Assembly (NCBI RefSeq): GCF_001610875.1
Contig: NZ_CP011272.1
Location: forward strand, 6,181,988-6,245,987
Direction of reading: 5' to 3'
Source of the DNA: Pirellula sp. SH-Sr6A
GTDB lineage: Bacteria > Planctomycetota > Planctomycetia > Pirellulales > Pirellulaceae
DNA length: 64,000 nt
The notes beneath the pieces were generated by a model, which was not told where the DNA came from, did not search any database, and saw nothing but the letters and a program-made list of their open reading frames with translations. This document shows positions 1-64,000 of this stretch, one piece after another (position 1 is the stretch's first letter; the number at the start of each line of letters is the position of its first letter). The position numbers and the translations under genes are program-made.

Positions 1-20
1 CTCCCCGCGAAAAATCTAAG

Positions 21-69
21 AAGCGGCGAACGAACTCATTTTGAGAACGCTGGCCGCTTTTTCTTTTTG
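21..69 (+). terminator. Probable intrinsic terminator of a gene left of the window
   Basis: The arms AAGCGGC (21-27) and GCCGCTT (53-59) pair, and a smaller CTCA/TGAG stem sits in the loop. The right arm runs into a T-rich tract (58-69). This fits a Rho-independent terminator for a plus-strand gene ending before position 1. The loop is long, so it is probable rather than certain. Confidence 0.5.
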
Positions 70-155
70 TGCATCAGCCCATCGAGGTACGAGCTCGCGT
101 ATGCTGAAGAGTGCACAGGAGTGGTCGATGGAACTCATGCACGGGGGAAAACCAA

Positions 156-1448
156 ATGGGTAGGGTTCGCAGATTGATCGTAGGGGGTGGGGCGATTCTT
201 TGGTTCGGTTGGCATCTCTGTTCCAGTCAGAGCTTGCCTGCTGCATGCGCCGATCACGATGCTACTTGGAATGAGCTCATCACAACGCAAGGTCTCGAAG
301 CTTGCGTGAAGCATTTCGAAGTGGAGTCCAATAGGGATCCCTCGGATGAGTCGGCTCGATGTCTGTGGGGAATCACCCGAGTCCTCCACGCCGTCGAGGG
401 GCTCGGGCAATCCTGGTATCGCTTTGGCGTGCGAGATCAGTTCTATCTCGAGTCGGTTCCATTTTTTCGATTGCCGATTCCGAGCAACGCCGATCCAGAG
501 CTGGTCTCCTACGACAAGGTTCGCTTCGCCTTGGAAGAGTTTGCAAAGGAAATTGAATCCGCTCAAAAGGCGTTGGCTCAGCCGGCGGACTCTGACTTCA
601 AGCTCGTGTTGAAAATTGGAAAGGTGCAATTCGATTGGAACGATGACGACAAGCGGTCATCGGCAGAAACGTTCAAAGCGATGCTACAAGAGATTAGTCC
701 CGCCGCGCTTCGGACAGCTGGGGACGATATTGAAGTAGGAATCGATAGTGCGGATATCGCTTGGCTTCGTGGCTACTGCCATGTTCTCTTGGCGCTCAGT
801 GAGGTCGTGTTAGCACATGATCAGAAGGAGCTTTTTGAACGGTGCGGCCACTTGTTCTTTACCAAAATCGATAGCCCCTATTTGCTCACACAGTATCGGC
901 ATGCCGACGGAGGGTTCGACCCCGCCTTCATCAGCGACTTGATTGCAGCTATCCATCTATGTCGCTTCCCGTGTCGCGAGCCAGCGCGCATGCGAAAGGC
1001 GCATGATCACCTCCTCGCGATGGTGGAGGAAAGCCGGTTGTTTTGGAAGCTCGCGACCGAGGAGTCCGACAATGATCGGGAGTGGATCCCCAGTCCGACT
1101 CAAACTGGAATCTTGCAGGTACCTGTGAATCGGGAGCTGGTGAGGGGGTGGAACGCAGTCTTGAATGAATTAGAAGCGATCTTGAAGGGAGAAAAACTGG
1201 TTCCTTATTGGCGCATCTATCCAGAACGCGGAAGGAACAAGGGGCCTCTCGTCCCAGAGGAAGGAACGGGAATCAATGTTCGCCGGGTTTTCCTCGAACC
1301 CCGCGAATTCGACTTGGTTTTGATGGTCCAAGGTTCGGGGTGGGAAGTCTATTTGGAGGATGGGAAGCTCTCGACACCCCAAGCATGGGAGCAGCTGACG
1401 CGGGTATTCGGCGGTCGTTTTTTTGGCTTTGCGGCCTGGTTCAACTGA
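156..1448 (+). CDS. Secreted hypothetical protein, 430 aa
   Basis: I do not recognise the family. The start at 156 (MGRVRRL) has a purine-rich GGGGGAAA stretch just upstream and gives a basic N-terminus followed by a hydrophobic segment and an Ala-Cys-Ala region near residue 30, which looks like a signal peptide; an in-frame ATG at 111 would hide it. The rest is mixed helical sequence with tryptophan- and acid-rich stretches and no metal-binding or catalytic motif I can name. It lies 210 bp upstream of the DUF1549 gene on the same strand, so it may or may not belong to that unit. The reading frame is intact throughout and the long plus-strand frame makes a real gene very likely, but the function is unknown. 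Confidence 0.8.
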   Translation: MGRVRRLIVGGGAILWFGWHLCSSQSLPAACADHDATWNELITTQGLEACVKHFEVESNRDPSDESARCLWGITRVLHAVEGLGQSWYRFGVRDQFYLESVPFFRLPIPSNADPELVSYDKVRFALEEFAKEIESAQKALAQPADSDFKLVLKIGKVQFDWNDDDKRSSAETFKAMLQEISPAALRTAGDDIEVGIDSADIAWLRGYCHVLLALSEVVLAHDQKELFERCGHLFFTKIDSPYLLTQYRHADGGFDPAFISDLIAAIHLCRFPCREPARMRKAHDHLLAMVEESRLFWKLATEESDNDREWIPSPTQTGILQVPVNRELVRGWNAVLNELEAILKGEKLVPYWRIYPERGRNKGPLVPEEGTGINVRRVFLEPREFDLVLMVQGSGWEVYLEDGKLSTPQAWEQLTRVFGGRFFGFAAWFN

Positions 1449-1475
1449 AATGACATATGCTTGCTGTTAGCTAAG

Positions 1476-1495
1476 GATCTTGCGGGGTCAAGATC
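1476..1495 (+). terminator. Inverted repeat 28 bp after the first gene
   Basis: GATCTTG (1476-1482) and CAAGATC (1489-1495) are perfect complements around a 6-base loop. There is no T-run, so it could be a weak terminator or mRNA-stabilising hairpin. The rest of the 1449-1658 gap shows nothing I can name. Confidence 0.35.
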
Positions 1496-1658
1496 GGATC
1501 GATTGTATCGTTTGGGGGAGCTGGCCACTAAGGATCGCTCTTTGCGGGTTGATAGAATCGGGAAGATTATTAGGGAAACTGAGTACAATAAGCAGCAATT
1601 CCCTGCTTGAGCCCACAGAGAGTCGTCACTCTACCCTGTTCAGTTCTAGAGAAAGCAC

Positions 1659-3371
1659 ATGATGGCTTGGTCGCAGAATTGCCATTCCCTTGGATCCTCC
1701 GCGAATCGGTTTGCAATGCCTTTGGCTGCGTGGGTCGTGCTCGCGGGGACGTTCGTCCCTGGCGCGGTGGGAGCGGAAAAGCCGGGGGCGGTGACGTTGC
1801 CCCCTCAGGTCGAAAAAATTGACCTCGCGATGCAGGCAGGATGGGCGGATGCGGGTGTGAAACCTTCGCCGGTCGAGGACGAGCTTAAATGGTGCCGCCG
1901 CGTTTATTTGGATCTGATTGGACGGATACCCAGTTTCGAGGAATTGGCGGAATTCGCCAAAGACAAGGCTCCTTCGAAGAAACTGAACTTGGTTCAGAAG
2001 CTTTTGAACGACGATCGCTACACGGAAGAATATGCAAATCATTGGGGGACAGTTTGGACAAACGTTCTCATCGGTCGAAACGGCGGCATGGAAGATCGAA
2101 CGCTCACGGATCGTTCCGGTATGCAGAAGTACTTGCGAGATTGCTTTGCGAGAAATAAGCCTTACAACGACATGGTGTACGAATTGGTTACGGCCACGGG
2201 ATCGACAAAGCCTGGAACCGAGGGGTTCAATGGTGCGACGAATTTCTTGGCGATGAAAGTCAACGAGGAGGATGGAACGCAGGCTACTGCAGCGGTGTCT
2301 CGCATTTTCTTGGGATTGCAGGTTCAGTGCACGCAGTGCCATAACCATCCGTTCAATCAGTGGAAGCAACAGAAGTTTTGGGAGTTCAATGCTTTCTTTC
2401 GGCAAACCCGAGCGCTGCGAAAGTTTGTCGCGGGGACTCGGGATGTGGACCACGCTGAGTTGATTAATCAGGATTTTGCTGGAGAGGGGGGGCGTCCTGA
2501 TCAGGCGGAAATATATTTTCAGCTTCGCAATGGCTTGACGAAGGTTGCTTATCCCGTGTTCATCGATGGGACCGAAATCGGGAAGAGCGGATTTGTGGAG
2601 CAAGTCAATCGCCGTGAGGAGCTGGGGCAGCTCATGATGCAGAGTCCATTCTTGGACAAAGCGATTGTCAATCGAATGTGGTCCCACTTCCTGGGCTATG
2701 GCTTTACGAAGCCGATCGACGATCTTGGTCCGCACAGCCCGACCTCATTTCCCGAATTGTTTGAGGAGCTTTCGAGTGATTTTCGGAACACGAGTTACGA
2801 CCTCAAGCAATTGATGGTGTGGATCACCATGTCGCAACCTTATCAGCTATCGTCGCGCATGACGAGCAACAACGAGACAGATGACCCGAGCCAGGGAGAG
2901 ACACCCAAGTTTTCGCACTTCTATACTCGGCAGATGAGTGCTGAGCAGTTGTTTCAATCTTTAGCGGTAGCAACCCAGGCCAATCGCAAGGGGAGCTTGG
3001 AGGAGCAAGCGCGTCGTCGCGACGAATGGATGAAGCAGTTTGTGGTTGCATTCGGAACCGACGAAGGAGACGAGACCACGACCTTCAATGGCTCGATCCC
3101 CCAGAGTTTGATGATGTTCAATGGGGAATTGATTCGAGAAGCGATTTCGACAGATCCGGGGAGTTGGCTCGGATCGATTGCTCAGCAGAAAGGGAGTGTC
3201 GCGGAGAAAGTCCAGATCCTGTTTTTGACGGGTCTGGGTAGGCGGCCTCGCAGCGAAGAGCTTTCCATAGCCAATCAGCTTTTGGTAGCCCGAAAGAATG
3301 ATATGGGAGGCATGTTACAAGATATGTGGTGGGCGATTCTGAACAGCAACGAGTTCATATTCAATCACTAA
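1659..3371 (+). CDS. DUF1549/DUF1553 planctomycete cytochrome-like protein, 570 aa
   Basis: Secreted or membrane-associated protein of the planctomycete PSCyt2 (DUF1549) plus PSD1 (DUF1553) type, whose biochemical role is not established. The N-terminus has a hydrophobic stretch (about residues 19-38, ending in GAVGAE) that reads as a signal peptide. DUF1549 covers roughly residues 50-260 and includes the haem-like motif C224-T-Q-C227-H228 followed by NHPF. DUF1553 follows at about 310-565, with the characteristic NRMWSHFLGYG stretch. There is no N-terminal PSCyt1 domain, unlike the 1070-residue relative at 25810-29022. The DUF1501 gene starts 117 bp downstream, the usual partner of this family. 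Start chosen at the first of two adjacent ATGs; the second (1662) is equally possible. Confidence 0.9.
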   Translation: MMAWSQNCHSLGSSANRFAMPLAAWVVLAGTFVPGAVGAEKPGAVTLPPQVEKIDLAMQAGWADAGVKPSPVEDELKWCRRVYLDLIGRIPSFEELAEFAKDKAPSKKLNLVQKLLNDDRYTEEYANHWGTVWTNVLIGRNGGMEDRTLTDRSGMQKYLRDCFARNKPYNDMVYELVTATGSTKPGTEGFNGATNFLAMKVNEEDGTQATAAVSRIFLGLQVQCTQCHNHPFNQWKQQKFWEFNAFFRQTRALRKFVAGTRDVDHAELINQDFAGEGGRPDQAEIYFQLRNGLTKVAYPVFIDGTEIGKSGFVEQVNRREELGQLMMQSPFLDKAIVNRMWSHFLGYGFTKPIDDLGPHSPTSFPELFEELSSDFRNTSYDLKQLMVWITMSQPYQLSSRMTSNNETDDPSQGETPKFSHFYTRQMSAEQLFQSLAVATQANRKGSLEEQARRRDEWMKQFVVAFGTDEGDETTTFNGSIPQSLMMFNGELIREAISTDPGSWLGSIAQQKGSVAEKVQILFLTGLGRRPRSEELSIANQLLVARKNDMGGMLQDMWWAILNSNEFIFNH

Positions 3372-3488
3372 CGGGTCCGTTCGGGCCTCACCGTACCGAG
3401 AAGATACTTCTAAGTCTCATCATCTAATCAGAAATCTAGTCAGCGAAGGTAGTTACTTATGTGGTCACGATTTGCAACACCGGTTGGG

Positions 3489-4733
3489 ATGAATCGTCGG
3501 CACTTCATGTCGCACATGGCTGGAGCCGCGACGATGATGGGAGCTTCGTTGTCATTAGGCCATTCGCTGCGAGTCCACGCAGATACGCTGAAGAAGAATC
3601 GCAAGTCTTGCGTGTTGTTGTGGATGGGAGGCGGTCCAAGCTCGATGGACATATGGGACTTAAAGCCGGGTACCGATAATGGCGGACCGTTTAAGACCAT
3701 TTCCACATCGGGGGATGTTGAGATCTGTGAACATATGCCGTTGATGGCAAAGCAAATGCATCACATGGCGATCGTTCGATCGATGAGCACGCGCGAAGCC
3801 GACCACAACCGAGGCAGGTATTACATGCACACCGGATATGTGCCTGACGCGAATGTGGATTATCCAAGTTATGGTGCGGTGATTGCGCATGAGTTGATGG
3901 TCCAGCGGCCGGAATTGGAGATTCCTCCTTTCGTTTCCGTTGGTGGCGCGAGCGAAGGGCCTGGATTCTTAGGGATGTCCTGGGCACCGTTCAGTGTTTC
4001 TAGCAACGGCCGTGTTCGCAATTTGGAGATGAGTTTGGCAAAGGATCGACTGATGCAGCGCCAGATTGCATTGAAGACGATCGAAGACTCGTTTATTGGT
4101 CAGAAGCGGGGAGGTGTTGTCGAAGACCACCGCAAGGTTTTGGGCAAGACCTTTGATTTGTTGACCAGCGCGCAGATGCAGGCGTTCGAGGTGGACAAAG
4201 AGCCTAAGGAAGTGAAGGAGAAGTACGGCGAGAACAACTTCGGCCAAGGATGTTTGCTGGCCCGGAGGTTGGTGGAGGCGGGCGTTCCGTTCGTGGAAGT
4301 CGATTTGGGTGGTTGGGACAATCATCAAGGCATCTTTAGGACTCTCGAAAATGATCGCTTGCCCGTATTGGACCGGGCCATGGCTTCTCTCACTGAAGAC
4401 CTCGAGCAGAGGGGATTGCTGCAAGACACGGTTATTGTTTGGATGGGTGAGTTCGGAAGAACGCCGCGAATCAATGCGGACGCAGGGCGAGATCACTGGG
4501 CGAGGGCTTGGAGCGTGGTCGTCGGGGGCGGTGGGATCAAGGGGGGGCAGGCTGTTGGGGGAACCAACGAAGATGGAACCGAAATCACTGGAGATCCGTA
4601 TTCCTCGGAAGACCTCATGGCTTCCGTTTGTCACGCATTAGGAATATCCTTGGAGACGACCTTTACGAGCAAGAGCGGTCGTCCCATGAAGATTGCCAAT
4701 AGTGGCAAGATTATCAAAGACCTATTTACCTAA
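3489..4733 (+). CDS. DUF1501 family protein with Tat-type signal, 414 aa
   Basis: Member of the DUF1501 family (alkaline-phosphatase/sulfatase-like fold by family knowledge), almost always encoded beside DUF1549/DUF1553 proteins in planctomycetes. The start at 3489 places the twin-arginine sequence MNRRHFMSHMAG at the very N-terminus, followed by an Ala/Gly-rich hydrophobic stretch and a likely cleavage site after VHA; an ATG at 3459 would add ten residues. Typical motifs are visible: WMGGGPSSMDIWDLKPG near residue 45, and GEFGRTPRIN followed by GRDHW in the last third. The sigma factor gene begins 11 bp after the stop, suggesting one transcript. The exact substrate is unknown. Confidence 0.92.
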   Translation: MNRRHFMSHMAGAATMMGASLSLGHSLRVHADTLKKNRKSCVLLWMGGGPSSMDIWDLKPGTDNGGPFKTISTSGDVEICEHMPLMAKQMHHMAIVRSMSTREADHNRGRYYMHTGYVPDANVDYPSYGAVIAHELMVQRPELEIPPFVSVGGASEGPGFLGMSWAPFSVSSNGRVRNLEMSLAKDRLMQRQIALKTIEDSFIGQKRGGVVEDHRKVLGKTFDLLTSAQMQAFEVDKEPKEVKEKYGENNFGQGCLLARRLVEAGVPFVEVDLGGWDNHQGIFRTLENDRLPVLDRAMASLTEDLEQRGLLQDTVIVWMGEFGRTPRINADAGRDHWARAWSVVVGGGGIKGGQAVGGTNEDGTEITGDPYSSEDLMASVCHALGISLETTFTSKSGRPMKIANSGKIIKDLFT

Positions 4734-4744
4734 TCGGGGATCCT

Positions 4745-5284
4745 TTGACGAGCGAACCCTTCACCTCGCAAGAATCCGAAAACGCCCTCGAACCCGAGCA
4801 ACTCATTCAAGAGTTTCAAGCATCGGTCTGGAGGTACTTGCGCGCGATGGGTTGTGAGCAATCCTTGGCCGATGACTTAACCCAGGAAACTTTTATCGCT
4901 GTTTTGAGGCGGCCGTTTGTCCAGATCAGTCCATCGGCGACTGCGAGTTACTTGCGACGTGTTGCATATCACTTGCTGGTTACCTATCGCCGAAAACATC
5001 GGAGAATGACCACGACCGATGCGATGGATGCGCTGGATGAGCAGTGGGTCCGTTGGGCAGGAGAGGAAGGTCGTGGAGGTGAAGTCTTTGATGCGCTCGC
5101 CGAGTGTTTTTCGAGGCTTACGGCCCGTGCCCAATTATCCTTGAAGATGCGATTTAGCGAGGATGCCACACGGGAGAGCATCGCACAGACGCTCGGTATC
5201 ACCGAGCATGGCGCAAAAAACTTAATGCAGCGTGCCAAAGCACAGCTGAGGCAATGTATGGACGGGAAACTACAAGGTGGCTAA
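4745..5284 (+). CDS. ECF-type RNA polymerase sigma factor, 179 aa
   Basis: Small group 4 (ECF) sigma factor made of region 2 (about residues 25-80; the segment around LADDLTQETFIAVLRR is the classic core-binding helix) and region 4 (about 125-172; SIAQTLGITEHGAKNLMQRAKAQLR is the -35 recognition helix-turn-helix). No extra C-terminal domain is present. The start is a TTG at 4745, since no ATG precedes region 2. The gene sits 11 bp after the DUF1501 gene and its stop overlaps the next gene by 8 bp. That arrangement suggests the downstream membrane protein controls it, as anti-sigma genes usually do, but this is inference. Target promoters are not identifiable here. Confidence 0.93.
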   Translation: MTSEPFTSQESENALEPEQLIQEFQASVWRYLRAMGCEQSLADDLTQETFIAVLRRPFVQISPSATASYLRRVAYHLLVTYRRKHRRMTTTDAMDALDEQWVRWAGEEGRGGEVFDALAECFSRLTARAQLSLKMRFSEDATRESIAQTLGITEHGAKNLMQRAKAQLRQCMDGKLQGG

Positions 5285-7514
5285 GAATCCATTTGATCCA
5301 GAGCGAAACGGAAAGCCCTTCCCGCCGTCCCGGGCAGGGGAGTTCATGCTCAATTCGCTATTAAGGGACCTGCTCCAGGGAAATACCCCCCCCGACTTGG
5401 AGCAGCGCATTCTGCTCAAGCTTCGAGCCAAGCAGATGGGCTTGGTCGAGCCCCCTCCCGCCAGCCGTCGAAGGCCGATTTATAGTGATGACGTTCTTGA
5501 TGAGGCATTGGGGGCAGCTCAAGCCGATGTCGAATTCGTCTCAGACGGACAGTTCAAGACGGTCCTGCAGGCGCGACGTCGCGGGAGCCTTGCTCAAGAA
5601 CCGGATATGCTGCGGGTCCATCCGCGTCCCTGGGAGTATCGTTGGGTTCGGCGGAGTGCTGCGCTGTTGACTTTGGCGGCGTCTTGCGCTGGCATTTGGT
5701 TAGGATATGAAGCACTTCTATCCAGTCGAACCACTGAAAATGACGTCGTATCGCTCGATACTCCTCAGCTTCCCTCGATGACCAAGCAGGATGAAACCAA
5801 CCAAGAAGGCGAGGGAGATCGCAGTTCCCCTGTAGAAACGAACAATGCGATTGTCGCTGCACCGCCAGCACGTTCGGAACAGGTCCCCCCGATTGAATCG
5901 TCGAGGGAGAACGAGGACCGGTTCAAGTGGGTTGTGACCCTGCCGCAACCTTCTGCGATTCCCTCGCCTGCGTTGACCAAGATCGTCGATGCGCAGCTTG
6001 ACCAGGTTTGGAAGCGAGTCGGAGTCGAGGTTCGAAAAGAGCCAATAGGTGAATCATGGATGCATCGAGTCTCGTTGGCCGCCGTAGGGCGAATGCCGAC
6101 CGCGGCGGAGCGTGAGGCGTTTCGAGCTGACAAGGGAGTCGACCGAACGGAACGCTTCGTGAACCGTCTGATCGAATCCGAGGAGTTCACCATCCATTGG
6201 AGTCGGATGCTCGCCGAGCATTATTTGGGGACCGAGCTGCATTCGCTCAAAAGTCAGCCCGCTGCCTTGCAGCAATTCGTGGACTGGATTCAAGAGGGGT
6301 TGGCTAAGGATCGCCGGATCCAGCAGTTGGAATCCACCTTGGCGTTGGAGAGAAACCAAGTCGCCGAGAGCTGGTCGGATTATTGGTGGAACGACATCAT
6401 GATGCGTGAGTCCGCCATCGCAGGTGACATGGAAAAGAATTCCAAGATCAAACGTCGATTCAGTTCTTTGGATGCTCCGATCGTTGGAGTGGCTGCGAGT
6501 CTTTTACACCGCAGCGGTAACACGTTGGTGGCATGTACCCAGTGCCATGCGGCGAACGATCGGGCGCTGTCGAACTGGGGAAATGATTCGATGGTGAAGT
6601 CCGATTTGTTCTGGAGCTTCCCGGCCGAACTCACGAAGGTATCTGCTCGCCGAAAGCCGTCTGCCGCGAGGAATGCTTCCAACGAGAATGATACTTTTTT
6701 CTATGAAGACCCGGCGGGAAAGATGGTCATGGCAGAGCCGGGGCTCCCCATTGACGATGTAGACTCGAGTAAACGAATCAAGATCGCCGATTGGCTGGAG
6801 CAGTCTCGTGACGCGCGAGCCGGTTTGGTCGAGCTCGTCTGGTCGAAGATTTTTCATCAACCCTTGGTACCTGCATTTGGCCTGACAGAGTCGGAAGCGT
6901 CCGAGGAACGCACGGATCTCCGATCCCTTCTTTGCAGTCAATTGCAAGCCAATGGCAGCGTCCGAGATTTGGTCGCGTCCCTTCTTTTGACCGATGCCAT
7001 GAGGACTCCGGAAGCCAAGCCGACGGCAAGTTGGTATCTCCAAGCCAGCGACGAGTTGCTCACCGAATACCATCGCCGATCGAGGTTGTTTGCTTTCGTA
7101 CCGTCCGTGGCACTGACTACCTCCCAATCGGCTCGTCATACCGCGAGCGAAGTTGCAAAATGGGTTGTGCCGAACAACGGCCGATCGGATGGTTCGCTCC
7201 TGGCGCAGGCGGACGTCAATAAGTCCAATGGAATTGGTTCCTCGAAGCCTTTGTCGATGCAAATGTCCGACGAACAGCTCTTGTACTTGCTTTCCGTTGC
7301 GAAGCCGTACGCGAAGCTAGAAGAGTTTGTCGAACGCGTTGCGAAGCCAGGGTTGGAATGGAACGACCAGGTGAACCACTTGTATTTATTGATGGATGGA
7401 CGGTTTCCGAATCGGATCGAGCGAACGGATGCGTCCCGTTTCTACGAGTTCACGGGTGGTGATGCAAAGCAAGCACTAAGGCTCCTCGCCATCAGCCGTC
7501 ATGGAAGCTACTAA
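5277..7514 (+). CDS. Membrane-anchored DUF1549-like protein, candidate redox anti-sigma factor, 745 aa
   Basis: A GTG start at 5277 overlaps the ECF sigma gene by 8 bp. The order is: a cytoplasmic-looking N-terminal region (about 1-125) rich in charged residues; one hydrophobic helix (about 128-148, around LLTLAASCAGIWLGY); a low-complexity linker (about 150-220); then a DUF1549-like region starting with ALTKIVDAQLDQVWKR and containing C420-T-Q-C423-H424. The C-terminal part resembles a reduced DUF1553 region. A single-pass topology with a cytoplasmic segment encoded directly after a sigma factor is the layout of an anti-sigma factor, here joined to a possible haem-binding extracytoplasmic domain. 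I see no zinc-type anti-sigma motif (HxxxCxxC) in the N-terminus, so the regulatory role is unproven. Confidence 0.85.
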   Translation: MAKNPFDPERNGKPFPPSRAGEFMLNSLLRDLLQGNTPPDLEQRILLKLRAKQMGLVEPPPASRRRPIYSDDVLDEALGAAQADVEFVSDGQFKTVLQARRRGSLAQEPDMLRVHPRPWEYRWVRRSAALLTLAASCAGIWLGYEALLSSRTTENDVVSLDTPQLPSMTKQDETNQEGEGDRSSPVETNNAIVAAPPARSEQVPPIESSRENEDRFKWVVTLPQPSAIPSPALTKIVDAQLDQVWKRVGVEVRKEPIGESWMHRVSLAAVGRMPTAAEREAFRADKGVDRTERFVNRLIESEEFTIHWSRMLAEHYLGTELHSLKSQPAALQQFVDWIQEGLAKDRRIQQLESTLALERNQVAESWSDYWWNDIMMRESAIAGDMEKNSKIKRRFSSLDAPIVGVAASLLHRSGNTLVACTQCHAANDRALSNWGNDSMVKSDLFWSFPAELTKVSARRKPSAARNASNENDTFFYEDPAGKMVMAEPGLPIDDVDSSKRIKIADWLEQSRDARAGLVELVWSKIFHQPLVPAFGLTESEASEERTDLRSLLCSQLQANGSVRDLVASLLLTDAMRTPEAKPTASWYLQASDELLTEYHRRSRLFAFVPSVALTTSQSARHTASEVAKWVVPNNGRSDGSLLAQADVNKSNGIGSSKPLSMQMSDEQLLYLLSVAKPYAKLEEFVERVAKPGLEWNDQVNHLYLLMDGRFPNRIERTDASRFYEFTGGDAKQALRLLAISRHGSY

Positions 7515-7580
7515 GCGGAAGGCAATGAAACGGACTCGTGATGTTCGTCAGCGGTCTGGCGTCCTGCTGCCGACTGGCGA

Positions 7581-8090
7581 TTATCGTCGCTGAACAACCG
7601 TCTGCACCGGTGTGGCGGCTCGAAGCGTTTGGTAGATCACGCAATAGCGCTCGGTAAGAGAAACGAGTTTGTCGATCGACTCGGATGGCTCCGAGCTTTC
7701 GATGATGAATTCGAGCTCGACGGAAGTGATCCCGACCGGTGCCGATCGATCGACACCGAGTGTCCCTCGAAAATCCATCGTTGCACTAGCTTGGATTTGG
7801 CAGGATTGAATTCGCAGTTCCATATTTGTCGCGACCGCCCCAAGAGTAACACCGGCGCAGGCGACCAATGCCTCCAATAGGATCTCCACGCTGCACGCTT
7901 CGTTCCCGGTTCCTCCTGCGGCTCGATGCAATCCCGCAGTGATCATTCCACTGGGAGAGGGGACAACACACTGTTGGTCCCCAACCTTCGCTTCGCCCAT
8001 AGCGATCATGCTGACGATCGCGGTTTCTGGATGGGCTCGATAACCTTCTTTGAGAGGTGCTTGGATTGCTTTTAGTTCTTGGAGATTCAT
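7581..8090 (-). CDS. OsmC/Ohr family protein, 169 aa
   Basis: OsmC-like protein. The family reduces organic hydroperoxides with two conserved cysteines, and both are present: C78 in ALVACAGVTLGAVA and C150 in TERYCVIYQTL, at the family's usual spacing. It resembles the general OsmC group more than Ohr, which cannot be settled by eye. It is encoded immediately after the AI-2E/PerM-like gene (2 bp gap), so the two are probably co-transcribed. It is convergent with the gene ending at 7514; the 66 bp between them holds no clear terminator. Confidence 0.9.
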   Translation of the reverse strand: MNLQELKAIQAPLKEGYRAHPETAIVSMIAMGEAKVGDQQCVVPSPSGMITAGLHRAAGGTGNEACSVEILLEALVACAGVTLGAVATNMELRIQSCQIQASATMDFRGTLGVDRSAPVGITSVELEFIIESSEPSESIDKLVSLTERYCVIYQTLRAATPVQTVVQRR

Positions 8091-8092
8091 CG

Positions 8093-9934
8093 TTAGGTGG
8101 CCTCTGGAGTGGCTTTGGGGGCAGCCTCCGAGTCCGGGAGGTTCTTCGAGGACTTGGATTTCAATTTGGGTTTCCGGATCATCACGCTTAGGTCGCGTAT
8201 GTCGGCTTCGGTAATATCGGAGCCGTCATCTTGCTTTTTGAATTTCCCAAGTTCTTGTCGGAGGATCCCAAGCAGAGTCTGCAACAGGACCACGACCATG
8301 GGACCGATAAGGATACCGATGGGTCCCAGCGCTTGGATTCCACCGAGCACGCTCAGCAGAGCCAGCAATGGGTGGAGCTGACTTTGACCGTGCAATACGA
8401 GCATCTTGACGACATTGTCGACGCTGGCGACCACGAGCGATCCCCAGATCCCAAGGCCGATTGCGGCTGTGAGGTTCTCCTGATAAACGGCTAGGTAAAA
8501 GCAGACAGGGACCCAAACGATGGCGGGGCCGACGAAAGGAACCAAAGCGCAAGTGCAGGTCAGAGCCGTTAGAAGAATGAGAGAAGGCATTCCGACGAAG
8601 TAGTATCCGATTCCTGCTGTAAGCCCTTGTAGCAATGCAGACAGAACGGTTGCCAATACGATCGCCCGGGAGATGCGATCGAATTCTGCAAGGAGTTCCA
8701 GCTCATATCGATCATCCAGGGGGCTAAGCTCCATGATGCTTCGAATCATCGCAGGACCATCGCACAGAAAGAAGTAGAGTGATAGCAGTAGGATCGCCGC
8801 TCCAATTCCGAGTCTGACGAGAAACGCAGCGGAGTCGCCCGTAAACGAGAGGAGCTTTGGTTGCAGATACTCGATGGTGGACTGCGTCATCATTCGCACT
8901 TGCTCAGGAGTTGGGTTGGCCAGTTCTTTGAGCAATCCGAGCCACTCACCTCCGTACAAAGTCTCTTTCACCGAAGACCATTCTTGGGATAGGCTCAAGG
9001 ATTCGCGTTGGAGTTCGACCATGTCTGCGGCGCTACCGGACGCGAGCCTATCCAATGCGGCCAGCATCCGATCTTTAGATTCCATCCATTTGATCGCGGT
9101 ATCCATATATTTGGTTCGCGATTGTTTGATCGCTTCCAGCTCAACGGCATCAAATCCACTGAGTTCCGGCAGTTTGCTCGATCGCACCAATACAAAACTG
9201 TCATCGATGGCCGGTTTGGTCACAATTCCAAGATCGGTTTGTGGAATCGATTCGTCGTTGGGGAGATTTGGTTTGGAACGCCCGGAGATAACACCTTCCA
9301 GGAGTTGATCGGCGTCGAGGAACACTTTGGCCAACTCCGAATGGAGACCCGTTTCGGTGGAAGCGCTACCGCGCGAGTCCAAGATCTGGCGTTCGATTTC
9401 GCGGAGGGAGAACTCGCGAAGTCGGGGTACGAGTTCATCAAGCTGCCTTCGTATTACCTTGATGTCACCCTGAACCAGCCCGGATTGTTCCATGAGTCCT
9501 GTTAAAGAACGCTGGGTGGTTACTTCATTTTGGATGTCGTCGATTTTGCTTTGAATCTCGCGAACGATATCGGCATGGGGGTACTCTAGGTTCACCCATT
9601 TGTTCTTTCGAAGTTGCGCCAATCCCACCTGTATACTCGATGGAATGCGAGCGACGTCTGCGACCAAGCCAGCGCCTTGAATGGCCGCCATGGTTAAAAC
9701 GAGTCCAGCTGGGATGAGGACAATCAATACAATCAATGTCGTCGTGATACCCGCGCTCACATGGTCTCGCTCGCCCACCTTGGAACAGACCCAGCGATGC
9801 AATGGCCGAAAGACCACAACCAATACAGCTGCCAAAAAAACGGGGATAAAAAATCCAATCATGACCTTGTAGAACAAGGCCCCGATGACCACGATGATGC
9901 CCAAAAGAACAGCAAACGATATGTAACGAGCCAT
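8093..9934 (-). CDS. AI-2E/PerM family membrane transporter with large insertion, 613 aa
   Basis: Polytopic protein of the AI-2E (PerM, DUF20) family, whose members export autoinducer-2 or act in ion transport. Three hydrophobic helices lie at about 4-26, 28-46 and 62-86, and four or more at about 365-560, including a GGIQALGPIGILIGP segment typical of the family's last helices. Between them, residues 95-360 form a charged, helix-prone, probably coiled-coil region (for example QSKIDDIQNEV), much longer than in ordinary members of about 350 aa. The C-terminal 50 residues are charged and cytoplasmic-looking. ATG at 9934 was preferred over an in-frame GTG at 9943. It is divergent from the gene at 10065 across about 130 bp. 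Confidence 0.87.
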   Translation of the reverse strand: MARYISFAVLLGIIVVIGALFYKVMIGFFIPVFLAAVLVVVFRPLHRWVCSKVGERDHVSAGITTTLIVLIVLIPAGLVLTMAAIQGAGLVADVARIPSSIQVGLAQLRKNKWVNLEYPHADIVREIQSKIDDIQNEVTTQRSLTGLMEQSGLVQGDIKVIRRQLDELVPRLREFSLREIERQILDSRGSASTETGLHSELAKVFLDADQLLEGVISGRSKPNLPNDESIPQTDLGIVTKPAIDDSFVLVRSSKLPELSGFDAVELEAIKQSRTKYMDTAIKWMESKDRMLAALDRLASGSAADMVELQRESLSLSQEWSSVKETLYGGEWLGLLKELANPTPEQVRMMTQSTIEYLQPKLLSFTGDSAAFLVRLGIGAAILLLSLYFFLCDGPAMIRSIMELSPLDDRYELELLAEFDRISRAIVLATVLSALLQGLTAGIGYYFVGMPSLILLTALTCTCALVPFVGPAIVWVPVCFYLAVYQENLTAAIGLGIWGSLVVASVDNVVKMLVLHGQSQLHPLLALLSVLGGIQALGPIGILIGPMVVVLLQTLLGILRQELGKFKKQDDGSDITEADIRDLSVMIRKPKLKSKSSKNLPDSEAAPKATPEAT

Positions 9935-10064
9935 TGTCAGCACTTCAAGGGATTAGAATCGTCGAAAAAGAGGTGTCGCAGCCTCCCAAAGTCTATCGAA
10001 AGCCTGTGCTCGGCTCTACCTCAACCCCTACTCCACATCTGCTTTCGATCCATTTGGTGAAATC

Positions 10065-11105
10065 TTGACGACTCCCTCCAATCTTCCAGCCCAGAGCGCG
10101 AATTCCCAAGGGAAATCGCCTGAACCCAAGAGCAAGTCGTCGGGGCAGTCTAAATGGAAATGGCTTCTTCAAGCAGCGATATTCCTAGTCGTCATCGCAT
10201 TTCTATATTGGACTGTGCAAAGGGCCATTAACGAAATCCAATCGCACGAGGGGAGAATCTCGTGGAGCGATTTCGATTGGCGATGGATTGCTGCTTCGAT
10301 CCCACTGTACTGTCTCGGACTCTTCCCTGGTGCGATCGCGTGGATTCAAACGCTTCGTTCCTTTGGCCAGGAGCTACCACGTGCCGCGACCCTCCATGCC
10401 TATTTCCTCGGGCATTTAGGCAAATACGTCCCAGGGAAGGCGATGGTTCTCATCCTCCGGGTTGGAAAGCTGCAACCTTTTGGACTCGCGATTCGAGCAG
10501 GGGTGGTCAGCGTCTTTGTTGAAACTCTGACCGGCGTTGCGACAGGAGCGATTCTCGGTGCCTTTTTACTTTTGTTTTTGGACGTCCCAACCTGGCTCAA
10601 ACTTTCCGCAGCGTGTTGCCTTCCTGTCGCGTTTGCGGCACTCACCCCGCACTTCTTCAAGTTAGGTATTGGAATCGTCGCCAAGAGCAAGATTGGGAAG
10701 ATGCCAAAAACGATTCCGACTGCATTCACCGGATTGTTCATGATTCGAAATTCGGCTTGGATGGTACTTGGATGGTTGATACAGGGTACGGCAGGTTGGC
10801 TGATTCTGTTGGCGATGAGTCAGCAGCCTGAACTTCGAAGTTTTCTCGGATGGTCTGCCGTGGTTAGCGCCGTTTGCTTAGGTGCGGTGGCTGGTTTTGC
10901 ATCGATGCTCCCGGGAGGTGCGGTCGTTCGCGAGGTGGTGATTACGTGGTTGCTCGCGCCGCTGGTTGGGCAGCCAATCGCTTTGCTCGCGGCTGTGGTT
11001 ATTCGTCTGGCCAACCTCGCCGGTGAATGCTTGATTATCTCGATATTCATGGCAGTCCCAAACAAAACGCCGAAACGATCAAAGGGCAGCGTTAGCGAGG
11101 GGTAA
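10065..11105 (+). CDS. LPG synthase transmembrane-region (UPF0104-like) protein, 346 aa
   Basis: Integral membrane protein resembling the flippase-like transmembrane region of lysylphosphatidylglycerol synthase (MprF N-terminus, AglD/UPF0104 group). A polar N-terminal tail of about 30 residues precedes roughly eight hydrophobic helices. The family signature YFLGHLGKYVPGKAMVLILR is present near residue 110 and a conserved GFASMLPGGAVVRE stretch near residue 280. There is no aminoacyltransferase domain, so it is the membrane part alone; related proteins are thought to move lipids or lipid-linked molecules. It begins with TTG at 10065. Its own promoter should lie in the divergent gap 9935-10064, but I see no clear -35/-10 pair there. 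Confidence 0.85.
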   Translation: MTTPSNLPAQSANSQGKSPEPKSKSSGQSKWKWLLQAAIFLVVIAFLYWTVQRAINEIQSHEGRISWSDFDWRWIAASIPLYCLGLFPGAIAWIQTLRSFGQELPRAATLHAYFLGHLGKYVPGKAMVLILRVGKLQPFGLAIRAGVVSVFVETLTGVATGAILGAFLLLFLDVPTWLKLSAACCLPVAFAALTPHFFKLGIGIVAKSKIGKMPKTIPTAFTGLFMIRNSAWMVLGWLIQGTAGWLILLAMSQQPELRSFLGWSAVVSAVCLGAVAGFASMLPGGAVVREVVITWLLAPLVGQPIALLAAVVIRLANLAGECLIISIFMAVPNKTPKRSKGSVSEG

Positions 11106-11336
11106 TCAGCCTGCCATTTAGGTGTTTAGGAGGACCGTCGTCCAGGCTGCTGTCGATCCGGCGCCTTGGCCTCTACGATCGATACGATTTGTTCAATCAC
11201 CTTTCTCGAAGCGAGTCTCTCCTGAACTTTTCGAGAAACGTCAATGCGGGTCGGCTCGCAGGTCGAAGGACCCCGTAGGAGTGTCGGTTCGCGTCATTCG
11301 ACCGACTTGAAGGGGAGCTTCCAACCGCAGCGAATC
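11106..11336 (+). other. Intergenic stretch without recognised features
   Basis: About 230 bp separate the membrane protein gene from the endonuclease-like gene. An in-frame extension from an ATG at 11244 is open but low in plausibility. I see no terminator, RNA gene or repeat. Confidence 0.4.
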
Positions 11337-12452
11337 ATGTTTCCAATTCGAAAGCGAACATTTGCTATCACGGCATTGGTCGGCGCATTGGTCTATGGAT
11401 CCCAACACTACACGTTGACTGGCTGGCAGCATCTTCGGGTAAAGAAGGTCGGCGATGAAAAACCGACCCCGGAAGCGGTAGAGATTGGCTGGAGATCCTC
11501 GAATCCTGTGCCGCTAGCTCCCAATACATCTACGGCCGATCCTGTCCCGCAAAAGCTGGCGAACGGACTTGAGAAAGAAGGCCAAGGGAGTTCTCCCTGG
11601 AGCGGGTGGGGGACGCTTATTTCCCGTACTAGTACGACGGAACGACCTGTTTCGGCGACGTCTTCCAACAACGATCCACGCATCCGAATCGCTACGTTTA
11701 ATCTTCACTCGTTTGGGGAGTCGAAGCTGCAGAAGCTTCCTGTCGTGGAGACGCTGGCTCGCATCGTTCGTCAGTTTGATGTGATCGCATTGCAGCATAT
11801 CCATTCACGGCAAACCGATATTCTTCCCATGCTCCTGGATCGCATCAACATGAGCGATCGTCGCTATGACTATTGCATTGGTCCTCGCGTGGGACCGGAG
11901 AATGCTAAGCAGCAATTCGCTTTTCTCTTTGACACAGCACGCATCGAAACGGACCGCGATCAGTTGTATACCGTGGAAGATCCCCAAAACTTGATGGACT
12001 ACGAGCCACTCGTGGGTTGGTTTCGTACCAAGCGACTGCGAGCCGAAGAAGCGTTTACGTTTTCGCTGGTCAATGTGCGTATCGATCCCGCTTCGACCGA
12101 TCGGGAACGCGCTCTCTTATCAGCCCTCGTCCGAAGTGTTCGGCAAGACGGGCGAGCCGAAGACGACGTGATCCTCCTGGGGGATTTCTCAAGTTCCTCC
12201 ACGCAGATCCAGGCCGTACCGGGATTGGGGCTTCATATGGCAATCGATGAGATCGCCACGACGGTGTCGGGCGAATGGATGCTCGATAACATTTTGTTTC
12301 CAACGCGATCTACCGACGAATTCACCGGGCGCGCGGGTGTGATCGATTTTCTGAGGCAACTCAATCTCTCGTACGATCAAGCCATGCAGGTCAGTTCTCA
12401 CCTACCGGTTTGGGCTGAGTTCTCCGCAGTGGAAGGGGGCGTGGCTCGCTAG
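11337..12452 (+). CDS. Endonuclease/exonuclease/phosphatase-fold protein with altered active site, 371 aa
   Basis: The start at 11337 (MFPIRKRTFAITALVGALVYGS) gives a basic N-terminus and one hydrophobic segment, either a signal peptide or a membrane anchor; an upstream in-frame ATG at 11244 would bury it. After a linker, the EEP (DNase I-like) fold begins with RIATFNLHSFGES and continues through DVIALQHIH, VILLGDFSSSS and VSSHLPVWAEF. In active members these read LQE, GDFN and SDHxP: here the Glu is His, the Asn is Ser and the Asp of SDH is Ser, while the GD Asp and the final His remain. So the fold assignment is good but catalysis is doubtful. Nuclease, phosphatase or a non-catalytic binding role cannot be separated by eye. 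Confidence 0.8.
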   Translation: MFPIRKRTFAITALVGALVYGSQHYTLTGWQHLRVKKVGDEKPTPEAVEIGWRSSNPVPLAPNTSTADPVPQKLANGLEKEGQGSSPWSGWGTLISRTSTTERPVSATSSNNDPRIRIATFNLHSFGESKLQKLPVVETLARIVRQFDVIALQHIHSRQTDILPMLLDRINMSDRRYDYCIGPRVGPENAKQQFAFLFDTARIETDRDQLYTVEDPQNLMDYEPLVGWFRTKRLRAEEAFTFSLVNVRIDPASTDRERALLSALVRSVRQDGRAEDDVILLGDFSSSSTQIQAVPGLGLHMAIDEIATTVSGEWMLDNILFPTRSTDEFTGRAGVIDFLRQLNLSYDQAMQVSSHLPVWAEFSAVEGGVAR

Positions 12453-12516
12453 CTTTCCTACTCCTGTTTCGAGTATCATTGCCGATACTGGCTCGTGGAC
12501 GTATGGGCCGGTGTGT

Positions 12517-12534
12517 CCGATAGGCCTTTATCGG
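12517..12534 (+). repeat. Short inverted repeat between two genes
   Basis: CCGATA (12517-12522) and TATCGG (12529-12534) flank a GGCCTT loop, 65 bp after the endonuclease-like gene. No T-run follows. It could be a weak terminator or an operator. Confidence 0.3.
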
Positions 12535-12604
12535 CAACCTTCAAGACTCCATCGATTGGTGTCGCCCCCCAGTCGCATTCGCAAACGCGAGCCCGTCAAG
12601 CAAC

Positions 12605-14077
12605 ATGTCCTACCCCACACCAGATCCCTTTCGCGCGACCGATGCGGTCTTCCTCCCCAATCCCAAACAAGATTTTCTCCTGCTCCTCCGCGGCAAGATC
12701 GCATCGACCCGTGGAGCGACGCTCATGCTGATGGCTTGGGTGCTTTCCTCGTGGACTCTTATCAATGGCTCGCTGACGGTGGTGGCACAAGAGGCCAATG
12801 CACGAAGAACCGTAGATGGCCCGCGTTGTAATTTGCCTTGGGTAGAGGAATGGCTGGACAGCAATATTCCTTCCCTGGTCGCGGACTATTGGTGGTTACA
12901 CGAGAACCCAGAGGTTTCGTTCGAAGAGGTGGAAACGGCGGCTTACGTCGCAAAGGCTTGGGAGGCTGCCGGTTTGGAAGTCACCAAGAATGTAGGAGGA
13001 CACGGAGTTGTCGGTGTCCTTGCTAACGGTAGTGGGCCGACGATCATGCTTCGAACCGATCTCGATGCATTGCCGGTAACGGAGGCGACAGGACTCCCGC
13101 GCGCGTCCACCAAGAAGATCGTCACGGCATCAGGGGTATCCACGGGAGTCATGCACGCATGCGGTCACGATGTCCACATGACAAACTTGATCGGGATGGC
13201 TAGGCTTTTCTCAGCTCATCGCGATCAATGGAAAGGGACGTTGGTCCTGATCGGCCAACCTGCGGAAGAGCGTGGGGGAGGGGCCGAAGCCATGTTGAAA
13301 GACGGATTGTTCACTCGGTTTCCACGACCCGATGCCGTCGTTGCGCTTCACTGTGAAGCATCCTCAGTGGAACAGGTCGCCTTCCGAGCCGGTTATATGA
13401 TGGCCAATGTCGATAGCGTTGACATACGCGTCCACGGTCGAGGGGGGCATGGTGCAGCCCCTCACACCGCCATCGATCCAATCGTTCAAGCTTCGGAATT
13501 GGTCCTTAGCCTCCAAACGAGCGTGAGTCGTGAACTCAAACCGACCGAACCTGCCGTTATTACCGTTGGCTCGATTCATGCCGGGACCAAGCACAATATC
13601 ATCGGCGATTATTGCGATCTGCAGCTAACAGTTCGAAGCTACTCTCCCGAGGTCCGAGAGCAACTCATTGCTGCCATTCGACGCAAAGCGAAGGGGATTG
13701 CGATGGCCTATGGAGCGGAAGAACCAACGGTAACCCTTTCGGATGGTACCCCTTCTCTGTTCAATCATGAGGCATTGACGCTTCAATTGAAGAACCGTGT
13801 GTCTGCGTCGATCGGCCCCAACTACGTCCAGGAGGCAGAACAAGTCATGGGGGGCGAGGACTTTAGCCAGTACGGCATCGCGGGGGTTCCTGTGTGTATG
13901 TATCGTTTGGGGGTGATCGATGCTGGGCGGCTTGCTGCCATGAAGAAACGGGGGCAGACAATGAGCCTTCACTCACCCGAGTTTTATCCCGATATCGATC
14001 GGGCGTTGCCGATGGCTGTTCGCAGTATGGCAGTGTGTGCAGTGGAGCTTTTTGCGTCGCCTCCTCCAAAGAAATAG
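12605..14077 (+). CDS. M20 family amidohydrolase/carboxypeptidase, exported, up to 490 aa
   Basis: Metal-dependent hydrolase of the M20D type (hippurate hydrolase, N-acyl-amino-acid amidohydrolase). Counting from the ATG at 12725, the metal and catalytic residues are visible: C146-G-H148-D in MHACGHDVHM, the PAEE pair at E181/E182, a GRGGHGAAPH dimerisation-domain motif and a late GGEDFSQY motif. A hydrophobic segment ending in VAQEANA indicates export. Two starts are possible: 12605, which gives a long basic n-region, or 12725, which has GGAG eight bases upstream; I list the longer one. The glycosyltransferase gene starts 7 bp after the stop, so they are likely co-transcribed. The natural amide substrate is unknown. 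Confidence 0.9.
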   Translation: MSYPTPDPFRATDAVFLPNPKQDFLLLLRGKIASTRGATLMLMAWVLSSWTLINGSLTVVAQEANARRTVDGPRCNLPWVEEWLDSNIPSLVADYWWLHENPEVSFEEVETAAYVAKAWEAAGLEVTKNVGGHGVVGVLANGSGPTIMLRTDLDALPVTEATGLPRASTKKIVTASGVSTGVMHACGHDVHMTNLIGMARLFSAHRDQWKGTLVLIGQPAEERGGGAEAMLKDGLFTRFPRPDAVVALHCEASSVEQVAFRAGYMMANVDSVDIRVHGRGGHGAAPHTAIDPIVQASELVLSLQTSVSRELKPTEPAVITVGSIHAGTKHNIIGDYCDLQLTVRSYSPEVREQLIAAIRRKAKGIAMAYGAEEPTVTLSDGTPSLFNHEALTLQLKNRVSASIGPNYVQEAEQVMGGEDFSQYGIAGVPVCMYRLGVIDAGRLAAMKKRGQTMSLHSPEFYPDIDRALPMAVRSMAVCAVELFASPPPKK

Positions 14078-14084
14078 CCAACGC

Positions 14085-15176
14085 ATGGAACGGAATCCAA
14101 TTCCCCAGTTCAAGCCGCCGCACCGGAACTCGCCACAACGCATTCTGATCGTTCGATTATCAGCGATTGGGGATGTCATCCTCGGGGTTCCCGTCCTGTG
14201 CGCGTTGCGACGTGCATTTCCAAAGGCGGAAATTGGATGGATTGTGCAGGGACCGGGCTCGCAACTTCTTCGCGGGCACCCAGATCTTAATACGTTGATC
14301 ACCATTCCCAAACTCTCATTTCGGACCCCTTCAAAGTTTCTAGAGGCCTCGTCGCTTGCACGAGCTTTTCATCCGGATCTTACGATAGACCTACAAGGTT
14401 TAATGAAGAGTTCGCTACTGGCGTACTTGTCTGGAGCCAAGGTTCGGCTCGGCTTTGCGTCGGGTGAATACGATGGAAGAGAGGGTAGCTATTGGCTCAA
14501 CAATCGATTGGTTACTCCGACTAGCCGGCATATGGTTCATCGAGGTCTGGAGCTCTTGCAACCGCTAGGAGTCGTCGACAGTGCGATCGAATATCGGCTA
14601 GCCGAGCAGGAGACAGATTCTCTGATGGCAAAGCGGGTTGTCGAGGAAAATTTCTCCGGCGGCCCATTCGCGATGATCAATGTGGGGGCAGGGTGGCCGA
14701 GCAAATTATGGCCCAACGATCGTTATGCTGCGGTTGCCAAGCATCTCTGGAATCGGTGGCAATTTCCATCGCTGGTTATGTGGGGAGGTGAGACCGAGAA
14801 GCGACGCGCCTTGGAAATTCAGTCCCTTGCGCCGGAGGCATGCAAGCTCGCACCCTCGACAAGCCTTACCGAACTGAGGAGTTTGCTTCGGCTCGCCTCG
14901 TTGTTTGTTGGCTCGGATACGGGGCCTATGCACTTGTCGGTGGCTGTCGACACACCCACGGTCGCTTTGATCGGCCCGATGCCAATTGAACGGGTTGGGC
15001 CCTTAGGCCCCCGGCATAGAGCGATCCAAAATGAACGGCTCACCAAGCAACAAAAATCCGAGCGGAAGACAAACTTGAGCCCTATACTTTCCATCGAAGT
15101 CCCGATGGTGTGCGAGGCTTGCGATTCCATCCTCGGCGAATTGTCCCCATCCCTGCTTACTCGGCCCACACGGTAG
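14085..15176 (+). CDS. Glycosyltransferase family 9 (heptosyltransferase-like), 363 aa
   Basis: GT9 family enzyme related to ADP-heptose:LPS heptosyltransferases, which build the lipopolysaccharide core at the inner face of the cytoplasmic membrane. The N-terminal nucleotide-fold start ILIVRLSAIGDVILGVPVL and the C-terminal GSDTGPMHLSVAVDTPTVALIGP region, which binds the donor sugar nucleotide, are both typical. ATG at 14085 is chosen because earlier in-frame starts overlap the preceding gene. It follows the amidohydrolase by 7 bp. The sugar transferred cannot be told from sequence alone. Confidence 0.9.
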   Translation: MERNPIPQFKPPHRNSPQRILIVRLSAIGDVILGVPVLCALRRAFPKAEIGWIVQGPGSQLLRGHPDLNTLITIPKLSFRTPSKFLEASSLARAFHPDLTIDLQGLMKSSLLAYLSGAKVRLGFASGEYDGREGSYWLNNRLVTPTSRHMVHRGLELLQPLGVVDSAIEYRLAEQETDSLMAKRVVEENFSGGPFAMINVGAGWPSKLWPNDRYAAVAKHLWNRWQFPSLVMWGGETEKRRALEIQSLAPEACKLAPSTSLTELRSLLRLASLFVGSDTGPMHLSVAVDTPTVALIGPMPIERVGPLGPRHRAIQNERLTKQQKSERKTNLSPILSIEVPMVCEACDSILGELSPSLLTRPTR

Positions 15177-15194
15177 CTGTGTTATCAAAATGGG

Positions 15195-15215
15195 AGAGGG
15201 CGACGCTCGCTCTTT
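15195..15215 (+). terminator. Probable terminator after the glycosyltransferase gene
   Basis: AGAGGGCGA (15195-15203) pairs with TCGCTCTTT (15207-15215) over nine positions, two of them G-U, around a 3-base loop, 18 bp after the stop codon. The run of T is short. Confidence 0.45.
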
Positions 15216-15363
15216 AACGCCTTTAACGACGATAGGGTTCCTGCGGATTCGGTAACCGCATCTTTCAATCCCTTTTTTGGCTACGTGATCCTTTGTGACC
15301 TAGCGTTTTGACGCTGTGCAATTCGTGTGTTCGGCACACCGCGTCTCATGTTAGGTCCAATCG

Positions 15364-18300
15364 ATGTTCTTCTCGTCTTCCTCGCCGCACCAAAAAAATC
15401 GCAAGATCAAAACGACTCCACTGGGCCTCGAGCAGTTGGAATCACGTCTCCTCAATGCGGTAGATGGGATGGAGGCTCTATTGGCGGCCGCGATTCCGCA
15501 GGATGCCTTGGGACATACTTTTCTCGTCGCCAGCCAAAATGTTCGAAGCACCAATACCGCACCACGCGTCCAAACCGCGCCCAAGCTTCAAACGGGCACG
15601 GAGGTTAAGGGAACTTCGGCGCGTCTGATTGTTCAAGGGACCGACGATCAAGGTGAATCGAAGCTCACTTATACTTGGTCCGTTCTCTCCGCGCCCGTTG
15701 GTGGGAGTGCGACGTTCGATATCAATGGTACGAACAAGGCGAAAGGTGTAACGGCGACCTTCACGCGCGCGGGGCAATACCAATTTCGCGTATTGATCAC
15801 CGATCAAGCAGGATTGACGTCGCAATCCACGTTGCGGGTTCAAGTCGTTCAGGTACCTACTGCAGTACAAGCCTTCTCGATTCAAGGCTCACCGCTAACG
15901 GATCCACTTCAAGTCACTACGACTTCACAAAGTATTTCTATCCGCGCAACCGACCAATTTGGTCAGCCCATCAGTCGCCTTGCAACTCTGAGCTGGTCGG
16001 CAGTCAAACAACCAAGCAACGGAAAGTTCTCGGCAATGAACGGGAATACGGGGACCAATCTCCAGTTCACGAGCACGGGAACTTATTCTTTAAAAGTGGC
16101 GAGCGGAAACGCAAGTCTTATTATTCAAGCCAATGTCATTCCGACTTTAACGTCCATCGGAATTCAAGACTCCAACAAGGTTTCTATTCGAAGTGCTAAC
16201 GCTATTTCGCTCCCGAAGAGTCAGGCTCGCTTTCACGCGGTTGGACTGGATCAATTTGGAAATCCTTTAAAATCCCAGCCTGTGATCGATTGGGCGTTCC
16301 CATCCAAGCCGAATGGCTCTCAACCTGTTGTTCAAGCCACGGCGAATCGAGCAGACATGCAGTTCGATCGAGTAGGCTCGTACACCGTACGCGCTACTTC
16401 GGGGACTGTTCAAAGCCAGATCACGGTCTCGCTGGGCATTACTTTAAGTCGAATCGAGCTTCTCGATGCCATTGGCGATGTTCTACCCCCCAAAGCTCAA
16501 ACAACTACCTCCACCCGAACTCAGCAATTCACGGTACGTGGTTTCGATCAGTTCGGACAATCGATCTCAGCACTACCGTCGCTAACGTGGACGACCGTGA
16601 AAGCGCCTAACGGTGGCCAAGCGTCGGGTACGTTATCTCGAACAACTGCGAGCCTGACCTTCACCGCCCCGGGGATCTATTCCTTGAAGGTTGCTGGAGG
16701 GACCGCCGTAACCGCATTCCAAGTCAATGTGGAAAGAACCTCTACGACCTTGGAAGCGATCAACGCTTCGAATTCGGTTATCAATCCACGAGTTCCGTTG
16801 ACGACTACGGGAACGTCGGTCGCCATTTCGCTTCGAAGCGTTGACCAATTTGGCAAGCCATTCACCGCTCCCCTTAGTGCTACGTGGAGTGTTGTCTCGG
16901 GGCCGAATGGAAACAACGCGCAATTTTCGACTGTCCGAGGTGTCACGACGATCACTTTCGACAGGGCGGGCAGCTACACCGTTCGGGCGAGCGCTGGAAA
17001 CAGCTCCGTGACATTCAACGTCCAGGTCGCACAGCGGATTGCGACACTCCATCTTTCACCTGGATCGGCTTCGCTCGATGCGGGAGCGCGGCTGCAGTTT
17101 CGTGCCGAGGGGCTAGACCAATTCGGTAATCCAATCACGAGTCTGGGCGCGGTAACGTGGTCGGCGACTGGCGGATCGATTTCGAGCGGCGGACTGTTTC
17201 AAGCTGGCGTACAGGGAAATACATTTCAGGTAACCGCACGCATTGGGCAGCTCTCCGCATCCATGTCGGGGACGATTGTCGCTGCAGGAGCGCACTCGTC
17301 CTTAACCAACAGTGCACTCCGCAGCTTAGTAAGCTCCTTGCATGCAGATAGTTCCATTTCCAGGCTTGAAATGATTCAGATCCTACGGAGTGTAGGGACC
17401 GATGGTGTCGTAGGCTCCGACGAACTCGCAGACTTGCGATTGTTGGTATCGAGCAATTCTGGGTTTTTGATGCCTACCTACGTTCGCGAATTGGCGAGAG
17501 ATGTGGTTCAAAGCAATCCTGCGAACTCAAAGTTTCGTGGTCAAACTGCTGGGAATTTGTCGGTGGGAAGCTCGGCCACGCTGCTGAACAACTTGATCGA
17601 TAAGTGGTTTTTAGGTGCGGACCTCCCGTTGATTGCAGGAGGGGGTATATCGTACCAAACGGCAAATGGTGTCCTGTTCTCGGGGACGCCGTCTCGCGTC
17701 GACGCTCTCCAGGGTTATCTCGGTGATTGCTACTTCATCGCATCCATAACATCGATTGCCGATCAAACTCCGGCTGCTGTCCAAAACATGTTTCTCGATA
17801 ATGGGGATGGCACGTTTACCGTTCGATTCTTTGGCCCAACATCAGCGGATTATATCACGGTGAATCGACAGTTACCTGCACTGTCCAGTGGAGTCCTCGC
17901 CTATGCGGGACTCGGTAAATCGGTAAGTAGTGCGACGACACCTCTCTGGGTGGCCCTCGCGGAAAAGGCATACGCTCAATGGAACGAAACGGGGCTGAGC
18001 GGCCGAGACGGAACCAACACGTACGCGGGCATCGAAGGCGGCTGGATGTCCAATGTCAACCGGCAGGTGCTGGGATATGCGTCAAGCAATTACGCGGTTT
18101 CGACATCGAGTGCCTCGCATTTGGCAAGTCAACTGGGAGGCGGGCGGGCCGTGACCATCGGCACGAAGGGGAATGTGTCGAATGGCTTAGTCGGTTCTCA
18201 CGCCTACATCGTCACAGGTTACGACGCTGGGACTGGTACGTTTGATCTATACAATCCATGGGGTACGACTCATCCGGGACCGTTGACTTGGAGTCAAATC

Positions 18301-18690
18301 CAAGCCAATTGCGATTTTTACGCGGTCACTGATTCCGCGGGCACATCTGGAATCAGCACACTCAGCGTTCGAAGCTCTGTATCGGAGACGACCATTGGGA
18401 ATTGGACCACCGTCGTCATGACACCGATCGATTTCCTATCGCCAGGAACAGTCCGTGACGAGATCACGAGGCCCGATGACTCGTTCGAGAATCGCGAGTG
18501 CAACGACTTGTTCGGAACGTTCAGCTGGGTGACGCCGGATCAAAGCGTTGAAGACCCCGTTGATCCAGTATCGCGTCCAGCTCTCTGCGATTCGTTCGAA
18601 GAAGGACCGTTGGAGCGAAAATCGTTCGACATTGAAAATGATCTAGCCTTCACCCTCGAGCACATCGAAGATTTGCTAGGCTCGATCTAA
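15364..18690 (+). CDS. Large Ig-repeat protein with C-terminal calpain-type cysteine protease domain, 1108 aa
   Basis: Probable exported or surface protein. Residues 22-32 read LEQLESRLLNA, close to the LEPR-xLL N-terminal motif of giant planctomycete proteins. A PKD/Ig-like region (about 75-165) is followed by five more Ig-like repeats of about 100 residues, each marked by DQFG(N/Q/K) and a later Trp (about 170-640). A helical region (about 650-770) leads into a C2/calpain-like peptidase core: Q783-G-Y-L-G-D-C789, H946 in GSHAYIVTGY and N964 in LYNPWG, so the oxyanion Gln and the Cys-His-Asn triad are all present. I see no EF-hand. The acidic C-tail ends in EHIEDLLGSI. Substrate and localisation are unknown. 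The stop overlaps the opposite gene's stop. Confidence 0.88.
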   Translation: MFFSSSSPHQKNRKIKTTPLGLEQLESRLLNAVDGMEALLAAAIPQDALGHTFLVASQNVRSTNTAPRVQTAPKLQTGTEVKGTSARLIVQGTDDQGESKLTYTWSVLSAPVGGSATFDINGTNKAKGVTATFTRAGQYQFRVLITDQAGLTSQSTLRVQVVQVPTAVQAFSIQGSPLTDPLQVTTTSQSISIRATDQFGQPISRLATLSWSAVKQPSNGKFSAMNGNTGTNLQFTSTGTYSLKVASGNASLIIQANVIPTLTSIGIQDSNKVSIRSANAISLPKSQARFHAVGLDQFGNPLKSQPVIDWAFPSKPNGSQPVVQATANRADMQFDRVGSYTVRATSGTVQSQITVSLGITLSRIELLDAIGDVLPPKAQTTTSTRTQQFTVRGFDQFGQSISALPSLTWTTVKAPNGGQASGTLSRTTASLTFTAPGIYSLKVAGGTAVTAFQVNVERTSTTLEAINASNSVINPRVPLTTTGTSVAISLRSVDQFGKPFTAPLSATWSVVSGPNGNNAQFSTVRGVTTITFDRAGSYTVRASAGNSSVTFNVQVAQRIATLHLSPGSASLDAGARLQFRAEGLDQFGNPITSLGAVTWSATGGSISSGGLFQAGVQGNTFQVTARIGQLSASMSGTIVAAGAHSSLTNSALRSLVSSLHADSSISRLEMIQILRSVGTDGVVGSDELADLRLLVSSNSGFLMPTYVRELARDVVQSNPANSKFRGQTAGNLSVGSSATLLNNLIDKWFLGADLPLIAGGGISYQTANGVLFSGTPSRVDALQGYLGDCYFIASITSIADQTPAAVQNMFLDNGDGTFTVRFFGPTSADYITVNRQLPALSSGVLAYAGLGKSVSSATTPLWVALAEKAYAQWNETGLSGRDGTNTYAGIEGGWMSNVNRQVLGYASSNYAVSTSSASHLASQLGGGRAVTIGTKGNVSNGLVGSHAYIVTGYDAGTGTFDLYNPWGTTHPGPLTWSQIQANCDFYAVTDSAGTSGISTLSVRSSVSETTIGNWTTVVMTPIDFLSPGTVRDEITRPDDSFENRECNDLFGTFSWVTPDQSVEDPVDPVSRPALCDSFEEGPLERKSFDIENDLAFTLEHIEDLLGSI

Positions 18691-21600
18691 TCGTGGATTC
18701 GCTCGCGCAATCCGGATTGAACTCCCTCGTTCTCTTCTTCCTCTTCTTCTTCCTCGACGGCTTCTTCGTCGCCGAACCAAACATCGTATTCGGTTTCGGT
18801 TCCAAGCAGGTCGTTCAAGGCTGTGACATTGGGATCCGAAACCAATCGCAGTTCATGTGACAGATCTTTTCCATCAACGGTCAACGTGACTTTGTAGGTT
18901 CCCGAAGGAGCCGCTGTCGCGCGCCCTCCGCCCGTACCTCCCGAGCCGCGTCGCGGCCCGGAATCGCCCCGACCACCACCAGCCGATTCACCTCGGCCAC
19001 GTGGAGGAGGGGATGAGACTAGATCCCAAACCACGCGGTGCAAGCCCGGCTCTACAGGCCCGCGGATCTCACGAATTGTCTCTCCCTCTGCATTGGCGAT
19101 GCGCACGACGGCCTCCTTGGCCTTCTTCGAAAGCGAATAGTAGAGGATCGCACCACTGGGGGGATTCTCGCCCGCGTACGAGCGATTCGTGCCACCGCGG
19201 GCTGGTTCTCGGCGCCATCGAATGGCTGTTAACGGTTTGAACAAGTGGGGGGCGGCATTCGATTGTTGCACTGCGAATTGGTTCAACGGAGTGATATCTG
19301 CGATCCAAAGGCTTCGGCCGTGGGTCGCTGCGACAACTTCACCATTATTCGGATGGAATGCGAAGTCGAAGACCGGAACGGTCGGAAGATTCGTGTTCAG
19401 CGAGTTCCAAGTCCCTCCTCGGTTCGCAGAAGCGAACACATGGAATTCGGTTCCGACCAGCAAAACATTCTCGTTGAAGGGGGATTCTCGAAGGCAGCGC
19501 GTGGAGCCCCAGGGGAGGTTCGAACGGATCGATTTCCAGGTTGCACCGAAGTCTTCCGAAACAAATGCGTAGGGCTCGTCGTCGTTGGATCGGTGACCGT
19601 CGAGAGTGATATAGACACGCCCGGGCGCGAAACGAGACGCTTCCACCGTAGCCACCCAACGAGGTGCTGGTAGATCCAATCCTTTCGCGATCTCACTCCA
19701 CGACTTACCACCATCTTTGGTTACCCAGAGCGCTCCATCGTCGGTCCCGACGTAAAGCACGTTGGAGTCGAGTGGCGACTCGGACAATGCCGTTGCGGAG
19801 CCTCGTTTCGTCAGGGTGATTTCCGGTGAGATTCTCTCCAGATTGTTACCGCGGTCCATGGATCGGAAGACATAGTTACCTGCCGCATAAAACACTTTGG
19901 AATTGGCGTTAGAAAGTATGAACGGAGTATTCCAGTTGAATCGATAGGCCGGTTGACCTTCGACGTTGCGAGGACGAATCGAAGCTCGTTCCCCTGTTTT
20001 CATATTCCTGCGACCCATCGCGCCGTTCTGGCTGGTCCAATAAACAAGATCGGGATCGTTCGGATCGACGCGGCACATAAAACCGTCGCCGCCACCCACC
20101 GAGACCCAATCTTCGTTGACGGGGCCCCGTCCCGAAAGGGAGAGTGCTGGGCCCCCCCAAGTACCATTGTCCTGCAATCCTCCGTACAAGTAGTAGGGAT
20201 ATTTAGGCGAGATCGCAACATGATAGAACTGGCCGATCGGCAAGGTATTCAGGTGATCCCAGTTGCGGCCTTGATCATAGGTCACGTACACACCACCATC
20301 GACTCCGATGATCATGTGATTCCCGTCCTTGGGATCGACCCATAGGGAGTGGCCATCGGCGTGAACGGAGCGACCTAAGCTTTCGTCAAAGGTAATCCCT
20401 CCATCCACCGATTTGAATTGAGAGACACCCAACAGATAAATCTTTTGGTCATCGTTCGGGTCGACACGGATGACACTGAAGTACATGGGGCGCGAATGGA
20501 CGCTATTGATTCGTGTCCACGATTCGCCCCCGTCGGTGGATTTGTAGACACCGCCGTATTCGAAGCCTTTCGCTCCCTGCTGGTCCTGCACATTCGCCGC
20601 TTGCCCGCCGAGGGAAGCGGTATAAGGACGGACGGGAGCGGGTCGCTCTGCAGCAATGACTTCTATTTCCTTCATCTCCGTCGCACGTGCTACTTCAAAA
20701 TTGAGTTTGTCTCCAACGTTGAGTTCCGCCAGCATGGTGGTCAATTCGCGGTAGGTGCCGATACTCTTCTTGTTGACTCCCTTCACCACGTCTCCTTTCA
20801 TCAATCCTGCTTTCTCAGCGGGACTATCGGCTGTGATTTCAGTGAGGAGAGCGCCCCCTTTTTCTGCATTCGCCCCTTGGAATCCAACGTAAGTGCGAGC
20901 CGGTGCAGCGGGTTGTTGCGAACCGGGTTGGGTGGGACGGTTTTCCAAGGTCATTTCTAGTTCTTTGGTCTCGTCATCGCGAAGGAACTTCACCTTCACT
21001 TTGTCACCGGCCTTTTTGGAGGTGACGGTGCTGACAACCTCGGACCAAGCTTTCGCCGGTTGTCCATCGAATTCGACTAGAATATCGTCGACCTGAAGCG
21101 ACGCCTTTCCTGCGGGGCTCTCCGGATTGACTTGGGTAAGCTTGACGCCTTGATCGACATCTTCGCCGATTCCTCCGAACCAAACTCCTTGTTGCGGCGT
21201 TGCCCCTGCTCGCCCACCTCGATTGGTCAGTTTGATTTCGAGCGTCTTCTTTTCGTCTCCGCGCTGAACCGTCAGCGAAACCGAATCGCCACCTTTCTTC
21301 TTTCGAAGTGAATCGAGTATTTCATCAAACGACTTCAGCTCTTGCTCACCCATAGCAATGACCACATCCCCGGTCTGTATCCCGCCCGTTTGCGCGGGAC
21401 TTTTGGGGTAGACCTGAGTGATGACAATCTTGCCATCGACGTCTGCACCCACCGCCCCCCAGTTTACGTTTAGTGGTTGAGGTCCCTTTCCAGTATTCTC
21501 GCTGTCAACGATGGCAAAGAGGATATTCGGATCTTTGCGGAACCAGTCGATTCCGATTCTCCCCAATTGGCCAGTAGGAAGTCCGTTGGTCAATTTTTTC

Positions 21601-22754
21601 CAGTTTTTGCCTGCATCGGTCGTTTTATAAATGCCGCTTGCAGGTCCCCATTTGCGAATGGGGTCGTATCCGTCATAGCCTTCGGGAATCGGTATTTCGT
21701 TTCCGGGCCAGCTGTCAAAACCGTCGCGCAGGCGTTCCCAAGCGGTCACAATGAGAGTGTTGGGATCCGTGGGGTGCATCTGCATCTCCATAATCCCAGT
21801 CCGATCGTCGAGATAAAAACATCGATCCCATGTTTCGCCGCCATCGGTTGTCTTGTAGACACCGCGCTCCTCATTGGAACCGTAAAGTCGTCCTAACGCT
21901 CCGACGTACACCGTGTTTGGGTCTGTGGGGTGAACGACGATTTCTCCGATTTGAAACGTCTTTTTAAGCCCCATGTTCTTCCACGTTTTGCCACCGTCGG
22001 TCGATTTGTAGACTCCATCTCCATATGAGACCGAATTGCGAGGATTATTCTCTCCCGTTCCAACCCAAACAATGTCCGGATTGCTCTTTGATACAGCGAC
22101 GGCACCGATCGAAACGGTTGCCTCCCGATCAAACTGCATTTCGAAGGAGATGCCATTATTGGTTGTCTTCAGTAGCCCACCGGATGCAGTCGCGGCCCAC
22201 CATGTCGACGGGGAGTTTTCGTTGACGGCAAGATCAACAATTCGTCCCCCCATATTCGCGGGGCCGACATTACGCCATCGAATTCCTTTGAGCCACTCTT
22301 TGGAAAGAACGCCATCCCATTCTTTCTTTTCTTCGGCGGGCGTCGCTTTGACAGGGGACTCGGCAGCAGGTTGGTCGACTTTGGTTGGTGCAGTCGGTTT
22401 TTCGGATTCCTTCTGCATCCCCTGGAGGGATTTGGTGATTTCAAGAAGTTGTTTTTCAATGCGTTCCAAACGCGAATCGGGCGCCTCCGAGGTGCGACCT
22501 TGGCCTCGTGCTGGTCTTTCTCGAGGTGGGGATTGATCCGAAGCGGCGGGAGTTGCTTCGTTCGGTTTAGGATTCGCTTCCTCGGTATTGGCCTTTGGCT
22601 CCGCCACGGGTGTGGACTGCGGTTTGTCCGGAGATTCGGCCTTAGGAGAAACAGGTTGCTCCTGCGCCATGGTGGGGACGTCGCAACGAATCACTTCGCC
22701 GCCTACCGCGAGGATCGACAGAATAAATAGCAGTCGGTTAGCACGCCAACGCAT
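18687..22754 (-). CDS. VPS10/BNR beta-propeller protein with three inserted PDZ domains, 1355 aa
   Basis: Secreted protein: signal peptide (about 1-30), then a Pro/Glu/Lys-rich linker with a probable coiled coil (31-150), then sortilin/VPS10-like BNR repeats bearing the Asp-box pattern (S-T-D-G-G-x-T-W), for example VYKSTDGGKTWKN, GVYKTTDGGETWD and VTKDGGKSWSEI. Three PDZ domains in tandem interrupt the propeller at about residues 432-705 (VITQVYPKSPAQTGGIQTGD; LTQVNPESPAGKASLQVDD; LTEITADSPAEKAGLMKGD). Blades resume afterwards. The C-terminal part has a FlgD-like Ig segment (about 1190-1250), a Gly/Arg-rich stretch and a run of about eight glutamates. Propellers of this type are often called glycosyl hydrolases in annotation, but no catalytic residues can be assigned. 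It is the last gene of the 29022-18687 minus-strand set. Confidence 0.88.
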   Translation of the reverse strand: MRWRANRLLFILSILAVGGEVIRCDVPTMAQEQPVSPKAESPDKPQSTPVAEPKANTEEANPKPNEATPAASDQSPPRERPARGQGRTSEAPDSRLERIEKQLLEITKSLQGMQKESEKPTAPTKVDQPAAESPVKATPAEEKKEWDGVLSKEWLKGIRWRNVGPANMGGRIVDLAVNENSPSTWWAATASGGLLKTTNNGISFEMQFDREATVSIGAVAVSKSNPDIVWVGTGENNPRNSVSYGDGVYKSTDGGKTWKNMGLKKTFQIGEIVVHPTDPNTVYVGALGRLYGSNEERGVYKTTDGGETWDRCFYLDDRTGIMEMQMHPTDPNTLIVTAWERLRDGFDSWPGNEIPIPEGYDGYDPIRKWGPASGIYKTTDAGKNWKKLTNGLPTGQLGRIGIDWFRKDPNILFAIVDSENTGKGPQPLNVNWGAVGADVDGKIVITQVYPKSPAQTGGIQTGDVVIAMGEQELKSFDEILDSLRKKKGGDSVSLTVQRGDEKKTLEIKLTNRGGRAGATPQQGVWFGGIGEDVDQGVKLTQVNPESPAGKASLQVDDILVEFDGQPAKAWSEVVSTVTSKKAGDKVKVKFLRDDETKELEMTLENRPTQPGSQQPAAPARTYVGFQGANAEKGGALLTEITADSPAEKAGLMKGDVVKGVNKKSIGTYRELTTMLAELNVGDKLNFEVARATEMKEIEVIAAERPAPVRPYTASLGGQAANVQDQQGAKGFEYGGVYKSTDGGESWTRINSVHSRPMYFSVIRVDPNDDQKIYLLGVSQFKSVDGGITFDESLGRSVHADGHSLWVDPKDGNHMIIGVDGGVYVTYDQGRNWDHLNTLPIGQFYHVAISPKYPYYLYGGLQDNGTWGGPALSLSGRGPVNEDWVSVGGGDGFMCRVDPNDPDLVYWTSQNGAMGRRNMKTGERASIRPRNVEGQPAYRFNWNTPFILSNANSKVFYAAGNYVFRSMDRGNNLERISPEITLTKRGSATALSESPLDSNVLYVGTDDGALWVTKDGGKSWSEIAKGLDLPAPRWVATVEASRFAPGRVYITLDGHRSNDDEPYAFVSEDFGATWKSIRSNLPWGSTRCLRESPFNENVLLVGTEFHVFASANRGGTWNSLNTNLPTVPVFDFAFHPNNGEVVAATHGRSLWIADITPLNQFAVQQSNAAPHLFKPLTAIRWRREPARGGTNRSYAGENPPSGAILYYSLSKKAKEAVVRIANAEGETIREIRGPVEPGLHRVVWDLVSSPPPRGRGESAGGGRGDSGPRRGSGGTGGGRATAAPSGTYKVTLTVDGKDLSHELRLVSDPNVTALNDLLGTETEYDVWFGDEEAVEEEEEEEENEGVQSGLRERIHD

Positions 22755-22895
22755 ACGAATGTGTCCTATGAATCACGAAAGAAAACTGCATTGGAGAGAA
22801 TCGTTGCATTCTCATTACCGGTGCAGCGAGGTTCAAGGATGGAATGCGAGAATATTCACCAATCAGGCAAAGAGATTTGGACGGTCGAAGAGTGG

Positions 22896-22914
22896 AAAAA
22901 TTCGCAGTGCGAAT
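22896..22914 (-). terminator. Probable intrinsic terminator after the UxaE-like gene
   Basis: On the minus strand ATTCGC, a three-base loop and GCGAAT are followed by TTTT. It lies about 105 bp past the stop of the epimerase gene (23020). A stronger T-less hairpin is nearby. Confidence 0.45.
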
Positions 22915-22922
22915 GGAGGGAG

Positions 22923-22946
22923 GGCGAGGAGTTCCCCCTCCTCGCC
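22923..22946. repeat. Perfect 9-bp inverted repeat in the intergenic region
   Basis: GGCGAGGAG (22923-22931) and CTCCTCGCC (22938-22946) flank a six-base C-rich loop. It is only 9 bp from the T-tailed hairpin at 22896-22914, so the two probably act together in ending or stabilising the transcript. The rest of 22755-23019 shows nothing else. Confidence 0.5.
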
Positions 22947-23019
22947 GAATTGGTGGCGAGGGAGGGCTCCGAGAGATGGTGTTTGACGAATCGACCCGTT
23001 TCGTGGTCGCCGGGACTCG

Positions 23020-24273
23020 TTACGAGCCGACAAAAATCGGCCGAAGGTGGCGCTGCCACAAATTGGTTGTGACTTGCTCGGCCACGACCGATTCGTTGGC
23101 CACTAACAATCCTGTGTATCGGCTCCCCGCTTTGGCTGCCAATTTGAAGGAGACGTGAAGCAGTTGCCTCATGTCCGCGCAAAATCGAGGATGAGCAGGG
23201 ATGTGCCGAATGGCTTGGGCAAACTCTGCTCCTGACCAGCTCCGCACCGTTTGCGGCGCCGGCAATCGAGCGGATTGAATGTCGATGACACTCGCATAAG
23301 GGGCGCAAAGCTCATCGACATGTTCATAAGCATAAGTGTACATCTCGTTTGCCAACTCAAGTCCGTCACCACCAGCCTCAGCAAGTCCAATGACTTCTTC
23401 CAGCCAGGTCGTTCCCGCGGTTTTCACGTGAATGCCTGCCCCCGTGTCCTTTAAGCACCGGTGGATGATCGGATAGAGACTGAATTTGTCGCTCCCGCTG
23501 TGGACACTCAACTTCAAATTAGATGGTAGGCCGTAGGTTTTAGAGCAATGGGCCAACACCGCGATGTCATCTCGAAATTCTTTTTCGAACTGTTGCAGAT
23601 CTCCCACATAATCCACACCCTTGTTGAATCGTCCCGTAAACTTCGGTGCAATTGTTTGCAATGGAACGTTTTCGTCGGCTAGTGCGGCGAGGATGACCAG
23701 CAACTCGGGAGGTGTTTGGGGCGAATCGGTTTCATCCATGGAAACCTCGGCAATCAAACGATCCGTTCCCTTTTTCGTCGCGATGTGCTGATAAATGAGT
23801 GCCGCTTGTTTAACCGCCAAGAGGTATTTGGAGGCAACGCGGCGTACGAAGTCCTTATTGAGTTCGAGCGGATCGGCGATTCCGTCGACGCGAATCGCGC
23901 TATGCAGTTCGGGGTGTCGGTCCACAAATCGTTCGATTTCGTCCGCTGATGCCGTCTTCCCAATGGAATCTGCGACATCGATTGTAAAAAAATCGGAACA
24001 ATCGAGAAATCGATCCACAGTCGCCAATTGGATGTGATCCGCATCGACATGCCAGGGGTGCTTCCATCCCAATGCGTTCACAGCCGATTGGGCAGCCTCC
24101 AGCACGCTGATGGGTTCCGAACCGACAAAGTTATGCTCTCGATTGGATTTGTTCCACACCGGGGCTACGACGTGTCCAGCTTTTTCTAACATCTGGAATG
24201 CAGCTAGCTGGGCTTTCGCCTGGTGCGCAAATCGATCGCCGACACCGAATGAATACTGGGAAAGGATTAGCAT
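23020..24273 (-). CDS. uxaE: UxaE-like tagaturonate epimerase family protein, 417 aa
   Basis: Resembles the UxaE family, which interconverts tagaturonate and fructuronate in galacturonate catabolism. Typical stretches are present: GWKHPWHVDADHIQL, DFFTIDVADSIG, KFTGRFNKGVDYVGD and LKLSVHSGSDKFSLYP, with several His/Asp/Glu residues fit for metal binding. ATG at 24273 was chosen over a TTG at 24312 that would add 13 residues lacking conserved character. It follows the DUF1501 gene by 54 bp on the same strand and probably shares its transcript. The window also encodes a KDPG aldolase (54055-54732), the terminal enzyme of hexuronate breakdown, although in a different unit. The family call rests on recalled motifs. 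Confidence 0.75.
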   Translation of the reverse strand: MLILSQYSFGVGDRFAHQAKAQLAAFQMLEKAGHVVAPVWNKSNREHNFVGSEPISVLEAAQSAVNALGWKHPWHVDADHIQLATVDRFLDCSDFFTIDVADSIGKTASADEIERFVDRHPELHSAIRVDGIADPLELNKDFVRRVASKYLLAVKQAALIYQHIATKKGTDRLIAEVSMDETDSPQTPPELLVILAALADENVPLQTIAPKFTGRFNKGVDYVGDLQQFEKEFRDDIAVLAHCSKTYGLPSNLKLSVHSGSDKFSLYPIIHRCLKDTGAGIHVKTAGTTWLEEVIGLAEAGGDGLELANEMYTYAYEHVDELCAPYASVIDIQSARLPAPQTVRSWSGAEFAQAIRHIPAHPRFCADMRQLLHVSFKLAAKAGSRYTGLLVANESVVAEQVTTNLWQRHLRPIFVGS

Positions 24274-24327
24274 TGGGACTTTGGAATAGTGGGGGATAAG
24301 GGATCGAGTCAATCGATCTCGGGTACT

Positions 24328-25764
24328 TTATGCCAAGATACCTTGTACGATTTGCCCATGAACATCCGTGAGACGAAAATCTCGTCCTGAATAACGGTAG
24401 GTTAGTTTTTCATGATCGATTCCCATCAAATGGAGGATGGTGGCATGGAGGTCATGCACGTGAACTTTGTTCTCCACCGCTGCGAAACCGAATTCGTCGG
24501 TTGCGCCGTAAACCATTCCTCCTTTTACGCCACCCCCCGCGAGCCACACGGAAAAACCATGGTTGTTGTGATCGCGTCCTTTGGCTCCTTCTGAAACGGG
24601 AGTTCGGCCGAATTCACCGCCCCAAAGAATGAGCGTGTCTTCGAACAATCCTCTCGCCTTCAAATCTTTGATCAAGGCCGCGATGGGTTGATCGACCGCT
24701 TTTGCTTTTTGAGCATGGTCTGCGATGTTTTCATGATCATCCCATGGTTGTCCGTTACCGTAGAAAACCTGAACCATTCTCACTCCCCGTTCGACGAGGC
24801 GACGCGCCGCCAAGCATCCGTCGGCGAACTCTCCTTTTCCGTAGGCGTCTCTGGTCGCCTGCGTCTCCTGGCTCAAATCGAAAACATCCTGTGCTTCCGT
24901 CTGCATTCGAAACGCCATCTCTAAAGATTGAATCCTGGCTTCCAGTGGGTTGTCGTTACCGCCCCGTTGTTCTAGATGTATTTGATTCAGCTGCTTAAGG
25001 AGATCGAGTTGTTCCCGTTGGGCAACGGGAGTTATCGATGCATTCTTGATGTCGCGAATCACGCTCTCTGGGTCTAGTTTCGAATTGTTGATCTGTGCTC
25101 CTTGGTAAATTCCAGGGAGGAATCGATTTCCCCACAACGCGGGACCCACGACGGGTTTTCCTGGACAGAGCACGACGAATCCAGGAAGGTTTTCGTTTTC
25201 AGTGCCCAATCCATATAGCAACCATGAGCCCATCGACGGTCTCGTGGGTTGCGTTTCCCCACTGGTCATCATCAAGAGCGATGGCTCGTGATTCGGAATA
25301 TTGGTGTGCATGGAACGGATCACGCACAAGTCGTCAGCGCAGGTGCTCAGGTGGGGGAAAATCTCGCTGATTTCCAACCCTGACTCGCCATGACGGCCAA
25401 AACGAAACGGTGACTTCATCAGCCCGCCCGTCTTTCGCTCTGTCTTGAGATTCGATCCGGGGGGGCGCTGTCCATCGTATTTTTCTAGAGCGGGCTTAGG
25501 ATCGAAGGTGTCGACTTGAGAAGGACCACCGTTCATAAACAGATGGATGATTCTCTTGGCACGAGGACGAAACATCGGAGGCTTCGGGGCGAGAGGGTTT
25601 TGAGGCGATGCAACGCCATGGGACTCTTGACCCAAAAGGCTTTGCTTTTCCAAAACAGCGGCCAATCCGAACGTGCCCAGCCCTGTTCCGAGTCGTTGGA
25701 GCAGGTCGCGACGGGATGGGACGAACGAGGAATCAGAGCCTAACTGCGAGTGAAGGATTCTCAT
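24328..25764 (-). CDS. DUF1501 family protein with Tat-type signal, 478 aa
   Basis: Second DUF1501 protein of the window. A twin-arginine stretch, SRRDLLQRLGTGLGTFGLAAV, begins at about residue 17, indicating Tat export. Family motifs are clear: HLFMNGGPSQVDTFDPKP, GEFGRTPVSEGAKGRDHNNHG and FSVWLAGGGVKGGM. It lies 45 bp downstream of the PSCyt1/DUF1549/DUF1553 gene and 54 bp upstream of the UxaE-like gene, so all three are probably one transcript. The pairing with a PSCyt1-type partner is standard for planctomycetes. Biochemical activity is not established for this family. Confidence 0.92.
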   Translation of the reverse strand: MRILHSQLGSDSSFVPSRRDLLQRLGTGLGTFGLAAVLEKQSLLGQESHGVASPQNPLAPKPPMFRPRAKRIIHLFMNGGPSQVDTFDPKPALEKYDGQRPPGSNLKTERKTGGLMKSPFRFGRHGESGLEISEIFPHLSTCADDLCVIRSMHTNIPNHEPSLLMMTSGETQPTRPSMGSWLLYGLGTENENLPGFVVLCPGKPVVGPALWGNRFLPGIYQGAQINNSKLDPESVIRDIKNASITPVAQREQLDLLKQLNQIHLEQRGGNDNPLEARIQSLEMAFRMQTEAQDVFDLSQETQATRDAYGKGEFADGCLAARRLVERGVRMVQVFYGNGQPWDDHENIADHAQKAKAVDQPIAALIKDLKARGLFEDTLILWGGEFGRTPVSEGAKGRDHNNHGFSVWLAGGGVKGGMVYGATDEFGFAAVENKVHVHDLHATILHLMGIDHEKLTYRYSGRDFRLTDVHGQIVQGILA

Positions 25765-25809
25765 GGCGAACTTTCCGGCCGGGATCTGTCGAGGTTTTTG
25801 CTGGGTGGT

Positions 25810-28800
25810 TTAATCTAAATACATGAACTCATTGCTGGCCAGGAGCGCTTGCGCGTAGCGTTCCCATCGACTGAGTTTGTTATTCGAACGCGTGTCGTCG
25901 CTGTCTTCTGACTGCAAATAGCGAAGTCCTAGTTGCAGTTCGCTGTCAAGAACTTTGCGGCCGAACGCTATCAAGTAGGCTCGGCGTATCCTGTTCTCGA
26001 GTTTTTCCCCACCTTCTCTCTCAACCCGTGCTGCAAAGGCTTTGGATTGTTCGAGCATGAATGGGCTGTTGAGCACAAAGAGTTGCTGTTGCGGTACCGT
26101 CGTCTCGGCACGTGTCGAAGCGGTGATGTTCGCATCGGGAAAATCGAAAAGCCGCAGCATGTTATCAAGCTCGTGGCGACTGATGAATCCGTATATCGTA
26201 CGCCGATTGTTTCCGGCCTCAGCAAGATTCGTCGAAGGCCCTTCGAGGTTACGATCGAGTCGACCCGAAGTCGCTAACAACGCATCGCGCCAAGCTTCTA
26301 CGTCCAATCGGCGTCGATTCATTCTCCAGAGATAACGATTGTCAGCGTCGATTTGCTGGTTCACTTCATTTGCATCGGTACTAAGTTGGTAGGTAGCCGA
26401 AAGCATGATCTCTCGATGCAATGCTTTGAGCGACCAGCCCTGATCGAGAAATCGAAGAGTCAAGTAGTCCAAGAGTTGTGGGTGGGTCGGCGGCTCTCCC
26501 AGCTTCCCAAAATTATCGGGCGTCGCGACGAGGCCTCTACCGAAATGGTGTTGCCATACCCGGTTTACAATAACTCTCGCAGTGAGTGGGTTTTCAGGAG
26601 ATGCGATCGCTCGAGCCAATTCGAGCCGGCCGCTCCCCTCAGTAAAGGGTGATGGGGAATCGCTGCTTAAGATTCTAAGAAACCTTCGAGGAGCCACTTC
26701 GCCTTGATTGGCTGGATTTCCTCGAATCATAACCTTCAAGTCCGATGGCTTGGATTCGGCAATCACGTGGGCTATCGGGTATTTCGCTGGGGAATTTCTG
26801 CGAAGCTCTTCGAGTTCTTCGCGCTGCGCTGCAAGCAATTCTCGCACTTCGGGGGAAAGCTTTCCTTCGATCCAAGGCAATTCCATGGCGAAGACCCCTT
26901 TCTCGCCAAATAGCTCGGCAAGGAGGTCCGGTTGACCAGAGCTGAGGTCGGTTGGGGCTTCTGTATACACTCGAAATTGCACGGCCGCATTCTCACCGCA
27001 ACCGCCCGGTTGATCGCTTCCGCTGTTGTCCAGCCCCGCGGTCGCCTGAAAACGAAGGGCACCGTCTGGAAGTGCGTAGGTGATCACGGAAGTCGAGTGC
27101 GTTCCGATCCCTCTTTCGTAAGTCTGTCCGGCAACCCGGAGGGCCTCTCCGCTGACACTCTTATTGATTTTGACTTCGCCATAGGAATTGGAGACTGATC
27201 GCCATTTCAAATCGAGGAGACTAACTTCACCGGAAGCGGTGATCAGCCGTGGCTCGAGCCAGTTGGCATGGTCGCAACTGGCGCCATTGCCGCCGTCGGT
27301 GACGACCAGTACCAGTTCCTTCGCTCCAGCTAGATCCACGTCGATGGAAACCACGGGCGCCCCCTTGGTAACCAGTGCGCTGGTGTATCGCGCATTGCCG
27401 ATCGGAGTCTGAGCAGCTAGTTCCGTTTGTTCCTCGGATGTCAACGAGCCATCGCGCTGCCGAATCAATAATTGCAGATACCTCTGGAACAGGGACGCAG
27501 CGTCCGAACCACTGGCTTCCCCTGTGGTTGAACTCGTTTCGTCAAACCAAGGCTTCAAAGATCGAGGTGGAGAATCAGATTTTGATTTAAGGTATTCGCT
27601 CCACTTTTTAAGGGTCGGTTCTTCGAGATCGTTCGATTTCGCGAAGGCAGCGATCTTTAGCGTCGGATCTTTGGATTTCTCAGCCCGATAGGCTCGTGTT
27701 GCCAACATGTAACGCGAGACCTCCTCGATTCGTGCTTCGCGAATCTTGGGGCTTTCTTTTGCAATCGCCTGACTGATTTCCTCTTCCCGTTCTTTGATCT
27801 TCTGCTGGGCTGCGTCGTAGCGTTTCACCTCATCCTCTGGCGCGAGAGGTGCGTTGTGCAGTCGAGAACTGTGGAAGACGCCAGCCAACGAGTAATAATC
27901 CTGAGTGGGGATCGGGTCAAATTTATGGTCATGACACCGGGCGCATGAGACGGTCAATCCCAAGAAACCTCGAGTCAATGTGTCGATGCGGTCATCGAGT
28001 TCGTCTGCAGTCGCTTTGGCGGCGTCGGTATTCTTGTAGTACTGCGCACCTAATCCAAAGTAGCCAAGAGCTGCGAGATGTTTTAGTCGTTCGTTCTCGT
28101 CGAGGTCCATGACATCTGCCGCGATCTGCAGTTGAACAAACCGATTGAAAGGAAGGTCGGCATTGAAGGCTGCGATTACCCAATCGCGATAACGATAGCC
28201 ATTGGTATTGGGTTGAACGCTAAAGGTATGCGCTTGATCCTCAGAGTAACGCGCGACATCGAGCCAATAACGCCCCCAACGTTCTCCATAGGCAGGCGAG
28301 TCGAGCAAGCGATCGATGACTTTGGAGAAACTGTTCGAGGAATCGTCCGCTACGAAGGACTCCACTTCTTCGGGGCTCGGGGGGAGACCTGTCAAATCAA
28401 AAGTGGCACGTCGAATAAGCTCCCGTTTTCCAGCCTTGCGAACAGGGGAGAGTCCTTGGGCTTCCATGGTGGCGAGCGTAAACTGATCGATCGTCGATTC
28501 TGCCCAATCCGAGCGTTGGGGGGTCGGAATCGGTGGATGTTGGGGAGGCACGAAGGACCAAAACTTTCTGGCTTCTTCGAAGTCGATCTCTTTTTTGACG
28601 GCGGTAGGTGTTCCAACGCGAGGGTCGATCGCACCGTTTGCTACCCAGTTCTCCAAGTCCGAGATCACCTCCTTAGGTAATTTTCCACGAGGCGGCATTT
28701 CGCTCGATTCGTATCGGATGGCTTGAATGATTAAGCTTTTATCCACTTGATGGGGGATAAGTGCCGGGCCCGAATCCCCACCCATTAAGAGACCTTGGGC

Positions 28801-29022
28801 CGTATCAAGCAACAAGCCACCTTGTACCGTCTTCGCTTCGGCAGAATGGCATTCGTAACAGTGTTCGACGAGAACAGGTCGGACCTTCTTTTCAAAGAAC
28901 TCAACCTCAGTGGCTTGCTCTGCCTTAGCGATTCCCTCTTGTGCACAGATTGGAGTCGAAATAGCGATCACCAAACCTATTGCGATTGGGATGCGTCGAA
29001 CGCAGCTCAAAAGTGAATGCAT
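25810..29022 (-). CDS. PSCyt1-DUF1549-DUF1553 cytochrome-like protein, 1070 aa
   Basis: Full-length version of the planctomycete cytochrome-like family. After a signal peptide (about 1-27, ending at ICAQ) comes PSCyt1 with C55-Y-E-C58-H59 and a distal MPPRGKLP methionine region (a plausible axial ligand). DUF1549 (about 170-390) carries a second haem-like motif in VSCARCHDHKFDPI. A region of about 540-690 resembles an NPCBM-like carbohydrate-binding module (TYERGIGTHSTSVITYALP). DUF1553 (about 780-1060) closes the protein. Two CxxCH motifs suggest a secreted dihaem electron carrier or oxidoreductase, perhaps acting on polysaccharide; this is inference. It is first in the set that continues with DUF1501 and the UxaE-like gene. 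Confidence 0.93.
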   Translation of the reverse strand: MHSLLSCVRRIPIAIGLVIAISTPICAQEGIAKAEQATEVEFFEKKVRPVLVEHCYECHSAEAKTVQGGLLLDTAQGLLMGGDSGPALIPHQVDKSLIIQAIRYESSEMPPRGKLPKEVISDLENWVANGAIDPRVGTPTAVKKEIDFEEARKFWSFVPPQHPPIPTPQRSDWAESTIDQFTLATMEAQGLSPVRKAGKRELIRRATFDLTGLPPSPEEVESFVADDSSNSFSKVIDRLLDSPAYGERWGRYWLDVARYSEDQAHTFSVQPNTNGYRYRDWVIAAFNADLPFNRFVQLQIAADVMDLDENERLKHLAALGYFGLGAQYYKNTDAAKATADELDDRIDTLTRGFLGLTVSCARCHDHKFDPIPTQDYYSLAGVFHSSRLHNAPLAPEDEVKRYDAAQQKIKEREEEISQAIAKESPKIREARIEEVSRYMLATRAYRAEKSKDPTLKIAAFAKSNDLEEPTLKKWSEYLKSKSDSPPRSLKPWFDETSSTTGEASGSDAASLFQRYLQLLIRQRDGSLTSEEQTELAAQTPIGNARYTSALVTKGAPVVSIDVDLAGAKELVLVVTDGGNGASCDHANWLEPRLITASGEVSLLDLKWRSVSNSYGEVKINKSVSGEALRVAGQTYERGIGTHSTSVITYALPDGALRFQATAGLDNSGSDQPGGCGENAAVQFRVYTEAPTDLSSGQPDLLAELFGEKGVFAMELPWIEGKLSPEVRELLAAQREELEELRRNSPAKYPIAHVIAESKPSDLKVMIRGNPANQGEVAPRRFLRILSSDSPSPFTEGSGRLELARAIASPENPLTARVIVNRVWQHHFGRGLVATPDNFGKLGEPPTHPQLLDYLTLRFLDQGWSLKALHREIMLSATYQLSTDANEVNQQIDADNRYLWRMNRRRLDVEAWRDALLATSGRLDRNLEGPSTNLAEAGNNRRTIYGFISRHELDNMLRLFDFPDANITASTRAETTVPQQQLFVLNSPFMLEQSKAFAARVEREGGEKLENRIRRAYLIAFGRKVLDSELQLGLRYLQSEDSDDTRSNNKLSRWERYAQALLASNEFMYLD

Positions 29023-29216
29023 CGAATCTGTACTCGGGAAGGGGGCCTGGCAAGGCCGAGATGGTAGGCACGGGATTGGGAGGGACCGTTATTGTATCCC
29101 AAGGACGAGCGTATTTCTACTTCACGTCGACGGCTCGTCATTTCGAACGCCGCCGGCTATCGCGAGCCCTTCCACAGTCTCCGCGATCGAATGGGCACTG
29201 CGTCGGATGGGTGATT

Positions 29217-29891
29217 TCAGACGTTTAGTTCACTATCCGGACGAGAACTCGCTAAAACCCACGACCTCAATGCCGTGTAGACCACGATGCCATTCAACAG
29301 ATGCCATATAAAGTGCGTGCCGATGGACCACGTCACGTCCCGATCCATGGACCGGGCTGCGATAGCGAGTGTAAAGAACAAAACGGAAAGTGCGAGCAAT
29401 CCACGTTCGACATGACTGGTCCAAGCCCAAATCAGGCTGAAGACCAACATGGCCACCCAAGACGGGATATAGAACAACGAACCGTTGAGGGGAGACTTGA
29501 ACGGCATCAAGGCATAGGACCCTCCCACGACAGCCATCACGATCAACGCTGCGAGCCAGCCAGGAATCGAAAGTAGTTTTCGGGAGATCAACCACAGGAA
29601 TAAGATTTGAAACAAGGTGATGGGAATGATATCGAGCCACATCGTCGGAATAGATGGAACCGTGTGGAAAAGGAAGCTTCCACAGCCGATCGTTGCGGCC
29701 AACACAATCAATGCGAGAGTCGCAGGATCGAGACTCCGCCTTCGCGTTGCGAAATCTAATCCTAGTGCAGCTGCGATAAGGAACGAGGCATTGCTAATCG
29801 CATTGAATGGTTCTGCCCAAAACGCGGGATCGCCTCCCCGCTCGCGATACAGCTGAAGCATGATTTGATTGAAAGGAATAAGTGATTGCAT
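29217..29891 (-). CDS. Ceramidase-like (CREST family) membrane protein, 224 aa
   Basis: Seven-helix membrane protein resembling alkaline ceramidases of the CREST superfamily. The key residues are visible: E27 and N30 in AEPFNAISNASF, S72 and H76 in GCGSFLFHT, D87 in WLDIIPI and H193/H197 in THFIWHLLNG, matching the Ser/His/Asp zinc site of the family. The usual eukaryotic enzymes cleave ceramide into sphingosine and fatty acid; bacterial homologues are mostly uncharacterised and could act on other lipids. It starts at an ATG at 29891, 180 bp after the radical SAM gene. The 29023-29216 gap after it holds no clear terminator. Confidence 0.85.
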   Translation of the reverse strand: MQSLIPFNQIMLQLYRERGGDPAFWAEPFNAISNASFLIAAALGLDFATRRRSLDPATLALIVLAATIGCGSFLFHTVPSIPTMWLDIIPITLFQILFLWLISRKLLSIPGWLAALIVMAVVGGSYALMPFKSPLNGSLFYIPSWVAMLVFSLIWAWTSHVERGLLALSVLFFTLAIAARSMDRDVTWSIGTHFIWHLLNGIVVYTALRSWVLASSRPDSELNV

Positions 29892-29921
29892 TTTGCAGCG
29901 TTAGAAAGGATGAAGGGAGGT

Positions 29922-29950
29922 GACTGGGAAGGGGAGTCGCCACCCCAGTC
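29922..29950. repeat. Inverted repeat between the radical SAM and ceramidase-like genes
   Basis: GACTGGG (29922-29928) and CCCAGTC (29944-29950) flank a 15-base loop that itself has G-rich and C-rich ends. There is no T-run. It lies 121 bp past the radical SAM stop and 31 bp before the ceramidase-like start, so it may be an attenuating hairpin or an operator. Confidence 0.35.
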
Positions 29951-30071
29951 GGGGGAGAAACGTTGAGGGCAAACGAGGGGATGGTTGTCATTCGGAGCAG
30001 ATTGGGGGCGCATGGACATTCGATTCAAAATGCGCGCATCTCTTTGACGGTGAGGCCAGCCGTATCCGCAC

Positions 30072-31544
30072 TTACATATGCCCTCCACTGTTGCTGGTGT
30101 GCACATCGTTCCGTGCCAATTCGTCGCGGCCGTCCCACCGTATTTCAGTCATCAGCGCAGCGATGGAATCCGAATAGAACATTCCTTTGGGAGTAAGCTC
30201 GTACCCCGTACGATCCCCGTGAATCAGCTCTTTCTCCCGCAACAATTCTAACCTTTCGGAGAATCGGTCCCACCGGTCTGATGCCTGCAGCATCGAAACC
30301 GTGTGGGCGTCCAATCGAAGCGAAGCGAGACGTCGGGTGACTTGCAGCACCTCCCAATCCGAGCGATCGTATGAATAGTAGCGATTCCAGATCGGCGATG
30401 GCGAACGGACCGATTGCATATATTGCAACGAGCTCTCGGGATTCATCGTTTTGAGCGCGTAGTGCCCATCCTCTGAGGCCGCAAACGAGATCCCCGAAGG
30501 ACCAAATCCCATGACCTGGCAGTGACTCGATTCATAGCTTATCGGTTCGTATCGATATCGTCGGGCGTCGTTTTCGAATTGTTTGTACTCGAAGTTGGTA
30601 AGGGAAGTTTGGTGAAATCCGTTCTGCAGCAATGTCTCGCGAAGCGAACACCAATTGTGCTCTGCCTCCGGGTTGCTCGGAAGAGCCGAAGTCAACGAGG
30701 AGTCACGAGACCAAGCGGTACCTAAACCAGGAAACATAACGAGATGATAAAGGCAGATTTGATCAAGCCCGATGTCGATTGCTTTTCGTACGTCTGACTT
30801 CATCTCTTCCAAAGTTTGACCAGGAAGATTACAAAGCAAATCGCCGCTGGCAGTCATCCCTCGTACGTGTGCCGCGTCCACTGCTGATGCAAACGTTTCT
30901 GGTCGTCCAAACCCTAACCTCCCCATCTTCTCCAGTTGTGTTTCTGAGAATGTTTGAATACCCATGCTGATTCGGAAATGACGAGCAGGAATCTCCTCGG
31001 TCATCACATCGAGCAGCAATGGCTTGCCAAGAACGAAGTTGCGAGGAACACCTTCCAGCGAAACTTCGGCCTTGGTGAGATCGAACGCTTGCACGAGACA
31101 ATGCGATAGACGACGAAAGGAATCTGCCGGTGTAAGGTTGGCCGTCCCGCCCCCGAAATAGAGCGCGTCGACCGATGCTTGGTAGAAACTAGAGGACGGG
31201 GGAACCCTCTGCTCGACCTCGTGTTCCACTGCGGCAGAGACCGCAGCCGCTTTCGCGGAGCTAAAGGCTTCATGCGGGAAAGTGCAAAAGCCGCATCCAC
31301 TAATCTTCGGATTGCAAAAAGGATGAGGCAACACGCCTACCAGCATCGGATGCGAGGGGTTTCGGGATAAGACAAACTTCGGATCGCAATGGGCTGCACG
31401 CTGCCTTTCGTCCTCGCCCGCGAATCGCATTGCGGCCGCGAGAGGATAGCCATGGAGCAAACGATGTCGCTGCGGTCGCGACATGAATTTGGCCAACCGG
31501 GCGCGAAGCGATCTTGTCGAGAGAAGGGTATCGACGGACATCAT
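30072..31544 (-). CDS. HemW/HemN-like radical SAM protein with CX6CX2C cysteines, 490 aa
   Basis: Radical SAM enzyme of the coproporphyrinogen-oxidase-like (HemN/HemW) type: an iron-sulfur and SAM-binding barrel (about 65-330) with YFGGGTANL, SMGIQTFSETQLEKMGR and DLLCNLPGQTLEEM, followed by a HemW-like C-terminal region with a winged-helix look (about 390-465). The cluster ligands are spaced C77-x6-C84-x2-C87, unlike the usual CX3CX2C. The start is one of two adjacent ATGs (31544/31541) preceded by AGGGAG; longer forms starting at 31568 or 31601 lack a ribosome site. A sigma-54-type promoter lies 74 bp upstream and the divergent neighbour is a sigma-54 activator. Whether it acts on haem, in haem delivery, or in other chemistry is unknown. 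Confidence 0.85.
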   Translation of the reverse strand: MMSVDTLLSTRSLRARLAKFMSRPQRHRLLHGYPLAAAMRFAGEDERQRAAHCDPKFVLSRNPSHPMLVGVLPHPFCNPKISGCGFCTFPHEAFSSAKAAAVSAAVEHEVEQRVPPSSSFYQASVDALYFGGGTANLTPADSFRRLSHCLVQAFDLTKAEVSLEGVPRNFVLGKPLLLDVMTEEIPARHFRISMGIQTFSETQLEKMGRLGFGRPETFASAVDAAHVRGMTASGDLLCNLPGQTLEEMKSDVRKAIDIGLDQICLYHLVMFPGLGTAWSRDSSLTSALPSNPEAEHNWCSLRETLLQNGFHQTSLTNFEYKQFENDARRYRYEPISYESSHCQVMGFGPSGISFAASEDGHYALKTMNPESSLQYMQSVRSPSPIWNRYYSYDRSDWEVLQVTRRLASLRLDAHTVSMLQASDRWDRFSERLELLREKELIHGDRTGYELTPKGMFYSDSIAALMTEIRWDGRDELARNDVHTSNSGGHM

Positions 31545-31617
31545 GTACTCCCTGGGGAATGCGGTCATGGAAAAATTCGAGGCAGGGACGACCCTCCTCA
31601 AGCAGGACCACTCCTAG

Positions 31618-31633
31618 GCGAATCGTGTGCCAA
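31618..31633 (-). promoter_or_regulatory. Sigma-54 (-24/-12) promoter for the radical SAM gene
   Basis: Read on the minus strand, TTGGCACACGATTCGC matches the sigma-54 consensus TTGGCAC-N5-TTGC with one mismatch, and the invariant GG and GC are separated by exactly ten bases. Transcription would start near 31606, about 60 nt before the ATG. Confidence 0.7.
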
Positions 31634-31696
31634 GACGAGCGATATTCCTTCAAGTCCTTTCTCGTGAGGAGTTTAGAAGGTTCTATTCGTGAAAAC

Positions 31697-31711
31697 CGCC
31701 TCACCGAGGCG
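31697..31711. promoter_or_regulatory. Candidate upstream activator site (inverted repeat)
   Basis: CGCCTC-ACC-GAGGCG is a perfect palindromic pair centred about 98 bp upstream of the predicted sigma-54 start site, the usual distance for an enhancer bound by a Fis-type activator. It is also 63 bp before the activator's own ATG, so it could serve autoregulation. Inference only. Confidence 0.4.
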
Positions 31712-31773
31712 CTAGCCCTAATACAATAAATGCGGTCCATGCGCTACATTTTTTGTACTAAGGGTCTTTAGTT

Positions 31774-33348
31774 ATGTCGCTCCTGACGACGGGTGAATGG
31801 CGGGCTGCGGAGGCAATCGCTGGTATTGGTTATGCCAATCCGTTTCTGCCAGAACGGGTTGTGTTGGAGAAGAAAGCTCTTGGAAAGAGCTTCAGGGGCA
31901 TTCCCGCGTTTCTTCAATTCCGCCCGGAGTGTTCGGCGGCCGATCTGTTCCCAAACCTGGTAGCTTTGCGTGATCGCTGTGAGCAGTTGGTTGGGAAATT
32001 GCGCTCGAAGTTGCTTGCAGGAGAGGAAGCGGGGAAGCGGGAATGGGAAGTTTATGAAGATCTAGTTCTCTATCTGCTTTACGCTCGTTATATGAGTCAT
32101 GCGATAGAGGTACCCGCATCCGGTTTTCGATGCCGTCCTGAGGACGATATTCTCGCAAGTTATGACTCGTTTGCGAACGACTTTCGATACTTCTTCGAGT
32201 TCAAACGCACAAAGTTGTCCTCGCTATTGGATCGAGACACACTTTTCGCCGGCCTCTTTCAGATCGAACGAGCCTTCTTTCATATCTTCCGCCACATCGT
32301 GGGAGTTTCGCCGGCTGCGGCGCAGCTAAGAGCTACCGTGTGGCAATCGATCTTCACCCACGACATGCGCCGCTATCGGCAGTCACTCTACAAGCAAATG
32401 GGTGATATTCCAACGTTGATCACAGGTCCCTCCGGTACTGGAAAGGAGCTAGTTGCTCAATCGATTGCGTACTCGCGATTCATCGAGTTCGATGCAAGGA
32501 AGAAGAGATTCGCTGCGGACTATTCCGCCAGCTTCATTGGCCTCAATCTGAGTTCGATTTCGCCAACACTCATCGAGTCGGAGTTGTTCGGTTATGTGAA
32601 AGGTGCGTTTACGGGTGCCCATCAGGATCGCAAGGGGTTTCTAGATCCGGCCATTTGTTCTGGATATGGTACGGTATTGCTGGATGAGATCGGCGAGTTG
32701 GATACCTACCTACAAGTCAAGCTGCTCAGGGTGCTGCAATCACGGGAGTTCCAGCGCGTCGGGGATACTCGCAGTTGTAAGTTCATTGGGAAGATCATTG
32801 CGGCGACAAACCGAGATCTTGCCGAGGAGATGAAAGAAGGACGTTTTCGGGAAGATTTTTATTATCGTTTGTGCGCAGACCGGATTGAAACACCTTCTCT
32901 TCGCATTCAACTCGATGAAGCACCCGAGAGCATCGCGAACTTTGTGAGATTTATCGCCGTTCGAATCTTTCCCGATACGGTCGATAGGACGGAACAACTG
33001 GTGGAGCAAGTAGTCGAATGGATCTCTCGAAATCTGGGATCCCATTACGCTTGGCGTGGAAACTTTCGGGAGTTGGAACAATGCGTGCGAAGCATCGTCA
33101 TTCGTGGAAATTACCTGCCCGTGCACGACCCGTTTTGGCAGAAGAGAACGCCTCGCACTGATTTTCTGTCCAGCGTAGAGAAAGGCTCTCTCGATCGAGA
33201 ACGCCTTCTACAAGGCTACTTCTCGCTCGTTTATGCCCAATCGGGTAGCTACCGCGCGGCCGGCCAGCGGCTTGGTGTGGATTGGCGAACGGTGAAGGAG
33301 ATCGTAGAAAAAGCGAACTTGAGTCAGTGCAACGAGCAAAACGGTTAG
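31774..33348 (+). CDS. Sigma-54-dependent transcriptional activator, 524 aa
   Basis: Bacterial enhancer-binding protein. The central AAA+ domain (about 195-430) has Walker A G218-PSGTG-K224, the sigma-54 contact loop GAFTGA at 277-282, Walker B around D304 in VLLDEIGEL and sensor-region motifs (AATNRDL, FREDFYYRL, WRGNFRELEQ). The C-terminal Fis-type helix-turn-helix reads YRAAGQRLGVDWRTVKEIV (about 490-510). The N-terminal 190 residues are helical and unlike GAF, PAS, receiver or CARF sensors that I recognise (YARYMSHAIEVPASGF is a distinctive stretch). ATG at 31774 has AAGGG nine bases upstream. It is transcribed away from the radical SAM gene, its likely target. Confidence 0.92.
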   Translation: MSLLTTGEWRAAEAIAGIGYANPFLPERVVLEKKALGKSFRGIPAFLQFRPECSAADLFPNLVALRDRCEQLVGKLRSKLLAGEEAGKREWEVYEDLVLYLLYARYMSHAIEVPASGFRCRPEDDILASYDSFANDFRYFFEFKRTKLSSLLDRDTLFAGLFQIERAFFHIFRHIVGVSPAAAQLRATVWQSIFTHDMRRYRQSLYKQMGDIPTLITGPSGTGKELVAQSIAYSRFIEFDARKKRFAADYSASFIGLNLSSISPTLIESELFGYVKGAFTGAHQDRKGFLDPAICSGYGTVLLDEIGELDTYLQVKLLRVLQSREFQRVGDTRSCKFIGKIIAATNRDLAEEMKEGRFREDFYYRLCADRIETPSLRIQLDEAPESIANFVRFIAVRIFPDTVDRTEQLVEQVVEWISRNLGSHYAWRGNFRELEQCVRSIVIRGNYLPVHDPFWQKRTPRTDFLSSVEKGSLDRERLLQGYFSLVYAQSGSYRAAGQRLGVDWRTVKEIVEKANLSQCNEQNG

Positions 33349-33360
33349 GCGACATGGAAA

Positions 33361-33388
33361 GGAAACGGCGTCGTTTAACGCCGTTCCC
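33361..33388. terminator. Hairpin between convergent genes
   Basis: An 11-base stem with one mismatch (33361-33371 with 33378-33388) and a 6-base loop sits 13 bp past the activator's stop and 46 bp past that of lysA. Neither side has a T-run, so it may be a bidirectional transcript end of the Rho-aided kind. Confidence 0.45.
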
Positions 33389-33433
33389 ATGCACCCAATC
33401 GCATTGAGCATCCCACGATCATTCAAGCGGATA

Positions 33434-34708
33434 CTACACCGACGGGATCGATTCGCCACGAATCAAGTCTTCGAATATTTCTCGCGTACGAATGCACTTT
33501 GGTTGTCCATTCTCGATCAAGACCTCGGGGGCTCGGTACCGTCCGTTGTAGTTGCTCGCCATGACAAAACCATAGGCACCCGCTACTTCGAGGATCAAGT
33601 GATCCCCAACGGATGCGAGCGGGAGCGATCGCTTGGCGACAAACCCTCCCTCCTCCTGGGTGAAGATGTCGCCCGATTCGCAAAGCGGTCCACCCACTAC
33701 GACATCGATGTGGGGTACGTCTGTTTTCGGAGTTTTGTGTGCGATCGAAATGGGGTGGTACGCACCGTAAAGGATAGGTCGCGCTAGATCGTTGAATCCG
33801 GCATCGAGAAGGTAAAAGAGATTGTCACCCATTTTCTTGACAGCGCGGATCTCAGCGATCAAGTAACCGCTTTCGGCAACCAAATAGCGACCCGGTTCAA
33901 TCTCTAGTTGAATGGCATGCCCAAACTTGGACTCAAGTCGCTTTCTCGTAGCATCCCAAATGGAGAAGTATTGGTCCAAATCGACATAGGTCTGACCTTC
34001 GCGATAAGGAACTGGCAGCCCACCTCCTGCGCTGATCGTCGTAATCGTACGGCCAACTTCTATCGCAACTTTCTCCAAAGCCTCTCCGACTTGAGACAGA
34101 TGCTCCAGGTCGGTGCCAGAACCAATGTGCATGTGGAGTCCAGTGATAGCGACGTTATGCAAATCGGCGCGTCTCAGGCACTCGATCACTTGTTCGTGCC
34201 AGATTCCATGCTTGGATTGCGGTCCTCCGGTATTGGTCTTTTGGCTGTGTCCATGCCCGAACCCTGGATTGATTCGAAGAGTTGCGCTCGCGCCAGGGCA
34301 CAGGGTTCCCAGTTGATCGATCATATCGGGCGAACCGCAGTTTACGTGCAGCTTCTTGTTGCGAATGATCTCCGCAGCTTCTTTGTCGATGACATCGGCG
34401 GTGAAGACGATTCCATGGGGGTCGCTATGAGGGTCGAAGCCGGCTGCCAGCGCCCGTTTGACTTCGCCTGCACTGACTGCGTCGACGACGACACCGAGCC
34501 GTCTGAGTCGATCGAGAATGGCGATATTGGAGCAAGCCTTTTGCGCGTATCGAATGACGTCGAACTTCGCGAGATCTCGAACACGCTCTTCAATGACTGC
34601 AGCATCGTAAACGTATGTAGGCGTGCCGAATTGCTTGACGAGATCCGCGACGGGAATGCCGGCGATGTTTTGACGAAGCGTGGAAAAGGAATTGATGGTT
34701 TTTGGCAT
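33434..34708 (-). CDS. lysA: Diaminopimelate decarboxylase, 424 aa
   Basis: PLP-dependent alanine-racemase-fold enzyme that converts meso-diaminopimelate to L-lysine, the last step of lysine synthesis. The PLP lysine is K57 in YAQKACSN. Family motifs follow: HVNCGSPDM, RINPGFGHGH, HMHIGSGTD, LEIEPGRYLVAESG, DAGFNDLARP and the substrate loop GGPLCESGDIF near the end. ATG at 34708 is chosen over a TTG at 34729. It is the last gene of the minus-strand operon beginning at 40220, 25 bp after the rhomboid gene; no lysine riboswitch is visible in that short space. Confidence 0.95.
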   Translation of the reverse strand: MPKTINSFSTLRQNIAGIPVADLVKQFGTPTYVYDAAVIEERVRDLAKFDVIRYAQKACSNIAILDRLRRLGVVVDAVSAGEVKRALAAGFDPHSDPHGIVFTADVIDKEAAEIIRNKKLHVNCGSPDMIDQLGTLCPGASATLRINPGFGHGHSQKTNTGGPQSKHGIWHEQVIECLRRADLHNVAITGLHMHIGSGTDLEHLSQVGEALEKVAIEVGRTITTISAGGGLPVPYREGQTYVDLDQYFSIWDATRKRLESKFGHAIQLEIEPGRYLVAESGYLIAEIRAVKKMGDNLFYLLDAGFNDLARPILYGAYHPISIAHKTPKTDVPHIDVVVGGPLCESGDIFTQEEGGFVAKRSLPLASVGDHLILEVAGAYGFVMASNYNGRYRAPEVLIENGQPKCIRTREIFEDLIRGESIPSV

Positions 34709-34733
34709 AGGTGATCGAGATAGAAACAACTGT

Positions 34734-35618
34734 TTAGAATTCTTGTTTTCGTGCGCGGACTTTCCGCGAATATTTTTCCATGAACTTGCGTTCTTTGGCG
34801 GTGAGGGAATCCTTTCCTAGCTCATGTATTTTCGCCAGGATGCGGTCCGCTTCGGCGTCATCGGTGCCTGAGGCAAGTTCGACATCTTCGTGGATTCGAA
34901 GCTTGGGGCCAAGCCACTTTCGTCTCAATCGGCGGAGCGCACCACCGAGGTCTTGGACGAACGAGAAATTCCATCCCAAGAAAAAGTACGCGACCGCGAT
35001 CAGGATACCCATGATGTGGACATCGACCGCCACCTGAGAGGTGGGGGTAGTGATCAAATTCGAAAGGACCAGGAAAACGCCAAGCACCCAGGCTGGGACC
35101 GGGAAGACAAACAGGTAGATCACCTGCTTGGGGAAATTCAATACAAACAGCATCTCGATGCAAATGACTGCGCCCGAGGCGCCGAGCAATCGGGAGTTTG
35201 GTGCTCCGATCAGAGAGTTCTTCAGCAGCCAAGCCACCCCGCAGAGCACTGCGGCAGACAAATAGATGCGTAGGAATTCCCACTTTCCATAGCGATCCTC
35301 AACCGATCGTCCCAGGAAATAGAGTCCCAGCATATTGAATACAATATGCCAGATCCCACCGTTGGCGGACGCATCGTGCACAAAAGCATACGAAAGCGTA
35401 TGCCACCAGAGCCATGGCTTGGTCGCGTCGGAACCGGCGAGCATCAATGCGTTGTTGACAATTCCCTGGTCGTTGGCCTTGAAATTGCTGAGAAGAATGT
35501 TGGCGACGTAGATCGCGATATTGAGCAGGAGCAAATAGCTAACTGCGGACTTACCATCCCAGTCGGGCTGTAGTCGAATGGTGTCGTCTCGGTAGTAATC
35601 GCGTTCGTAGAGTCCCAT
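34734..35618 (-). CDS. Rhomboid family intramembrane serine protease, 294 aa
   Basis: Six-helix membrane protease. The catalytic pair is present: S148 in LLGASGAV and H201 in VDVHIMG, together with the conserved H91 and N95 of HIVFNMLG in helix 2. Hydrophobic segments span about 27-46, 88-104, 116-134, 145-162, 165-190 and 199-217. After them comes a cytoplasmic tail of about 75 charged residues (KFMEKYSRKVRARKQEF at the end), resembling the C-terminal region of planctomycete and plastid-type rhomboids. It follows the helical membrane-anchored gene by 41 bp and precedes lysA by 25 bp. Its substrates are unknown. Confidence 0.92.
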   Translation of the reverse strand: MGLYERDYYRDDTIRLQPDWDGKSAVSYLLLLNIAIYVANILLSNFKANDQGIVNNALMLAGSDATKPWLWWHTLSYAFVHDASANGGIWHIVFNMLGLYFLGRSVEDRYGKWEFLRIYLSAAVLCGVAWLLKNSLIGAPNSRLLGASGAVICIEMLFVLNFPKQVIYLFVFPVPAWVLGVFLVLSNLITTPTSQVAVDVHIMGILIAVAYFFLGWNFSFVQDLGGALRRLRRKWLGPKLRIHEDVELASGTDDAEADRILAKIHELGKDSLTAKERKFMEKYSRKVRARKQEF

Positions 35619-35659
35619 ACGTTCAACCTACCCGAGAACGCAAAAAATGGGAATCTCGA

Positions 35660-37453
35660 TCAATTCGGAGACTCTGGATTTTCGAGGACTGGTGGTCGAA
35701 CGTCGGTCGCCGCAGGATCGGATGATTTCGCAGAAGATTCGATCGATTGCTTGGGAGCTTCGGGAGCGGTAGGTGCTGGAGTTGTCACCGAGGGGTCGGT
35801 CGGAGGTGCGTTTTCCTTGGTCTCGCTCGGCGCTGACAAACGCTGCTGCAGGTCCTTCATCTCTTTCGTTTCCGTGAAGTCCGCATCGTCGCCAAGGGCT
35901 GCGGCGCGTGCGTTCCATTCCGCCAGCTTTTGTTCGACGTCGAAACTCAACTGGTCTTGATTGTATGCGCGTCGGAAGTCGATAAACCACTTGAGCACAA
36001 AGTCGTCCGAATCGGTGGCTTCGGTCAGTTTGTTGTATCGCCCGATCGACTTGAGGACGTCTTCCCCCACCTCTTCTGTCATCAAGATCGGGAATCGTTT
36101 GAAGGCGGTATCCCAGAGGGTCCAAGCCTGTTCGTAGTTCTCGATCGCTCCTTTGATGTCGGCGGCGTCGATCATCTTATCTGCGTTGTAAAGCAATCGT
36201 CGGGCATCGACCGTATACTGCTTTTGCTCCGCTTTGGCCCTCGTTTCCCAATAGGCGTAGTTCACGTTGCTGCGGTAGATATTGGCAATGCGAAGCTTCT
36301 CCTCCATCTTGTTGATTTCCGTCGAAAGCTGCAGCAACCGAGGTTGTTGATCTTTGGGCGCCTCGGCAATGGCCTCCGCTGGAGAAGGCGAAATGAGGCG
36401 TTCTGCTTCTTCGGCTTTTTCCGACTCTGTCAGCGATCGCTCTTCGGCTGGCTTTTGGTAAGCATCCTTGAGATCCTGTGGGAGCCTTGCAAAGCGACTT
36501 TCGCGAATGGTTTCGCGAGCCCCGCCCAGTTGCTTATCGAGTTCCGCTCTCTTTTCACGAATTGCCGCCGCGTCCGCATCGACCTCGAGCAATTTGATCT
36601 GACCGTCGCCGCTCCAAGGAATCGACATCTTACCGTATTCTGCCCACTCGCGTCCCCCTTGCTCCCACGCGAACTTGGATCGGTCGTCCAAGATCCCTTC
36701 GGTCTGGATCGCTTCGCCGTAGTACATCTGCCAGAGAGGAGAATAGCAGTACAAGAGGTGCGGAGTCTTCGGGATCTTGTTACCGGATTGAAACGACTCG
36801 ACCGCACGGTTGAACCAGAGCTTGCCTACTCGCCAGTTGTCGGGTCGCTGATCGTATCCCAATGCGTTGGTCTCAACAGGCAGCCCCTGTTCCGTGAAGT
36901 AATTGTGAAACTCCGTGTCCTTTCGGAAAAGTTCGCGGTATTGCTTCTTTTCGTCGAATTTTCCGATCTTGTTCCCGACATAGTGTCCAAGATCGTATTG
37001 AAGGATTGGCTTTCGCTCGTTGTACTTGGTCCCGCGAACGAGATAGTCGATTCCCTTTTTCACCCACTCGTAACGCTGGCGATAATCCTCAAACTCAGGC
37101 GAGACGTTGAAGCTCATGTTGTGAGCTTGGTGTTGCCAAACGCTGATGAAGTGAGGTTGAAGGAGCGCGATTTGGTTCAATGTTGCCGAGAAGCGGTCGA
37201 AGTACTTTTCCTCTTTGTAGTAGTCCGCTTTGAGCCAGAGGATGGAGGAAGCGATTCCTTTCATCCCAAGCGTGGCCAATCGCATGCTTTCGCTGGTCGG
37301 GTCGAGCTGACCGAGATAGGTCTGGCCCATGTTGTGTCGATTTCGCAATTGCGAAATCGCCCCCGACTTGGGGCGGCCTAAGGCGTAAAGGGGGAGGAGC
37401 AGCGCGATGATCGCGATGATGTAGGTGACTTTGCGAGACAGACTTTTATTCAT
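35660..37453 (-). CDS. Membrane-anchored helical protein of an ABC transporter operon, 597 aa
   Basis: I do not recognise a named family. The start at 37453 gives a short basic N-terminus and one hydrophobic segment (about 9-27: VTYIIAIIALLLPLYALGR), so it is anchored with its bulk probably outside the cytoplasm. Residues 30-530 are strongly helical with TPR-like character (for example YYKEEKYFDRFSATLNQIALLQPHF), several long charged helices follow (290-420), and the last 70 residues are Pro/Ala/Glu-rich and probably disordered. It starts 4 bp after the permease stop, so translation is coupled. A structural or accessory part of the ABC system is the natural guess. Confidence 0.85.
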   Translation of the reverse strand: MNKSLSRKVTYIIAIIALLLPLYALGRPKSGAISQLRNRHNMGQTYLGQLDPTSESMRLATLGMKGIASSILWLKADYYKEEKYFDRFSATLNQIALLQPHFISVWQHQAHNMSFNVSPEFEDYRQRYEWVKKGIDYLVRGTKYNERKPILQYDLGHYVGNKIGKFDEKKQYRELFRKDTEFHNYFTEQGLPVETNALGYDQRPDNWRVGKLWFNRAVESFQSGNKIPKTPHLLYCYSPLWQMYYGEAIQTEGILDDRSKFAWEQGGREWAEYGKMSIPWSGDGQIKLLEVDADAAAIREKRAELDKQLGGARETIRESRFARLPQDLKDAYQKPAEERSLTESEKAEEAERLISPSPAEAIAEAPKDQQPRLLQLSTEINKMEEKLRIANIYRSNVNYAYWETRAKAEQKQYTVDARRLLYNADKMIDAADIKGAIENYEQAWTLWDTAFKRFPILMTEEVGEDVLKSIGRYNKLTEATDSDDFVLKWFIDFRRAYNQDQLSFDVEQKLAEWNARAAALGDDADFTETKEMKDLQQRLSAPSETKENAPPTDPSVTTPAPTAPEAPKQSIESSAKSSDPAATDVRPPVLENPESPN

Positions 37454-37457
37454 GCTC

Positions 37458-39233
37458 TTAACCCGCCATTTCTCGAGTCTTGAGGAAGAAGTACGCAATA
37501 ACGCTGGTCATCACGAAGTACCCGAATGCGATCGTGAGATGCCGCGCGAGCAGACCGTCAAACAAGTTAACCCCATAGGCGATGAAATCCGACGTTTCTA
37601 GATCATACAGGTTCGGAAGGGCCGATTTCAGCGTCGAGACAGAAAAGAGCAACCCTCGATCCACGCCCTTGATCGCACCTTCGATCATTTCATTTCCCAA
37701 GTCCAATTGGGTTTCGGAGCCGCTTTGCAACGGGAGTCTCACCAATGCTTCCACGGGCCCTCCTCCGGCAATCTTACCGGTGGTGAGGTTGTCGATAAAC
37801 CATCCGAACATTCCCAAAACAATCACCGAGATCGTCGCGATGACGGCAACCGGCCCCGATAAGAAGGTGGAGAACATCACGCCAAAGCAAACCACGATGA
37901 ACATCTGCAGCCAAATACTGATGTACCCTTTGACGAAGTTCCACAGAAACGTTCCTTCGGACGCTCTCAAATAGAGATCCGCGGCCGCCATCCCGAGATA
38001 CTGTCCTCGATCGCGACAGCGAACCACGACTTCAAACGACCCGTCTTGAGCGATATCGGTGAAGAAATCCAAGTCGGCTGGTTCCCCTTTCCGAAATCCT
38101 TTGAGCTTGAGAGGGATCGAATGCTGATCGATCTGGAACTCCTTGACTCGAAACGGGATGCGGTCGCTTTCGACTTCGCCATTCAAACTTCGGAATATGA
38201 CCACGCCGCCGACGGGGGTTTCGATATCCCCTTTGTACGTGCGGAACGCTGAGAGAGTCATGTCGAAATTGAGTACGTCCGGGAACAGTCTGGGATTCAC
38301 GTTTTCAAATGTCCAGATCGCAGACGAAAGCGTGTCACCCTCGATGTACTTCTGGTATTCCGACATGTATCCGACGTTGTAGCCGGTGTTCTCCTCGCCG
38401 TCTCGACCGGTGAATCGGAGCGTGCCATACACCGGGTTGCGAGCCGTCAAATCGTCGACTTGCTCGGTGATGACGATCTTGTCACCCACTTTGCGAACAA
38501 TATGCCGGTGACCTTTCACCATGTTCGTCGTGCCGAGGCCATCTTCGTTGAGAGTGAAGGAGTGGCTGTGGAAACGCACATTGGTCGTTTCACCTGCAAG
38601 ACCATCGTTTTGAAGGCTTTCCAAATCGTGCGAGTGCGAAAGTCCCCGAACGATAAAGAAGTAACTCATGACGCCGAAGATCGCCAAGTTCATCGTCGCA
38701 ACTGCCACGAAGCCCAGAACACGTCCGAGGAAAATCTCGGTGGGACGGACCGGTTTGGTGACGATCGTGTAGATCACACGATTCGTAATATCGCGTGGGA
38801 TGCTGAAGGTGCTCAGAAAGAGGCCCATCAGCAGCATGAGCCAATTCGTAAAGGTAAGGACCGTTGGAATGTAGAGTTGTGCGGGATTACTCGCCTTCGG
38901 GTCTAGAAACCAACCTGCGAACATGATGGCGACGACGAAGACAGCCACCACGATGAGAATTCTATTCCGGATCGCTTCCTTGAACGACAACTTGGCAATC
39001 GCGAAGATTCGCCGAATCGACATCCTAGGAAGGTCGACCGAGAAGAACTCACCAAGGATTTTGGCGACCTGAAGAAAGCCCTCGGTCGGGCCGTATTTGA
39101 TCGTCGCGATCAAAAAACCGACGAGGAATCCGAGGATGGAAAGTATGAGGGCCAGCAGGAATCCACCAAGGAGTCCGCCTCGCTCGAACAACCACTCCCA
39201 ATAGGTCCAGAACTGATCAGGTGTAAGACGCAT
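37458..39233 (-). CDS. ABC-2 type transporter permease, 591 aa
   Basis: Integral membrane partner of the ATPase gene upstream (45 bp gap). Hydrophobic helices are at about 18-44, 95-112, 125-142, 168-192 in the first half and 425-445, 452-475, 565-585 in the second. The segment FSIPRDITNRVIYTIVTKPVRPTEIFLGRVLG is typical of ABC-2 permeases. Between the halves is an unusually large hydrophilic region (about 195-415), probably extracytoplasmic, with several histidines (HSHDLES, FHSHSF, GHRHIVRK). The ABC-2 family exports polysaccharides, drugs or proteins; nothing identifies the cargo. It overlaps the chain of coupled genes that ends with lysA. Confidence 0.88.
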   Translation of the reverse strand: MRLTPDQFWTYWEWLFERGGLLGGFLLALILSILGFLVGFLIATIKYGPTEGFLQVAKILGEFFSVDLPRMSIRRIFAIAKLSFKEAIRNRILIVVAVFVVAIMFAGWFLDPKASNPAQLYIPTVLTFTNWLMLLMGLFLSTFSIPRDITNRVIYTIVTKPVRPTEIFLGRVLGFVAVATMNLAIFGVMSYFFIVRGLSHSHDLESLQNDGLAGETTNVRFHSHSFTLNEDGLGTTNMVKGHRHIVRKVGDKIVITEQVDDLTARNPVYGTLRFTGRDGEENTGYNVGYMSEYQKYIEGDTLSSAIWTFENVNPRLFPDVLNFDMTLSAFRTYKGDIETPVGGVVIFRSLNGEVESDRIPFRVKEFQIDQHSIPLKLKGFRKGEPADLDFFTDIAQDGSFEVVVRCRDRGQYLGMAAADLYLRASEGTFLWNFVKGYISIWLQMFIVVCFGVMFSTFLSGPVAVIATISVIVLGMFGWFIDNLTTGKIAGGGPVEALVRLPLQSGSETQLDLGNEMIEGAIKGVDRGLLFSVSTLKSALPNLYDLETSDFIAYGVNLFDGLLARHLTIAFGYFVMTSVIAYFFLKTREMAG

Positions 39234-39278
39234 AGCAAAAAGTTTCGTTTCGTTCCAACAATGCCAAGACCCAAGCGA

Positions 39279-40220
39279 TTACGACGCACTCGACGACCGA
39301 CGGCCTGGTCGGTTTTCGCTGTCTCGAACAATATCGAGGAAAAGCTCTTCCATCGTGGTGGTGGGATTGTCCATCTTGAGCAACTCGCCTTGCGATTTCG
39401 CGATCAGCTCGCGAATCTGCGCCTTGGTATTTTCGTCCAATCCCTTGGCGTGAATCTGGGTTACATCCTGTACCTTGAGCAAACTATCAACTCGACCCAG
39501 TTCCTTGAGCTCTCCTTGGTGAAGGATCGCGACCCGATCGCAAACGTCTTGAACATCCGCCAATTGGTGGGAGCAAAGGAGGATGGTTTTGCCTTGCTCA
39601 CGAAGTTTGACGATCAAATCCTTCATTTCACGCGTTCCGATCGGGTCGAGACCGGTGGTGGGTTCGTCGAGGACGAGGAACTCGGGTTCGTTGATCAAGG
39701 CCTGGGCCAAACCGATTCGGCGGGTCATCCCCTTTGAATACTCTCGAAGCTGACGGCGACGAGCTCGCTGGAGGCCAACCATGTTGATCAAGGCCTCCGT
39801 ACGCTCCTTTCGAACGCTCGCGGGCATATCGAAAAGCCGGCCGTAGAAATCAAGGGTCTCTTCGGCGTTCAGAAATTTGTAAAGGTAAGATTCTTCTGGC
39901 AAGTATCCGATTCGCTCGTTCTTTGCGACGTCGGTCGCTTCTTTGCCAAACACGAACGCTCGGCCGGAGGTCGGAAAAAGGAGCCCCAGCATTAGTTTGA
40001 TGGTGGTCGATTTTCCGGATCCATTCGGACCCAGGAGACCGAAGATCTCCCCGCGTCGGACTTCGATGTCGAGCGATTTGAGGGCCTGAACCTTCTTTCG
40101 ACCCCAAAAGTCGCGGTAGATTTTCCCAAGACTCCTCGTTTCTACGATGATGTCCGGGTTGGTCGGAGCCGAGGATGGATTCGGATTGGTTTCCGGTGCT
40201 GCAGGAGCTGCTGAAGACAT
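39279..40220 (-). CDS. ABC transporter ATP-binding protein, 313 aa
   Basis: Single nucleotide-binding domain. Walker A lies at G64-PNGSGKS-T72; the signature motif is the divergent YSKGM rather than LSGGQ, followed by Walker [13 protein letters not shown] and the switch His in SHQ. This is the usual pattern for ATPases paired with ABC-2 permeases. ATG at 40220 (MSSAAPAAP) is preferred over one at 40373 that adds 51 low-plausibility residues. A Pro/Ala-rich N-terminal tail of about 25 residues precedes the domain. It is the first gene of the 40220-33434 operon; the promoter should lie in the divergent gap with folC. Confidence 0.93.
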
Positions 40221-40508
40221 CGTTTCGAGTCGTTGGGAAAAGGGAACCTGGAGTGCCAGCAAGGCCATTGGCTGGGACGGACGGAATTGCCAGCGTTGTA
40301 CGGTCGGGGGACCCGTACGGTTCAGTTCAATGCCGGTCAATGGAACACGCACTATAAATTCGATCCCGGGCAACTACAAGCGACGGGTTGGGGGAGCTCT
40401 GCCGGTTCCGCCAAATAAACCCAGTTGCAACCCGTATACTTGGAACAGCCGGTTCGCTAATCTTTCCCGAGTTCAAGACCATTCGCTTTCCCGCTTCATC
40501 GATGTTTC
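40221..40508. other. Divergent intergenic region between ABC operon and folC
   Basis: About 290 bp that should carry promoters in both directions. I see TATACT near 40437 but no matching -35 element at the right distance on either strand, and no clear regulatory repeat apart from a GTACGG motif occurring twice near 40300-40320. Confidence 0.4.
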
Positions 40509-41888
40509 ATGGACAGGTCGCAACCGGAATACGCCGAGGCAATTCGCTACCTCTACGATCGGCTCAACTACGAGAAGACAACGGACCGTCCCTACACCCA
40601 GCAGCATTACCGGCTCGCCCGGATGGAAGCCCTCTTGGAGTCGCTCGGAAATCCTCAATCCGCGGCTCCCGTCATCCACATCTCGGGAACAAAAGGGAAA
40701 GGCTCGGTTGCCTGGCTGACGGCTGAATCCCTTCGACGTGCGGGTCGCCGTGTCGGTCTCTATACCTCCCCGCACCTCGAGCAATTGGAAGAGCGTTTTG
40801 TCGTAAACGGAGTTCCGGTCTCCCCGACGCAATTGGTGGGTGCGATCGACTCGATTCGAAAGAAGCTCGAAAGTTGGGACGAATCTCAGTTGGGTATTCC
40901 CACCTTTTTTGAGCTGACGACGGCGATCGCCTGGTTTTTGTTCCGAGAGTTGGGGTGCGATGTGAATGTGATGGAAGTCGGTCTGGGAGGAAGATTGGAT
41001 TCCACCAACGTTTGCCGAAGCTTGATCAGTGTTATCACCTCCATCAGTTTTGACCACCAAGCTCAACTTGGTAACACGATCGAATCGATCGCCTCGGAGA
41101 AGGCAGGGATTATCAAGCCAGGTAGCCATGTGATCCACGGTGCACGGCATCCCGATGCACGTCGCGTCATTCGAGACCAAGCCCAATCGCAACGAAGCGA
41201 ACTATGGGAACTGGGCACGGACTTCGAATGCCATGAGCAACCAAAAACGGCTCAGCAGTTCGATTTTCAAGTTCATGTGGCTGGCAATGGCCTAAACGGT
41301 GTCCCAGGGGTCCGACTCCTCATGCTAGGTCGACACCAGATGGACAACGGATCGCTCGCCATCGCTGTTTGTCAAAAGTTGAACACTTTTGGCTGGGAAA
41401 TCCCCGAATCGGCATATCGCCAAGCGCTGGAAGAAACGCAAATTCCATCCCGAATCGAACTTGTTTCTCGCCAGCCTGATATCATCGTCGATGCTGCACA
41501 CAATATCGCGTCGATTTCTTCATTGATCGAAGCCTTGCAAACGGCATATCCCACTCAAAAGAAGACGATCGTATTCGCGTCATCCAAAGACAAAGACTAC
41601 ATCGCGATGCTGCATCAGCTCATGGGGTTCGCAGACCAATTGATCGTGACGCAGTATTCCAACAACCCACGATTTGTACCCGTGGAACTGCTCGAGGAAG
41701 AAGCCAAGAAAGCCAAAGTAGAGTTTCCCAAGGTGGATGTTCTGTCTGCGACGGATTCCGGTATTGCGATGGAATACGTCCGATCTCAACCGCAAAGAGA
41801 CGGGCTGATCTGTTTCACAGGTTCTTTCTTTCTCGCTGCGGAAGTACGCGAGGCCCTTCGAAACCCCTTTCAACCCCGTCGCGGCTGA
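40509..41888 (+). CDS. folC: Folylpolyglutamate synthase / dihydrofolate synthase, 459 aa
   Basis: Mur-ligase-family enzyme that adds glutamate to dihydropteroate and to tetrahydrofolate. The ATP-binding P-loop is G60-TKGKG-S66, preceded by the omega-loop region, and family motifs follow: YTSPHLEQLEERF, TFFELTTAIAWFLF, NVMEVGLGGRLDSTN, SFDHQAQLGNTIESIASEKAGI and the C-terminal DAAHN stretch. Length is normal. The first ATG at 40509 gives a plausible N-terminus. Twenty bp past the stop lies the strong hairpin at 41908-41933, whose T-run serves the opposite gene. Confidence 0.95.
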   Translation: MDRSQPEYAEAIRYLYDRLNYEKTTDRPYTQQHYRLARMEALLESLGNPQSAAPVIHISGTKGKGSVAWLTAESLRRAGRRVGLYTSPHLEQLEERFVVNGVPVSPTQLVGAIDSIRKKLESWDESQLGIPTFFELTTAIAWFLFRELGCDVNVMEVGLGGRLDSTNVCRSLISVITSISFDHQAQLGNTIESIASEKAGIIKPGSHVIHGARHPDARRVIRDQAQSQRSELWELGTDFECHEQPKTAQQFDFQVHVAGNGLNGVPGVRLLMLGRHQMDNGSLAIAVCQKLNTFGWEIPESAYRQALEETQIPSRIELVSRQPDIIVDAAHNIASISSLIEALQTAYPTQKKTIVFASSKDKDYIAMLHQLMGFADQLIVTQYSNNPRFVPVELLEEEAKKAKVEFPKVDVLSATDSGIAMEYVRSQPQRDGLICFTGSFFLAAEVREALRNPFQPRRG

Positions 41889-41898
41889 ACAATAGTCC

Positions 41899-41933
41899 AA
41901 AAAAAAACCGCGGACTCGGGTACGAGTTCGCGG
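41899..41933 (-). terminator. Intrinsic terminator of the AT-hook protein gene
   Basis: On the minus strand an 11-base stem (CCGCGAACTCG pairing with CGAGTCCGCGG, one mismatch, four-base loop) is followed by nine T. It starts about 24 bp past the stop at 41958. The stem may also slow transcription leaving folC from the other side. Confidence 0.8.
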
Positions 41934-41957
41934 TAAGACCTTTGATAGAAAACGGAA

Positions 41958-42350
41958 TTAACCGTTGAGGAGCGAAGCGATCTGCTTGAAGACCTTGATC
42001 GACTCAATCGCTTGTTCTGGGCTGCCACACTTCTTCACAAATTCAGCAGTGTCCTTCAAGACGGAGTAGTCCGTAGCGGGAGACGAAGTCTTGCCGGCGG
42101 CTTTGTTGGCCTTTGCCTTCGCGGGGCGACCTCGCTTTTTAACAGCGTTTGCTTTGGCTGTCTTCGGCTTGGCAGACTTTGAACCATTGACCTTTCGCAG
42201 CGCTTGAATGACCAAGGCCGGGTAGGCATCGATTCCCTGCTCCTTCAGTGCGTTTGCGATCTGAGTTGGCCCCAGGCCAGGATTGGCAGCAGCATAGTCG
42301 CGAATAAGCTGTGACTTGTTCTCGCCGCTATTCTTTGTCCCTTTTTTCAA
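41958..42350 (-). CDS. Small AT-hook DNA-binding protein, 130 aa
   Basis: The start is the TTG at 42350, with TAGGA eight bases upstream and a good promoter about 50-80 bp upstream; longer in-frame versions would run through that promoter. Residues 1-55 are mixed helix (LIRDYAAANPGLGPTQIANALKEQG) that looks like a small helix-turn-helix unit. Residues 57-90 are Lys/Ala-rich with an AT-hook-like KKRGRPAKAK. Residues 95-130 form a helical tail (EQAIESIKVFKQIASLLNG). The combination suggests a histone-like chromatin or DNA-binding protein. It is flanked by its own promoter and terminator, so it is monocistronic. Function beyond DNA binding is not known. Confidence 0.8.
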   Translation of the reverse strand: MKKGTKNSGENKSQLIRDYAAANPGLGPTQIANALKEQGIDAYPALVIQALRKVNGSKSAKPKTAKANAVKKRGRPAKAKANKAAGKTSSPATDYSVLKDTAEFVKKCGSPEQAIESIKVFKQIASLLNG

Positions 42351-42399
42351 TGTCGTATTCCTAAAAATGAGTTGTAGCGTGGGAAAGCGGGCTGTCGGT

Positions 42400-42428
42400 A
42401 GTATAGTTTCTTTAGTCCCTTTGTCCAA
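42400..42428 (-). promoter_or_regulatory. Sigma-70-type promoter of the AT-hook gene
   Basis: On the minus strand TTGGAC (-35) and TATACT (-10) are separated by exactly 17 bases, close to consensus. Transcription would start near 42393, some 40 nt before the TTG start at 42350, which supports that start. Confidence 0.7.
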
Positions 42429-42463
42429 ATTATCAAAAGGTAATTCTCGATTTTTTTGAATTA

Positions 42464-42469
42464 TATAAT
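42464..42469 (+). promoter_or_regulatory. -10 element before the SGNH hydrolase gene
   Basis: TATAAT in an AT-rich stretch (42425-42470), about 100 bp before the preferred start of the SGNH gene. No convincing -35 hexamer is found at 17 bases, only TAATTC, so it is a candidate. Confidence 0.4.
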
Positions 42470-42568
42470 CCCTTCCTCCAGGCTCTCTCATGTGATGGAT
42501 TGGGAATCGCTATATTCAATGTCCTCATTAATACGAATGACTCACCTCTCACCAACCGACAGAATCGC

Positions 42569-43981
42569 ATGCACTCCAAATTTCAAGCCTATCGACACCC
42601 ATTCATCCATTGGAAATCCTATTTGTCCATTGCGACCATCACGAGCCTTTCCTTTGGAGTGGTTCTTCCTGCTGTGGGGCAAGACCGGGCTATCCAGGGA
42701 GTGGTCAAGCGAGTTTATGAATATGAAAACAAGCCCGAAGACGTCGAGTTCGCACCATTCCATCCAGCCAAAGCCCCGGTACCGAGTGGTCTGTTTCTGA
42801 AACCGGGTGACAGGCTTGCCATTGTCGGGGATTCCATCACTGAACAAAAAATGTATTCGCGCATGATTGAAAACTACCTCACAGCTTGCATGCCGGAGAT
42901 GAATGTAACCGTTCGGCAGCTGGGGTGGAGCGGTGAAAAAACCGATGGGTTTCTGCGTCGCATGGATCGCGATTGTTTAACTTTTAGGCCTACCGTTGCA
43001 ACGATTTGTTACGGAATGAACGACGCTCGTTATCGTCCGTTTGATGTAACGAACGGTCGGTGGTATCGCGATCATTACTCCGATATCGTCCAACGATTCA
43101 AAGCGGCTGGTACGCGGGTCGTCGTCGGATCGCCCGGTTGCTCGGGCAAGATTGCTTCATGGGTAGGCTCGAAGTCAGGGACGCTCCAAGAACATAATTT
43201 GAATCTGTGCGCCCTTCGAGACATCGCCATGGAAGTAGCGCAAGCGGAACAGACTCCCTTTGCTGATATCTTTTGGCCCATGTTTCAACAACAGATTCTT
43301 GCGCCAAAGCGTCTGGGCAAGTCTCTCGAAGAATTTGCTGTGGCAGGAAAAGATGGTATTCACCCGGGTTGGGCGGGGCAGACCATCATGGCTTATGCGT
43401 TCCTGAATGCGTTGGGAGTTGACGGTAGTATCGGTGAGTTTCATGTCGATATGTCTAGCAAGAGCGCCATGACGAAAGGTGCCCATCAAGTCGTTGGTTT
43501 TGATGGCAAACGGCTTGAAATTGAGAGCAAGCAATATCCGTATTGTGCCGCAGGTGCTAGGGACGACGATAATTCGATTCGCGCAGGAATGGAACTGATA
43601 CCTTTCCACGATCGACTCAATCGACTTACCCTCTTCATTCATGGTATTGAGCCAACCAAGAAGATTCGTATTTCTTGGGCGGGCGAATCTATCGAATCCA
43701 ATGGAGCGGACGCGATGGCAGGGATCAACCTGACGAAGCGGTTCGTGAAGACCCCCTTCGACAGCGCGTTCGCCGCTGTCGATGCAGCGGTCTTGGCAAA
43801 GCAATCTTATGAAACGCAACAGATTAAAAAGGAGTTTCACGGCGACCAAGCAAAGAAAGATTTTGACAAAGTCGTCGCGGAAACAGAAGCGATTCGAAAA
43901 CCGCTCGCAGAAGCTGTTGCACGGAGTGTCGTTCCCGTCACGCATCAGCTAACGATCGAAATCCTCGACGAGACCCGTTGA
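42569..43981 (+). CDS. Secreted SGNH/GDSL hydrolase, 470 aa
   Basis: Esterase/acyl-hydrolase of the SGNH superfamily. The N-terminus (MHSKFQAYRH...) with a hydrophobic stretch to about residue 37 (GVVLPAVGQ) is a signal peptide. The nucleophile is S89 in VGDSITEQ, GMND gives the block III Asn, and D262 and H265 lie in KDGIHPGWAG. After the hydrolase domain (80-290) there is an unassigned C-terminal extension of about 170 residues, ending in a helical KKDFDKVVAETEAIRKPL. ATG at 42569 was preferred over an in-frame TTG at 42500. The 31 bp gap to mgtE (convergent) holds no terminator I can see. Probable substrate: acylated polysaccharide, not proven. Confidence 0.88.
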   Translation: MHSKFQAYRHPFIHWKSYLSIATITSLSFGVVLPAVGQDRAIQGVVKRVYEYENKPEDVEFAPFHPAKAPVPSGLFLKPGDRLAIVGDSITEQKMYSRMIENYLTACMPEMNVTVRQLGWSGEKTDGFLRRMDRDCLTFRPTVATICYGMNDARYRPFDVTNGRWYRDHYSDIVQRFKAAGTRVVVGSPGCSGKIASWVGSKSGTLQEHNLNLCALRDIAMEVAQAEQTPFADIFWPMFQQQILAPKRLGKSLEEFAVAGKDGIHPGWAGQTIMAYAFLNALGVDGSIGEFHVDMSSKSAMTKGAHQVVGFDGKRLEIESKQYPYCAAGARDDDNSIRAGMELIPFHDRLNRLTLFIHGIEPTKKIRISWAGESIESNGADAMAGINLTKRFVKTPFDSAFAAVDAAVLAKQSYETQQIKKEFHGDQAKKDFDKVVAETEAIRKPLAEAVARSVVPVTHQLTIEILDETR

Positions 43982-44012
43982 TACGAGAATCCGATCGCAG
44001 TTCTGCCAGCCT

Positions 44013-45362
44013 CTATCCGAGCAATAGAATCGAGACATTGACGTAAATAAGCAGTCCCAATATGTCGCTGATGCCAGCGACGAAGGGGTTGCTCATCAGG
44101 GCTGGATCGAGGCCAAGTCGTTGGAAGCAAAGTGGAAGCATACTCCCTGTGCAGGCTCCACACAGCACCACCAAGAGGACCGTGATCGGGATCACACAGG
44201 CCGACAGCGCCGTCGGTGCCATGGTCAGCGCGAATAGGAAGCCAATACTTCCGAGAAATCCCCCGAGGACTAGACCCATTACGGCTTCGCGACGAATGAT
44301 GCGGAACCAATCTCGCTGATGAATTTCTTTGACAGCCAATGCAGTGATGATGAGAGTCGAGGATTGGCTACCCGTGTTCCCGCCACTGCTGATGATGAGC
44401 GGGATAAAAAGCACCAGCCAGGTATGTTTTTCGAGTTCAGCGTTGTAGCTCTGCAGCAGAAAGGCCGTAATCAATCCTGCGAGGAACAAGATCGTGAGCC
44501 AGATCCCACGCTTCCAAGATAGAGTCGAAACGGGCGTTCGCATGTAGGAGTCTTCGAGCGGCTCCACGGCGGCGATACGTTGGACATCCTCCGTGGCTTC
44601 CTCTCGAACGACGTCGATAATATCGTCATGCGTGATGATGCCCATCATGTGGTATTCATCATCCACGACAGGAAGTGCCATCAAGTTATAGTGAGCCACT
44701 TTTTGAGCGACTACTTCTTGATCGTCTCGAACATTGGCGGTCACCAAATCCTTTTTCATCAAGTCGCCGAGTTTTTTATCAGGACGACCGATCGCCGATA
44801 CGAGCGATCGCGTGCTGACGACACCTCGAAGGTGGTTGGTGTCGTCGGTGACATAGATGTAATGGATCGTCTCTAAATGTTCGGCTTGCCGACTCAACTC
44901 CTCCATCGCTTCCTTCAGCGTCAGATTTTCAGATAGGCAAGCCACTTCGGTTGTCATCAACGCGCCAGCGGTTCCTTCCGCAAACGTTTGAAGACGTCGA
45001 ATATCGCGACGGTCCGCAGCAGGAACCAGTGCTAGGATCTGATCGACCCTGTTTTCATCTAATTCCTGCAGGAGGTCCACCGCGTCGTCGGCGGGCAGGG
45101 ACGTCACCAATATCGCCACTTGTTTGACGTCTTGGGAAGCGAGCAGGTTGACTTTGCGATCCCAATCGAAGTAATGAAAGATCTCCGACTGCAGCGACGG
45201 CGCCGCATGCTGTAGAACTTGCCATAACTCGCTGTTCTCCAGCCCCTCCATGAATTCTGCGGTTCTGGCCGGGTGCAATGCCACACAGAATTCCTGCAAT
45301 CCCTGCTTCTGATTGTCGAGAAGCATCTCGCGCAGTTCAGGCAGGAATAGCGTATTGATCAT
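44013..45362 (-). CDS. mgtE: Magnesium transporter MgtE, 449 aa
   Basis: Mg2+ channel/transporter of the MgtE family. Order: N-terminal helical domain (about 1-130), two CBS domains (about 130-255, with DLMKKDLVTANVRDDQEV between), a connecting plug helix and five membrane helices (about 285-449). The segment IPLIISSGGNTGSQSSTLI is the family's conserved pore-region motif, and ALMSNPFVAGISDILGLLIY closes the protein. Length is typical. No M-box riboswitch is visible upstream. Confidence 0.95.
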   Translation of the reverse strand: MINTLFLPELREMLLDNQKQGLQEFCVALHPARTAEFMEGLENSELWQVLQHAAPSLQSEIFHYFDWDRKVNLLASQDVKQVAILVTSLPADDAVDLLQELDENRVDQILALVPAADRRDIRRLQTFAEGTAGALMTTEVACLSENLTLKEAMEELSRQAEHLETIHYIYVTDDTNHLRGVVSTRSLVSAIGRPDKKLGDLMKKDLVTANVRDDQEVVAQKVAHYNLMALPVVDDEYHMMGIITHDDIIDVVREEATEDVQRIAAVEPLEDSYMRTPVSTLSWKRGIWLTILFLAGLITAFLLQSYNAELEKHTWLVLFIPLIISSGGNTGSQSSTLIITALAVKEIHQRDWFRIIRREAVMGLVLGGFLGSIGFLFALTMAPTALSACVIPITVLLVVLCGACTGSMLPLCFQRLGLDPALMSNPFVAGISDILGLLIYVNVSILLLG

Positions 45363-45400
45363 AAATCAACTCAATTGTTTGGAACGTACTCGCAACCCGG

Positions 45401-45428
45401 CACATCCAGCGGCGGTACCGCTGGTGTG
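45401..45428. repeat. Strong hairpin between DUF3500 and mgtE genes
   Basis: CCAGCGG and CCGCTGG form a seven-base core extended by CACA/TGTG with one bulged base around a CGGTA loop. It is 70 bp past the DUF3500 stop on the minus strand and 38 bp before mgtE. There is no T-run; a transcript end or stabilising hairpin is likely. Confidence 0.45.
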
Positions 45429-45498
45429 CCTATTGGAGTGTACGTCGCGTGGAACTCAACTCCTCTTTCAGGAGAAAGTTGCCTAGAGCGATAAAAGA

Positions 45499-46635
45499 CT
45501 ACTTCGAAGTCGTCGCGACAACCGGGAGATTGAAGTCGCCCGTGAGATCTCGCCAAACGCTGTGAATGTGGTTGGCATTATTGCCGGCCGAGTCGGCTTG
45601 GTAGTTGCAGAATTCGGCGATGAAGGTCGGGCCTTGAAGCCGGAAGTAATGTTGCCCGGAGAGGTCCTCCGTACCGGCCCATCCAAAATGGATATTGTCG
45701 AGACCGGCCGCTGTGATTTGATTCATGCGGGAGAGAACGACCTCTTTCGGCATCGTCGCCAAGAACGATTCGAGCACGGTCATCAGCAGCTTTTTCTGAT
45801 CAACATCCATCTCGGAAGCTGGAATGCCAACCGAGGCGCTGGGCTTGGGCTGCGCGTCGCCAGGCCACAGGATTTCCTCTGGGCATTTGCTGTTGAATAC
45901 AGCTTTCGACTTTTGGGCGTCATTAAAGCTCGCCATCAAGGCGATCCCTGCATCTTCTTCGCTCGCGAGCAACCGACCTCCCTCTTGGAAGGAATTCTTA
46001 CCCCCCAATGGATTCAAGCTGGGAACGGAAAAGCTCTTCGGTAGCTTCGCTGGGTTCAGTCCATAGAACTGAGGAGTGGAGTCGACGATCACGCTACGAT
46101 CCATCGTGAAGTTCAACGACAGGTGGTGCCCCTCAACGCTCAAACCCCACTCCGATCGATCGCTCGGTTCACCGTAAATGGCGATGTAGTACTTCTTGTA
46201 GTCACGACGTTTCGCAGCCGCAGGGCCCTCGAGTTCGAGCAAGATCGCTTCGTAGCTCATAATGTTGGTGGCTCGCTTGAAGCCTGCATCGCTCATCACG
46301 CTCTTCAAAACTGCGAGTGCAAATTTAACCTGTTCGTCGCTCATTTCGCGAAGGGGAAGTCCCTTTCGGGTCTCCATGGGAACGAAATGCCATTCCAATC
46401 GGCGAGGATCTTGAAATGGTATTTGAGCCAATTTCTTTTCATTGGCCGAGAGAGATGCCAAGAACTGATTTGCCGCAGCCGATGCGGGGCTCGCGGTTCT
46501 ACAGGCTTCCTGGGCAATCAAGTATGACGGAACAGTGGCGGAGGGTGTCAGCGATAAAGCGCCGAGCAAAAGGGCGCGACATGCCGTGGAGAGCCGTGGG
46601 GATGTTCGACAAGAGCGAGACATAAGAGTCCTCAT
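45499..46635 (-). CDS. DUF3500 domain protein, exported, 378 aa
   Basis: DUF3500 family protein; function not established. A basic N-terminus and hydrophobic stretch (about 20-41, ending YLIAQ) form a signal peptide. The conserved regions include EWGLSVEGHHLSLNFT, YGLNPAKLPKS, HFGWAGTEDLSGQHYFRLQGPTF and the closing ANHIHSVWRDLTGDF. The listed start is at 46635; an internal ATG at 46623 has AGGA at good spacing and may be the true one. It is divergent from flgD across about 260 bp. Confidence 0.85.
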   Translation of the reverse strand: MRTLMSRSCRTSPRLSTACRALLLGALSLTPSATVPSYLIAQEACRTASPASAAANQFLASLSANEKKLAQIPFQDPRRLEWHFVPMETRKGLPLREMSDEQVKFALAVLKSVMSDAGFKRATNIMSYEAILLELEGPAAAKRRDYKKYYIAIYGEPSDRSEWGLSVEGHHLSLNFTMDRSVIVDSTPQFYGLNPAKLPKSFSVPSLNPLGGKNSFQEGGRLLASEEDAGIALMASFNDAQKSKAVFNSKCPEEILWPGDAQPKPSASVGIPASEMDVDQKKLLMTVLESFLATMPKEVVLSRMNQITAAGLDNIHFGWAGTEDLSGQHYFRLQGPTFIAEFCNYQADSAGNNANHIHSVWRDLTGDFNLPVVATTSK

Positions 46636-46897
46636 GAAGGTGGGAGAGATCGGTTGGAATGAGCCAGCATTATGATCGACCGACAGCCCCGGTCCAATGC
46701 CCTTTTGGGGTGAACCGCAGGTTCATATTGGGCTTTCGATGAATCGATGTCGCGGGCTATTTTAGGCCGGCCGCCGCAGCTTGTGGTGGACCACGCTATC
46801 CTTCGACGAGTTCTGAAGAGGTTGGCGAGCGAACCGATCGACGGGGGGAGAGCAAGGTCTTCCCGATAAACAAGAGATTTCCAAGAAGGAACAGAAC
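46636..46897. other. Divergent intergenic region upstream of the flagellar genes
   Basis: About 260 bp. A CCCGATAA at 46862-46869 resembles a sigma-28 -10 box, but no TAAA lies at the proper distance. An AAGGA ribosome site is present seven bases before the flgD start. No sigma-54 pair is found. Confidence 0.4.
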
Positions 46898-47338
46898 ATG
46901 TCGCGCGTAGGTGGAACTTCAGGAGCAACGGGGTCGTCGGCTTCCAATTCTCCAAGTGGAAACGGCCTCAACGATGTCGACATGGACACGTTTCTCAATT
47001 TGATGATCACGGAGTTGCAAAATCAGGATCCGCTGAATCCGACCGATAACAAAGCGCTCCTCGAGCAGATTGGGCAGTTGCGGAGCATCAGCTCGAACGA
47101 TCGATTGGTATCCACTCTGACATCCTTCGGAAATACCCAGGAGCTCACGACCGCCAGCAGCTTGATTGGGAAAAAGGTGACGGGTTTGGATATTAAGGGG
47201 GGTGAGGTAAGCGGGGAGGTTTCGAGCGTTTCGGTGAAGATTGACGAAAAAGATCGAAACAAGAGGACGGTACAGGTGCACGTCGGCGACCAAATTGTCG
47301 ATATGAAGAACGTTCGAGAGATCGACTTAGGGGAGTAG
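46898..47338 (+). CDS. flgD: Flagellar hook capping protein FlgD, 146 aa
   Basis: Scaffold that caps the growing flagellar hook. The family's N-terminal core is clear: DVDMDTFLNLMITELQNQDP followed by LNPTDNKALLEQIGQLRSI. The C-terminal part (SLIGKKVTGLDIKGGEVSG) is short, so the usual FlgD Ig/tudor-like domains are reduced to one. Many planctomycetes keep flagella for swarmer cells, so this fits the lineage. It has a good ribosome site and precedes flgE by 71 bp. Confidence 0.92.
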   Translation: MSRVGGTSGATGSSASNSPSGNGLNDVDMDTFLNLMITELQNQDPLNPTDNKALLEQIGQLRSISSNDRLVSTLTSFGNTQELTTASSLIGKKVTGLDIKGGEVSGEVSSVSVKIDEKDRNKRTVQVHVGDQIVDMKNVREIDLGE

Positions 47339-47409
47339 TGTCGGCATCGCGTCTTGGAAGCCAGCTGCTCGCGAACAGATTCGCCATTCAACGAGGAGTT
47401 GGCTAGCAA

Positions 47410-49863
47410 ATGGGCTTAGCATCTTCATTAAGCACCGCATTGACCGGCATGAATGCGGCTGAGACACAGATCGATGTGCTCGGCAATAACTTGGCTAACT
47501 CCCAGACCGTTGGTTTCAAGTCATCGGATGTAGTATTCGCTAACCAGTTCCTGCAGACTCTGTCGCTCGGTGCTGCACCGACTGGTGGAAACGGTGGAAC
47601 CAATCCTCGCCAGACCGGGCTCGGTGTTCAAGTCGCCGCGATCAATCAGAATTTCAAACAAGGAACAGTCGAGATCAGTTCCTCTCCCTCGGATTTGGCC
47701 ATTCAAGGGGACGGCTTCTTTCAAGTGCAAGGCGGGCAGGGAGAGAAGCTCTACACGCGAAATGGAATCTTTCGCCTGAATAGTTCCAATGAATTGGTAA
47801 CCTCCACCGGCAATCGATTGTTGGGGTATGGCGTCGACGATCAATTCAACCTGCGTTCCACCGAGTTGGTCCCTCTTTCTATCCCCATCGGAACCGAAGC
47901 GGTTGCGAAGGCGACTGGGACTGTGAACTTGCAAGGTACACTGACGGCGAAGGGGGACGTCGCGACGACCTCGAAGATTGTCCAAAGCACGGTTCTTGGC
48001 AATAACAGTATCCCGCGTCCATCGGGCTCGGCTGTGAATGTGCAGAGCGCTGCGGCACCCTTTAATACGAGCGTCACCCTTGCTCATACCGAAGGTGGTG
48101 GGGGAACGCATGCGGAAGGGTCCGTGTATCAATATCGATTCACCTATCTCGATGCGAATGGCACCGAGAGCATGGCGAGCGAGCCGCTCACCGTGACCGT
48201 ACCGGGCGGAAACGCGTCTGCGGACAATACGATCACCCTGAACAATCTTCCGGCCGCGAATAGTCAATACTCACAAGTTCGAGTCTATCGTACTGAACCC
48301 GGCGGCAGCGACTTTTTCCTCGCTGGTACAGCTGCCGCGGGTGGATCGTTTGTCGATACCGATTCGTCGTCTTCAACGACGCCCCTGGACAACAACGGAT
48401 TGACGGGGAACTACACCTACATGGTGACTTATTACAAGTCAGGTGAGCCTGAGTCTCGCCCATCGCCACTGCTCGGTCCGCAGAGCGTGGTGAATGGTCG
48501 TATCTATCTGTCGAATCTACCGACGCCTCCCGCGCCACCGGCCGAAGGTGGATATCCCGCGTACGACGAAATCAGGATCTATCGCAATCTGACCAACGAC
48601 CCCAACAGCTTTTACTTGGTCGATACCGTACCTCCTGGCGCATCCTATACCGATAGCAAGACGGACGCCGAGATTAGCAATCTGGCGTTACCAGGAAATC
48701 AAAAAGTAAACTTGGATGGGCCTGCCATCGACAGCAATACCTTGCTGGTGAACGTGATCACTCGAGATGGTTTGGATTACAGCAACCCGTTCATTCCAGG
48801 CGACCTGTCGTTTACAGCTCGCAAGGGAGATCGATTGCTGGAAACGAAGTCGTTCACCGTTACTGCCACATCGACCGTCCAAGACTTGCTTGGCTTCATG
48901 AAGGATTCGCTGGGGATCGTCAGCGACAGTGGTGACTCGACCAATCCGATCTTGTCGTCGCTCAATCAGATTCCGGGCGAGGGTGGGACGATACAACCGA
49001 ATGCCTACATCTCCAACGGTGCCCTTCGGTTCGTGAGCAATACTGGGGTGGATAACGGCGTTACGATCGACTTGACCAGCTTTCGATTGCGCGACGCCAA
49101 TGGAACGGTGACTACACCCAACCTTGGGTTCGGAACCGTTCAAGAAGGGAAAGGGCAGAGCGCGGTAACAGACTTCATCGCCTACGACTCGCTCGGTCTC
49201 CCTGTGCGAATGCGATTGACGGCAACCATGGAGTCGAGAACCGACCAACAAACCGTGTATCGATGGTATGCTGATAGTGCGGACAACATCGAGCGAGGGT
49301 CTGCGGACATCTCGGTCGGTACGGGACTGATCTATTTTGATGGGAACGGGAACTTCATCTCGGCATCGAATAATGTGGTGGCCGTCGATCGAACGGGACT
49401 TCCGAGTACCAAGCCTCTACAGTTTTCCTTGGACTTCACGGCGTTAAGCGGTCTCGCTGCGGATAAGGCTTCGCTCGCCGCTTCGCGTCAAGACGGTTCT
49501 CCTCCTGGAGTGCTCACCAGCTACGTTATCGGTGAAGATGGGATTATTCGGGGCGTTTTCAGCAACGGGATTTCACGGGATCTTGGACAGATTCGCTTGG
49601 CTCGATTCTCAAACCCGGGCGGTTTGGAGCAGCGAGGGCAGAACTTGTTTGCTCAGGGCATCAACACTGGTCTTCCTATCGAGGGCGGACCATCTGAAAA
49701 TGGGCTGGGATCGATTTCCGCGGGGGCATTGGAGCTTTCCAATACCGATGTCGGTGGCGACTTGGTCACGCTGGTTTTGGCGAGCACCCAATATCGAAGT
49801 AACGCGCGGGTGATCACTGCGACGCAGCAGTTGTTTGATGAGTTGTTGAATATCCGCCGTTAG
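47410..49863 (+). CDS. flgE: Flagellar hook protein FlgE, enlarged, 817 aa
   Basis: Hook subunit. The N-terminal rod/hook signature GLASSLSTALTGMNAAETQ and LGNNLANSQTVGFKSS, the DLAIQGDGFFQVQ stretch and the C-terminal VLASTQYRSNARVITATQQL are diagnostic. It is about twice the usual 400-residue length: residues 215-430 hold two fibronectin-III-like repeats (YQYRFTYLDANGTESMASEP; YTYMVTYYKSGEPESRPSP), each followed by a VRVYRT/IRIYRN strand, and a further domain follows to about 560. The insertion lies in the exposed part of the hook protein, so it may decorate the hook surface. The ATG is preceded by GAGG. Confidence 0.93.
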   Translation: MGLASSLSTALTGMNAAETQIDVLGNNLANSQTVGFKSSDVVFANQFLQTLSLGAAPTGGNGGTNPRQTGLGVQVAAINQNFKQGTVEISSSPSDLAIQGDGFFQVQGGQGEKLYTRNGIFRLNSSNELVTSTGNRLLGYGVDDQFNLRSTELVPLSIPIGTEAVAKATGTVNLQGTLTAKGDVATTSKIVQSTVLGNNSIPRPSGSAVNVQSAAAPFNTSVTLAHTEGGGGTHAEGSVYQYRFTYLDANGTESMASEPLTVTVPGGNASADNTITLNNLPAANSQYSQVRVYRTEPGGSDFFLAGTAAAGGSFVDTDSSSSTTPLDNNGLTGNYTYMVTYYKSGEPESRPSPLLGPQSVVNGRIYLSNLPTPPAPPAEGGYPAYDEIRIYRNLTNDPNSFYLVDTVPPGASYTDSKTDAEISNLALPGNQKVNLDGPAIDSNTLLVNVITRDGLDYSNPFIPGDLSFTARKGDRLLETKSFTVTATSTVQDLLGFMKDSLGIVSDSGDSTNPILSSLNQIPGEGGTIQPNAYISNGALRFVSNTGVDNGVTIDLTSFRLRDANGTVTTPNLGFGTVQEGKGQSAVTDFIAYDSLGLPVRMRLTATMESRTDQQTVYRWYADSADNIERGSADISVGTGLIYFDGNGNFISASNNVVAVDRTGLPSTKPLQFSLDFTALSGLAADKASLAASRQDGSPPGVLTSYVIGEDGIIRGVFSNGISRDLGQIRLARFSNPGGLEQRGQNLFAQGINTGLPIEGGPSENGLGSISAGALELSNTDVGGDLVTLVLASTQYRSNARVITATQQLFDELLNIRR

Positions 49864-49885
49864 TCGCAGGAGTAGGTTCATCGAG

Positions 49886-50059
49886 ATGATCTCTTCGCGA
49901 AGTAGTCTGCGTAGCGCACCCACGGCGTCCCACGTGTTGGTGATACTCACAGTGGTCGGTATCTGGGTGACGCAATGGGGCTGTCGATCTCAACTCCCAG
50001 CCGACCAGCCCAGTCGGCTGCACGAGGTCTATTCCATGCAGAACGCAACATCTCGATAA
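49886..50059 (+). CDS. Possible small lipoprotein after flgE, 57 aa
   Basis: An open frame from an ATG at 49886 to a TAA at 50057 is 22 bp downstream of flgE. It reads a polar N-terminus, a hydrophobic stretch (HVLVILTVVGIW) and then TQWGC near residue 33, a loose lipobox-like end. AGGAG lies 13 bases before the start, rather far. It could be a small lipoprotein of the flagellar unit or chance; too short for certainty. Confidence 0.35.
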   Translation: MISSRSSLRSAPTASHVLVILTVVGIWVTQWGCRSQLPADQPSRLHEVYSMQNATSR

Positions 50060-50084
50060 GCCCCTGGCGATTCTCTTTGTCATT

Positions 50085-50114
50085 ACAATGATGCCATTAC
50101 AATGGCGTCATTGT
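50085..50114. repeat. Inverted repeat after the flagellar genes
   Basis: ACAATGATGCCAT (50085-50097) pairs with ATGGCGTCATTGT (50102-50114) with one G-U position, around TACA. The strongest hairpin in the gap; no T-run. It is 25 bp past the small ORF and 31 bp before the HerA-like ATPase start, so it may end the flagellar transcript or regulate the next one. Confidence 0.55.
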
Positions 50115-50145
50115 TGAGTGCCGCATTTCGTCCCCAGGGGCTCCC

Positions 50146-52626
50146 ATGCCATCTATTGCAGATTACGAGAAGCTTGGACTGTTTTATCTCGGCAAGAAGT
50201 TCGATTTATCCGCCCGGTCACTTTTGCCGGAGTATCTGAACTACGATTCGCGAGATCTGGTCACGCACGCACTATGTGTGGGAATGACGGGTAGTGGGAA
50301 GACAGGACTCTGTTTGAGCCTGCTTGAAGAGGCGATCTTGGATGGGATTCCGGTGATCTGTATCGATCCCAAGGGAGACCTAGGAAACCTGCTTCTGTCC
50401 TTTCCGAATTTGGAGTCGAAGGATTTTGAACCTTGGATCGATCCGTCGGAATCAGCCCGGCAAAGCAAGAGTCTGGAGGAGATTGCCCAGGAGACCGCTG
50501 AGCGGTGGCGCAGCGGGCTGTTGGAATGGGATCAGCCCCTGGATCGTTTGAAGACGTTTCACGATAAGTCCGATATCACGATCTACACACCAGGCAGTGA
50601 GATCGGTGTTCCTCTGACGGTTCTCAAGAGCTTTGACGCCCCCGGAGAGGAACTGCTTCAGGATGAGGAGACTTACCGGGAGAAACTCACCTCGTCGGCG
50701 TCCGCATTGTTAGCGCTCATGGGGATCGAGGCTGATCCCTTGAGCAGCCGAGAGCATATTTTGCTATCGAACATACTCGATCATGCGTGGCGGAAGGGTG
50801 TCGATCTGTCAATTGAGGACTTGATCCGTAGCATTCAATCACCTCCATTGACGCGCATCGGCGTTATGGACCTGGAGAGTTTTTTTCCAACGTCCGATCG
50901 CACGAAGCTGGCAATGAGCCTCAACAATCTGCTCGCGTCGCCTGCATTCGCTGGTTGGTTGAAGGGCGAGACGTTAGACGTACGCGACTTGTTGTATCGC
51001 AAAGACGGCGCTCCGCGCGTCTCCATCCTCTCGATCGCCCACCTCAGCGATGCCGAAAGAATGTTCTTCGTCACGATTCTTTTGGGTGAATTGCTTTCCT
51101 GGATGCGAGCCCAACCGGGAACCAGTTCACTGCGAGCCATCTTCTACATGGATGAGGTCTTCGGATACTTTCCACCGTCTGCAAAGCCGCCCTCGAAGCC
51201 ACCGATGCTCACGCTTCTCAAACAAGCGAGAGCGTTTGGCCTGGGAATCGTTCTGGCTACCCAGAATCCAGTGGACCTCGACTACAAAGGTCTGGCCAAC
51301 ATGGGGACTTGGTTCCTCGGGCGGTTGCAGACACAGCGGGACAAAGACCGAGTCCTAGACGGCCTGGAGGGTGCCTCTGCCCAGCAAGGAGGCGCGTTCG
51401 ATCGAGGGGAGATGGAAAAGGCCCTCTCGTCGCTCGGTAATCGCGTTTTCTTGATGAACAATGTCCATGACAACTCCCCTACCGTTTTCCAGACGAGATG
51501 GGCCTTGTCCTTCCTGAGGGGGCCCCTCTCGCGGGACCAAATTTCGAGCTTGATGCAACCGCGAAAGCAGGCAAGACGATCTGGTCAGATCGAAGGCACC
51601 CCGTTGCAAGCCGATTCACCGAAGAGATCCATCGTAGATCGAACAGGCGCTCGACCGATCGTGCCGCCCCCGATTGAAGAACGGTTTCTGGACATGACCA
51701 TCATCCCAAAACCGGGAACCCAATTGGTCTACCGTCCGGCTCTCTACGTCGATTGCAGTGTTCATTATGTAAGAGCCTCCTCCAACATCGACGGTTGGGA
51801 AGATCTGCAATGGTTAGCCCCTAGCCTCGATTCCGAGTTGGTGGAATCAGGAACTCTGGATAGCTGGGAATCGGTGCAATCCGTTGTTCCGGGATGTATT
51901 CAGCTTCGGCGGCAGCCGGACGAGGGCCTTGCGTTCGCGGAGTTACCCGCGTCTCTCACAAATGCAAAGAACTTGGCAAAGTTAGACAAATCGTTCCGAG
52001 ACTATCTCTTCCGACATCAGCAATACGTCGTGTACTACTGCAAGGCGGTTAAGAAAACCGTGGGGCCAGGGATTTCGGAGTCGGAGGCTCGGATCCAGTT
52101 GGCGGTGGCGACCCGGGAAGCGCGGGATGATGCGGTCGAAAAGCTACGAGACAAATTTGCCGACAAGATCCGTTCATTGCAGACCCGCCTACTCGCAGCG
52201 CAACAGCGTTTGGAACGCGAGAAGCAAGAAGCGCAGTCGAAAAAGCTAGAAGGCTATTTCCAAGTCGGCTCCTCGCTCCTCGGTGCGTTGTTCGGCCGAA
52301 AAGTGTCTAGCAGAACCAACGTGACGAAGGCCGCATCCGCGGTGAAAAGCATCGGGCGAGCAACGGCTCAGCAAGGGGACGTCATGCGCGCGGAAGAAAC
52401 GTTGGAAGAGCTATCGGCTGCGAAAGACGCACTTGAGGCAGAAGCAAAAAGTGCGATCGACGAAGTTGTCGTGCAGTATGCCCCTGAGAATTTGATTTTG
52501 GAATCGGTCGAGATTCCTATTCGCAAAGGGGATACGAAGATTAAACTCCTCGCCATAGCTTGGGTTCCATGGCAAGTCGACGCAAACGGCATCGCCACTC
52601 CCCTTGCGAATTGGACGAAAGCGTAA
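50146..52626 (+). CDS. HerA/FtsK-like DUF87-type ATPase, 826 aa
   Basis: P-loop ATPase of the HerA/VirB4/FtsK group. Walker A is G46-MTGSGK-T53, followed by VICIDPKGDLGNLLLSFP; Walker B is around D336-E337 in AIFYMDEVFGYFPP; a LATQNPVDLDYKGLANMGTWFLGRL segment is typical. The C-terminal part (about 640-760) is a long charged coiled coil (LRDKFADKIRSLQTRLLAAQ) with an interruption. Such proteins form hexameric motors, often moving DNA or protein. No nuclease (NurA-like), primase or secretion partner is next to it; the following gene is a ferredoxin. No signal peptide. Role unknown; cellular DNA or protein handling is only a guess. Confidence 0.88.
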   Translation: MPSIADYEKLGLFYLGKKFDLSARSLLPEYLNYDSRDLVTHALCVGMTGSGKTGLCLSLLEEAILDGIPVICIDPKGDLGNLLLSFPNLESKDFEPWIDPSESARQSKSLEEIAQETAERWRSGLLEWDQPLDRLKTFHDKSDITIYTPGSEIGVPLTVLKSFDAPGEELLQDEETYREKLTSSASALLALMGIEADPLSSREHILLSNILDHAWRKGVDLSIEDLIRSIQSPPLTRIGVMDLESFFPTSDRTKLAMSLNNLLASPAFAGWLKGETLDVRDLLYRKDGAPRVSILSIAHLSDAERMFFVTILLGELLSWMRAQPGTSSLRAIFYMDEVFGYFPPSAKPPSKPPMLTLLKQARAFGLGIVLATQNPVDLDYKGLANMGTWFLGRLQTQRDKDRVLDGLEGASAQQGGAFDRGEMEKALSSLGNRVFLMNNVHDNSPTVFQTRWALSFLRGPLSRDQISSLMQPRKQARRSGQIEGTPLQADSPKRSIVDRTGARPIVPPPIEERFLDMTIIPKPGTQLVYRPALYVDCSVHYVRASSNIDGWEDLQWLAPSLDSELVESGTLDSWESVQSVVPGCIQLRRQPDEGLAFAELPASLTNAKNLAKLDKSFRDYLFRHQQYVVYYCKAVKKTVGPGISESEARIQLAVATREARDDAVEKLRDKFADKIRSLQTRLLAAQQRLEREKQEAQSKKLEGYFQVGSSLLGALFGRKVSSRTNVTKAASAVKSIGRATAQQGDVMRAEETLEELSAAKDALEAEAKSAIDEVVVQYAPENLILESVEIPIRKGDTKIKLLAIAWVPWQVDANGIATPLANWTKA

Positions 52627-52695
52627 AGCCAACGTACCCGTCTGTTTTATCTCCGAATCCTTCAACCCATCAACAACAACAACAACGAGAAAACG

Positions 52696-53061
52696 ATGCC
52701 GAAACTAACTTTGGAAGGTATTGGAAGCTTTGATGTCGCAATCGGCACACGATTGGTACAAGCCATACGAGACCAAGGTGTCGATCAATTGCACGCCTGC
52801 GGCGGAAAGGCTCGCTGCACGACCTGTCGCGTTGAGTTCGTATCCGGCGAGCCCGATAAGATGACTCAAGCCGAGAAGGATATCCTCGCTGCTCGAGGTC
52901 TATCAGGCTGTCGATTGAGCTGCCAGATTCTTTGTGAGCAAGATATGGAGGTTCGCATTGTGAGCCGCTTGGAAGGCAGCGGTCGCAAGGACTCCGGGTC
53001 GCCGGTCGCGTCCGAGCTAGAACCTCAACCCGCCGTTTGGATTTCGAAAGCTTCGTCTTAG
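52696..53061 (+). CDS. 2Fe-2S ferredoxin, 121 aa
   Basis: Small electron carrier with a 2Fe-2S ferredoxin fold. The ligands are C35, C41, C44 (CGGKARCTTC, CX5CX2C spacing as in adrenodoxin/Isc-type ferredoxins) and C76 in RLSCQ. An additional C72 and C80 lie near. Residues 92-121 form a Ser/Pro-rich tail with no match. It sits 69 bp after the ATPase gene and 1 bp before gmd. Its redox partner is not apparent among the neighbours. Confidence 0.9.
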   Translation: MPKLTLEGIGSFDVAIGTRLVQAIRDQGVDQLHACGGKARCTTCRVEFVSGEPDKMTQAEKDILAARGLSGCRLSCQILCEQDMEVRIVSRLEGSGRKDSGSPVASELEPQPAVWISKASS

Positions 53062-53062
53062 T

Positions 53063-54058
53063 ATGAGAGCCATTATCTCTGGTATTACAGGACAAGACGG
53101 TTCGTATCTTTGCGAATTGCTGCTGGAAAAGGGATATACGGTGCACGGCATTGTTCGTCGCAGTAGTTCTCTGGATCGACCCAGATTGTCTAAGCAATAC
53201 AACGATCCTGCCATTTATGGCAAACGTCTGCATTTGCATTATGCGGACCTCTCGGACGCGACATCGATTCGCAGGATTGTTCGCAAAGCCCAGCCGGACG
53301 AGTTTTATCACTTGGCAGGGCAATCGCACGTCGGATTGAGTTTTGATATTCCCGAGAGCACGTGCGAACTCACGGCAATTGGGACGCTTCGCATCATGGA
53401 GATCTTGCGCGACCAGGACAATCCGCCACGGTTTTTGCATGCGAGCAGTCGCGAGATTTTCGGGAGTCCTTTAGTGGTTCCCCAAAACGAAGAGACGCCC
53501 ATGAATCCCACCTCTCCATACGGATGCGCCAAAGCGTTCGCAACGCAAATGGTAAGAATCTACCGCGAGGCTCATGGTTTATTCTTTTGCAATGCCATTT
53601 GTTACAACCATGAAAGCCCTCGCCGGTCTGAGAATTTTGTAACCAAGAAGATTTCGCTTGCTGCTGCACGCATCAAACTTGGGATGCAACAGGAGTTGTT
53701 GATGGGAAACATCGACTCCGAACGGGACTGGGGCTACGCCAAGGAATTCGTGGAAGCGATGTGGCTGATGCTTCAACAACCCACCGCGGACGACTTCGTC
53801 TTGGCAACAGGGACTACCCACAGTGTCAAGGCATTCTTGCAATTAGCATTTGAACACGTCGGACTCGATTGGAGGGAATACTACCGATTGGATCCACGAT
53901 TCAATCGCCCCGCCGATCCTCATTCGCTCCTCGGCGATGCGAGCAAGGCCCAACGCGTGTTGGGGTGGTCCCCCAAAACAACGCTCGCCGAGCTCGCGCA
54001 AATCATGGTCGACCACGATTTGGAACGGCTCCGCGAATCGCAAAAGCCGAATCGTTAG
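53063..54058 (+). CDS. gmd: GDP-mannose 4,6-dehydratase, 331 aa
   Basis: SDR enzyme that makes GDP-4-keto-6-deoxymannose for fucose, rhamnose or perosamine synthesis. NAD(P) binding is by GITGQDGSYLCELLLEKGY; catalysis by S128/S129-R-E131-I-F-G and Y153-x3-K157; YNHESPRRSENFVTKKI is diagnostic for GMD. The SSxE position contains Arg (ASSREIFG), a mild variant. Length is slightly below the usual 340-370. It starts 1 bp after the ferredoxin stop and its last 4 bp overlap the opposite-strand aldolase gene. No fucose synthase partner gene is in the window. Confidence 0.93.
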   Translation: MRAIISGITGQDGSYLCELLLEKGYTVHGIVRRSSSLDRPRLSKQYNDPAIYGKRLHLHYADLSDATSIRRIVRKAQPDEFYHLAGQSHVGLSFDIPESTCELTAIGTLRIMEILRDQDNPPRFLHASSREIFGSPLVVPQNEETPMNPTSPYGCAKAFATQMVRIYREAHGLFFCNAICYNHESPRRSENFVTKKISLAAARIKLGMQQELLMGNIDSERDWGYAKEFVEAMWLMLQQPTADDFVLATGTTHSVKAFLQLAFEHVGLDWREYYRLDPRFNRPADPHSLLGDASKAQRVLGWSPKTTLAELAQIMVDHDLERLRESQKPNR

Positions 54059-54732
54059 GATTCGTTCGACGCTGCCGCGGGTACGCATGCGGCAGCGAAT
54101 TGACTCGCCGCATCACGAATGCTTGCCCAGTTCTTCTCTTGAATCCAAGTAGGATTCAGAAACTGCCCCCCTACTCCGACCGCCACGGCCCCGGACCGGA
54201 AGTATCTCATGACATTTTGCAAATCGATTCCCCCTGTCGGCATCAGTCGAAGATAGGGCATCGGAGCGAGCACGTCGCGAATGTATTCGGGCCCAAGATT
54301 CCTCGCGGGGAAAACTTTAACGATACCTGCACCCGCCTCGTGCGCGAGAGCGATTTCTGTAGGGGTGTAAGCCCCGGGGCAAGTAGGGATGTGGAAGCGA
54401 TGACAGTATTCCATGACGCGAAGATCGGTGATCGGAGACACCACGAACTGAGCGCCGCAATCGACCGCCCGTTTCGCTTCTTCAACGTTACGTACCGATC
54501 CCAGTCCGATGGTGGCGTTTCCGGTCGTCAGCTCGTCAAAGTGCTTCAAACACTCCGATACGACTCGAGGAGAGTCGGGATTCGTAAGGGTAAACTCCAG
54601 CGCCCGCACACCTCCCGAAAGAAGGGACTCGACGAGCGGCAGAGCATCCTGCAGGTCGGACAATCGAAGAATGGCGACCAGACGCGAATCCAGAATGATC
54701 GATGTCGGGCGAGAAAGCGAGGGAGTTTCCAT
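54055..54732 (-). CDS. eda: KDPG/KHG aldolase, 225 aa
   Basis: Class I aldolase that splits 2-keto-3-deoxy-6-phosphogluconate into pyruvate and glyceraldehyde 3-phosphate (Entner-Doudoroff and hexuronate pathways). Schiff-base lysine K139 in GIVKVFPA and acid/base E46 in ALEFTLTNPDS are present, plus IGLGSVRN, FVVSPI and MPTGGI. ATG at 54732 is used; a longer frame to 54804 adds 24 residues. It is divergent from the DUF1080 gene and convergent by 4 bp with gmd. Together with the UxaE-like gene it hints at hexuronate use. Confidence 0.93.
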   Translation of the reverse strand: METPSLSRPTSIILDSRLVAILRLSDLQDALPLVESLLSGGVRALEFTLTNPDSPRVVSECLKHFDELTTGNATIGLGSVRNVEEAKRAVDCGAQFVVSPITDLRVMEYCHRFHIPTCPGAYTPTEIALAHEAGAGIVKVFPARNLGPEYIRDVLAPMPYLRLMPTGGIDLQNVMRYFRSGAVAVGVGGQFLNPTWIQEKNWASIRDAASQFAAACVPAAASNES

Positions 54733-54776
54733 GAAGCTGGCATTGGGGTTGTCGAACGAAATTGAGTCGCGTCCTA

Positions 54777-54785
54777 TGCTACAAT
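54777..54785 (+). promoter_or_regulatory. Extended -10 promoter of the DUF1080 gene
   Basis: TGCTACAAT is an extended -10 element, about 60 bp before the ATG at 54846. A good -35 is not found at 17 bases. Probable but unproven. Confidence 0.4.
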
Positions 54786-55384
54786 GAACTCGATTTTCCA
54801 ACACGGTCTACCCGATTCCTTTTTTTACCCTTCCCGGCGAATCCGATGAAAAAGCTAACTCTCCTGGCTACTCTTGCGACGGTTTGTATTCCCTTTACTG
54901 CTCCTTCGGCAATCCATGCCCAAGAATCCTCTAGAGTTCCTGCTTCGATCAAGCTGGAAGAAGGATTCGAATGGCTTTTCGATGGCAAGTCCCTGTCGGG
55001 ATGGGAAGGGAACCAGGATTGGTTTCGTATCGAAGAAGGTGCGATTGTGGCGGGGGCACTGGACAAGAAAATCCCCCACAATGAATTCTTGTGTACTAAA
55101 GAAAAGTTTGGCGATTTTGAATTGAAACTCGAAGTGAAGCTCCGGGGCGAAGGGGACAACGCCGGCGTACAATTTCGCACAGTTCGAATCCCAAACAATA
55201 CCGAAGTGAGCGGGTACCAATGCGATGTCGGAAGGGCATGGAATCGCAATGTCTGGGGGTGCTTGTACGACGAGTCGCGTCGAAACAAGATGTTGGCGGA
55301 GGTGAGCGACGACAAGCTCAAGAACTGGGTTAAACCGAACGATTGGAATGAGCTGAGCATCAAGGCAATCGGAAATCGCATCGA

Positions 55385-55393
55385 GCTCGGACT
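55385..55393 (+). repeat. Target-site duplication, left copy
   Basis: GCTCGGACT, repeated exactly after the right end (56949-56957). Nine bases match by my reading; IS66-family elements usually give eight, so the first G may be a coincidental match. Confidence 0.85.
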
Positions 55394-56948
55394 GTAACCG
55401 TTCACGGGTCGCGCCAACAAAATGGAAAAACTGATCTAGACACGGAAGAGGTGTTTGGGACACGACATAGATTATCGTGTCTCCACCAACATCATCCCAT
55501 CCGCTGATCCCTGCTGAAATCGACGCCGAGATGACTCCGGCGGTTCGGGCTTTTGTGCACGCGTTGATTGCTGGCTTTCAGTCCCAGATCAACATCCTGC
55601 AATCGCAGATCGTTGATTTAAATGCGAAAATCTCGGATCTCGAATCTCAAGTCAAGAAACTGACCCCTCAGAATTCCTCAATACCGCCAAGCAGCGTGCA
55701 TCCCCACGCCAAAGCTCTTAAGAACAAACCCAAGAGCGGTAAAAGTCGTGGTGGACAAAAGGGACACCCTCGCCACCAGCGTGCGTTGGTCCCGGTTGAC
55801 CAATGCGACTCTATAATTGCGCTGATGCCTTCGACGTGCCGTTGTTGCCAAAAACCACTGTCCGGCGAAGATTCTTCACCTATCCGTCACCAAGTTTATG
55901 AACTTCCGGTCATCAAGGCTTTCATCACCGAATACCAGCGTCATCGACTCCATTGCACCCGATGCGGCACAACAACATGTGCTGAGCTTCCAATAGGTGT
56001 ACCGAGTGGACAGTCCGGACCGAGGCTGATTGCATTTACCGCATTACTGATGGGACACTTTCGCCAAAGCAAACGCCTAGCGTCGGAATTTCTACGCGAC
56101 CTACTGAACATTCCCTGTTGCCCTGCAACCACCGTCAAGATGCAGGACATCGCATCGGCAGCGCTCGCCAAACCGCACGAAGAACTCCGGCAATCGCTTG
56201 CATCAGAGCGCAACGTCTTTATGGACGAAACCCCCACTAAGCAGGCCAACACCAAGGCCTGGCTGTGGACGGCCGTAGCAAATCAATTCGTCGTTTTTTC
56301 TGTTTTCGCCAGTCGCGCAGCAACTGCGATCGAATCGCTTCTAGGTTCTAATTTTGAAGGCATCATCAACTGCGACCGTGCGAAGATGTACTATGTTGCG
56401 AAACATCTGCAATGGTGCTGGGCTCACTTGATTCGCGATATCCAAGCGATGATCGATTCGAAGGTCCCGGATCGTGTCGGATTCGGTACTCAAGTCATGA
56501 AAGAGGTCAAAGAAGTTTTTCGTCTATGGCATCGATTCAAGCAAGGCCAGATCGAATGGGAGGAATTCCAGAATTCAGCGATCCCAATAGCCAAGAAGAT
56601 CAATGAACTTCTGTACGCAGGAATGGGAAGTCACGATTCGAAGTTGCGGAATCAGTGTAAATCGCTGTATGTGCACCGAAACCGGTTATGGCTGTTCATC
56701 AGCAATCAAGGGCTTGAACCAACGAACAACCGCGCCGAACGAGCGTTGCGCAAGGCTGTCATTTATCGAAAGTTATCTTTTGGAACGCAGTCGGAAGGCG
56801 GCAGCAGGTTTATCGAGCGCATCTTTAGCGTTGCAGCAACATGCCGCATTCAAAATCGAAGCGTCTATCAGTACCTTGTTCGAGCCATCGAAGCCAAACT
56901 AACAAATCAGCCAGCCCCCAAGATACTCCCCACCCCGTGAACGGTTAC
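55394..56948 (+). mobile_element. Complete IS66-family (ISBst12-like) insertion sequence, 1555 bp
   Basis: Both ends carry a perfect 15-bp inverted repeat beginning GTAACCGTTCACGGG (55394-55408 and 56934-56948); GTAA is the conserved terminus of IS66-family elements. A direct repeat flanks it. A single transposase gene, with no separate tnpA/tnpB genes, places it in the ISBst12-like single-ORF group. No passenger gene. It interrupts the DUF1080 gene. Confidence 0.92.
55477..56940 (+). CDS. IS66-family transposase, 487 aa
   Basis: DDE transposase of the single-ORF ISBst12 branch. N-terminal coiled-coil (about 35-65, heptads of Leu/Ile with SQIVDLNAKISDLESQVKKL); Lys/Gly-rich DNA-binding stretch (NSSIPPSSVHPHAKALKN, GGQKGHPRHQ); a zinc-finger-like part with CRCCQKPL and HCTRCGTT; then the catalytic core with D250 in FMDETPTK, D300 in NCDRAKMY and E421 in TNNRAERALRK. 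GTG at 55477 is used as start, the alternative ATG is at 55531. The stop codon lies inside the right inverted repeat. The frame is intact and it is probably functional. Confidence 0.93.
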   Translation: MSPPTSSHPLIPAEIDAEMTPAVRAFVHALIAGFQSQINILQSQIVDLNAKISDLESQVKKLTPQNSSIPPSSVHPHAKALKNKPKSGKSRGGQKGHPRHQRALVPVDQCDSIIALMPSTCRCCQKPLSGEDSSPIRHQVYELPVIKAFITEYQRHRLHCTRCGTTTCAELPIGVPSGQSGPRLIAFTALLMGHFRQSKRLASEFLRDLLNIPCCPATTVKMQDIASAALAKPHEELRQSLASERNVFMDETPTKQANTKAWLWTAVANQFVVFSVFASRAATAIESLLGSNFEGIINCDRAKMYYVAKHLQWCWAHLIRDIQAMIDSKVPDRVGFGTQVMKEVKEVFRLWHRFKQGQIEWEEFQNSAIPIAKKINELLYAGMGSHDSKLRNQCKSLYVHRNRLWLFISNQGLEPTNNRAERALRKAVIYRKLSFGTQSEGGSRFIERIFSVAATCRIQNRSVYQYLVRAIEAKLTNQPAPKILPTP

Positions 56949-56957
56949 GCTCGGACT
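56949..56957 (+). repeat. Target-site duplication, right copy
   Basis: GCTCGGACT, identical to the copy at 55385-55393. Immediately afterwards the DUF1080 reading frame resumes. Confidence 0.85.
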
Positions 56958-57169
56958 CAATGGAAACCCAACGGTGTCGTATGTCGAAGAGGATGCAAAG
57001 ATCGCTAAGGAAGGCATCATAGGGCTGCAGATTCACTCCGGTCCCCCCACCGAAGCACTTTATCGAAACATCCGAATCAAACGGCTTGACAAGAAATAGA
57101 GCCCGCGATCTTGGGCGTGTTTTCTTCGACCACACATTCAAACCATTAGCTTTCACAGGAAACAACACG

Positions 57170-58522
57170 ATGGACAGAAGGCATTTTCTAGCCGGGGCGG
57201 CTGCGGGATCGATCGCCCTCGCCCAACACAGCGAAACGTTGGCGAATCTTTTGGATAACAAGAACAAACGCGTCGGGCTGATCGGGACCGGTTGGTATGG
57301 CAAATGCGATCTGTTTCGATTGATGCAGGTCGCTCCCGTCGATGTGGTATCCCTTTGCGACGTCGATAGCAAAATGCTCTCGGAGGCTTCCGAGATGGTT
57401 ACACAGAAGCAGAAAGGAACTGCGCCGAGAACGTTTTCTGATTACCGAAAAATGCTGGCGGAGAAAGATCTCGATATTGTCTTGATCGCAACCCCTGACC
57501 ATTGGCATGCGCTCCCAACGATCGAGGCCTTGAAAACCGGAGCGGACGTTTACGTTCAAAAACCGATCAGCGTCGATATCGTCGAGGGAGAGGCGATGCT
57601 CGCAGCCGCTCGGAAATACAATCGAGTCGTGCAAGTCGGAACGCAGCGGCGCAGCACACCGCATTTGATGGAAGCCAAACGGGACATTGTCGACGCTGGG
57701 CTTCTCGGGAAAGTCTCCCATGCGGAAGTCTACTGCTACTACCATATGCGGGCCAAAGAAAACCCACCCGATGAGATGCCTCCTGCAAATCTGGATTACG
57801 AAATGTGGACCGGCCCTGCCCCGATGCGTCCCTACAATAATCTTTGCCACCCGCGGCGTTGGCGAGCCTTTAAGGAATATGGCAACGGGATTGTCGGCGA
57901 TATGTGTATCCACATGCTCGATCTCGTTCGATGGCAACTGGGACTGGGGTGGCCCACGAGAGTCTCCTCGCAAGGAGGAATCTTTGTCGATAAGAATTCC
58001 AAAGCCAATATTCCCGACACGCAAACTGCCACATTCGAGTTTCCCGAATTGAATGTGGTTTGGACCCATCGAACTTGGGGCGATGCCCCTGATCCTGAGT
58101 ATCCTTGGGGAGCGACCCTGTATGGAGAAAAAGGAACACTCAAAATGAGTGTTCAGAAATTCGATTTCATTCCCCGCGACCGAAGGCAAAAGCCCGTACA
58201 TCGTGATGTGGTGATGGAATTGGACAAATACCCGGAGGATCGAACCGAAAAAGATCTAGAACAACATGTTGCACCCGCTATACGCGTGCATATGCTCGAC
58301 TTCTTGAAGTCGATCCAAGAGCGTTCCAAACCGGTTGCGGATATCGAACAGGGCCATATTTCAACGGCTGCGTGCATCCTTGCGAATATGTCCCTCGAGC
58401 TTGGAAGATCGTTGGCGTGGGATCCATCACAGGGCAAGATCGTGGGAGACGACGCAGCGAATCAGATGTTGCGACGCGCTTACCGAGCACCATGGGTGCA
58501 CCCCGAGGTTGGGACGGTCTAA
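57170..58522 (+). CDS. Tat-exported Gfo/Idh/MocA oxidoreductase, 450 aa
   Basis: NAD(P)-dependent oxidoreductase. The start at 57170 puts MDRRHFLAGAAAGSIALAQ at the N-terminus, a clear twin-arginine signal, and has AGGA ten bases upstream; an in-frame ATG at 57086 would overlap the end of the DUF1080 gene. Rossmann fold: VGLIGTGWYGKCDLFRLM, VSLCDVDSKM, VLIATPDHWHALPTIEALKTG and VYVQKPISVD, where the usual EKP motif has Q before KP. C-terminal domain: YEMWTGPAPMRPYN, GNGIVGDMCIHMLDLVRW. It follows the DUF1080 gene by 70 bp, and the pair probably acts on oxidised disaccharides. Confidence 0.93.
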   Translation: MDRRHFLAGAAAGSIALAQHSETLANLLDNKNKRVGLIGTGWYGKCDLFRLMQVAPVDVVSLCDVDSKMLSEASEMVTQKQKGTAPRTFSDYRKMLAEKDLDIVLIATPDHWHALPTIEALKTGADVYVQKPISVDIVEGEAMLAAARKYNRVVQVGTQRRSTPHLMEAKRDIVDAGLLGKVSHAEVYCYYHMRAKENPPDEMPPANLDYEMWTGPAPMRPYNNLCHPRRWRAFKEYGNGIVGDMCIHMLDLVRWQLGLGWPTRVSSQGGIFVDKNSKANIPDTQTATFEFPELNVVWTHRTWGDAPDPEYPWGATLYGEKGTLKMSVQKFDFIPRDRRQKPVHRDVVMELDKYPEDRTEKDLEQHVAPAIRVHMLDFLKSIQERSKPVADIEQGHISTAACILANMSLELGRSLAWDPSQGKIVGDDAANQMLRRAYRAPWVHPEVGTV

Positions 58523-58526
58523 GCGT

Positions 58527-58976
58527 TTATCGGCCCGCGGAGGGTTCGCAGACGGTGCAATGACCTTTTACCAAGATCTCGGTGACTCGAGAGATGTTGT
58601 GCGACTTTCGAACCTTCTCATCTGGCACCGAGATTCCTTCTAAACAGGAGACAATCCCGCACTCCACGCACACAAAGTGCGGGTGGCTGCTCCGATCGTG
58701 TTCGGGATCTCGGATCTCGAATCGCCAGACGTGGTCTCCGAGTTCCGTGCGACTCACCAACTCTGCGTCGGTGAGATCCGTCAGGTTTCGGAACACCGTC
58801 GCTTTGTCGAAGCCTTGGGGAACGAGCAAATCGGAGAGTTCGGCGTGCGTTTGAGGTTTCGTCGCCTTGCGCAAAGCCGATAGGACCGCGATCCGAGCCG
58901 GAGTGCTTCGGAGTCCAACCGCGCGTAGGATTTGTCGAGCCAGCTCTACTTCGTCGACATCAGGCTTCTTAGTCAT
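58527..58976 (-). CDS. Fur family transcriptional regulator, 149 aa
   Basis: Metal- or peroxide-sensing repressor of the Fur/Zur/PerR family. N-terminal winged helix (about 12-90): LRSTPARIAVLSALRKATKPQTHAELS, GFDKATVFRNLTDLTDAELVSR. C-terminal dimer domain with HDRSSHPHFVCVECG, whose CxxC, and the CTVC pair near the end, form the structural zinc site. Which metal it senses cannot be read from sequence. It is the last gene of a minus-strand operon, 6 bp after the receiver gene, and is convergent by 4 bp with the MocA gene. Confidence 0.92.
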   Translation of the reverse strand: MTKKPDVDEVELARQILRAVGLRSTPARIAVLSALRKATKPQTHAELSDLLVPQGFDKATVFRNLTDLTDAELVSRTELGDHVWRFEIRDPEHDRSSHPHFVCVECGIVSCLEGISVPDEKVRKSHNISRVTEILVKGHCTVCEPSAGR

Positions 58977-58982
58977 GTTCTG

Positions 58983-59357
58983 CTATTTGCGATCAAGAAA
59001 TCGAGACAGGCGTTCCTGCGTGTCCATCTCCTGATATTGTAGCTTGCCAAACCCGTATTCGGCACCCAGCGCCACGGCGGCTTCTTGATGTTCCGGGTAG
59101 TTTGTGATGATCATCACCGGGATGTTGGACAAATCGGGATCCGCCTTGATCGCCTTCAGAATCTCGACACCGTCCGAATAGTCGATGTCTAGCTTGCGAT
59201 TGATGAGTACCAAGTCGACTCCCCCTTTTTTGAGGATTTGGAGGGTATCGGAGAGCGCATCGGCCCGAAGGACTTGGACATCGTAACGAGCGGAAAGCAT
59301 GGAACGGATTGCTGCGTGGTCGGGATTGCAGTTTCCAACGTCGAGAACGGTCTTCAT
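58983..59357 (-). CDS. Stand-alone receiver-domain protein without phospho-acceptor Asp, 124 aa
   Basis: Receiver-domain fold alone, no output domain. The phospho-acceptor position is N53 (DLVLINRKLD) instead of Asp, and the usual acidic pair after strand 1 is replaced (VLDVGNCNPDH), though T85 in VMIITN and K105 in GFGKLQ resemble the conserved switch residues. It is therefore an atypical receiver unlikely to be phosphorylated normally. Its ATG at 59357 overlaps the previous gene's stop by one base, so translation is coupled. It precedes the fur gene by 6 bp. Confidence 0.87.
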   Translation of the reverse strand: MKTVLDVGNCNPDHAAIRSMLSARYDVQVLRADALSDTLQILKKGGVDLVLINRKLDIDYSDGVEILKAIKADPDLSNIPVMIITNYPEHQEAAVALGAEYGFGKLQYQEMDTQERLSRFLDRK

Positions 59358-61432
59358 TATTTTGCCTCGTTCACTTTGTTTTCTAGATCTCGCAACAAAT
59401 CGTCCTGGAGCCATTGCTGCATAATCTTACGAGTCGAATCCACCATTTCATCAATTTTCTTCTGCAAAACGGGACCGACGCGACCCCGCGATTCATCGGT
59501 TGCTCGTCTTTGAACAGACTCGATCTGCTCCGACATTCGCTCGTAGTTCTTAATCCTTTTAAGATCTTCCAAAACGGTTTGCGCTTCCGATACCTTTCCT
59601 TCCTTGAGCTTGGCATTGACGCGCGACTCCAAAATCTTACGTCGGACAACCAAGTCGAGGACTTCGTTTTGCAGCCCCTTCAGGAAGGCTTCGGTTTCCA
59701 AACGTCTGCGATCGTCGGGCAATTTGGCTTCATCCACTGGATAGAAACCCGTGACGATTGGCAATCTCGCTAGAAGCGTGTCACCGTTTTTCACATAGTA
59801 CAAATAAAGCGGGACATTGATCTGCACTTCCCCCTTCGGAGGCTTGGACGGCGCTTTTGGTGCATTCTCGTCCGTTGCACCTGTCGCCTCAGGGGCAGGC
59901 TGTGGATATTCGGGTGGAGGAACGCTTTCGGATACGATCTTTCTCGCTTCGGAGATTCCAGGATTGCGACTGTTTGCTGGGATTTCGTAACGGATCTTAG
60001 GAGGCGTTCCATTCGTCAAAGGGAGCACTCCGCGCCAATCGGTCCTTCCCACCATGACCAAGTCATCGCTCCCAGGCGTTCGCAAATAAACCTCGGCTCC
60101 TGGAACCGATCGGGGGGCGACGTTTTGTGGCATCCCAAACGGCGGCCTGAATTTCAGATGAAGTTCCGATTCCGGGTACTTGGTGGTCACTTTCAGCCCC
60201 AGTCGTTGCGTTCGCCGATTCTTGGCGGCCGTCAACGCACCGCGACTAGCCGCGAAGATCGCTCCATAATATAGGGACGTCTTATCAATCTTCTCCGTCG
60301 CCGCAATAAAGGTAAATGGCATCGCTTGGAGCACGGTCGGATTGCCGTTCATGTCGTCCCGACGGATAAACGGGATGACGACATCTCCCAATCCGATTTG
60401 AGCGGGATGGGATTCTCCTGTGATGAGGCCCGCCGCGCGGACTCGCATGGTCGCACTGAAGTTATCCGTTTCTTCGATCCGAACCATAGGCGTGAAACTC
60501 GCTCGCAATAATCGAGCAATGCTACCGCCAAGATCCTGAGGCCGTAGCACGCGTTCCGCTCCGAGATCACCCATTCGGCGAACTAACGAGTCCATTTCCT
60601 TGGTGCGCACGCGGTAAGCACCGTCGACCAAATCGATCGCCACCATGTAGATCTTGTCATAGTCTCTGAGCAGTGCCTCGGGCTGCCACGGCAATCGTGC
60701 GGGTATGGATCGCGAGACTTCACGAACCGCAGCAAGTTCCGTCTTGGGGACCAATGCAGCTACGATCTCTCCTTCATCCAGAGCTCGCTTCAGCGAATCC
60801 AAATCACCCGAGAATGGTTGCAGCTTTTCCGAAAACTTCTTCCACTTCTCGTCGGACTCAAAGGGAGCAACTTCACGTTTCAGACCCGTAAAGGGAAGGG
60901 GCAGGACATGGAACGCATTGATGCGCTCGACGGCGGATTCAAACGTTCTCACGCTGAGAAGACTCGCAGCCCGCGCGGCTGCATCCTCGAGCTCCTTGAT
61001 TTGCTCCTTGGTCAACTTCAGCCGCTTCGCCTCTTCCTCGGCGGTGAGTTTCACAGGAGGAGGGGGAGGATTCAGTTCAAGAAACTTCGCTTTGGCCGCA
61101 TCCGACTTACCGACAACGAGTGTCATCTCCCTCGCTAGGACTTGATTGACCGTTAACTCGTCTATCCGGTAGAGAACGGAACCATATAAAGAGTCGGGAG
61201 TCGATTGAACCCGGATGCTCCAGGTGCCACCAAAGTCCGCTTCGCATCGCTTTTGGATCTGCTGATACAGGTCCAATTCGGCGTTTTGGTCCAGTTGCAA
61301 GCTAGGCGAAAGACTCACCCAAACATTCACGCGATAAGGAGAAAACTCCCATACCTGACTCTGTCCGTTCGCATTCCACGAGCAGACGAGCATCGCAAGG
61401 GATGCCATCCATAGACTTCGAATCGGGATCAT
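59357..61432 (-). CDS. Secreted hypothetical protein, 691 aa
   Basis: No family I can name. The start at 61432 (MIPIRSLWMAS) overlaps the upstream stop as ATGA, with GGAGG at a good distance; it gives a signal peptide to about residue 23 (NANGQ). The mature protein has an N-terminal region rich in aromatic and charged residues, a proline-rich PPPPPVKLTAEEEAKRL and long helix (120-170), a middle domain (180-440) with beta-type sequence, an Ig-like stretch near 470-520, a Pro-rich linker (525-555) and a helical, coiled-coil C-terminus (600-690). It lies in an operon between a peptide-binding-like protein and a degenerate receiver. Function unknown. Confidence 0.85.
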   Translation of the reverse strand: MIPIRSLWMASLAMLVCSWNANGQSQVWEFSPYRVNVWVSLSPSLQLDQNAELDLYQQIQKRCEADFGGTWSIRVQSTPDSLYGSVLYRIDELTVNQVLAREMTLVVGKSDAAKAKFLELNPPPPPVKLTAEEEAKRLKLTKEQIKELEDAAARAASLLSVRTFESAVERINAFHVLPLPFTGLKREVAPFESDEKWKKFSEKLQPFSGDLDSLKRALDEGEIVAALVPKTELAAVREVSRSIPARLPWQPEALLRDYDKIYMVAIDLVDGAYRVRTKEMDSLVRRMGDLGAERVLRPQDLGGSIARLLRASFTPMVRIEETDNFSATMRVRAAGLITGESHPAQIGLGDVVIPFIRRDDMNGNPTVLQAMPFTFIAATEKIDKTSLYYGAIFAASRGALTAAKNRRTQRLGLKVTTKYPESELHLKFRPPFGMPQNVAPRSVPGAEVYLRTPGSDDLVMVGRTDWRGVLPLTNGTPPKIRYEIPANSRNPGISEARKIVSESVPPPEYPQPAPEATGATDENAPKAPSKPPKGEVQINVPLYLYYVKNGDTLLARLPIVTGFYPVDEAKLPDDRRRLETEAFLKGLQNEVLDLVVRRKILESRVNAKLKEGKVSEAQTVLEDLKRIKNYERMSEQIESVQRRATDESRGRVGPVLQKKIDEMVDSTRKIMQQWLQDDLLRDLENKVNEAK

Positions 61433-63849
61433 CGGACTTGGATCCTCCATTTTTGCACGTCTTGGTAGAGTCCGATCGGTCGCTTCGCAACTCCCTGGAT
61501 TTCGGTCCTATATGCGAATGTCTCACTCACTTGCCAAAGTGGGAGGACAGGAAGATGGGCAGCGACGAGCGCATGCAAATCTTGGCATCCCTCCCGAACC
61601 TCGCGCCAATTTCTGGCTGCATTGAGTTTCCCAAGGGCTTGAACGATGTATTGATTATTCGTTTCCGCTGGACCGCCCACCCCAAACAAACGCTCGGCGT
61701 CTGTCACAGGCTCCCAAAGAGCTGCAGACATGTAGAGGATATCGATCGAATCGTCCTCCAGTCTTGGTAGCTCGTCGTAGACAACCAGCTTTCCATCCAC
61801 CCCGATGATTTTCCAGGCTTGCAATATCGCTTGACCAGCCACCCGTGCGGCTTCAAAGTTCGGGACGCCCAACCGGATGACAGGTAATTTAGGAGCGGGT
61901 TCTTTTCGCTTGGCCGCTCGCGATGTTTGGTTCGCTTGCGACAACATTACTAGTACCGTTGCCGTTCTTGGATCGTAGGGCGGTTCCTCGACAGAGAGAT
62001 TGTACGCATAAGCGAGCGCATCGGTCTCGCTTGCACCTGCTGGAAATGGGCCTGAAATAAGTCGATCGACAGGGCTAGGTTTCCCGCCCAAAATCTCGTC
62101 ACTCAGAATAGCGGATCGATTGATTGCGTAGAGCAAAGCGCGACGAAATTCTCGGTCTTCGAAAAATGGTCCCTTTCCGCGCGGAACCAACATGTGCACC
62201 ATAGGGAGCGCGTAGGGTTCGGTTTTGATGTATCGATAACCGCCCAGCCGTCGAGCGTCCGCAGGAAAGAGACGATCGATGAATTCGAGTTCCCCTTTTA
62301 GGAGATCGTTGATCGCTTGATTGGGATCTTCGTAATAGACCTCTTGGATTTCTCTCGGCTGAAAATCGGCTGCATCCGATTCGCCTATCCACTCAAACCG
62401 CTTCCTGTTGTCTTCCTCCGATTTCAATTGGTAGATTGTGCGGACGAAGCTTTGCTCCCCCTGTTTCGGCAACTGCCACTGCATCATGGCTTGGGGCAAG
62501 ACGTGAGGTTGTCGCAATCGAATCCTCAGCCTCTCCGGTCCCAAGACCGAGACCGATTCAAAAATGGATGCCCAACCGGGGACGTACAGTGGGTGGCCGA
62601 TGTTGGCTCTCTGCAGTAGAGCTTGCGATAGAAACAGGCTATCGGGGACTGTCGAGCTATCGACATTTTGTAGGGTAAGGTCCAGCTGCATCCGGTCGTC
62701 ACTATGAACTGCATTTCCGTAACTGAATTGGTAGATCCCCCCTTCGGGCCCTGTATTTCGGAATGAGAAAACGGGAGTCGAAGTCAACTGGCCCAAACGG
62801 AATGCGGGCCAATCTGCCAAAGCGGCCGTATCCGGCTTCGATGCTCGCTGAAATACGCCGACTCGTACGAGTGGGAACTCTTTGATGAGCTCATTCAGAA
62901 ATTCCTTGCCCCCCTCCAGCTCTGGTTCAATTTCCAGCATCCTAACAGCGGCTTGCCTCGCACGGCCGTAATCGCCCGCTTGTCGAAATTCGGTCGCACT
63001 CTTGCGATATGTCTCCGCCAGCTCTTGAAATCGAGACTTCGCTTTCGCGACCATCGGAAGCTTACCCGGGTATTCCTTGTCCAATCGAAGGATCATCGAG
63101 CGAGCCACCCCGAGTTCGTTTCGGGCAAACAGGTCGTCGATCAATTTCGCGGCGACCGAGGAGATCGCTGTCTGCACATCTTCAGTTCTGAAGTTGGGAA
63201 ACCGTCGTTGAAGCTCTTCCAAGGCCGCGAGGGTGTGAGGGAGGTCGCCCGAGGAAGCCATGTCTCTCGCGGAAGAAAAAAGAAACTCCTGGTGCAACGT
63301 TTGCACATTTGAAGACTGTGGGTAATTATCGCGCAAGTAAACCAGATGCTCGAACGCTTCGGCGTAATCTTTGTTGGCCAGCAGCTTTTTGGCACGGTCC
63401 AGGACCAGTTCTTCCCAAAGGATTATTTTGGAAATGTCTTTCCATTGAATCTCGTAGAGGCGTCCTGGAAACAGGTTCAGGACACAACGCAGTTTCTCCG
63501 CAGGCTTTGGAGAGCTAGGAACTTTTCGGTCAGGCAAGTCGAGTAAATTGACTTGAACGCTTTTGCCTCCATGCTCAGCCGTTACCACGATGACATCGAA
63601 CGGGGGTGCGTCCAAGACCGATCCCGTCACACCGATCTCCTCCAATACTTGATCGAGCGATTGTGCCACGCATGGATTGCTGAGGGCCATCAGCGCGAGC
63701 ATCCCACTTATCAGCAGCCAACTTCGTTCGATCAAGATTCCATGAATCCGTCGAAGCGTACTTCGAGTGCCGTTGAAGAACCCTTGCAACGGCTTCGATA
63801 GAGAGTGGGATGGCGATTCCATCAATGTCAGGTTTGGCATATTCATCAT
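61429..63849 (-). CDS. SBP_bac_5-like protein with helical N-terminal region, 806 aa
   Basis: Resembles family 5 extracellular solute-binding proteins (oligopeptide/nickel carriers) in its second half: WGEL-type motifs such as LFPADARRLGGYRYIKTEPY, FFEDREFRRALLYAINRSAIL and KLVVYDELPRLEDDSIDILYMS. The first 300 residues contain a hydrophobic segment (about 44-62) and TPR-like helices (DYAEAFEHLVYLRDNYP, TLAALEELQRRFPNF). No permease or ATPase genes follow, so it is not an obvious importer subunit. ATG at 63849 overlaps the previous stop as TGATG; a GTG at 63852 is an alternative. It is the second gene of the operon entering from the right edge. Confidence 0.82.
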   Translation of the reverse strand: MMNMPNLTLMESPSHSLSKPLQGFFNGTRSTLRRIHGILIERSWLLISGMLALMALSNPCVAQSLDQVLEEIGVTGSVLDAPPFDVIVVTAEHGGKSVQVNLLDLPDRKVPSSPKPAEKLRCVLNLFPGRLYEIQWKDISKIILWEELVLDRAKKLLANKDYAEAFEHLVYLRDNYPQSSNVQTLHQEFLFSSARDMASSGDLPHTLAALEELQRRFPNFRTEDVQTAISSVAAKLIDDLFARNELGVARSMILRLDKEYPGKLPMVAKAKSRFQELAETYRKSATEFRQAGDYGRARQAAVRMLEIEPELEGGKEFLNELIKEFPLVRVGVFQRASKPDTAALADWPAFRLGQLTSTPVFSFRNTGPEGGIYQFSYGNAVHSDDRMQLDLTLQNVDSSTVPDSLFLSQALLQRANIGHPLYVPGWASIFESVSVLGPERLRIRLRQPHVLPQAMMQWQLPKQGEQSFVRTIYQLKSEEDNRKRFEWIGESDAADFQPREIQEVYYEDPNQAINDLLKGELEFIDRLFPADARRLGGYRYIKTEPYALPMVHMLVPRGKGPFFEDREFRRALLYAINRSAILSDEILGGKPSPVDRLISGPFPAGASETDALAYAYNLSVEEPPYDPRTATVLVMLSQANQTSRAAKRKEPAPKLPVIRLGVPNFEAARVAGQAILQAWKIIGVDGKLVVYDELPRLEDDSIDILYMSAALWEPVTDAERLFGVGGPAETNNQYIVQALGKLNAARNWREVREGCQDLHALVAAHLPVLPLWQVSETFAYRTEIQGVAKRPIGLYQDVQKWRIQVR

Positions 63850-64000
63850 CACTCGTTCGCGCTCGGTACAGGAACAGCGATTACAGTCCCTTCGTCACCG
63901 GCGACCACGGCTGCGTTCCCCTCAACGATCGGTGCAAGATAAACGGGCTCGCCAATCGTGGTCTTGCCAGCAATCTTTCCTTCCGTAGGGGAGATTCGAA
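63849..64000 (-). CDS. C-terminal fragment of a PQQ/beta-propeller repeat protein (continues beyond window)
   Basis: The right edge holds the last 50 residues or so of a minus-strand gene ending TGA at 63849-63851. The sequence has the G-K-x3-G-E-P-V-Y-L-A-P repeat pattern seen in PQQ-like beta-propellers (BamB-type): GKTTIGEPVYLAPIVEGN and AVVAGDEGTVIAVPVPSANE. The stop overlaps the next gene's start, so it heads the operon that continues to fur. Only the tail is visible, so the family is a tentative call. Confidence 0.6.
   Translation of the reverse strand, partial: RISPTEGKIAGKTTIGEPVYLAPIVEGNAAVVAGDEGTVIAVPVPSANE

Follow-up and report, generated by a model that had tools for sequence, protein, structure and literature searches.

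In Pirellula sp. SH-Sr6A, a sigma-54-dependent activator likely acts from a site just before its own gene (31744-31758) to switch a single promoter of the divergent radical SAM gene, and probably of the ceramidase-like gene behind it, a reading to which we give a probability of about 0.78. The locus lies within a 64-kb stretch of DNA (hereafter the window), and its features are listed in Table 1. We propose that the enhancer-binding protein binds the TGTACATTnAATGTACA-type site and, once its N-terminal sensor domain receives a signal, would activate the minus-strand sigma-54 promoter in an ATP-dependent manner; the promoter would then drive the radical SAM gene and probably, through co-transcription, the ceramidase-like gene as well. 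The activator may also repress its own promoter. Comparison supports the divergent arrangement as well as the predicted promoter and site. GC content is even around the locus, and no Rfam or tRNA matches were found in the 64-kb window.

Table 1. Predicted features of the divergent activator/radical SAM locus (positions in the window).
Feature	Position	Strand	Basis
Sigma-54-dependent activator (bEBP), 524 aa; unnamed N-terminal domain, AAA+ with GAFTGA, C-terminal Fis-type HTH	31774..33348	+	
Presumed sensor domain of the activator, N-terminal, about 205 aa	31774..32388	+	alignments A1, A5
GAFTGA motif, activator residues 277-282	32602..32619	+	sequence
Predicted activator-binding site CTACATTTTTTGTAC, half-sites xTACA-N5-TGTAx	31744..31758	.	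motif comparison
Sigma-54 promoter, -24 TTGGCAC / -12 TTCGC	31618..31633	-	conservation and consensus match
Radical SAM protein, HemN/HutW-like, 490 aa from likely ATG	30072..31544	-	PF04055, TIGR04107
Iron-sulphur motif CX6CX2C (C77, C84, C87)	31284..31316	-	alignment of relatives
Ceramidase-like membrane hydrolase (PF05875), likely operon gene 2	29217..29891	-	profile match, gene order

The radical SAM protein exceeds the gathering score of PF04055 (32.7 vs. 29.5 bits). Its likely start, ATG 31544, is backed by the alignment of relatives, although the open frame extends to 31601. The initial annotation had pointed to an unusual cysteine spacing, which is indeed read in the sequence as CX6CX2C, in place of the CX3CX2C usual for radical SAM proteins, and is kept in all eight readable members (six close ones, including the window's, and two distant ones). 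Matches on plasmids came from 114 records, all below 60% identity; of the 8 matches listed, those with an annotation are HemW, HemN or HutW-type. Three more distant relatives, in incomplete assemblies, occur without the activator domain, and two of them are divergent to a TetR-type regulator instead.

These affinities could point to a haem or iron switch, in which the radical SAM protein would act on haem like HutW or HemW and the activator would sense haem, iron or redox state. The top profile matches are HutW, STM4012 and HemW, and the nearest solved structure is HemN (1olt). The haem-family scores, however, fall far under their equivalog cut-offs, with 101.5 bits against 400 for the best NCBIfam match (TIGR04107, ChuW/HutW) and 75.3 against 205.4 bits for the HemW model TIGR00539. 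Moreover, CX6CX2C is not the usual cysteine spacing, the operon partners that profiles can name are hydrolases, and the other named outputs have no evident haem link. We consider a haem or iron switch unlikely.

The ceramidase-like protein, which did not feature in the initial annotation, scores 38.2 bits with PF05875, above the gathering score of 32.5, and matches no solved structure at E 1. The catalytic residues of ceramidases, S-x3-H, D and H-x3-H, are conserved in the ceramidase-like proteins of G000, G026 and L083. The same order of radical SAM and ceramidase-like genes is present in G026 and L083, and the 180-bp gap between the two genes contains no terminator-like or promoter-like match; the two are probably co-transcribed.

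The divergent gene had been read as a GAFTGA-bearing sigma-54 activator whose N-terminal domain could not be matched to a known sensor, and both observations hold. The protein matches PF00158 (E 1.5e-46, 158.6 bits vs. a gathering score of 20.2); GAFTGA is replaced by GSFSGA in G002 and G024, and G277 and A282 are invariant among 79 sequences. The Fis-type HTH was assigned by eye. Alignments of the N-terminal domain (A1 with 16 sequences and A5 with 72) show invariant N22, F24, R28, L36, F168, G177, R186, W190, SIFT 192-195 and R200. The domain has no significant match in Pfam (best E 0.023 among 16 members) or the PDB (best E 0.71), no match on plasmids, and no relation to its counterparts in E. 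coli RtcR, NorR, FhlA and PrpR by HMM-HMM comparison (hhalign probabilities 0.1-1.1%, one sequence each).

A reading of the activator as a diverged form of RtcR, with outputs that would repair damage in an RNA-damage response, is very unlikely. Its score with the NCBIfam RtcR model NF038308 is 190 bits against a cut-off of 650, its N-terminal domain, at the place where RtcR carries a CARF domain, has no sequence-profile match to residues 1-185 of E. coli RtcR (hhalign probability 0.1%), and no RNA-repair gene is found among the outputs nameable by profiles. RtcR-type models do score best with the AAA+ part (NF038308 as above, and PADLOC RtcR_PspF2 with 200.9 bits), and RtcR is likewise divergent to rtcBA, but pairwise BLASTP of the AAA+ part gives 147 bits with NorR vs. 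113 bits with RtcR. As for a defence system, the PADLOC matches of the activator are limited to RtcR-type AAA+ ones, and three other proteins have no match.

A search of 59 other genomes gave near-full-length relatives of the activator, 42-52% identical, in 15 and a partial match in one more (G013). A contig-end fragment is present in G026, which like G013 was kept outside the locus set. The set comprised 96 loci (the window, the 15 relatives, and 80 kept of 189 found) and was reduced to 91 by dropping four duplicates of relatives already included (L087, L110, L116 and L138) and one locus that was too short (L109); the near-identical pairs L096/L099 and L101/L107 were retained. Because the loci are related, the counts given below overstate the evidence.

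The unnamed N-terminal domain recurs in activators of several phyla, whose neighbouring outputs differ. The chief alternatives to the radical SAM gene are a VIT/von Willebrand protein paired with a rhombosortase, and a lysophospholipid transporter-acyltransferase. The former is the commonest output of the family, as a VIT/VWA protein with a GG-tail adjoining a rhombosortase-like gene, and has no close copy in the Pirellula sp. SH-Sr6A genome. In the window's clade of eight loci (support 100/97), the outputs are radical SAM in five, M20 in two, and M24 in one. Output labels were changed by hand to VIT (L094 and G044), transporter (L104, L117, L121 and L126) and M24 (L092); in the first six of these, the class gene is no immediate neighbour and lies further upstream behind at least one other gene. 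Many loci of the "other" class end on short contigs or without a clear gene call. The class labelled "DUF2157like" is an unnamed large membrane protein family, and the label does not denote an assignment to DUF2157: the one member compared with Pfam has no match, and the DUF2157 protein of L104 is not similar.

The conservation of the divergent pair that the initial annotation proposed to check was found in part. A close radical SAM gene (at least 49% identical) is present in six genomes, the window's included, and is divergent to the activator in each, whereas only two of the 15 near-full-length relatives (G002 and G024) have a radical SAM neighbour, the others having different ones. Within the broader activator family, the activator/radical SAM pair forms an uncommon branch. 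The related idea of one enzyme under one dedicated activator agrees with the single site-promoter combination found here, but is too narrow for a multi-phylum family and a probable two-gene output.

Upstream of the activators, TGTACATTnAATGTACA is conserved across the family, and the window has a weaker copy, which was likewise not part of the initial annotation. The word ATGTACA, counted independently of any motif model, is present in 47 of the 91 upstream regions vs. 1.7 expected. As the initial motif had been derived from the same loci that it was used to score, scoring was repeated held out, and 63 of the 91 loci still reach at least 12 vs. 0.5 expected. The window site scores 9.6 with leave-one-out (9.6 to 10.2 overall), under the limit of 12, with a p of 0.009. 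It lies 119 bp from the -24 element; among the 40 loci with both elements, the window excluded, these distances cluster at 92-96, 104-107 and 115-120 bp, in a phasing test that uses related loci and jitter as the null. The pattern GTACAN5TGTA occurs at five places in the Pirellula sp. SH-Sr6A genome, and the one in the window alone lies near a strong sigma-54 promoter. The idea of self-repression comes from relatives in which a TTGACA-17/18-TACAtT promoter is overlapped by the site; of 64 loci, 10 have a TTGACA-like box 29 or 30 bp ahead of the site's centre. No -35 box is visible for the activator promoter in the window, so that self-repression is not evident there.

The initial annotation had instead placed the activator, in a one-enzyme circuit, on a perfect palindrome at 31697-31711. 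This inverted repeat is present (CGCCTC-ACC-GAGGCG, with 6-bp arms and a 3-nt spacer) at the usual distance from the promoter, but its role as the activator site was rejected and the circuit built on it is highly improbable. Such repeats are at chance level in the gap between the divergent genes (0.41 expected, at least one in 28% of shuffles), where four more short inverted repeats are found. Nor is the repeat conserved in the four relatives compared, L083, G002, G024 and L097 (best match with 5-6 mismatches of 15), and a different motif is conserved family-wide. Its arms recur at one other genomic place, and the reversed control pattern at none.

The sigma-54 promoter, TTGGCACACGATTCGC (minus strand, 31633-31618), is as the initial annotation described it, near consensus with GG and GC ten bases apart and 74 bp before the likely ATG, and would place the transcription start of the radical SAM gene near 31606. 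RpoN is encoded in the genome (382 bits vs. a cut-off of 277). On its own the match is unremarkable, with 51 matches to TGGCACN5TTGC at up to two mismatches in the window (three with one mismatch) vs. 54.5 expected, and it becomes significant because it is conserved. The predicted conservation upstream of radical SAM orthologues was confirmed, with a good promoter in all six loci that have a close radical SAM gene, the window included. With score weights that we wrote from the sigma-54 consensus after some locus sequences had been inspected, 50 of the 91 loci score at least 27 on the divergent strand and one on the activator's strand, vs. 4.0 expected in shuffles. A score of at least 25 is absent from 17 of 31 "other", 6 of 12 transporter and 7 of 35 VIT loci, plus the M24 locus. 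A chance neighbourhood with a chance promoter, to which the promoter's chance-level frequency in 64 kb would be no obstacle, is highly improbable and contradicted by conservation, as pair and promoter are kept together in six genomes from at least two families.

The outputs offer some indication of the signal. At least one transmembrane-like segment is predicted in 51 of 76 output ORFs, compared with 41% of 121 background ORFs; since the outputs are thus exported or membrane-bound more than background, a general envelope or lipid condition is more likely to be the signal than the radical SAM enzyme's substrate. The envelope theme fits the radical SAM protein itself poorly (segments in none of five) and is weak in the "other" loci (15 of 28). 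The outputs of the window's clade are hydrolases of amide bonds (ceramidase-like, M20 and M24), which occur with the radical SAM protein or without it. The most likely chemistry of the output, though weakly supported, would accordingly be one that modifies or cleaves an N-acyl or peptide-like amphiphile. More speculatively, and in our opinion doubtfully, the N-terminal domain might represent a new class of sigma-54 sensor reading a membrane or amphiphile condition, carried in several phyla as a portable cassette of sensor, site and promoter that is combined with one envelope effector or another. Such effectors would include a surface protein with its rhombosortase, lysophospholipid salvage, N-acyl amide hydrolases, and the CX6CX2C radical SAM enzyme, and the cassette, if true, would be an envelope-stress switch working through sigma-54.

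For a sensor-domain family outside all Pfam models, the locus provides a defined predicted DNA site, a promoter and one predicted target, and it links this family to dedicated rhombosortase systems and lysophospholipid salvage. Among the open-access papers searched, we found none that combines "sigma-54" with either "rhombosortase" or "lysophospholipid transporter". An earlier analysis of the enhancer-binding proteins of Pirellula sp. strain 1 (Studholme and Dixon 2004) may already note a member of the activator family. Because the outputs vary while sensor and site stay constant, comparison of outputs is a route to the signal. The radical SAM group contributes a HemN-like enzyme whose cysteine spacing is both unusual and conserved and which is tied to amide hydrolases.

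Among known systems, ChuW/HutW, HemW and HemN resemble the window's radical SAM protein in sequence over most of its length, but have CX3CX2C where it has CX6CX2C. The E. coli RtcR/rtcBA system shares with our locus an activator divergent to its operon and has the closest AAA+ profile, and in NorR/norVW, too, the gene of an enhancer-binding protein is divergent to the operon that it controls; NorR is ligand-sensing and not phosphorylated, a further, presumed likeness to the window's activator. Both differ from it in having unrelated N-terminal sequences and different outputs. Dedicated rhombosortase/GlyGly-CTERM systems (PMC3237569) resemble the output seen most often with these activators, although not that of the Pirellula sp. 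SH-Sr6A locus; the words sigma and transcription are absent from the main text of that paper. Sigma-54 control of protein-sorting genes with an upstream activator motif has a parallel in PrsR, which acts with sigma-54 before PEP-CTERM genes; PrsR differs as a proteobacterial response regulator with a partner kinase that serves many genes (PMC1569441).

The activator and the radical SAM protein lie divergently in a single-contig genome of 6.53 Mb that encodes one copy of RpoN. Two observations favour this start for the radical SAM gene: a purine-rich GGGAG lies immediately upstream, and the starts of its relatives' proteins align with it. The sigma-54 promoter that the initial annotation placed before this start is present; judged within the window alone its match is not unusual, and its meaning therefore depends on comparison. 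Two further one-mismatch sigma-54-like sequences occur in the window. Close to the activator there is also a gene for a rhomboid-type membrane protein, which matches the rhombosortase model weakly (25.6 bits) and is probably unrelated.

Features in the window
Feature	Position	Strand	Remark
Sigma-54 activator	31774-33348	+	coding sequence
Radical SAM protein	30072-31544	-	coding sequence, ATG at 31544
Ceramidase-like gene	29217-29891	-	180 bp after radical SAM gene
Sigma-54 promoter TTGGCACACGATTCGC	31633-31618	-	74 bp ahead of ATG 31544
Predicted activator site GCGCTACATTTTTTGTACTAA	centre 31751		
Sigma-54-like sequence, one mismatch	38480-38494	+	
Sigma-54-like sequence, one mismatch	58623-58637	+	
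Rhomboid-type membrane protein gene	34734-35618	-	

In a search of 60 genomes, counting that of the window, near-full-length relatives of the activator are present in 15 others and a partial copy in 1 more, and radical SAM relatives with at least 49% identity in 3 of the 59 others (genomes G026, G002, and G024). An order-wide search of 396 genomes gave three radical SAM matches, the window's own, G002, and G135 (Aeoliella straminimaris, locus L083), of which only G135 was new; a further relative (at least 49% identity), at locus L097, was met via the activator search. In all six loci (window, G026, G002, G024, L083, and L097) the radical SAM gene is divergent to the activator (the G026 contig ends within the activator, leaving only its start), and the gap contains a good sigma-54 promoter (scores 27.5-29.5). 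In G024, a TAG interrupts the radical SAM gene (locus L045, 1489-3060), with the activator frame open and the promoter kept; an open frame nearby (from L045:3) is transposase-like by eye, and this output is probably decaying. The phylum sample (392 genomes) added three more distant radical SAM relatives, in G531 (44% identity, E 1e-110), G515 (40%), and G478 (43%). As the activator domain was not found in these three genomes (79-89% complete), the wider enzyme family is not tied to the activator, and the close radical SAM subfamily is what accompanies it. In G531 and G515 (loci L179 and L180), a regulator that is TetR-type by eye, not a sigma-54 activator, is divergent to the radical SAM relative.

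The closest profile matches of the radical SAM protein are ChuW/HutW, STM4012, and HemW, each far under its cut-off; among solved structures, HemN (1olt) and NocN (9p2u) come nearest. The cysteine spacing first noticed as unusual, CX6CX2C, is shared by all six close members and by those of G531 and G515; in the G478 relative this stretch is partly masked. At the window, G026, and L083 loci the probable operon partner is a membrane protein of ceramidase-like type whose likely catalytic residues are conserved; G002 and L097 have an M20 hydrolase in its place. The nearest solved structure to the G002 hydrolase is aminoacylase-1, and the M20 partner presumably resembles PM20D1 and other N-fatty-acyl amino acid hydrolases. 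That unrelated amide hydrolases occupy the same place suggests an N-acyl or peptide-like amphiphile as the substrate, which is the weakest step of our interpretation.

The first 205 residues of the activator gave no significant match in Pfam (16 members) or, by profile, in the PDB, and did not match the corresponding regions of RtcR, NorR, FhlA, or PrpR from E. coli, in agreement with the earlier remark that this domain could not be matched to a known sensor. Invariant in 72 sequences are N22, F24, R28, L36, F168, G177, R186, W190, SIFT at 192-195, and R200. No receiver domain is among the activator's Pfam matches, so the signal is more probably a small molecule or a protein than a phosphorylation event. 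At E 1e-15 the domain is found in 42 of the 392 phylum-sample genomes, with one match each (up to seven candidates scored per genome). Outside this sample, two activator copies in one genome are found in Aeoliella G135 and in a Fuerstiella MAG (Bin_49_1; loci L085 and L143), where one copy lies beside an M20 hydrolase and the other beside a VIT/von Willebrand protein.

To define the activator site, 260 bp before the activator were examined in 91 loci sharing its N-terminal domain. ATGTACA was the most enriched 7-mer in a motif-free count (47/91 loci, 1.7 expected), followed by dyads such as GTACA-N5-TGTAC (11/91, 0.03 expected). The refined motif, TGTACATTnAATGTACA, scored at least 12 in 63 of the 91 loci in a two-fold held-out test (0.5 expected in shuffles). 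With a leave-one-out score of 9.6 (p 0.009, 2000 shuffles), the window copy falls below this limit and is therefore a weaker one. The inverted repeat at 31697-31711, previously proposed as the activator site, occurs at chance level and is absent from all four relatives in which it was sought; of the two upstream elements first described, only the promoter is thus kept. Genome-wide, the exact pattern GTACAN5TGTA, a search by which weaker sites elsewhere may be missed, occurs at five places, and only at the window's place is a strong sigma-54 promoter present within 320 bp (score 29.3, at most 24.3 at the others). The notion of a switch dedicated to one enzyme is supported by this single combination of site and promoter but qualified by the ceramidase-like gene that follows, probably in the same operon.

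Across the family, a sigma-54 promoter score of at least 27 was reached on the divergent strand in 50/91 loci and on the activator strand in 1/91 (4.0 expected in shuffles). In the 40 loci with both elements, the site centre lies 92-96 bp (n=12), 104-107 bp (n=6), or 115-120 bp (n=14) from the -24 element, or outside these ranges (n=8); the window, not among the 40, has a spacing of 119 bp, fitting the 115-120 cluster. A need for the looped activator to face the polymerase would produce such clustering, though kinship of the loci weakens the periodicity test. In 10/64 loci the start of a TTGACA-like box (at least 5/6) precedes the site centre by 29 or 30 bp (at most 2 loci at any offset in the opposite-strand control). 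The box sits 17-18 bp from TACAtT inside the site, which suggests that in these loci the site overlaps the promoter of the activator gene, and that the activator represses its own expression. In the window, no such box is visible.

The genome collection contained 189 activator-domain loci, of which 80 were kept, recorded as Planctomycetota, Verrucomicrobia, Lentisphaerae, Acidobacteria, NC10/Methylomirabilota, Nitrospinota, Hydrogenedentota, and Deltaproteobacteria (several records being metagenome bins). Seven output labels among the 91 loci were changed by hand.

Outputs divergent to the activator in 91 loci
Output	Automatic label	After hand changes	Promoter score >=25
VIT/von Willebrand protein	33	35	28/35
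Lysophospholipid transporter-acyltransferase	8	12	6/12
Radical SAM	5	5	5/5, plus G026
Unnamed membrane protein	5	5	5/5
M20 hydrolase	2	2	2/2
M24		1	0/1
Other	38	31	14/31

A quick tree (window left out, "other" excluded) with five output states requires no fewer than 7 changes, the minimum possible being 4, and the full tree, with "other" counted as a state, 27 against a shuffled mean of 45.9; by these counts, outputs follow ancestry in part and were exchanged on more than one occasion. The window's clade (8 members, support 100/97) itself comprises radical SAM (5), M20 (2), and M24 (1) outputs. At least one transmembrane-like segment is present in 51/76 output ORFs of all classes (background, 41% of 121 ORFs) but in none of the radical SAM proteins. 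A rhombosortase-like gene is nearby in all 29 VIT loci having more than 3.7 kb of upstream sequence, and two such proteins scored 83.6 and 81.9 against TIGR03902 (cut-off 84). In 25 of the 27 VIT proteins listed (L048, L099, and L134 among them), the C-terminus, a variant of the GlyGly-CTERM tail, combines A[IVL]DP with a hydrophobic stretch and basic residues and in most cases comes after a glycine run. The pairing of VIT/von Willebrand protein and rhombosortase is already known (PMC3237569). In two NC10/Methylomirabilota loci (L090 and L093), the first gene after the promoter encodes a small, weakly BamE-like protein (below the Pfam cut-off) and the next is an oxidase-like gene, about 4 kb beyond which L090 has a lysophospholipid transporter-acyltransferase.

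In the open-access papers searched, we found no work joining "rhombosortase" or "lysophospholipid transporter" with "sigma-54", or "CX6CX2C" with "radical SAM", and no description of the system, although a 2004 Pirellula study may list a relative; the available portions of PMC1569441 and PMC12316311 do not describe it. The new elements are the unnamed sensor family, the conserved site that belongs to it, and the family's tendency to change outputs; the wiring of activator, promoter, and target, well supported by the sequence comparisons, is ordinary in kind, as in RtcR and NorR.
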